DNA of 25,842 bases from IMG/VR virus record IMGVR_UViG_3300025154_000354, positions 1-25,842 of that record, one strand, 5' to 3'. The translations under genes and the position numbers were made by a program. Within the stretch, counting starts at the first letter, position 1; every line of letters begins with the position of its first letter. The notes beneath the pieces were generated by a model that saw only the letters and a list, made by a program, of their open reading frames with translations, was not told the origin of the DNA and did not search any database. Positions 1 through 25,842 of the stretch are shown piece by piece. The DNA comes from a virus.

Positions 1-264
1 GAGAACTTCTTCGAGTGCATGGCCGAAGCTCCGCCGCCGTCGAAACTCGACGAGCACGCGAAATGGTTCGAGAGAACGATTGCTGGTGTAGCGTGGTTGG
101 CATGGCATTTGTCATCCGCCTATGCCGATGAGTCTGGGGAGAAGAGGCAGGATGCGTTCGAGTCTCTTGTTCAATCCCAAGTGAACCTCTACCGTTCGGT
201 CTGGCAACACGCCGAAAAGCACGCCCGAGAGGATTCCCCGAAGGAGGTGGTGCCCATGGATTAG
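1..264 (+). CDS. Small hypothetical protein, probably 5'-incomplete
   Basis: The reading frame is open from base 1 to a TAG at 262-264. The first ATG is at base 19, but six codons before it are also open, so the true start may lie outside the window. From that ATG the product is 81 residues, charged and mostly helical, with a Trp-rich stretch near residues 17-32 and no clear membrane segment or catalytic motif. I do not recognise a family. A perfect Shine-Dalgarno-like AAGGAGGTG lies inside its last codons (241-249). It is followed by the PP-loop gene in the same direction after a 67-base gap that contains a GC-rich hairpin. It probably belongs to the phage's rightward, non-structural gene set. 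Confidence 0.6.
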   Translation, partial: ENFFECMAEAPPPSKLDEHAKWFERTIAGVAWLAWHLSSAYADESGEKRQDAFESLVQSQVNLYRSVWQHAEKHAREDSPKEVVPMD

Positions 265-280
265 AGTGGCAATGGCCCCC

Positions 281-310
281 GCCGGGGTCGTAGTGGTTTC
301 CGGCCCCGGC
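281..310 (+). other. GC-rich stem-loop between two plus-strand genes
   Basis: The arms 281-290 and 301-310 pair over ten positions (one G-T) around a ten-base loop. No T-run follows, so it is not a standard intrinsic terminator in the plus direction. It could be a processing or attenuation element upstream of the PP-loop gene. Its loop shares GTGGTTTCC with the terminator hairpin at 1579-1604. Confidence 0.5.
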
Positions 311-331
311 AACAAATAAACAGGAGGCGCT

Positions 332-1090
332 ATGAATCAATTAGACATATTCACCGGCAAGGACAAAACGGAATTGGCCATCGAGTTTATCCAAACCCAT
401 GAGCCGCCCGAGGGGTATTTTGTGGGCTTTTCAGGGGGCAAGGATTCCGTGGTGTTAATAGATTTAGTGAAACGGTCGAAGGTTAAATATGAAGCCTACT
501 ATTCCGCAACCGGGATTGACCCGCCGGAAGTGGTCAAGTTCATTCGGGACAACCACCCCGAAGTTATTTTCAAAAGACCGCCCGAGACCTTTTGGGCGTT
601 GTTACTCAAAAAACCCCCCCCCACCAAGTGGCGGCGTTGGTGCTGTGATAAACTAAAAAAAAGGCCGACATTGAGGGTGCCGCTAAAGCATAGGTTAATG
701 GGTATTCGTTCCGAGGAAAGTTTTAAGCGAGCGTCGCGGCCTATGATAGATTATTACAAAGGTGGACAAATATTATTTAAGCCTATTTTTACATGGAAAG
801 AATGGGAGATATGGGAATATATCGAAGATCGAAATTTGCCCTATTGCAGTCTTTATGATGAAGGGTTTAGCCGGATAGGCTGTGTAATCTGCCCGTTTCT
901 AAGTGGGCCTAATTTGGCAAAAACGATGCGCCATAAAAATAGGTGGCCCAAACAATATTTGATGTTCGAAAAAACCATGGCTAAACGGTTTAACCTTGGC
1001 CGCCCGGATGGTTCCCCGTGGGCGGAAAAAACCGCAGAGGAGTTTATTTTGAACTGGTATCTTGGGAAGGGGGTGAAACCAGACAAATAA
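332..1090 (+). CDS. PAPS reductase/DndC-like PP-loop protein
   Basis: This 252-residue protein belongs to the phosphoadenosine-phosphosulfate reductase/PP-loop ATPase superfamily. The PP-loop SGGKDS is at residues 34-39. A Cys pair in RRWCCDKLK (residues 101-109), the GIRSEES motif (124-130) and a CVICPF motif (184-189) resemble family members that carry an iron-sulfur cluster, such as DndC. The family activates a substrate with ATP and transfers sulfur or reduces a sulfonucleotide. In phages these proteins are often annotated as PAPS reductases, but their substrates are mostly unproven. The start is set by AGGAGGCGCT just upstream of ATG. No other dnd genes are visible, so DNA phosphorothioation cannot be claimed. 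It contains runs of nine C (614-622) and eight A (655-662) but remains in frame. Confidence 0.85.
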   Translation: MNQLDIFTGKDKTELAIEFIQTHEPPEGYFVGFSGGKDSVVLIDLVKRSKVKYEAYYSATGIDPPEVVKFIRDNHPEVIFKRPPETFWALLLKKPPPTKWRRWCCDKLKKRPTLRVPLKHRLMGIRSEESFKRASRPMIDYYKGGQILFKPIFTWKEWEIWEYIEDRNLPYCSLYDEGFSRIGCVICPFLSGPNLAKTMRHKNRWPKQYLMFEKTMAKRFNLGRPDGSPWAEKTAEEFILNWYLGKGVKPDK

Positions 1091-1106
1091 AGCCCCTTGC
1101 GGGGCT
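1091..1106 (-). other. Short GC hairpin after the PP-loop gene
   Basis: AGCCCC and GGGGCT pair around a TTGC loop directly behind the PP-loop gene. On the plus strand no T-run follows. On the minus strand the hairpin is followed by TTATTTGT, so it looks more like a weak terminator for leftward transcription, possibly stopping read-through from the late genes. Function is inferred from shape only. Confidence 0.35.
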
Positions 1107-1166
1107 ATGGGGGAAGGGATGGGGTGTGAGATGGTTGACCTTACCAAAAAACGCGGGAGGCGTCAA

Positions 1167-1367
1167 GTGAAAAAACTCAAGTGGCTTTGCAGTCTTTTCG
1201 GCCACAAATACTATGTATATGCTAAGCCCGCCGAAACGTGGGGGAAAGGGATAAGGTGGCTTAAGTGCGATAGGTGCGGACGTTCGTTTGCCATGAATTC
1301 GCGGGTTAGGGTTTTGATACCCATGGACGCGGAAATTGAGGATATGCACGAGTGGATTAAACAGTGA
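1167..1367 (+). CDS. Small zinc-ribbon-like protein (DUF1660-like)
   Basis: I place the start at the GTG at 1167 because GGGAGG lies just upstream. An earlier in-frame ATG at 1107 has no good ribosome-binding site and would start inside the preceding hairpin region. The 66-residue product has Cys8 and His13 (in LCSLFGHK) and a CDRCG motif (Cys34, Cys37), which together can bind one zinc ion. A short phage protein with LFGHK followed by a CxxCG motif matches the layout of DUF1660-type prophage proteins, whose function is not known. The C-terminal third is acidic. It sits between the PP-loop gene and a 51-residue gene in one rightward series. Confidence 0.65.
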   Translation: MKKLKWLCSLFGHKYYVYAKPAETWGKGIRWLKCDRCGRSFAMNSRVRVLIPMDAEIEDMHEWIKQ

Positions 1368-1400
1368 ACCCGCCGAGCGCGGAAAGTCAAGGAGAATGAA

Positions 1401-1556
1401 ATGGCGATTACCCGAGAGACGATAAAGTATGGATACGAGTTGCTCCAAGAAGGCGATTATCAGGAAATCGGCGATTGGTTTTACAGCGTAGGATGGGAGA
1501 TTTTGGAATTGGCCGAGAAATCGATTGACCAACCCAATCCACCCGTGGTAAAGTGA
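1401..1556 (+). CDS. 51-residue hypothetical protein
   Basis: A short ORF starting at ATG 1401 with AAGGAGAAT eight bases upstream, ending at TGA 1554-1556. The product begins MAITRETIKYGYELL and is acidic, helical and rich in Glu, Tyr and Trp, with a proline-rich tail (QPNPPVVK). There is no membrane segment and no family I recognise. The good ribosome-binding site, the 33-base spacing from the zinc-ribbon gene and the terminator starting 19 bases after its stop support it as the last gene of the rightward series. Confidence 0.6.
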   Translation: MAITRETIKYGYELLQEGDYQEIGDWFYSVGWEILELAEKSIDQPNPPVVK

Positions 1557-1574
1557 CACGTTTTCAACTACCAA

Positions 1575-1615
1575 GACGGCCCCGGCGTGGTTTCCTGCCG
1601 GGGCTGTCGCCTTTT
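1575..1615 (+). terminator. Rho-independent terminator between converging gene series
   Basis: GCCCCGGC (1579-1586) pairs with GCCGGGGC (1597-1604) around a ten-base loop. The stem continues past one mismatch as GAC/GTC (1575-1577 with 1606-1608), and TTTT follows at 1612-1615. It lies exactly between the end of the rightward genes (1556) and the end of the long leftward series (1629). The hairpin could act in both directions, although the leftward side lacks a clear T-run. Confidence 0.75.
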
Positions 1616-1628
1616 GGAGACCGCCTGA

Positions 1629-1856
1629 CTATTCGCCGACCTTTTTCCCTTCCCGCACCTTGGAAACGATAGCCAGAACCGCCCCGAGAGCGCCCAAGGC
1701 TGCCGACACGGCCTCAAACGTAGAGGCCTGAGCGTCCACGTCGTAAACGTAGCCGAACGCCGATAGAACCACGCTGGCGAGTATCAGCACAGCCGCGCCG
1801 ACACGCCCCCAGACGATGGACAGCCAAAGCGGGTCAACCTGGTAGTTCCATGCCAT
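1629..1856 (-). CDS. Small two-helix membrane protein, candidate holin
   Basis: 75 residues with two predicted membrane helices (about 17-38 and 48-65), a short polar link and a basic, charged tail (KVREGKKVGE). Size and layout fit small holins with two membrane segments, which make lesions in the inner membrane that release or activate the lysin. The ATG overlaps the stop of the next gene upstream (TAATG), showing translational coupling. It is the last gene of the late leftward series, close to a lipoprotein and the probable lysin, which supports a lysis role. Another membrane protein (3010-3285) is also a holin candidate, so which one is the holin is undecided. Confidence 0.65.
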   Translation of the reverse strand: MAWNYQVDPLWLSIVWGRVGAAVLILASVVLSAFGYVYDVDAQASTFEAVSAALGALGAVLAIVSKVREGKKVGE

Positions 1857-2035
1857 TATTCCACCTCCGGAAGTTTGTCAGCCGGGCGGCGCTTCCGTTC
1901 GGCCATGACCTGGCGCATTTGGTCGATTATTTCCTCGTCGGACTTGCCCTGCATGGTAGCCCAAACGATGTAGGCTTCCAGGCCGAGGAGAGCCAACTCT
2001 TTGCCGATCAAAACTCCGGTAACCGGGCCCATCAT
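1856..2035 (-). CDS. 59-residue hypothetical protein in the lysis region
   Basis: A short ORF fills the gap between the candidate holin and the lipoprotein gene. Its ATGATG start overlaps the lipoprotein stop codon and its TAA overlaps the holin ATG, so all three are coupled. The N-terminal half is mildly hydrophobic (GVLIGKELALLGLEAYIVWA). The C-terminal half is charged and helical and ends in PADKLPEVE. I do not recognise a family. Its position suggests a role in lysis or its timing, but that is inference from location only. Confidence 0.6.
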   Translation of the reverse strand: MMGPVTGVLIGKELALLGLEAYIVWATMQGKSDEEIIDQMRQVMAERKRRPADKLPEVE

Positions 2036-2391
2036 TTCACCATCCGTTCAATCGCCATACGGGTTAGCAGGTTGATGATTTCCTCCAAGGCTTTGGCCTG
2101 ATCGGCAGGCGGCGACTGACCAATTTCGATGTAGGACTCGTATATTTTCAACACCTCGTCGGCGCGAACCAACACTTTCCGCTTTTCGCGCAAGGCGTCC
2201 TTTTCAGGGTCCAACAGCCCAGGTCTGGCCACGTCCACGAGATACCGGTCATATTCCGCGTTGTAGAGGGATGCCGCCAGCACATACCGCTCTTGCGGAG
2301 TGTCCATAGTGCCCTGCCATCCCGCGCACCCGGCCGCAATGGCCACCACGAGGGCAACTGTTAAATAAATCTGAATGGTTCGAAGTCGCAT
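2032..2391 (-). CDS. Lipoprotein, candidate outer-membrane spanin
   Basis: The start is placed at ATG 2391, which has AAGGAGAC just upstream and gives a clean lipoprotein signal: basic MRLR, a hydrophobic stretch, then the lipobox AAGC with Cys22. An upstream in-frame ATG would remove this logic. The mature part, about 97 residues, is helical and charged (EKDALREKRKVLVRADEVLKIY). Phage lipoproteins next to a lysin and holin are often o-spanins, which bridge to the outer membrane in the last step of Gram-negative lysis. It is longer than many o-spanins, and no clear single-membrane i-spanin partner is visible except possibly the product of 3010-3285. The spanin call is therefore tentative; the lipoprotein call is firm. 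Confidence 0.75.
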   Translation of the reverse strand: MRLRTIQIYLTVALVVAIAAGCAGWQGTMDTPQERYVLAASLYNAEYDRYLVDVARPGLLDPEKDALREKRKVLVRADEVLKIYESYIEIGQSPPADQAKALEEIINLLTRMAIERMVK

Positions 2392-2407
2392 AAAGTCTCC
2401 TTCCGGC

Positions 2408-3001
2408 CTACCGGCCCGTGATTTGTCCTTCGGTGAAGGGGGTATAGGTGAATGCGTCAACGCCGATGGTGGCAATTTGCTTTTTGCCGAGTTCGACCCA
2501 AAGGTCAAAGTTTCGCAACTGGTCCAAAACCACCTGGCAGCCCGCCGAGTCCTCATCGAGATTGCCCGACCCCTTGTGGCCGTTAATGCCGAAAAGACCT
2601 TCCTGGACGGGTATATCCGGCCCCATGTTCAAAATATCGTCACGGTTGGCGTCCCGGTAAACCTTGACCGGGCGACGTTGGACGTAGGCCAGATATTTGC
2701 CACGGTGAAGGCCCATTTTCCACATACCCAGGTATTGACCGGGCACCAATATAGCCGTTCCCCGTGGATTCTCCCGGCGCTTTAGGTGAACCGCCGACGG
2801 GTCCGTTGTGGCTTGCCAGCAGTGGTAATTGATCGTGCCGCAGTCGTTGGTGTAAAACGCGCCAATCCAATCATCCCATTGCCCGGCCTTGAGCACGTCG
2901 GATCGGACCCCAAAATAGTTCATATCGTATGGCTTGTCGTAGGTTTTGTAACCCAACGCCTTATAGGCGGCGTAAACCTGATCGAATCTTGGGCAGTCCA
3001 C
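2408..3001 (-). CDS. Probable lysin with L,D-transpeptidase-like (YkuD-type) active site
   Basis: 197 residues, GTG start with GAGGTG upstream. Near the C-terminus GINGHKGSG (138-146) is followed by DSAGCQVV (151-158). The spacing of His142 and Cys155, and the SxGC core, resemble the HxG...SxGC active site of L,D-transpeptidase-fold enzymes, which work on peptidoglycan stem peptides through a catalytic Cys. No lysozyme, amidase or M15 peptidase motif is visible. It has no signal peptide, as expected for a holin-dependent lysin. The neighbours (lipoprotein and two holin-like genes) form a lysis cassette that otherwise lacks a lysin. It could be a peptidoglycan hydrolase on this fold rather than a true transpeptidase. 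The fold is inferred from motif spacing only. Confidence 0.65.
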   Translation of the reverse strand: MDCPRFDQVYAAYKALGYKTYDKPYDMNYFGVRSDVLKAGQWDDWIGAFYTNDCGTINYHCWQATTDPSAVHLKRRENPRGTAILVPGQYLGMWKMGLHRGKYLAYVQRRPVKVYRDANRDDILNMGPDIPVQEGLFGINGHKGSGNLDEDSAGCQVVLDQLRNFDLWVELGKKQIATIGVDAFTYTPFTEGQITGR

Positions 3002-3009
3002 AAATCACC

Positions 3010-3285
3010 TCACGGCTTGCCGAACCAAGCGGCGGCGGCTCCAAACGCCGCGCCGACAAGGGCGGAAATTGAAGTTTTGAGGAACCACTTCGAATCGTCG
3101 GCCCGCTCTTCGAGCCGCTTAATCCGAGCGGCGTTGGTGATACACCGGGGCATACCGGCTTGACATTGGCCGATGAACGCCTCAACGCGGATTTGCGAGG
3201 CTCTGATTTCCTGAACGGTCCTGTCCGTTTCCCCATGGAGCTTGAAAAGATCCTGGATGTCCTGTGCGTCTCGGGCGTCTGCCAT
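3010..3285 (-). CDS. Small protein with coiled coil and C-terminal membrane helix, holin/XhlA-like
   Basis: 91 residues: a charged helical N-terminal region (residues 5-65, with IKRLEERADDSKWF just before the membrane) and one hydrophobic helix (about 68-88). This tail-anchored layout resembles haemolysin XhlA/BhlA-type phage membrane proteins, which act with or as holins. A membrane-anchored spanin subunit is an alternative, but those usually have the helix at the N-terminus. Start ATG 3285 has AGGAGAT upstream. It lies directly upstream of the probable lysin gene, eight bases away. Confidence 0.6.
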   Translation of the reverse strand: MADARDAQDIQDLFKLHGETDRTVQEIRASQIRVEAFIGQCQAGMPRCITNAARIKRLEERADDSKWFLKTSISALVGAAFGAAAAWFGKP

Positions 3286-3345
3286 GCTGGTTATCTCCTA
3301 TGTTAGATTGTCAACGAGCCTCATCTGCCGCCCGGCTGCCCCCGG

Positions 3346-3801
3346 TTATTCGTCGATCAATTCTCCCGTAACATACCAACCGTAAACACCTATCTGCTGT
3401 GTGCCGTTCAGTAACCGGACGTGTATTAACGTGCCGGCCGGAAAGCAAAAATTTAACCCGACAAACTCGTTCGATCCGTTCGACGCCCCGACGGACGGCA
3501 AGCCGTGTTCGATACGCCATTGGCTTGAAACCTCGTATGGTGCGCCGGTCCAAAGGAAAATGACCATTATCCCCGGCGCATCGTAGCCCTCGACCCCGTA
3601 TGCTTTCACGCATAGCACCTTGCCAGCCGGCACGGTATATGGGAGTTGTGTCACCGCCCCCAAAGCGCCACTGTTGGCCGGGAGAGGATCGTCTATCCCG
3701 CCCGGAGCGGGCATGTCCGTCTGTCCGCTGACAACCCACGGTTCGGCATGGACCACCATCGGGGTTAGGACAAAAAACAATACAAGTATCAGCTTTTTCA
3801 T
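3346..3801 (-). CDS. Secreted beta-rich hypothetical protein
   Basis: 151 residues with a classical Sec signal peptide (MKKLILVLFFVLTPMVVHA, cleavage expected after Ala19). The mature part is beta-strand rich, with two Cys (64 and 119) that could form a disulfide in the periplasm and a PAGTLIHVRLLNGT segment near the end. AAAGGAGCG precedes the ATG. It sits between a tail fibre gene and the lysis genes. I do not recognise a named family. An exported phage protein at this place might alter the host envelope, for example in superinfection exclusion or receptor masking, but nothing in the sequence proves this. Confidence 0.6.
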   Translation of the reverse strand: MKKLILVLFFVLTPMVVHAEPWVVSGQTDMPAPGGIDDPLPANSGALGAVTQLPYTVPAGKVLCVKAYGVEGYDAPGIMVIFLWTGAPYEVSSQWRIEHGLPSVGASNGSNEFVGLNFCFPAGTLIHVRLLNGTQQIGVYGWYVTGELIDE

Positions 3802-3810
3802 AACGCTCCT

Positions 3811-5448
3811 TTACGCTAAAAGTCTGCCGGTGAGGCCGCTCAAATTTAACACCCCGCCGCCGTCGCCGTTCCACGTGGTCGTGCCGGTTGCGGCAGAATA
3901 TTGCAGCCATGCGATATAATGTTTCCCGAGCCCAGGCTGACCAATGTAGTGCCCCTTCGTCTCCATCCGCCCGTTGGCTATGGCCGTCGTAAACCCGCCT
4001 ACAGTCCCAGAGAAGGCGTTCGTCGCGTCCAGCCCGACCCCCGCGATAACCCCCACGCCGGTATTGGTGTTTAGAGCTGTAGCGAAGGCATCCGCCTCAA
4101 CCGCATCTTCGTTCATTCCGCGAACAAAACTGAACTGGTAGTTCACCGACGCTTGCCATTGCCGAACCGTGGCCGTAGTGTAGGTGTGGGTGTCCGTGGT
4201 GTCCCAAATGAAAATATCGATTGGGACGCGGTTGAACATATTCCAGACGCCCCAGTAGCCAAACGCGGACGCCCCGCCCCTCGTTTGAGAAACCGTCGCC
4301 CCCGATGGGTTGGTGTTGATCGTTCCAACGTAAAGACCCTTGCCAGCCCCCGGGCCGTTGGTTATGTCGTATCGGTTGACCCACTGGCCTATGGAGTTGC
4401 GGATAAGCTCGGTTTTGCCTACCCCGGTTCCCCTGACCGTAAGGCTGTCCCAAAGAGGCCCGCGAGTGCATCTAAGCGTCCCCGCGTCTACCCAGGCGAA
4501 CATGTCATAGTTTTTATCGGCCGCACCCGCCGCCGGTGATTTGGTGTCGTCGGCTAACCCTTGCGCCATCCCCGAAATGGTGTAGTCGGTCAAGACCCCC
4601 GACCCGTTGTCGAGAATAATAGTGCTATGTAAATAGGGCACATAATATATATTATTGGCTGCCGCCGTATTGGCGGGCACTGGCTCGCCGGTGAGGTTGG
4701 TTAATCGTCCACCAGGAACGGGCGGGACGTGTGAAGCGAACTCAATATCTACCCGCGCCTTGGCCGCGGTAGCACTGGCGATAAGCGTATCAAGGAACGT
4801 TTCGCCGTCCGGAGCGTCCAAAAGAGTCAGTGCAAACGCTGATACGCCCAACCCGGCCAACGTGTCTCGGGCGGCATACCAGTTCGTCCCGTTCGAATAG
4901 GCCAGAATCGCGTCGTATTGAGCCGTGAGGGCCAACGTGGACGCGCCGTTGATGGTCTGCCCACTGGCGCACGCAATCGTAAACGTATTTGCGGGAGCTA
5001 TTTTTCCAACCTGAACGGTTCCGGAAACCAAGGCCGCATCGGGTAGAGTATATTGAACATTCCCGCTCGCCGTGTTACCCAACACAAGGCCGTCATCCAC
5101 GTTCCCGACCGTATCAGTGGCGATTGTGCGGGAATTGCCGTATACCGCCGTGCATTTGTAGGCCTCGATTTCAAGGGCGGAAACCTCAACCCCCTGATTC
5201 GGCGGGGCCGCATCCGGGTCTCCGATATAGAATCGCAACCGATAGATGCCATCCCCGAATACCTCGGCGCGGCCATTAGAATCGAGCGCCTTTTTCGTGA
5301 TCGCTACACTTTTGTCCCGGTCCTCATAGGCGGTTTTAGCGGTCGTGGTTCCAGGGACGCTGAACGTCACGTAACCGGTGGCAATCGGCGCGCCCGCGTT
5401 TTGAATACCGGCGAGAAGGACGGTAAAGTTATGGGCTTTTGTCGTCAA
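3811..5448 (-). CDS. Tail fibre/tail-associated protein (paralog of 12665-14125)
   Basis: 545 residues with a TTG start; GGAGG lies eight bases upstream within the end of the previous gene, and the preceding TAA abuts the TTG. The N-terminal ~95 residues (motifs GYVTFSVPGTTTAK and ALDSNGRAEVFGDG) look like a small beta domain and are nearly the same as the start of the protein encoded at 12665-14125. Similarity continues more weakly to about residue 240. The rest is unrelated to the paralog, rich in Gly, Thr and Asn, and beta-rich, as expected of a fibre shaft and receptor-binding end. Likely a virion adhesin that attaches through its conserved N-terminus. No chaperone or peptidase domain is evident. 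Confidence 0.7.
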   Translation of the reverse strand: MTTKAHNFTVLLAGIQNAGAPIATGYVTFSVPGTTTAKTAYEDRDKSVAITKKALDSNGRAEVFGDGIYRLRFYIGDPDAAPPNQGVEVSALEIEAYKCTAVYGNSRTIATDTVGNVDDGLVLGNTASGNVQYTLPDAALVSGTVQVGKIAPANTFTIACASGQTINGASTLALTAQYDAILAYSNGTNWYAARDTLAGLGVSAFALTLLDAPDGETFLDTLIASATAAKARVDIEFASHVPPVPGGRLTNLTGEPVPANTAAANNIYYVPYLHSTIILDNGSGVLTDYTISGMAQGLADDTKSPAAGAADKNYDMFAWVDAGTLRCTRGPLWDSLTVRGTGVGKTELIRNSIGQWVNRYDITNGPGAGKGLYVGTINTNPSGATVSQTRGGASAFGYWGVWNMFNRVPIDIFIWDTTDTHTYTTATVRQWQASVNYQFSFVRGMNEDAVEADAFATALNTNTGVGVIAGVGLDATNAFSGTVGGFTTAIANGRMETKGHYIGQPGLGKHYIAWLQYSAATGTTTWNGDGGGVLNLSGLTGRLLA

Positions 5449-5928
5449 TTAGCGGCCTCCATACATGGAATTCATATTCCCGTAAAAACCGGCGAAGGGG
5501 TTCTGCTGCATGATCCCTGACAGCGCATTGCCGCCCACGGGTGACGACTGCGCGGGCTGTTGGCCGAAGGTGGGGTTGCCTTGAACCGGTATTCGTGCGC
5601 TCCCGCCTGCCTGGCCCGCGCCCATGGCCGCATTGGCCCCACCCGCGTTTAGATACATATTCACCGGGTCGGTAAAAGAGCCTTGGTTGACCCATGCGGG
5701 CAAGTCATTCATGTAGCCGTAGATTTTACTCAGGGCATTCACGGTTCCCGGGACGGGCCCGCCCATGAAATAGTCGCGGAAAATGGACCCGATGTTCAGT
5801 TGCGGCAGAGTTCCAAATTCACTGTTGATCCCGCCCCAATCGCCGCCGCGTTGGTTGCCAGCATTTCCCCCGGCCATGCCGCCGCCCATCGCGTTTGCGG
5901 CCGATGATACCCCCGATGCGAAACCCAT
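5449..5928 (-). CDS. Gly/Asn-rich virion protein, probable ejection block member
   Basis: 159 residues, low complexity, rich in Gly, Asn, Ala and Gln, with no Cys. It carries GGNALSGI at residues 132-139, a motif that recurs in three other proteins of this block. The ATG overlaps the stop of the 737-residue protein gene (TAATG), with AGGGGGTG upstream. A compact, less repetitive segment (residues 38-90) might be the folded part. No known family recognised. By position and composition it is probably a minor virion protein linked to DNA ejection. Confidence 0.55.
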   Translation of the reverse strand: MGFASGVSSAANAMGGGMAGGNAGNQRGGDWGGINSEFGTLPQLNIGSIFRDYFMGGPVPGTVNALSKIYGYMNDLPAWVNQGSFTDPVNMYLNAGGANAAMGAGQAGGSARIPVQGNPTFGQQPAQSSPVGGNALSGIMQQNPFAGFYGNMNSMYGGR

Positions 5929-8141
5929 TATTCACCCCCTGCCCGTTTGGCCGGTTTAATCATGCTCATGAGCGCGTTGTAATATTGGTTGACCTCTTCT
6001 TTTATTTCCGGTTCGGCCTGAGTTATCAGCGCAAGCCGGGAAACGTGGTTCATCCACGCGCCCGGTTCGGCGGGGTTGAGTTTAGAACCTTGGACAAGCC
6101 ATCGGGTGAATTTGGGTGACATAAACAGTTTTTCAACCGCGACGTGTTGAAGTCCAAACGTTCCGACGGCTGAACCTATGGCCGCCATCAGCGCCGTCCC
6201 GCTCCCCGCGCCCATCCCGGTTGATGCAACCGCGCCCATTGCCGCGCCCAGCGGGGCCATTAGCTGTTGAGTCCAGTTATTGATTAGTCCCGTGTTGCTC
6301 GTATTTTTAAGAGCGATAGCGTCTTTTTGGGCTGCAACAATCCGGGCCAACTGGTCAAGATTCGGCCGCGCCGCCGCGTATTTTGTTTTACCGAAAAGAA
6401 CGTCTTTCGCTTCTGGCTTCATGTCGTTCCATCGGGTTAAAAACGTTGACGCGCTCCATGTGTCGCCTTCCGCCCCTTGCGCGCCTTTGGTTGCCCGGCC
6501 CATTCGGTCAACGATTGTAGCTGTTACAACTTCTTTTTCTTGTGGGGCCAAATGCCGCATGAGCCGGTCAGTCGCGCCGCCACTGGCCTTAGTGGCCCCC
6601 ATCAGGTCTTGGTATATTCGGTCCTCACCGCCTGCTTTGTCGATTTTCTTTAAGGTCATATCGATGAAATCGACCTCTTTCAACCCTTGTCGGAAATACC
6701 GGTTGGCGACGTGAAAAGCTCTCACCGCATCCGGCCCGCCAGTCGCCGCCGCCGCCTCAATGTCCTTTGACAATGCGGCGTAAAGCGCCCGGTTTTGAGT
6801 GTCGCTTAAACCCTTCCCGGACGTTTTCCATGTCGGCTTCAATCGCTCACCTATTTGCGACCGAACATCTTGTAGAGTCTCAAACGGCAACGTTCCGGTT
6901 GCGGCCAAATCGGATTTGATTATGTTTTGGAGTTCTATCACTTCACCAACAAACTCTTTTTGCAACCCCGGAGTTTTTTCGTATTTTTTAACGAGGCTGT
7001 CAAGGACGCTTAAAGCGTTGTCGGCTTTAACCATAGTGTCTTGGGGAACATAAGCATAGAGGCGGTCATACGCTTTTTTAGCGTTGTCGGTGAACCGTTT
7101 TTGCGCCCCTCTATACCCACGGGCCATAACTTCACCGGCTTGACCTTCCGTTGCGGCCGGGACGCCGAATTGACCGGCTACGCGCTTATTCAGGTCAACC
7201 GTCTGTTGTTCGGCCTGACCGGCGATGCGTTGCGCCGGACCCGCGCCGCCCGGCGTCTTCTCAAAGTATTCAGCCCCACCTTGAAGGAACCGGCTGCCCG
7301 TAGCCGACGGCAACATATCAACCCCGGCTTGACCGAAATCTTGAAGCAACGCATCCGCGCCCTTACCCGCCAAACGGTTTCGTAGCGGCCCGGTAAGTTT
7401 ATTGATCGCGCCCTTGGTAAACTTTGAGGCTAATTGGACGGCGGGGACTATACCGGCGTTGGTTACACCGGTAATGCCCGCATCAAGCAAGTGCTCCGGC
7501 GTTGACCGGGTATCAACCTGGCCCGCTTTTCGCCTGGCCAAATCATACCCTTCACGCGCAAGGACCGCGCCAATCGCTGGGCCAAGCACTAAACCGCCAA
7601 GTTTGCCCGCCGGTCCTAACGCCGAACCTACGGCGGGTCCGACAAATTCACCTATGGTCGAACCGGCCGTTTCCGCCCCTGTGGCCCCGTAACCGGCGAT
7701 TGACCCTGGCTCAATGCCTTTAGGGTTGAATAGCGTAGGCCGTCCGGTTTGCGGGTCGGTATAAATGATATTGTTATCCCCGTAACCCCACGAACCCGGG
7801 GGAGCAAGTTGCGCGTCGGGGAAATACTGTTGAACCGTCGCAAGCATGTCTTGGGGGCGGTATTCCTGCTCCCCGGCCAAGGCCCGGACGTTCATCGGCG
7901 CGCCGGTAGTGCGGTCAACATCAATCGGGGCGGATATTTTAAACCCGCCCTTAGCCAGTTCCCGCCACTCCGGTGTTAGGTCTTGCCTGGAAAAAAGGGA
8001 CTTAGCTATGGATTCAAAAGCCACCGCCTCATCTATGGGCAGTTGCCCCTTTTCCGCTTGTGCTATCAACCGTCTAAAGTTCTCGATGGGCGGTAAAGGT
8101 TGCTCCGGCCCCGGCCCCATGCCCCGCGCGTAGTCGGCCAT
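5928..8141 (-). CDS. Large internal virion/ejection protein
   Basis: 737 residues, mostly helical. Two long Gly/Ala-rich hydrophobic stretches stand out, at about 160-195 and 628-665. Such segments occur in podovirus ejection proteins that enter or cross the host envelope. The middle (about 300-600) is charged and predicted helical, possibly coiled coil. The stop overlaps the next gene's start and the ATG overlaps the stop of the SLT-domain gene, so three ejection-type genes are coupled. Its place after the gp7-like and SLT genes corresponds to that of gp20/gp16 in P22, though I cannot show homology. No enzymatic motif seen. Confidence 0.65.
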   Translation of the reverse strand: MADYARGMGPGPEQPLPPIENFRRLIAQAEKGQLPIDEAVAFESIAKSLFSRQDLTPEWRELAKGGFKISAPIDVDRTTGAPMNVRALAGEQEYRPQDMLATVQQYFPDAQLAPPGSWGYGDNNIIYTDPQTGRPTLFNPKGIEPGSIAGYGATGAETAGSTIGEFVGPAVGSALGPAGKLGGLVLGPAIGAVLAREGYDLARRKAGQVDTRSTPEHLLDAGITGVTNAGIVPAVQLASKFTKGAINKLTGPLRNRLAGKGADALLQDFGQAGVDMLPSATGSRFLQGGAEYFEKTPGGAGPAQRIAGQAEQQTVDLNKRVAGQFGVPAATEGQAGEVMARGYRGAQKRFTDNAKKAYDRLYAYVPQDTMVKADNALSVLDSLVKKYEKTPGLQKEFVGEVIELQNIIKSDLAATGTLPFETLQDVRSQIGERLKPTWKTSGKGLSDTQNRALYAALSKDIEAAAATGGPDAVRAFHVANRYFRQGLKEVDFIDMTLKKIDKAGGEDRIYQDLMGATKASGGATDRLMRHLAPQEKEVVTATIVDRMGRATKGAQGAEGDTWSASTFLTRWNDMKPEAKDVLFGKTKYAAARPNLDQLARIVAAQKDAIALKNTSNTGLINNWTQQLMAPLGAAMGAVASTGMGAGSGTALMAAIGSAVGTFGLQHVAVEKLFMSPKFTRWLVQGSKLNPAEPGAWMNHVSRLALITQAEPEIKEEVNQYYNALMSMIKPAKRAGGE

Positions 8142-9811
8142 TACTGTCTCCTCGGGGAAACCATATCCATGGGCGGTATCCCGTAAAGCATTTGGTTGAC
8201 TCTATCCATCGCGGCCGGGTTGACCGGGCCAGAAGTGGTCGGCGCGGTCCCGCTTTTCATTTCCTCATCAGTCAAGGCCGGGTCGAAAGCGATAACGTTA
8301 TCAGGGCTCAACCCATATTGTTTTGCCAATCGTTTGTATTTGCCGGTTCTCTCCCTGTGCGGAGTCAACCGGCCCTGGTAAAGCCCCTTGGCCCGGCTTA
8401 CGAAGTCCCGCCGTTGTTCCGGCGCGAGTTTTTCACCGGCGAGAACTTTATTATAAAGGTTGATGATACTCGCCGGGACGCCCCGCGCTTGTTCAGCCGT
8501 GGCATATTCGGACTCTCGAACCACGCTTCCAGGGTCAAGCATTTTCATGTAGGCAAAAATCAGCGATAAGTCGCCTACCGCATCCGGATTTTTAGCAGCC
8601 GCGTTGATGGTGCGGTAGCTGTTGGCTACAATTTCAAAATCCTTTATTTGGGCGACGTATTCTTTCCGTATTTCTTGCTCCATTTCGAACGGCGCTTTGG
8701 ACTGGTTTGATACCCGCAAATATTCCTTCAACCGGTCATCGTGCGCCTTCATAGCCAATTCGCGGATACGGTTGCCCCGGTTGCCGGTCAACTTGTTCAG
8801 CCCGTCGTAGTCCAGAACCGGCTTGCCGTTCGGGTCATTGCCCAGATAAGCGTTTGGGTCATCGGCGGACATGGTAGGCGAACCGGCCGGGGGGGCCGCC
8901 GCGGGGCCGGGTTGACCGGTCGGCGCGCCGCCATACTGCCCCGTTACCGGATCGAATGTCGTCATTTGCCCGGTCTCCGGATTGGTTACGGACTGGAACC
9001 GGTTCTTGTTCTGTTGCGACTGCGCCATGCTCATCAGGCTCGCCGCGGGGCCGTATTCGCCGCCAACCATCATGATACTGGCTAACTGGTTGAGTTTGTC
9101 GCCCTGCATCCCGCCTCCGGGTTGCGCAAGTGCGTTCCCGGGAGCCTGCCCGCCGCCTTGGCCAAATGCGGCAAGGTAGTTTTGAGTTTCGCGGGGAAGC
9201 GTCCCGCCGTTGTCAACCCTGCCCGGACCGGCGTTGTAAGCGGCCACGGCTTTCGACTTGTCGCCGTTGTAGCGGTCGAGCATCATTTTGTAATACCGCG
9301 CCCCACCAAAAATGTTTTCCTTCACGTCCCAAGGGTTTTTAACGCCCAAGTCTTTGGCGGTTCCCGGCATCAACTGCATAACGCCGATTGCCCCGGCCGG
9401 TGAAAGTGCGTTTGGGTTGAACCGCGATTCTATTTGCCCGATTTTGTAAAGGTCCTCGACTGACAACCCGTAGGCGTCGGCCGCTTCCTGAAATATGGGG
9501 GCCAAATCTTGCGGCGGATTGGCGGTCGGTCCGGAAGGCTGTAACCCCACGCCCGTGAGCGCATTCCCACCCCCTTGGCTTGCCCCTGGCGCGGCCATAG
9601 GGGCAGAGGGCATATTACCGCCGCCCCCCGCGCCCGGCATAAGCACAGAGGCCAAGGCGTTCTGCATCATGGCCTGTCGGGCAAGTTCCGCCTGTTGGGC
9701 TTCCCTCTGCATGGCAAGTTGTTCCTCTTGCCGCCGCCGCTGATCGCCGAACATCATGATCGAGCGTTGATCGGCCTGCCCCTGGAAAAACGGGTCCATG
9801 AAATTTGCCAT
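8141..9811 (-). CDS. Virion protein with lytic transglycosylase (SLT) domain
   Basis: 556 residues. A Met/Gln/Ala-rich N-terminal region (1-100) is followed by a lytic transglycosylase domain of the Slt/MltE type (about 102-220). IGQIESRFNP holds the catalytic Glu128; AIGVMQLMPGTAKDLGV (141-157) and AYNAGPG (191-197) are the usual core motifs. The domain cleaves the glycan strands of peptidoglycan, here probably to open the cell wall locally during DNA injection. The remaining ~330 residues are helical with a Pro/Gly-rich linker. GGNALTGV (81-88) and GNAL (225-228) repeat the motif of neighbouring proteins. It lies between two ejection-type genes rather than in the lysis cassette. Confidence 0.88.
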   Translation of the reverse strand: MANFMDPFFQGQADQRSIMMFGDQRRRQEEQLAMQREAQQAELARQAMMQNALASVLMPGAGGGGNMPSAPMAAPGASQGGGNALTGVGLQPSGPTANPPQDLAPIFQEAADAYGLSVEDLYKIGQIESRFNPNALSPAGAIGVMQLMPGTAKDLGVKNPWDVKENIFGGARYYKMMLDRYNGDKSKAVAAYNAGPGRVDNGGTLPRETQNYLAAFGQGGGQAPGNALAQPGGGMQGDKLNQLASIMMVGGEYGPAASLMSMAQSQQNKNRFQSVTNPETGQMTTFDPVTGQYGGAPTGQPGPAAAPPAGSPTMSADDPNAYLGNDPNGKPVLDYDGLNKLTGNRGNRIRELAMKAHDDRLKEYLRVSNQSKAPFEMEQEIRKEYVAQIKDFEIVANSYRTINAAAKNPDAVGDLSLIFAYMKMLDPGSVVRESEYATAEQARGVPASIINLYNKVLAGEKLAPEQRRDFVSRAKGLYQGRLTPHRERTGKYKRLAKQYGLSPDNVIAFDPALTDEEMKSGTAPTTSGPVNPAAMDRVNQMLYGIPPMDMVSPRRQ

Positions 9812-10626
9812 TATTTCACCATTTGACCCAACAGGTAGTTGTTATACCCGCCCTGCAAGCTCCCGGCGATGTTGCCATACATTTGGGCCTGGTTCTGCCC
9901 CTGGCCCGCATAGATACCGGCAAGGTTGCTGCCCTGGTTCTGGAATATCGAGGACAGGGCATTCCCGGTCGATTGCGCCCCCTGGCCAGCCGCCGAAGCC
10001 GCCCCGGCGCCGAGTTTGGCAAGGTCGAGGTTCCTTCCCCACTTTTGATCGCCCAGGGCCCCCTCCATGCCGTAAAGGGTCTGAGCGCGGGTCGTGCCCA
10101 ATTGGTAATTCGTCAAAGCGTTCGTGTTCTGCCGGTTGAGGGTGTCAACTCCCCGGTTGTAGGACTGTTCCATAAACGGCAAGGCGTTTCGCACCATGGC
10201 ATTATCCGCGTCACTGCTGAAAGCCCGGCCCTGGCTGGCAAATCGGCGGTTGAGTTGCGTGGTCATGTCCTGCATTTGCCGCTGATAAATTGGGTCGGCC
10301 GCGAAGTCCATGTTGACTTCGGATTGAAGCTGAGGCATGGCGACGTTGCCGTATTGGTTCATATACTGCCGTTCGGGCGCTACGCCCTGCCCCGCCTGCC
10401 CGGTCAAGCCCGCCAACGATCCCGGCAACAGATTCCTGAGCGGTTCGGTGTCTCCGCGCATGGTATTAAACATTTCCATTTGCGCTTGATACGCCCGGTC
10501 GGCCGCGTAGTTACTGGCCCCTGCCGCCTGCCCGTAGGCGTCCGATTGAGCGTTGCCGCCCAAAACCGAACCTAAAACGCCGCCCGCCGCGCCTATCGCC
10601 GGTCCTATCCAATCCGTCCAGCCCAT
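9811..10626 (-). CDS. DNA ejection/internal virion protein (P22 gp7-like position)
   Basis: 271 residues, rich in Ala, Gly, Gln and Asn. The start, with WIGPAIGAAGGVLGSVLGG, is a hydrophobic Gly-rich segment followed by a long Gln-rich helical region. This is the layout of podovirus internal proteins annotated as DNA transfer or ejection proteins. GNALSSIF at 221-228 repeats a motif shared with its neighbours. The ATG has AGGAGGACATT upstream and the gene is coupled to the SLT gene at TAATG. The family name is by composition and gene order, not by a diagnostic motif. Confidence 0.65.
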   Translation of the reverse strand: MGWTDWIGPAIGAAGGVLGSVLGGNAQSDAYGQAAGASNYAADRAYQAQMEMFNTMRGDTEPLRNLLPGSLAGLTGQAGQGVAPERQYMNQYGNVAMPQLQSEVNMDFAADPIYQRQMQDMTTQLNRRFASQGRAFSSDADNAMVRNALPFMEQSYNRGVDTLNRQNTNALTNYQLGTTRAQTLYGMEGALGDQKWGRNLDLAKLGAGAASAAGQGAQSTGNALSSIFQNQGSNLAGIYAGQGQNQAQMYGNIAGSLQGGYNNYLLGQMVK

Positions 10627-10635
10627 AATGTCCTC

Positions 10636-10917
10636 CTACGACAGGGTTACGGTCCCGCTTCTAACCGTCCCGTCCGTGCCCTTGCCGTAAATCGTGATCG
10701 TGGTATTGTTTGTAAACTCTATCGAAACTTCGCCCGCGTTAGCCGGTTGATCGGCCGTCGTGGGCGGTTTCAGCTTCCCCGCCGTGATCCGGTTTATTTC
10801 CCGCGCTATCTGCCGGAAATACTCAATTGCCGCTTCGGCAACCTGGCCGAACGAAGCGGGCAGAGGGGCGCGGATGATTTCTTTATCGGCCACGCGGATG
10901 ATTTCTTTATCGGCCAC
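10636..10917 (-). CDS. 93-residue hypothetical protein with duplicated start
   Basis: The start is GTG 10917, with GGAG ten bases upstream, overlapping the end of the preceding gene by 11 bases. The first 16 residues are two copies of the octapeptide ADKEIIRV/A, because a 24-bp segment is exactly duplicated; the second copy begins with another GTG (10893) that could also serve as a start. The rest has a short helix (VAEAAIEYFRQIAREINRI) and a beta-rich C-terminus (TTITIYGKGTDG). No family recognised. Probably a minor virion component by location. Confidence 0.6.
   Translation of the reverse strand: MADKEIIRVADKEIIRAPLPASFGQVAEAAIEYFRQIAREINRITAGKLKPPTTADQPANAGEVSIEFTNNTTITIYGKGTDGTVRSGTVTLS
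10870..10917 (-). repeat. Perfect 24-bp tandem duplication at a gene start
   Basis: Positions 10870-10893 and 10894-10917 are identical, base for base. On the minus strand each copy begins with GTG and reads GTG-GCC-GAT-AAA-GAA-ATC. The unit is a multiple of three, so the reading frame is kept. It looks like a recent slippage or recombination duplication. Confidence 0.95.
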
Positions 10918-11254
10918 TTAGAATTTGCTCCAAAGACAAAGGCGGGAACTCCCGCTTGCCGGTTACGGTATTTATCCCGTCAATAATTGTTCGAGGATGC
11001 CCCGAAAGTTTAAATTGTGAGGGCCAATGGCCGGACGCATCAGGCATAGCGCCGGATTGATAGGCCGCTCGGTAATCATAAAAATGGAGCGGATCGTCAG
11101 GGTTTGGAGCAAGCCCAAGTTGATCGGCCCACATTTTATACCATGACTGGAACCGTTGCTCATCAGTCATCGGCGGTATAAAGGCGTTGCCCCCCATGGG
11201 TTGAGCCAAGGCGTTTTGGCCCTGAAAAATACCGCTTAAAGCATTACCGGCCAT
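10907..11254 (-). CDS. Small tail/virion protein with DPLHFYDYRAAY motif
   Basis: 115 residues. After an N-terminal segment with GNALSGIF (3-10) and GGNAF (21-25), the core carries DPLHFYDYRAAY, GHWPSQFK and a GHPRTI segment. I associate this pattern (DYRxxx...HWPxxxK...HP) with small conserved proteins of many podoviruses and prophages. Their role in the particle is not established; location suggests the tail or ejection apparatus. It overlaps the gp10-like gene by 11 bases upstream and the 93-residue gene by 11 bases downstream, a sign of tight coupling. Confidence 0.65.
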   Translation of the reverse strand: MAGNALSGIFQGQNALAQPMGGNAFIPPMTDEQRFQSWYKMWADQLGLAPNPDDPLHFYDYRAAYQSGAMPDASGHWPSQFKLSGHPRTIIDGINTVTGKREFPPLSLEQILSGR

Positions 11255-12665
11255 AGGTAAACCGCTCCTCGGCCTTGATGAGCGCCGATTGCGTAGCGTC
11301 GGACATTACCAGTTCCCATTGACGGGAAAAGTAGCTGCCAAGCCGCCGCACCTGGACAGAAAGCTCGGTTTGACTGGTGGCCTCTATCGCCACTTCCTCA
11401 TAAGCGCCCCATTCGGCAACGCCGTTATCCCGCCATCGAATCAACATCTTTTTCGGCGTGGTGGCGGTGTCGGCCCGTTTGAAAACGAGGTTTAATTCAT
11501 GGCAGAATTTCCGAACGTCGGGCGATCCGCGGTCAACCGCGTCGGTCCTGATAACGGTTCGAATATCATCGCCGTTGTCAGTGGTGCCGGTGACTTCCCA
11601 AATGATCCCGGTCCTACGGTCTCCCACGAGCACCTTATTCCAGGCGGTAGCGTGGGCGACGTTCTGGCCGAGGTATTGCTCATGTTGGGCGGTATTGGGG
11701 TTGTAATAACTCCATTCATACCACTGGTTCAACAGGATGTCATAAACCAACGTCTTTTGGGCGACGGTGAACGTCCACACCGCGAAGTGTTTGTCCTGAA
11801 TCCGCAAATAGTCAGCCTTAGCATCAATCGTGGTGTCGAAACTCGCCACATACCGGGTCAAATTCGGGTTACTGATAATCTCCGGGGTGTAACCGCTCAT
11901 CCGCCGAAACTCGCCCGTTTCGTCTAACCAGTAGGCCGTGCCGTTGATGAAAATGAACGAGTCCGGCGCTTGCGTCCCGACCATGACCGCGCCCTGACCT
12001 TCACGAACGAACGTCTCGCCGTCATCGCGCCATAACTCAATCGTGTTCTGGCCCGGCAAGTAAATATAGTTGTTGGCGACATGAAGGCACTGAACCAGGT
12101 CCGGCTGCGCTTCGGCCTCGAAATACAGACCCGCCCATACCGCGGGTGTCGTAGCGTCCGCGTAGTCTACCCGGCTTGACGAAACGGTCAACCCCATCAG
12201 CACCTGGTTGAGCGTAGCGATAAACCTGACCGTCGTAGGAGCCTGAGCGTCCGCCAGATAGGCACCTGAGCCGCCCAAGGGGTAAGCCCCTATCCTACCC
12301 CCGGACGCCGCGTAAAGGTCCGTCCCGGCAACGTCGGCAAACGTGGGGCGGGTTTGGGCAACCATGCTTGCCGTGCCGGTCCGGTCGGTTGCTACTCCCG
12401 CGCTCGTGAGCCTGAACATTTTTGCATTACAGGCCGCGTAGAGGACCGAATTCCTAACCCAAAAGTGTTGCCCATCAACCGGGCCATTTTCGCCAAGGTT
12501 GCAAAATTGGCTTAACCCCGGCCGTTTCTGCCATATCAGCTTCGGGCCATCGGGCGAACCATACGGCGTCCAAAACCCGTCAATCTGGCCCTGATTAAAC
12601 GTGCTCGTAGTCGGCTTGTCCGCCGACAGGTCCAACGAGGCGAACGGTAGGGGTTGGGTTGGCAT
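11244..12665 (-). CDS. P22 gp10-like DNA-stabilisation/tail hub protein
   Basis: 473 residues, beta-rich throughout, with regularly spaced Trp/Tyr/Gly strands such as FWVRNSVLYAAC, NTIELWRDDGETF and GTAYWLDETGEFRRMSGY that suggest a beta-propeller. The C-terminal RRLGSYFSRQWELVMSD matches what I know of phage stabilisation proteins. In P22, gp10 binds beneath the gp4 adaptor, closes the packaged head and carries the tail needle. The adaptor candidate lies just beyond one fibre gene, close to the P22 order. ATG 12665 has GGAGGGGGCC upstream and overlaps the preceding stop (TAATG). Confidence 0.8.
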   Translation of the reverse strand: MPTQPLPFASLDLSADKPTTSTFNQGQIDGFWTPYGSPDGPKLIWQKRPGLSQFCNLGENGPVDGQHFWVRNSVLYAACNAKMFRLTSAGVATDRTGTASMVAQTRPTFADVAGTDLYAASGGRIGAYPLGGSGAYLADAQAPTTVRFIATLNQVLMGLTVSSSRVDYADATTPAVWAGLYFEAEAQPDLVQCLHVANNYIYLPGQNTIELWRDDGETFVREGQGAVMVGTQAPDSFIFINGTAYWLDETGEFRRMSGYTPEIISNPNLTRYVASFDTTIDAKADYLRIQDKHFAVWTFTVAQKTLVYDILLNQWYEWSYYNPNTAQHEQYLGQNVAHATAWNKVLVGDRRTGIIWEVTGTTDNGDDIRTVIRTDAVDRGSPDVRKFCHELNLVFKRADTATTPKKMLIRWRDNGVAEWGAYEEVAIEATSQTELSVQVRRLGSYFSRQWELVMSDATQSALIKAEERFTYGR

Positions 12666-14125
12666 TATTGGCCCCCTCCGGGAATGGTAAAATCGATTAT
12701 TTTCATGGTTGCATAAGCCGACGAAACCGACCCGCTATTCGAGTGGTAGTAATAGATATCTCCCGCGCCCGAAACATAATTTGTAACAAAATTAAAAGCC
12801 TTGCTGCTGGCTTGTGTCTCTATAACCTGCGACCATAGATTAAAGGTTGTTTGATCTAAACCAACATAGAGCGCCGATGATCCTTCGCCCCCTGCCGCAG
12901 AAGTAATCCAGTGTGTAGTTTGTATAGTTCGGCCTGTTGCGATGGGAGGTAATGCGGCCGAAACGTCTATTGTGGCCTTTGGCGAAGTTGCGGTAGATGC
13001 TCCATTAACTAAAATTTCGTCATAGGTTTCGTAACAAATTTTAAACCCTGATTGACGATAGGGCCTAAAGTCGCCCGTAACCGGAACGTTTTTAACCGCC
13101 GTAACCAACGTTTTGTAAGTATACCCAGCCGGAAGTGTCGGCGCGGTTGCGGACTCGGACAAAAGCCCTGCCGTGGTGGCCGTGGTCGGGTTATAGATGA
13201 CCCAACCATAATACCACATATCGTTATTTTCGGACCCGGTGTCCAACCCGTTAGCGCCGGACGCGGTAATGTCCACGGTTAGGTTGACGGTGGAAAGTAG
13301 AATTCCGTCTCCCGCCGCGTTTTTGACAAGCAACTCGTCAGCGTCGATGTCGATCTGGTAGGTCGGGTTTGTCGCATTGGTTCGGCAAGTCAGGTTGTAG
13401 GCCGTGCCCCCAACCATGGGAACCGCCATTTTACTTTTTGCCGTCGCCGTGGTTGAGCTTGCCAAAAGAGTATCCAAAAACGCCGCGCCGTCCTCGTCGT
13501 CAAGCATGGTCTGAACGAAATCGGAAATTCCCTCAATGGTGGCCACTGTCTCACGGGCCACATACCAGTTGACGCCCGAGGACCGAAAAACTCCCGCGCC
13601 GTCGGCGGACCCGAAAACGATTGAGGTAGCATTGTTGATCGTCTGGCCGTCGGGACTGGCCACGGTCGCCACGTTGGCCGTGGCAACCTTGATGCAGAGT
13701 ATCCCGTTGCCCGAAGTCAAGGCCGCGTCGGGGAGGGTGTAAACCACGTCACCGGCGGTCGTGTCCATCAGCACGAGCCAGTCGTCAACCGAGCCCTCGG
13801 TATCGGTAGCAATCGTCCGCACGTTGCCCTTGACGGCGACGCATTTATAGTTTTCGACTTCCAGGGCCGTGACTTCCACGCCGCCCGCGTCCGGATCGCC
13901 CACGTAGAACCTGAGCCGGTATTCGCCGTCGCCGAATACTTCCGCCCGGCCGTTACTGTCCAGTGCCTTCTTGGTTATGGCGACGGCTTTGTCCTTGTCC
14001 TCCCAAGCGTTCTTAGCCGTGGTCGTGCCGGGGATGGAGAACGTCACATAGCCCGTCGCAAGCGGGGAGCCCGCGTTTTGGACGCCCACGAGGAGATTGA
14101 CGAAGTTGTCGGCGCGGGTTGCCAT
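12665..14125 (-). CDS. Tail fibre/tail-associated protein (paralog of 3811-5448)
   Basis: 486 residues. The N-terminal ~95 residues (GYVTFSIPGTTTAK, AITKKALDSNGRAEVFGDG, RLRFYVGDPDA) are almost the same as those of the protein at 3811-5448, with weaker similarity to about residue 240, including IATDT, YTLPDAAL and NWYxAR. After that the two differ completely. The C-terminal part is Thr/Ser/Gly-rich and beta-rich, ending in FTIPGGGQ. It probably provides a second adhesin or an adaptor for fibres. Unlike its paralog it starts with ATG (AAGGTG upstream). It lies between the adaptor and gp10-like genes, an insertion relative to P22 order. Confidence 0.7.
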   Translation of the reverse strand: MATRADNFVNLLVGVQNAGSPLATGYVTFSIPGTTTAKNAWEDKDKAVAITKKALDSNGRAEVFGDGEYRLRFYVGDPDAGGVEVTALEVENYKCVAVKGNVRTIATDTEGSVDDWLVLMDTTAGDVVYTLPDAALTSGNGILCIKVATANVATVASPDGQTINNATSIVFGSADGAGVFRSSGVNWYVARETVATIEGISDFVQTMLDDEDGAAFLDTLLASSTTATAKSKMAVPMVGGTAYNLTCRTNATNPTYQIDIDADELLVKNAAGDGILLSTVNLTVDITASGANGLDTGSENNDMWYYGWVIYNPTTATTAGLLSESATAPTLPAGYTYKTLVTAVKNVPVTGDFRPYRQSGFKICYETYDEILVNGASTATSPKATIDVSAALPPIATGRTIQTTHWITSAAGGEGSSALYVGLDQTTFNLWSQVIETQASSKAFNFVTNYVSGAGDIYYYHSNSGSVSSAYATMKIIDFTIPGGGQ

Positions 14126-14135
14126 TGGCTACACC

Positions 14136-14474
14136 TTAAAAATACTCAGTTTGTATAGTCGTTTGCTCGGCTTCAGGGGCCAGCAGCCGCGCAATCTCGC
14201 GCCGTTCCGCCTCTTCTCCCGCCTCGCCCAGAACCAACTCGGGGTTGCCGAAGTCCATCGCCACGGCCGAAGCCATCAGTGCGACCACGGGTTGCACGAA
14301 CTGAGCGGGCACGTCATCCGCCGGCCCCCACGATACCAACCCGTCGGCGGCAAGGGCCGCGTAAACCTCCCCGTATACGTCGGTCAAGAGCGAATCCTCG
14401 GCCGCCGTGGGGTTGCCCGACGCCCCAGTCAGTCGCCCGAACGCCCGTTTCCTAACATTCGGTAGGGTCGCCAT
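14136..14474 (-). CDS. Head-tail adaptor candidate (P22 gp4-like)
   Basis: 112 residues, mostly helical, acidic. A helical bundle (TDVYGEVYAALAADG, VQPVVALMASAVAMDF) is followed by a C-terminal helix and extended tail (ARLLAPEAEQTTIQTEYF). The short helical-bundle layout with an extended C-terminal arm ending in an aromatic pair fits adaptor proteins that bind under the portal. Its place two genes ahead of the gp10-like gene fits gp4 of P22. There is no sign of the muramidase activity reported for P22 gp4. ATG 14474 has GGGAGGC upstream and overlaps the previous gene by 23 bases. Confidence 0.55.
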   Translation of the reverse strand: MATLPNVRKRAFGRLTGASGNPTAAEDSLLTDVYGEVYAALAADGLVSWGPADDVPAQFVQPVVALMASAVAMDFGNPELVLGEAGEEAERREIARLLAPEAEQTTIQTEYF

Positions 14475-14790
14475 TGACAGCCTCCCAAATGGTTATCAGC
14501 GCGGCGCGGGATAGGGTTTGCAGTTTCCACGGCTTCACCTGTATCGCCCCGGACTCGGCCAACGGCTTCAAATACTCGATCAACTCCTTGCGGGTGACTT
14601 TGTAATCGCCGTCGGCGTCCAACGATTCCAGCCCGTCGCAATCGGCTGGTTCCTCGACCAATTCGAATTCGCGGTTGCCGGTGAACTTGGCGACGGCGCG
14701 GGCGTCCGTCACGTCCGGCGTAGCCCCGCCCGAGAAATCGTAGCCGTAAACCTGCATAACTTCGTGATCGCCCAAATACCGAAATTTCAT
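14452..14790 (-). CDS. Head completion-type protein with EF-hand-like loop
   Basis: I start it at ATG 14790 (AGGTG upstream), not at the in-frame ATG 36 bases earlier, because the protein then begins MKFRYLGDHEVMQVYGYDF. 112 residues. The N-terminal half is a small beta domain. Residues 58-69 read DADGDYKVTRKE: Asp at positions 1, 3 and 5, a hydrophobic at 8 and Glu at 12, the pattern of an EF-hand calcium loop, though the usual Gly at position 6 is Tyr. A helix (LIEYLKPLAES) follows, as in EF-hands. Its place between capsid-associated genes and the adaptor suggests a head or neck role. Calcium binding is inference. Confidence 0.6.
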   Translation of the reverse strand: MKFRYLGDHEVMQVYGYDFSGGATPDVTDARAVAKFTGNREFELVEEPADCDGLESLDADGDYKVTRKELIEYLKPLAESGAIQVKPWKLQTLSRAALITIWEAVNGDPTEC

Positions 14791-14829
14791 AAAGCACCTG
14801 ATGGATGGGGGCCGAAGCCCCCACATCGG

Positions 14830-15333
14830 TTAAGGGACCAAATAAAGCACCACGAGCGTCAATGTGCCCGTGCCTGTAGTGTCGGCGGCGACGTTGACCG
14901 TCCCCACGAAAGTGGTTTCCTTGGTGAACTGAAAAGGACCGACGGCCATTAACTGGCCCTGGGCCGGGCGGAATATCCCCGTGATAATAAGCCCGGTGAT
15001 GCCCGTTCCAACCAACACACCCATGTCACCCAATCCCGTAGCGTTCGCGGCGTCGTAAGTGCCGCTTCCGCCGTTGGCCAACCATCCGAAGTCTATATTT
15101 AGCGCTTCGGACCCGGTATCCGCGTCGATGGTGTCTCCATAGACCCATCCGCCCACAATTACCGCTCTTGCGGGGACCTTGCAGAACTCAATCACGTCTC
15201 CGGCTTCGAGTAAGTTCCCCGCGGCTATTTCGACCGTGCCGTAGGCCGCGCAAAGCACACCCCCGCCCTCTGGGGGCTGAAACACCGGGAACCCATCGGC
15301 CGCCCTTGTTGCGACAATTACCTCGGCTGCCAT
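14830..15333 (-). CDS. Beta-rich virion protein, tandem paralog A
   Basis: 167 residues, about 40% identical by eye to the product of 15344-15841 immediately upstream. Shared blocks are AEVI..TRAA.GFPVFQ at the N-terminus, GNLLEA.D.I.FCKVPA, GGW.YGD.ID and NGG.GT.DA. The proteins are Gly/Thr/Ala-rich and beta-rich, with no signal peptide. Location between the capsid gene and neck genes suggests head decoration or a head fibre, but I do not recognise the family. ATG has AAGGGGGG upstream. Compared with its partner it has two short insertions, near the N-terminus (PPEGG) and in the DADTGSEA loop. Confidence 0.6.
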   Translation of the reverse strand: MAAEVIVATRAADGFPVFQPPEGGGVLCAAYGTVEIAAGNLLEAGDVIEFCKVPARAVIVGGWVYGDTIDADTGSEALNIDFGWLANGGSGTYDAANATGLGDMGVLVGTGITGLIITGIFRPAQGQLMAVGPFQFTKETTFVGTVNVAADTTGTGTLTLVVLYLVP

Positions 15334-15343
15334 GGTGCCCCCC

Positions 15344-15841
15344 TTAATCCACGAGGTAGAAAACTACCATGGACAGAGTTCCGACCGCGCCGCCGGCCGC
15401 CGCCGTATTGACGATAGCCGTGATGGTGGTTTCCCTGGTGAATGTTATCGGGCCATCCGCCAGAAGCAGGCCTTGAAGCGGATAGATAATCCCGGCAACA
15501 GGTTTTAAGTCTGTGATAGCGTCGCCGGTGATTGTTCCGAGGTTTCCGAAGCCGTCGGTGTCCACAGCATCCCACGTTCCCGTTCCGCCGTTGGCCGCCC
15601 AACCAATGTCAATGTCGAGCGTTTCCGTTCCGGTGTCGATGTCGTCGCCGTAAATCCAACCGCCGATAATCGTCGCACCGGCCGGAACTTTACAGAACTT
15701 GATGATGTCGTTGGCTTCGAGTAAGTTCCCCGAAGCAATTTCCGTCACCCCGTAGGCGGCCTGAACCACTCCGGAGCCTATCCCCTGGAAAACGGGGAAT
15801 CCGGCGGCTGCCCTTGTGGTGATGATAACTTCCGCAGTCAT
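15344..15841 (-). CDS. Beta-rich virion protein, tandem paralog B
   Basis: 165 residues, the upstream member of a tandem pair; only ten bases separate it from its paralog. AAGGGGGG precedes the ATG. Both members share the core GNLLEANDIIKFCKVPAGATIIGGWIYGD-like region, one conserved Cys within FCKVPA and a C-terminal strand ending in V.YLV. Both reading frames are intact and both have strong ribosome-binding sites, so both are probably made. The pair could form a mixed oligomer, or the copies could have diverged for different sites on the capsid. Confidence 0.6.
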   Translation of the reverse strand: MTAEVIITTRAAAGFPVFQGIGSGVVQAAYGVTEIASGNLLEANDIIKFCKVPAGATIIGGWIYGDDIDTGTETLDIDIGWAANGGTGTWDAVDTDGFGNLGTITGDAITDLKPVAGIIYPLQGLLLADGPITFTRETTITAIVNTAAAGGAVGTLSMVVFYLVD

Positions 15842-15851
15842 GTTTCCCCCC

Positions 15852-16610
15852 TTATCCCTTGATCAAGGTCAAGGCGGTGGAATTGGTTAAGGTAGCGGGT
15901 CCGCTGGCCGGTTTCGAAGCCGTCAGCGTAGCTGGGGCCGAAGACGACACCGCGGCCGGCAAAGCCTTTACCACGGTATTGTTAAAGGTCGCCGTGGTAA
16001 CGTCGGACGCATTGGTCAGGTCGTCGGTGTTGGCCGTCCAGGTCGAAGCGATGTTCTCAATGGCGATATAACCAATGGCTACGTTGTTCGTGTCGGCGGC
16101 GGGAAGGGCGGCAAGCGCCAAGGCCGCGCTGTCATAGGCTTGCAACGCCCCTACGACTTTCGTTGACACCGTGCCTGCCGCGTCAATTTGAATCAGAATC
16201 GCGCCGAACTTGCTGGCCGTGATCTCATGGGCGGCGGTGAAAGTTAGGGCGTCCGTAGCCGCTTTTGTGTAAGTGACTCCGGCGATGGTATACACCGCCG
16301 TGGTCGTGGTTTTGAACTTGGTGGCGTCACCGGCCGATATGGCCAAAGTGCCGTGAACCAACATTCCGTCAGCCATGTAGGTCCGGAGACTGTTGGCGAG
16401 GGTTTTGAGCGCATCCACCACGGTTTTGAACGTAGCATGGTCGTCGTGAAGTTCCTCGATAAGCGTCTCGATTGCGTCATGCGACGTTTTGTTGGTGGCG
16501 TGGTCGGTCTGGAGTTCGTTAACTACGTCACGAGCGTTTTCCAGGAATACGACCAAGTCGCGGTCCCAAAACCCCTGACGCCCTACATCGTGTTCAAGCG
16601 GAGTTGCCAT
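15852..16610 (-). CDS. Virion protein with coiled-coil N-terminus and beta-rich tail
   Basis: 252 residues. Residues 31-72 contain two adjacent 21-residue repeats (core DHATxKTxxDAxxTL), each three heptads long, which should form a coiled coil and perhaps a trimer. The rest (from about 85) is Ala/Thr-rich and beta-rich, with a repetitive tail (APATLTASKPASGPATL). A coiled-coil stalk followed by a beta domain, next to the capsid gene, suggests a head fibre or head decoration protein. No named family recognised. AAGGGGGTG lies upstream of ATG 16610. Confidence 0.6.
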   Translation of the reverse strand: MATPLEHDVGRQGFWDRDLVVFLENARDVVNELQTDHATNKTSHDAIETLIEELHDDHATFKTVVDALKTLANSLRTYMADGMLVHGTLAISAGDATKFKTTTTAVYTIAGVTYTKAATDALTFTAAHEITASKFGAILIQIDAAGTVSTKVVGALQAYDSAALALAALPAADTNNVAIGYIAIENIASTWTANTDDLTNASDVTTATFNNTVVKALPAAVSSSAPATLTASKPASGPATLTNSTALTLIKG

Positions 16611-16622
16611 TACCGCACCCCC

Positions 16623-17708
16623 TTAAACGTCGGCGACGCTGGCAAACCAGCCCGTGCATACGCCGAGGTCGGTCGGGTCGTCGGTATCGTCGGCTCCTGT
16701 GCCGAATCTGAGCTTTTCCAATCCGCGCATTTCGGCGATGGCCACGCCGTATTTGTCGCCGTAGTCGAACTCTTTGGTTCGGGTTTTCGGCCGCTTCGCC
16801 CAGACAAGGCCCAGGGACTGAGCGCCGCACAGGTGAACCGGCGCCACGTCGATACTGGACGCGCCCATGCCGGTGACGACCGGTATTTCCGGGATTTCCC
16901 GAATAATCATGCCGTCCCAGAGCAGATCGCCGCCGGTAAAAAGCGGGTTTTTTTCGCCGCGTTCCCGGGCGTCCCGATTCGCCTGTTGAATGGCCGAATC
17001 GTGGGACAGATCGCGGAAACAATAGGTGTTGGCGAAAACGACGAACCATTCCTCGTCTCCGGCCTTGGTCATCAGGGGTCGAATCTTGGGGTCTGCATTG
17101 AGGGCGATGCGTTTGAGCAAGCTCAAACTGGCACTGGTCAGGCGGTCATTAGTCGCATCGATGTTGGCCAAACAGGCCGAGTGGTCGTTGGCCGCGTTGT
17201 TGGAAAGGGCCGCGCCGAAAAGGACGCGGTCGGCGTTATCGACAAGCCAAGCGTCTTTCTGGGTTTCGGTCGCGGAGGCATACAGGACGCCGTTGATCGA
17301 CCGGAAGGCCTGGATAATGTCGCCCCGGAGCTTTTTGAGGTTCCAGGATTTTAGCCGGCTTTTGGCTGCCTCCCGGAGGTCGATAGCGCTGAACTGTTCG
17401 TCCGAGGCCGCTACGCGGACGGCATGGCGAATTTGGGCCACTTCCACGCGCTGACTCCGGGAGTCAAGGGCCTCTTCGTTGCCTTCGAGCGTGTCCGAAC
17501 CGGTGACGCCGTCGCCTTCCAGTTCGTGAACGAGGGCGAAGGTGTCCCATTTGCCCTTTTTGGTCGAAAGTTTGTCCTTGACCTGAATCATGCTCGACTC
17601 GTCCGTGCCCATGTATTTGACGAATCGGTTTTCCCTGACGTATTCGGTGAAATACTGGTCATCCCACTGTTGGACGGTCAAACCAGTTGCTACAGTCGTG
17701 TCAGCCAT
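16623..17708 (-). CDS. Major capsid protein (DUF4043/N4-gp56-like)
   Basis: 361 residues, a usual length for an HK97-fold coat protein without a proteolytic leader domain. The C-terminal half holds EEWFVVFANTYCFRDL, NPLFTGGDLLWDGMIIREIPEI and FDYGDKYGVAIAEMRGLEKLRF, which fit the DUF4043/N4-gp56 family of major capsid proteins. These form the icosahedral shell. The gene lies immediately after the scaffold gene, with portal and terminase further upstream, the standard order. The ATG has AAAGGG upstream. High expression is expected. Confidence 0.87.
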   Translation of the reverse strand: MADTTVATGLTVQQWDDQYFTEYVRENRFVKYMGTDESSMIQVKDKLSTKKGKWDTFALVHELEGDGVTGSDTLEGNEEALDSRSQRVEVAQIRHAVRVAASDEQFSAIDLREAAKSRLKSWNLKKLRGDIIQAFRSINGVLYASATETQKDAWLVDNADRVLFGAALSNNAANDHSACLANIDATNDRLTSASLSLLKRIALNADPKIRPLMTKAGDEEWFVVFANTYCFRDLSHDSAIQQANRDARERGEKNPLFTGGDLLWDGMIIREIPEIPVVTGMGASSIDVAPVHLCGAQSLGLVWAKRPKTRTKEFDYGDKYGVAIAEMRGLEKLRFGTGADDTDDPTDLGVCTGWFASVADV

Positions 17709-17722
17709 TGGCTATTTCCCTT

Positions 17723-18601
17723 TCATCGGCCAAGCACCTTCCCGATAGATTGAGGCCCCGCCCACTTCGGCCCGGAGTTCGAACCAACTGCGGGTAAGTC
17801 CGTCAAGCTGCCCGGTAGGCGCCTGGCAATTTCAGCGTTGATTTTTGCCTGGTTTTCCGCTTCCACCTCGGCCCGGATTTGAGCGCGGAGTGCATCCATG
17901 TCCTGACCTTGCGGCTGTCCGTTCTGCTGCTGGTATTGCCGCATGAAATTTTCGGCCGTTCGATAGGCGAACTCGGCCGGGTCGGCGGCTTGCATACCCT
18001 GATCCCGCAAAACTGGATAGTTTGCGACGAGGGAGCGAAAAACGTTTATTTTATCGTCAAAGTCCTGATACCTGGACCGGGCGGCGGATTCCGCGAGGTT
18101 CAGGAACCGGTTGGTGGCTTCGGCTTGAACGGCTTGGACTCGTTGATCCACGACCGCAAGCGGGTTATTCCAAAACTCGACTTCCGGGTCTACCGGAGGC
18201 ACAGCCGGTTGCGGCTGTTGGACCGGTGGACGCTGTTGCATTTGGGCCACAAACGCCCGCAATTGGTCGCGCTCGGCTTCGACCGTTTGACGCTTGCGCC
18301 TTTCATCCTCGGCGACGGACTGGAATGCCCTTACTTTTCTGGTCGGTTCGTCATCCACAACGGTCTCGGCCCCGGCGGCGGGAGAATCGCCCGGTTCAGC
18401 GGCGGCCTGTGCGCCCGGTTCGACCGTTTGGACCGTAGCCGTAGTTACCGGCTCAACCTGGCCCGTGAAGCGCCCTTGGGCGTCCCTGGCCGGTTCAGCG
18501 GCGGTTTCGGCGGCGGTTGGTTCCCCGGACGGCTCGACCTGGTTATCAGGCGATTCCTCCGGCGTGTGCGTCGATCCAAAAATCTCGTCTAGGTCGGCCA
18601 T
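17723..18601 (-). CDS. Capsid scaffolding protein
   Basis: 292 residues, acidic and low complexity. The first ~90 residues are Pro/Glu/Thr/Ala-rich and likely disordered. A charged coiled-coil stretch follows (about 90-125, VAEDERRKRQTVEAERDQL), then a Pro/Gln linker and a helical C-terminal part. This, and its place between portal and coat genes, is typical of assembly scaffolds that guide shell formation and then leave. The C-terminal tail (GPQSIGKVLGR) is basic, as expected for a coat-binding end. AGGAGAC precedes the ATG. There is no protease motif, so it is not a fused protease-scaffold. Confidence 0.8.
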   Translation of the reverse strand: MADLDEIFGSTHTPEESPDNQVEPSGEPTAAETAAEPARDAQGRFTGQVEPVTTATVQTVEPGAQAAAEPGDSPAAGAETVVDDEPTRKVRAFQSVAEDERRKRQTVEAERDQLRAFVAQMQQRPPVQQPQPAVPPVDPEVEFWNNPLAVVDQRVQAVQAEATNRFLNLAESAARSRYQDFDDKINVFRSLVANYPVLRDQGMQAADPAEFAYRTAENFMRQYQQQNGQPQGQDMDALRAQIRAEVEAENQAKINAEIARRLPGSLTDLPAVGSNSGPKWAGPQSIGKVLGR

Positions 18602-18612
18602 GTCTGTCTCCT

Positions 18613-20487
18613 CTACTGCGCCCGTGACGGCGGCGGCCCAAAATTTCGCCCGTTACCCGGCGGCGGTGTATTTTTCGCAATTAGCTGCAAGGGCAACATT
18701 TGCGTTTCAACCTGCGTTTTGATCGTATCGGCTTGGGTCTTTTTAGTCTGAGCCTGTTTGCCTGTAACATCAGCCTCTTTATCGGCCATTTCCAATTCGG
18801 CCGCGTGCTGGGCAACCTGCGCCTGTTGCGCCTGCTGTTCCTCGTTGCCCTTCATGCGTTCGAGTATTTTGTCTTTATTCCGTAGGCTGGAAGCCTCAAT
18901 CAACAGAGCCGGAGGTATCAACCCGGGGCCGACGCCCGAGAATTTGACCAGAGCGTCAAATTGTTCCTGTTGCAACGTCACCACGTCTGGCGCCTCGTCG
19001 AGCACCAAGTCAATGTCGAGTTCCGATACGTTATTCTCGTAGCTGACGACCTGTTGAAGCCGTGGGTCCATCTGAATCATTTCGGGCGTAACCGTCAGTC
19101 CCTCTTTCGCGAGTTGTTCGCCCAAAGTCACCGGAATATTGAGGCCAACAAACCTGATTTTGTTGGTGTCATCAGTCACCCGAATCCACTTTTCCTCTTT
19201 CCAGAATTGCCGGACACGGTTCCAAATGGCCCGGTAAACCCGTTTCTGCCAGACCCTGAGCGATTTATACGGCGGCCCTATTTCGAGGGTCGAGTTTTGC
19301 GATAGCTGTTGCAACGCCCGACCGGACAGGTCTCTTGTCTCCGAACCGGTCAACGCGGCGTTCGCCCCCTGCGCGTCCATTTCGGCCTTGGCCTCTTGGA
19401 GCAAATTCAACTGCCCCGTGGCCATGTCGCCGGTTGGGAGTATCCCGAAATGTTTGCCGTATTCGAAATCGTTGCTATTTATTTCGAGGTGGCCGTCGGG
19501 TTTAGCCAATTCCGACCTGGCCCTCACTTTGTCCTCAACCGCCCCTTTGACGCCAAAAGTTTGACGCACTGAAATAAGGTGCAACGCCTTCGACCGGCGC
19601 TTGTTTATTTCGTCTTGTAGATCGAGCAATCTGGTAACGGGGCCGTATCGATTGCCTTCGCGGTCGATATAGGCGGATTGAAATATCAGGCTCGGTTCCG
19701 GTTCGCCCTCGTCGTTCAGGTAGGGCGAAACGCCCGGACCCTGAACCGGGCCGGACTGCGTAAACTGGCAGTAATGCCACACGCCTCGGTCGCGGTAGCA
19801 CATATGGACAATACGGATTCGTTCGCGGGCGGAATCAAACCAAATCTGTTGGGGCTTGTCGTCGTAAGTCGTGCCCGCCGTCGAAATCGGCGCGGTTTCT
19901 TTGGTATCTACAAGCGCCTGCAGTCCCTCCGGGAACGCGGCCAGAGCGTCCTCGTAGTCCATCCACTGAACCACGCCCAAATACCGGGCGTCACTGAAAT
20001 CCTTTTCCCGCGAATGGGGGTCCCAAAACAGCCGGTCCCAGAAAATCCGCTTGACCTGAATTTCCAGCTCGCCCTTTTTGTTCGGCCGGACATAGACCTC
20101 GACGCCGCCGGTTCCTTCAATCTCCATACAGGTAAAAACGTCCGAACGAGTCTCGTCGAAGCCCACGTTGTCGCAGACGTATCGCAAAGCGTCCGTGGCC
20201 GCATCCGCGCCTTCCTCGTGCGCCGGTGTGCGCGGGTAGGCCTTAGGATCGGTTTTACTGCGGTCCTCCATGGTAATGAGCGCATCGACTTTGGGAGCAA
20301 TGCGGTTTAGCGTCAAGCAGGGCTGTTTCCGATCCTCCAAAACCTTGCGCTCCGCTGGCGTCCACTGTTTGTTGTCGTAGTAGTCCCGGCACAACTCGGA
20401 CCTGGCCCGGCTGTCCTGGCTCACGTCCTCGGCCGATTCGAACCACTTGACCAGTCGGTCGTGAGTGACGGTCAGGCCGTTTTCCAT
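18613..20487 (-). CDS. Portal protein (P22-like)
   Basis: 624 residues from ATG 20487 (GAGGGGGCGTC upstream); an in-frame ATG 36 bases further up has no better site. The N-terminus (ESAEDVSQDSRARSELCRDYYDNKQWT) and core (QPCLTLNRIAPKVDALITME) are characteristic of P22-type portal proteins, and DRLFWDPHSREKDFSDARY also fits. Twelve copies would form the ring through which DNA is packaged and ejected. The C-terminus (from about 560) is a Gln/Ala/Lys-rich helical region like the barrel of P22 portals. It overlaps the large terminase gene by 16 bases, suggesting coupled translation of the packaging motor and its dock. Confidence 0.9.
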   Translation of the reverse strand: MENGLTVTHDRLVKWFESAEDVSQDSRARSELCRDYYDNKQWTPAERKVLEDRKQPCLTLNRIAPKVDALITMEDRSKTDPKAYPRTPAHEEGADAATDALRYVCDNVGFDETRSDVFTCMEIEGTGGVEVYVRPNKKGELEIQVKRIFWDRLFWDPHSREKDFSDARYLGVVQWMDYEDALAAFPEGLQALVDTKETAPISTAGTTYDDKPQQIWFDSARERIRIVHMCYRDRGVWHYCQFTQSGPVQGPGVSPYLNDEGEPEPSLIFQSAYIDREGNRYGPVTRLLDLQDEINKRRSKALHLISVRQTFGVKGAVEDKVRARSELAKPDGHLEINSNDFEYGKHFGILPTGDMATGQLNLLQEAKAEMDAQGANAALTGSETRDLSGRALQQLSQNSTLEIGPPYKSLRVWQKRVYRAIWNRVRQFWKEEKWIRVTDDTNKIRFVGLNIPVTLGEQLAKEGLTVTPEMIQMDPRLQQVVSYENNVSELDIDLVLDEAPDVVTLQQEQFDALVKFSGVGPGLIPPALLIEASSLRNKDKILERMKGNEEQQAQQAQVAQHAAELEMADKEADVTGKQAQTKKTQADTIKTQVETQMLPLQLIAKNTPPPGNGRNFGPPPSRAQ

Positions 20488-21776
20488 GACGCCCCCTCGG
20501 TATCCGCAAAAGCCGAATCCCAAGCGCTTTTAGGCTTGGGGTGGTTGGGAAGTTCAATCGCAAGGCCCAGCTGCTGGAAGGCGTCGGCGGCATGACACGC
20601 CCAATCGTCGTTAGGCTCTTTTTTGTATTGCCCGGTTTCCTGGTCTTTTTCATACCGGTAATGCCGAAGCGCCTGTAGCCCGTCCGCGCATCGACCCTCA
20701 TCGAACCAACAGAGCGAAAAAACCGCCCGCGCCGCCTGAATGCCCTGCTTTTTGTATTGGACGCGGGGAATGACCGTTACCCGACCGAGTTTGCCCGCCT
20801 CTACCTGCATCTTGATTGTGCGTCCGCCGGCCGACAGTTGCCGATGATGGGCGTCGTGGGGCAGGAAGTGTGTCCCGTAGAGATAACCGCGCTCTTGAAG
20901 GGTTTTGAGGTAATGCGGAATATCCTTGAACTGATTTTGATAGTAATCGATGATTCGAAACTCCATCCCGACCGGCTGCGCGAACCAAATAGTCGTCAGG
21001 TCGGCATGGCCCAAATCCCAAAACGTATTGACCGGCACGCCACGCTCAATCGGGACGCGAGTAATTCGACCTTCCGCGTCAGCCGCCCGCAGTTCGGAGG
21101 CGAATATAGCGCCCTCCAAAATTTGACGACAACGGCCTTCCCAGACGTTCAGGTAGGCGTCCGGGTCCTTCGTGGCCAAATACAACCGCTCCTGGTTCAG
21201 CACCTCCGGGAACCAAGGATTGTCCCGCCAGTTAATTTCAATCACGATACTGTCAGGCGGAGGATTGACCACGAACCGTTGATACGTTTCATCGGTCGTC
21301 AGCATCGGGTTGAAGCTTACCCAAATCTCCGAGCCGTCTTTACGAATGGTCGGGATGAGCGTCTCCCAAGACGACCGGGAAACGACCTGAGCCTCTTCTA
21401 CCCAGGCATAATCGACGCCTTCGTAGGATTTCAGGTTGTCGCCGTTGTGCCGGAGGCCTTCAAAAAAGAATTGCGTTCCTTCGGCAGTTGTGCCTATCCG
21501 ACCGAGTATGGTGGTCTTTTGCACCTCGTAGAACGATTCAAGCCCGAGCGTTTTTATCTGATTTTTCAGTAAACGATATACCGAAGCCTCGATGGATTTT
21601 TGAATCTCCCTGCAGCACAAAACGAGAATGGGGCGTTGAGCGCCCATGATTAGAAACGCCCTGGCGATACCCCACGACTTCGCCCCGCCGCGCCCGCCGT
21701 AGAGGATTTTATACCGAGACGGCTCGAATATCGGTTCGAGCTTCTCGGGAAAGTCGGTAAAAGTGGGCTCGCTCAA
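20472..21776 (-). CDS. terL: Terminase large subunit (ATPase and nuclease)
   Basis: 434 residues. The N-terminal ATPase has Walker A GGRGGAKS (27-34), Walker B VDYAWVEEA (121-129) with catalytic Glu, and a coupling motif SFNP (154-157). The RNase H-fold nuclease has acidic residues in WDLG (Asp254), LPHD (Asp308) and HAADAF (Asp398). It belongs to the PBSX/phage terminase-3 type. It cuts concatemeric DNA and pumps it through the portal. The start is TTG 21776, whose TTGA overlaps the previous stop; GGAGGATT lies about ten bases upstream. The N-terminal EKLEPIFEPSRYKILYGG is complete for the family, so the TTG start is sound. Confidence 0.95.
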   Translation of the reverse strand: MSEPTFTDFPEKLEPIFEPSRYKILYGGRGGAKSWGIARAFLIMGAQRPILVLCCREIQKSIEASVYRLLKNQIKTLGLESFYEVQKTTILGRIGTTAEGTQFFFEGLRHNGDNLKSYEGVDYAWVEEAQVVSRSSWETLIPTIRKDGSEIWVSFNPMLTTDETYQRFVVNPPPDSIVIEINWRDNPWFPEVLNQERLYLATKDPDAYLNVWEGRCRQILEGAIFASELRAADAEGRITRVPIERGVPVNTFWDLGHADLTTIWFAQPVGMEFRIIDYYQNQFKDIPHYLKTLQERGYLYGTHFLPHDAHHRQLSAGGRTIKMQVEAGKLGRVTVIPRVQYKKQGIQAARAVFSLCWFDEGRCADGLQALRHYRYEKDQETGQYKKEPNDDWACHAADAFQQLGLAIELPNHPKPKSAWDSAFADTEGASWKTA

Positions 21777-22114
21777 AGCGGATAATCCTCCGACCGACTC
21801 GTAAATTCGTTGTTATCCGTCACCGCCAATTCGATTATCCGTTCGTCGGTCAACCCCGCCGCCGTCACAATTTTATTGACTACGGTATAAACGCCCACGT
21901 CAGCCATCAGCGTGGCCGTGGTGACGTTTGCCGAAATAGCCTGCCCCGATATAGTCACCCCGGACTGTTCGGCCGTCCAAGTCGATGTTGAGATGGTATC
22001 CGAGCCCAAAAGAGCCGCCCAATTAATCGTATAGGATAGGACGGCGTTTTCAGTTTGCCTAAAATGTCGCCGTTTGTGTTGGACGGCGTTAAAAGTGCGG
22101 TCGAAACGATGCAT
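21773..22114 (-). CDS. Ig-like beta domain virion protein
   Basis: 113 residues. After a basic N-terminus (QHKRRHFRQTENAVLSY), YTINWAALLGSDTISTSTW (28-46) and the following strands (GVTISGQAISANVTTATLMADVGVYTVVNKIVTAAG) match a small Ig-like beta domain found in phage proteins sometimes called fibre-tail adaptors. The ribosome-binding site is weak, so translation may depend on the gene upstream, whose stop is three bases before the ATG. It ends overlapping the large terminase TTG. Its position between the terminase genes is unusual for a structural protein. Confidence 0.6.
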   Translation of the reverse strand: MHRFDRTFNAVQHKRRHFRQTENAVLSYTINWAALLGSDTISTSTWTAEQSGVTISGQAISANVTTATLMADVGVYTVVNKIVTAAGLTDERIIELAVTDNNEFTSRSEDYPL

Positions 22115-22117
22115 TTG

Positions 22118-22456
22118 CTAAAACTTCTGCGGGTAGAGCGTTACGACCACGGAGCTACCGGCTGTATACGTGCCCTCACTGAAATCGAGAAACGGCAGTA
22201 TTTCGGCTTCGGGAAAATATTTGATCCGTTGATCCGTGTTGTCGGCGCATAGGGCGTAAAACAACTGAGACCCGGATGCACTGCCATCGAGAACTTTGCA
22301 CTTGTCGGCCGCCGCCGCCGGGTTAAACTGGATTGAATGGACCCGCGTCCCGCCCAAGTGCCGCTTACTCAGCGTGTCGGTAATCAGCCAATCCGAGTCA
22401 ATCGCCGATATGGTAATTACCGTTTGGCTGGCATTCATTACAACCGTGTTCGCCAT
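22118..22456 (-). CDS. Beta-rich hypothetical virion protein
   Basis: 112 residues, predicted mainly beta strand (TVVMNASQTVITISAIDSDW; SSVVVTLYPQKF at the end), with Cys at two places (residues 53 and 70). GGAGGC precedes ATG 22456. It belongs to a run of four small or fibre-like genes inserted between the small and large terminase genes. No family recognised. A minor structural role is likely but inferred only from neighbours. Confidence 0.55.
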   Translation of the reverse strand: MANTVVMNASQTVITISAIDSDWLITDTLSKRHLGGTRVHSIQFNPAAAADKCKVLDGSASGSQLFYALCADNTDQRIKYFPEAEILPFLDFSEGTYTAGSSVVVTLYPQKF

Positions 22457-22457
22457 T

Positions 22458-22664
22458 TTAAAGCCTCCACCAGTAAACGAGGCATAAAGCCCCGATCATT
22501 GCTACCAGTATCGCCGCGCACTTCGCGCCCAGGGTTAGCGGTTCAGTCACTTCCTTGGGCCAATTCCGCCAACTGCGGCGGTCGGATATGTCAAGCAGGT
22601 CTTGCTCTCGCCACTCGCGGGCGGTAAGGTCAATGCCTGTGCCTTTCAGCCGCTTCGGAGTCAT
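22458..22664 (-). CDS. Small C-terminal membrane-anchored protein
   Basis: 68 residues from ATG 22664, whose ATGA overlaps the stop of the fibre-like gene. A longer in-frame ORF exists, but its N-terminal part would overlap that gene for nearly 300 bases and is not plausible. The first 45 residues are charged (TAREWREQDLLDISDRRSWRNW). Residues 48-66 form one membrane helix (GAKCAAILVAMIGALCLVYWW). Possible tail-anchored inner membrane protein. Function unknown; the position among virion genes is unexpected for a membrane protein. Confidence 0.55.
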   Translation of the reverse strand: MTPKRLKGTGIDLTAREWREQDLLDISDRRSWRNWPKEVTEPLTLGAKCAAILVAMIGALCLVYWWRL

Positions 22665-23680
22665 CCCAGCAACATCGCCATGGCCAGTTGAGCCGATGCG
22701 TTCAGTTCCGCCCTTGCCCACATTGCCGCGCCGCCAAGCCAGGCCGGGCCGATAGTGTTGTTGTAGAAAGCCCGCAAAGTACCGGCCGACACGAAAAACC
22801 CCCTGAAATTGGACTCGCCGCCGAAGGTGAACGGGTCCGTCAAGTTGGTTGTAACGCCGACCTTGAATTTCTTCTGCCCGCCGACGGTGTAGCCCGAGAC
22901 CACAGCGCAATAGAGCGGGACGTTGGCAGCAAAATCGAAAACTTTGTTTGACCATGACGTTCCGTCAGTTGAGCTTAAATACCCATGTATTGTGCCGGGG
23001 GTGGGCACGTCGTAAGCGGACCAACTGAGCAGCCCCACACCTGCGGTTGGACCAAGAATCGGGTAGGCCGTCACACTGTTGTGTACGGTGTGGGAAAAAC
23101 CAAACGTGACCTTGACCACCAACGTCATCTGCCCGGCCAGCGCCGCCTCGACCGCCGCAGAGGTCGGCCAGGTCAGCACGTCCAGGGCGCGAGAGCCCTC
23201 GACCGGCGAGGTGCGGACCAGCCGCTTTTCAACCTGGCAGAACGTCACCACCCCGGCAATCGTCACATCCACCGTGCCCGCGCCGGTTACAACAAACGTC
23301 CGCGGGGTAGCCGCAACGGCCGCGCCGCCCCCGGTAATCGTGGCCGTTGCGGCCGCGACGGTCGCGCTCCCGGCCCCGAAAACCGAGCAGGTATAGGTGC
23401 CGGTCGTGGCCAAATTGATCGTCTGAGTCGCGGGAACTAAGGGCGTCACAAATAGGTTGGTAGTCGCCGGCTCGCCCAAGAACCCGTCCGCCTCGATCCG
23501 CGGCCCGTTGATCGGGTATTCGGTCGAAGGGTCAAAAAATGCGCGAGCCGTCGAGGCGCGGGTGAATGCGGAGGGCGACGAGTATGCTTGCAGGTTCGGT
23601 TCGACCCGCCAAACCAAATCGGCCGGACCGCGGCCCATGCGCATCCGTTGCCCCATTTTTAGGCCGTTGTAGCCGTTCAT
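22661..23680 (-). CDS. Tail/fibre-type protein with FTRASTA N-terminal motif
   Basis: 339 residues. The N-terminal segment has FTRASTA (39-45) followed by EADGFLGEPATTNLF (63-77). I know this pairing (FTRAST..., then GxLxEPxxTNL) from phage tail and fibre proteins, where a lectin-like (concanavalin A-type) sandwich often follows; the beta-rich C-terminal region here (about 180-339) would suit it. The middle (95-150) is Ala/Thr/Gly-rich. It could be a receptor-binding or decoration protein. ATG 23680 overlaps the small terminase stop (ATGA). It is placed first after the small terminase, which is uncommon. Confidence 0.65.
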   Translation of the reverse strand: MNGYNGLKMGQRMRMGRGPADLVWRVEPNLQAYSSPSAFTRASTARAFFDPSTEYPINGPRIEADGFLGEPATTNLFVTPLVPATQTINLATTGTYTCSVFGAGSATVAAATATITGGGAAVAATPRTFVVTGAGTVDVTIAGVVTFCQVEKRLVRTSPVEGSRALDVLTWPTSAAVEAALAGQMTLVVKVTFGFSHTVHNSVTAYPILGPTAGVGLLSWSAYDVPTPGTIHGYLSSTDGTSWSNKVFDFAANVPLYCAVVSGYTVGGQKKFKVGVTTNLTDPFTFGGESNFRGFFVSAGTLRAFYNNTIGPAWLGGAAMWARAELNASAQLAMAMLLG

Positions 23681-24105
23681 TTGCCACCCGCCTTGACGAA
23701 CCGCACGGTAAGCGCAATCGGCCCGCCATCGGGGTTGGAAAGTGTGTGCTCTTGTTTTTCCCGCCAGTTTTCAGGCTTGCGGTTTTTCAACCAAAAAATG
23801 CAGGCGGTAACGTCGCCAGACATGGCTTTCCCGTAGAGACTTTGGGCTACGGCGGTGTCCGCAACTTCGCGCCCTTCTTTTACGGACCTTGAAAAACTGG
23901 GGATGTTTCGAATCCAGTATTCTATGGATGATACGGAAACTTCAAACAATTCGGCGAGTTTATCGTTGGTTGCGCCCAAAAGACAGAACCCTTTGGCTTG
24001 ATCGTCGTATTCGGCCTTGTAATCAGTGGGGCGACCACGACCGCGTGCGGATTTTTGATCGGCTTTGGGCTTGGCTTTTTTTGGGGTTTTTTTGGAGGTG
24101 GTCAT
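23677..24105 (-). CDS. terS: Terminase small subunit
   Basis: 142 residues. A very basic, Lys-rich tail (1-26) is followed by GRPTDYKAEYDDQA, then a helix-turn-helix (about 43-66, GATNDKLAELFEVSVSSIEYWI) and an ACIFWLKNRKPENWREK motif (101-117) found in many phage small terminases. It recognises the packaging site and loads the large subunit. It is the first gene after the strong promoter at 24141-24169, with GAGGGGCGAC upstream of the ATG. It is separated from the large terminase by four genes, about 1.9 kb. If a pac site lies within or near this gene, as in P22, I cannot pick it out by eye. Confidence 0.85.
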   Translation of the reverse strand: MTTSKKTPKKAKPKADQKSARGRGRPTDYKAEYDDQAKGFCLLGATNDKLAELFEVSVSSIEYWIRNIPSFSRSVKEGREVADTAVAQSLYGKAMSGDVTACIFWLKNRKPENWREKQEHTLSNPDGGPIALTVRFVKAGGK

Positions 24106-24140
24106 GTCGCCCCTCGGGTTGAGGTGAACCGTTGGAGCGA

Positions 24141-24169
24141 AGTGTAGAGGATTCTATACAGTCTGTCAA
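24141..24169 (-). promoter_or_regulatory. Strong sigma70-type promoter for the late series
   Basis: On the minus strand TTGACA (24164-24169) is followed after exactly 17 bases by TACACT (24141-24146). The start of transcription should be near 24134, giving a leader of about 28 bases before the small terminase ATG. It is the clearest promoter in front of the packaging, head, tail and lysis genes, which run with almost no gaps to 1629. Confidence 0.75.
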
Positions 24170-24171
24170 GT

Positions 24172-24194
24172 AAAAAGTGTTACCTTTGGTTACA
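24172..24194 (-). terminator. Possible terminator of the small-gene cluster
   Basis: Seven-base arms (24178-24184 and 24188-24194, one mismatch) around a three-base loop are followed on the minus strand by five T (24172-24176). It overlaps the stop codon of the lipoprotein gene and lies directly before the late promoter, insulating the two units. The stem is short and AT-rich, so efficiency may be low. Confidence 0.45.
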
Positions 24195-24516
24195 GGTCTT
24201 TCAAATTAAAAATATACGCACTATCCCCGGCAATCCGGGCGATGGTGGATTTGACGTTGGCGACGCCGTATCCGGACTCGTCAACAGGGTAAATGTCGAT
24301 GGTGACGCCTGGCTCACAGGCCCCCCGGGGGCCGTTGGGAAAGCACTGATCCTCGACCACGATAGGCGGGGGCGGCTGGACGGTTTCGACGCGGCCGTCG
24401 TAGGTGCAACCGGAGAGCAATGCTACGAGGATCAATCCGCCGGCGAATGCGTGCCACACAATTAGCATGATCCGTTCACGACAAGTAAGCCAATGCCAAA
24501 ACGGTTTTCTGTTCAT
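24190..24516 (-). CDS. Small lipoprotein of unknown role
   Basis: 108 residues. After a 16-residue polar/aromatic lead, a hydrophobic helix ends in the lipobox LSGC (Cys37), so the mature protein (about 72 residues) should be lipid-anchored. An internal ATG at residue 17 would give a more standard signal length; the first ATG has GAGGA directly before it and overlaps the upstream stop (ATGA), so either start is possible. The mature part has a Pro-rich segment and two further Cys (58 and 66) that may form a disulfide. Not recognised. It lies outside the lysis cassette, so a spanin role is less likely; envelope modification is possible. Confidence 0.6.
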   Translation of the reverse strand: MNRKPFWHWLTCRERIMLIVWHAFAGGLILVALLSGCTYDGRVETVQPPPPIVVEDQCFPNGPRGACEPGVTIDIYPVDESGYGVANVKSTIARIAGDSAYIFNLKDL

Positions 24517-24742
24517 TCCTCTTTCCCTTCCTTCCGCTTCTGGTAAATGACTCTCGGTATCACAACCGCATCTGGTCCATATTTTTCCAGCAGTTCTTTG
24601 ATTGTGTAGCCATAGGTGACAGGGGATTCGTCGATGGGTTCGCCAACTGATTTAAACCCCTCTTGCGCCCAGTCATGTATAGTGGCGCGGTCGAGGTCTT
24701 GAAGTGTTGGCCGTTTTCTGGTCATTCCTCTTCCCCTTCCTT
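24504..24742. repeat. 30-bp direct repeat at two successive gene junctions
   Basis: Positions 24504-24533 and 24713-24742 match at 28 of 30 bases. Each copy covers the end of one small gene, the ribosome-binding site and the start of the next gene (MNRKP and MTRKR). The copies are 209 bases apart and could recombine to delete one gene. Confidence 0.85.
24513..24725 (-). CDS. 70-residue hypothetical protein
   Basis: Starts at ATG 24725 (GGAAGGGGAAGAGGA upstream), which overlaps the stop of the gene before it, and ends overlapping the lipoprotein ATG. The product is soluble and charged, with helices around ATIHDWAQEGF and TIKELLEKYG, and ends in a Lys/Glu-rich tail (KRKEGKEE). No family recognised. 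The longer in-frame ORF reaching to 25037 overlaps the neighbouring gene in another frame and is rejected as the true start. Confidence 0.6.
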   Translation of the reverse strand: MTRKRPTLQDLDRATIHDWAQEGFKSVGEPIDESPVTYGYTIKELLEKYGPDAVVIPRVIYQKRKEGKEE

Positions 24743-24907
24743 TTTCTCGATCTCGTAAATTAGCATCGGCTCGCCCTTGCGGCCGGTGTGCGGCGTGATA
24801 TAGACTACCTGACCCGGTCGTGTATTGACGATCATTTCCCCGCACCTTGCCAACCCGGTTCGTTTCCGCCGAATCCATTTGGTTATGAAAGAAGTCCATT
24901 TTTTCAT
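24722..24907 (-). CDS. 61-residue basic/acidic hypothetical protein
   Basis: From ATG 24907 (GGAG eight bases upstream) the product begins with a very basic helix (MKKWTSFITKWIRRKRTG), has a beta-rich middle (PGQVVYITPHTGRKGEPMLIYEI) and ends in an acidic tail (EKKEGEEE). A second in-frame ATG at 24973 with AAGGAG upstream would add 22 residues; see the zinc-ribbon frame that shares this stretch. Its tail and that of the next gene are alike (KEGEEE and KEGKEE), because the junction DNA is repeated. Function unknown. Confidence 0.55.
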   Translation of the reverse strand: MKKWTSFITKWIRRKRTGLARCGEMIVNTRPGQVVYITPHTGRKGEPMLIYEIEKKEGEEE

Positions 24908-24969
24908 TTCGGCGCTCCGCAATTCTGGCAACGTGGACCGTTGCCGGGTTTGAGGTTGCAGTAGTCTGG
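24904..24969 (-). pseudogene. Possible frameshifted zinc-ribbon micro-ORF
   Basis: This frame reads PDYCNLKPGNGPRCQNCGAPK and then TGA, with Cys in the pattern C-x9-C-x2-C and a typical CxxCGAPK ending. Its TGA overlaps the ATG of the next gene as ATGA, the junction style used across this cluster. It has no start of its own: a TGA directly precedes it. The ATG at 24973, with AAGGAG upstream, is out of frame by one base. It may be a frameshifted gene, a sequence error or chance. Confidence 0.35.
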
Positions 24970-24973
24970 TCAT

Positions 24974-25284
24974 TGTCGGCACTCCTTTTCGATTCTGGCC
25001 CGTGGGCGGAATTACCCATTAAGGCCGGTTGTAGCAAGCATGGTCGGTTAAACCACCTAATATCAATATTCGCCCCCCCCGCCCCCTTCCGGGGGAGCGA
25101 TCATGCGTCAAAGCCCGCATGACCGACGTACTCGTGAATTTTAATTTGAATTTTGAAGAGGTTTGAAAGCGAATATGGAAAGTCGAGGAACCTTCGGGAA
25201 CCCAGGCGCAATGCGGCCCAGGGCGAATCGTGGTGTATTTGGGACAGCGAAGAAGTTATCAACCCCCGAAGGGGTCTTGGCCGC
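24974..25284. other. Gene-poor stretch, probably leader or regulatory DNA
   Basis: No convincing gene is seen on either strand. The region holds an eight-C run (25073-25080), a GC hairpin-like block (25081-25096), an inverted repeat TCATGCG/CGCATGA with an eight-base gap (25101-25107 and 25116-25122), a strongly AT-rich block (25136-25158) and a direct repeat ggaacc (near 25190). It probably carries a leader and perhaps a promoter for the small-gene cluster, but I could not find a convincing -35/-10 pair. Confidence 0.5.
25262..25275 (-). terminator. Weak terminator-like hairpin after the basic protein gene
   Basis: ACCCC and GGGGT pair around a four-base loop (TTCG on the minus strand, an especially stable tetraloop) ten bases after the stop codon of the basic protein. 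A true T-run is lacking (TGATAACTTCTT follows), so it may only slow or process the transcript. Confidence 0.35.
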
Positions 25285-25671
25285 TTATTGCGCGAATTCG
25301 TCAGCCGCTCGCGTTGCTCCCTTGCTGACACTTACCTTTTGCCCATTACTCCGGCGCTTAACCACCAGGGCCGGACGATTGGTCCCCCGGTTCGAGGGGC
25401 GATGGCTTTTATTCTTCTTCTGCTGTTGTTTCGGCGTATACGGGACAGAAAACTGCGTGCGCTCGCGGCATTTTTTGAGGTTGCCGCCTCGCGCCAAAAA
25501 CTCTTCTACCGTTTCGGCCGGCGGTAATTCCGGCTCACGGTTTAATTTAGCGTCTTGCTCAATGTAGTCCAACCGCTCAAAAACGTCTCCGTCGGCGCGG
25601 CCCGCGAATTTAGCGTATTTGTTGGCTTTGCCGGTTTGGGGAAGCGTGTTGACGGAATTACTTTTCAGCAT
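25285..25671 (-). CDS. Basic hypothetical protein, possible regulator, likely leaderless mRNA
   Basis: 128 residues from ATG 25671. An upstream in-frame ATG (25734) would place the promoter inside the gene and is rejected. The N-terminal half is mixed and helical, with VEEFLARGG (55-63) followed by LKKC. The C-terminal half (from about 78) is very basic and likely disordered (KQQQKKNKSHRPSNRG), suited to nucleic acid binding. No named domain recognised. The promoter's -10 box lies only six bases before the ATG, so transcription should begin at or next to the A of the start codon with no ribosome-binding site, as with the lambda cI mRNA from PRM. Its isolated promoter beside a divergent regulatory region suggests a regulatory or early role. 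Confidence 0.6.
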   Translation of the reverse strand: MLKSNSVNTLPQTGKANKYAKFAGRADGDVFERLDYIEQDAKLNREPELPPAETVEEFLARGGNLKKCRERTQFSVPYTPKQQQKKNKSHRPSNRGTNRPALVVKRRSNGQKVSVSKGATRAADEFAQ

Positions 25672-25677
25672 GGTCGA

Positions 25678-25706
25678 ATTATACGCGCCGTAACCGCGCC
25701 GGTCAA
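25678..25706 (-). promoter_or_regulatory. Sigma70-type promoter overlapping a start region (leaderless)
   Basis: On the minus strand TTGACC (25701-25706) is followed after 17 bases by a perfect TATAAT (25678-25683). The expected start of transcription is about 25671, which is the first base of the ATG of the basic protein gene. No Shine-Dalgarno sequence precedes that ATG. Confidence 0.8.
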
Positions 25707-25716
25707 TAAAATAGGG

Positions 25717-25752
25717 ATATGCTAATTTTAACACAATATGCTTTTTTTAACA
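25717..25752. repeat. Two 17-bp direct repeats upstream of the promoter
   Basis: ATATGCTAATTTTAACA (25717-25733) and ATATGCTTTTTTTAACA (25736-25752) agree at 15 of 17 bases and start 19 bases apart, close to two helical turns. They lie about 46-81 bases upstream of the predicted leftward start. They are candidate operators or UP-element-like sites. An inverted pair AATATG/CATATT (25735-25740 and 25751-25756) overlaps the second copy. Confidence 0.7.
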
Positions 25753-25764
25753 TATTCCTTTTGT

Positions 25765-25808
25765 CGTTCGCATGCGAATGAGTTTTCCGGGCTTGCCGGA
25801 TAACTCAT
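25765..25808. promoter_or_regulatory. Palindrome and stem-loop in the divergent control region
   Basis: TTCGCATGCGAA (25767-25778) is a perfect 12-bp palindrome. Next to it, ATGAGTTTTCCGG (25778-25790) pairs with 25796-25808 over twelve positions, one mismatch aside, around a five-base loop. Both could be operators for a repressor of the rightward genes that begin beyond the window. A consensus -35 box TTGACA follows at 25834-25839 on the plus strand. Confidence 0.5.
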
Positions 25809-25842
25809 TCCGTTGACGCCGCCGATATGATAGTTGACAGCA

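Follow-up and report, generated by a model that had tools for sequence, protein, structure and literature searches.

Genes and features at the locus

The window, which is the whole stretch of DNA that was analyzed (25,842 nt), is virus record IMGVR_UViG_3300025154_000354. A large minus-strand block of genes within it encodes the small and large terminase, a P22-type portal (phrog_156) and a major head protein (phrog_334), and the first gene on this late strand encodes a small basic protein. A second viral contig (IMGVR_UViG_3300025009_001388, hereafter L002) overlaps the window at positions 18154-25842 and extends 5.8 kb past its right end. Searches of IMG/VR and genome contigs with the repeats and promoter core returned no other relatives of the locus, and the region is absent from related spring-water phages whose TerL is ~53% identical. 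The features considered here are listed below by window position.

25261-25275, minus strand: GC hairpin with a TTCG loop and a weak T tail, a possible terminator by RNA fold, directly after the P0001 stop codon
25285-25671, minus strand: gene P0001, 128-aa basic protein of no family, predicted leaderless, ATG at +1
25671-25669, minus strand: ATG, its A the seventh base past the -10
25672-25677, minus strand: discriminator TCGACC, between the -10 and the ATG, identical in L002
25678-25683, minus strand: -10 TATAAT, unchanged in L002
25685-25716, minus strand: variable block, the spacer plus three changed bases upstream of the -35, sole internal difference from L002
25701-25706, minus strand: -35 TTGACC, unchanged in L002
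25717-25733, no strand assigned: repeat 1, ATATGCTAATTTTAACA on the plus strand, -46 to -62 relative to +1
25736-25752, no strand assigned: repeat 2, ATATGCTTTTTTTAACA on the plus strand, -65 to -81 relative to +1
25767-25778, no strand assigned: 12-bp perfect palindrome TTCGCATGCGAA, read directly, overlapping the inverted repeat
25776-25810, no strand assigned: inverted repeat of 15 bp around a 5-base loop, situated between the two divergent promoters (DNA fold z = -4.05)
25834-25839, plus strand: TTGACA, the -35 of the early, divergent promoter, whose -10 falls outside the window and is seen in L002

In L002 the divergent early promoter is complete (TTGACA-18-TATTAT), with the -10 and an HTH_17 gene at L002 positions 5808-5568. 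This first early gene has a strong ribosome-binding site and encodes a 62-aa HTH_17/excisionase-type protein (profile matches at E 2e-10 in Pfam and 4e-10 to TIGR01764). It is followed by small genes, a Cro/CI-type HTH protein, tRNA-Gln and an Erf recombination protein. The tRNA (anticodon ttg, L002 2972-3046, minus strand) lies inside the operon and was the sole match of the Rfam search. Given this divergent operon, the locus separates the early transcript from the late-strand one, and the best reading is of a P22-like phage. The palindrome and inverted repeat, which fall outside both predicted transcripts, are likely a protein site or a cruciform.

Several other features of the window were recorded. 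A PAPS reductase-family gene, auxiliary metabolic in kind, lies at the left end on the strand opposite to the late genes (332-1090, plus strand). Two pairs of late genes are apparently paralogous, one with a long N-terminal region in common (3811-5448 and 12665-14125, both minus strand) and one at 14830-15333 and 15344-15841. The small terminase gene has a good second promoter, TTGACA-17-TACACT, directly upstream (24169-24141, minus strand).

Predicted leaderless promoter and its basic product

An earlier note on this DNA had claimed a near-consensus promoter, TTGACC-17-TATAAT, with the transcription start on the A of an ATG, and both statements held when all elements were located on the minus strand. 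This is the best promoter in the whole window and the only one scoring at least 11/12; a shuffled window contained on average 0.09 promoters of this score, or 0.02 when +1 was also required to fall on a start codon. The order TATAAT-TCGACC-ATG puts the predicted +1 on the A of the start codon. No Shine-Dalgarno site precedes the ATG in either the window or L002, while such sites are present for most checked phage genes with well-placed starts.

A competing start is a GTG at 25734, from which an open frame runs into the gene in the window, and which would make the promoter fortuitous. In L002, however, the variable block is one base longer, so that the GTG is shifted out of frame and stops intervene, while both the ATG and the protein stay exactly the same. 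The broken upstream frame supports the ATG as the true start, and given that the GTG also sits within the repeats, upstream of the promoter, translation from it is extremely unlikely. With neither a Shine-Dalgarno site nor a usable upstream start, and with +1 on the A of the ATG, the gene has the sequence properties of a leaderless sigma-70 phage gene. At the level of sequence, a leaderless start of the basic-protein gene is well supported, and the 5' end of the mRNA is predicted at the AUG.

Leaderless translation starting at a 5'-terminal AUG is documented for natural mRNAs, lambda cI included (PMC4965119). As for cI from PRM, the predicted mRNA starts at AUG within a phage control region between divergent transcripts. 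Unlike that case, the product is no recognizable repressor, the promoter is near consensus, and operator-like repeats lie upstream of one promoter only. The '-10 next to ORF' leaderless promoters of Deinococcus-Thermus, in which the -10 sets +1 at the start codon (PMC12340547), share the -10 position that makes +1 the start codon but differ in that a full -35 is present here and in that this is a phage locus.

The product had been described as unrecognized and strongly basic, and this was borne out by a pI of 10.1 and the lack of any match in Pfam, PHROG, NCBIfam and PDB. The charge is unevenly distributed, with an acidic N-terminal half (pI 5.0) and a very basic C-terminal half (pI 11.6), a split that would suit a nucleic-acid-binding protein. 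No relatives were found in phages (tblastn), viral contigs, genome contigs or the loci around 80 TerL relatives. One viral contig (L003) was considered as a relative and rejected, since the match covers 18 residues only. A single-sequence structure model was of low confidence, mostly unstructured and uninformative (pLDDT 58). No HTH DNA-binding domain of the lambda cI repressor type was recognized in the protein by profile, PDB or this low-confidence model.

Direct repeats upstream of the -35

Two 17-bp direct repeats had also been claimed upstream of the -35, and they match at 15/17 positions as described; the "19 bases apart" given for them is the distance from start to start, and the gap is 2 bp. 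Ten bases separate the nearer repeat from the -35. A 15/17 pair was obtained in 1/300 shuffles of the 171-bp intergenic stretch and in 0/1000 when only the 54 AT-rich bp ahead of the -35 were shuffled; this tract is 22% GC in a genome of 57% GC. The individual repeats show weak dyad symmetry (shuffle fractions 0.04-0.07). The arrangement resembles an operator array, with similar sites in two copies near divergent promoters, and no convincing further copies were found in the window or L002. Elsewhere, the repeats are carried by one near-identical contig only, L002, in IMG/VR and by none of the genome contigs. Given that the surrounding kilobases are identical as well, the presence of the same repeats and promoter core in L002 is no sign of constraint. 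A resemblance of the TGTTAAA ends of the repeats to Xer/dif-type sites was dropped as too generic.

In an UP element, the alpha subunit of RNA polymerase contacts AT-rich DNA upstream of the -35. The 54-bp tract holds A/T runs where such elements lie, and the repeats could accordingly be an UP element of a strong constitutive promoter. This is unlikely, though worth keeping in view: the similarity of the repeats extends beyond the A/T runs into their TGTTA...GCATAT flanks, the shuffles of the same AT-rich tract never reproduced them, and they reach -81, beyond the usual UP element. The layout of direct repeats beside an inverted repeat is also attP-like and the adjacent gene is excisionase-type, as would be expected if these were the arm and core sites of a phage attachment site for integrase and excisionase. 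However, no integrase was seen in the 5.8 kb upstream in L002, a view that covers the early region in part, and excisionase-type HTH proteins are frequently plain regulators. We regard an attachment site as very unlikely.

As candidate regulator sites, the repeats may be compared with those of BldC, a MerR-like single-domain wHTH protein that binds direct repeats (PMC5859096). In both cases a small single-domain HTH protein accompanies direct repeats in AT-rich DNA. The BldC repeats, in contrast, are 9-bp sites spaced by roughly one helical turn instead of 19 bp, and regulator binding at the present repeats is putative.

Promoter spacer variation and proposed working of the region

The window and L002 are identical over 7,523 bases (18162-25684) and again over 126 bases (25717-25842). 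Their 12 difference columns all fall in the 32-bp variable block, the most unusual feature of the locus; apart from the ragged L002 end, the remaining 7,649 aligned bases contain none. Two more differences occur in the terminal 16 bases of L002, where by appearance there is a fold-back artefact; this contig end (L002 13483-13498) is a fold-back of nearby sequence. Within the block, three bases ahead of the -35 are changed (CC to TT, T to C), as is most of the spacer, while the -35, -10, discriminator, ATG and repeats are the same in both contigs. An unchanged -35 inside the block would be expected by chance with a probability of ~0.08. The -35 and -10 are separated by 17 bp in the window and by 18 bp with a TGn before the -10 in L002, so that both versions of the promoter look active. 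Both spacers carry a short direct repeat, GGCGCG twice in one and CATGG twice in the other (shuffle fractions 0.011 and 0.031), which is a post hoc observation. Copying of the block from elsewhere in the genome was considered and rejected, given that only chance 11-12-mers were matched.

The promoter may thus be a fast-changing control site. Since L002 was the only other relative of the locus found, hypervariability rests on two contigs, and their source samples may be related. One explanation would be a clonal population in which a cassette for regulator binding, lodged between the -35 and -10, is quickly swapped or diversified, such that regulatory specificity changes while promoter strength is held constant; we offer this tentatively and consider it rather improbable.

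The block could alternatively be without regulatory meaning, reflecting either CRISPR-spacer escape or a short stretch acquired from a related phage by recombination. Its 32 bp are about the length of a CRISPR spacer, its many clustered substitutions are like those of a recombined tract, and the spacer of sigma-70 promoters is tolerant of sequence change. Against this, CRISPR escape needs just one or two changes, no related donor sequence was found for a recombination, and the rest of the 7.5 kb is without signs of either process. Such an origin is possible, if on the doubtful side.

It is more improbable still that the difference reflects assembly of a mixed population and not two clean genomes. 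From the first differing base to the end of the window there are exactly 126 bases, as we infer would result from a branch in a de Bruijn graph with k = 127, and the fold-back at the far end of L002 is an artefact. Nevertheless, both versions are complete promoters, which is atypical of misassembly, and a graph branch itself implies coexisting real variants. If such a branch did end the window, the variants coexisted in the sample.

Two known regulator contacts between the -35 and -10 offer the nearest parallels. In lambdoid late promoters the Q-binding element sits there and, in phage 21, comprises a pair of 6-bp direct repeats (PMC6606751); the AlpA site is likewise located between the -35 and -10 (PMC7969949). 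The present promoter is like lambdoid PR' in that a core promoter with variable sequence between its -35 and -10 heads P22-like late-strand genes, and in its short spacer direct repeats. It is unlike PR' in that no Q gene is recognized, the gene is predicted to start at +1 without a leader, and a weak terminator follows the gene. No Q gene adjoins the promoter, and no Q, AlpA or other antiterminator was recognized among the scanned genes of the window and L002, in which the early region lies partly outside view. Given that no Q gene was recognized and that binding is here a prediction, the Q, AlpA and BldC parallels are to be taken as models of working and not of membership.

Judged from sequence, the locus would be the control region at which early and late-strand transcription diverge in a P22-like phage, comprising a strong leaderless promoter, upstream regulator sites and a spacer that serves as a second regulator contact; we assign this reading a probability of roughly 45%. 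The strong sigma-70 promoter would make an mRNA starting at the AUG of the basic-protein gene, which would be translated without a Shine-Dalgarno site. The repeats at -46 to -81 would most likely be regulator sites, and the regulator is probably a small HTH protein of the phage itself, encoded in the divergent operon, either the HTH_17 excisionase-type or the Cro/CI-type protein. Bound to the repeats, it could act as an activator or as a roadblock or repressor. The spacer, which is wholly different in character between the two genomes, would most likely be a second regulator contact whose sequence was exchanged. The earlier note had further suggested a switch between early and late programs. 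The context is consistent with such a role, given the divergent early operon beyond the repeats; a regulator role for the basic protein drew no support from family, fold or relative.

Leaderless phage genes and operators are of already-known kinds. What would be new, if true, is a promoter spacer swapped wholesale between otherwise identical phages. Spacer swapping, if it occurs, would mean very fast turnover of regulatory specificity, of the immunity or antitermination type.
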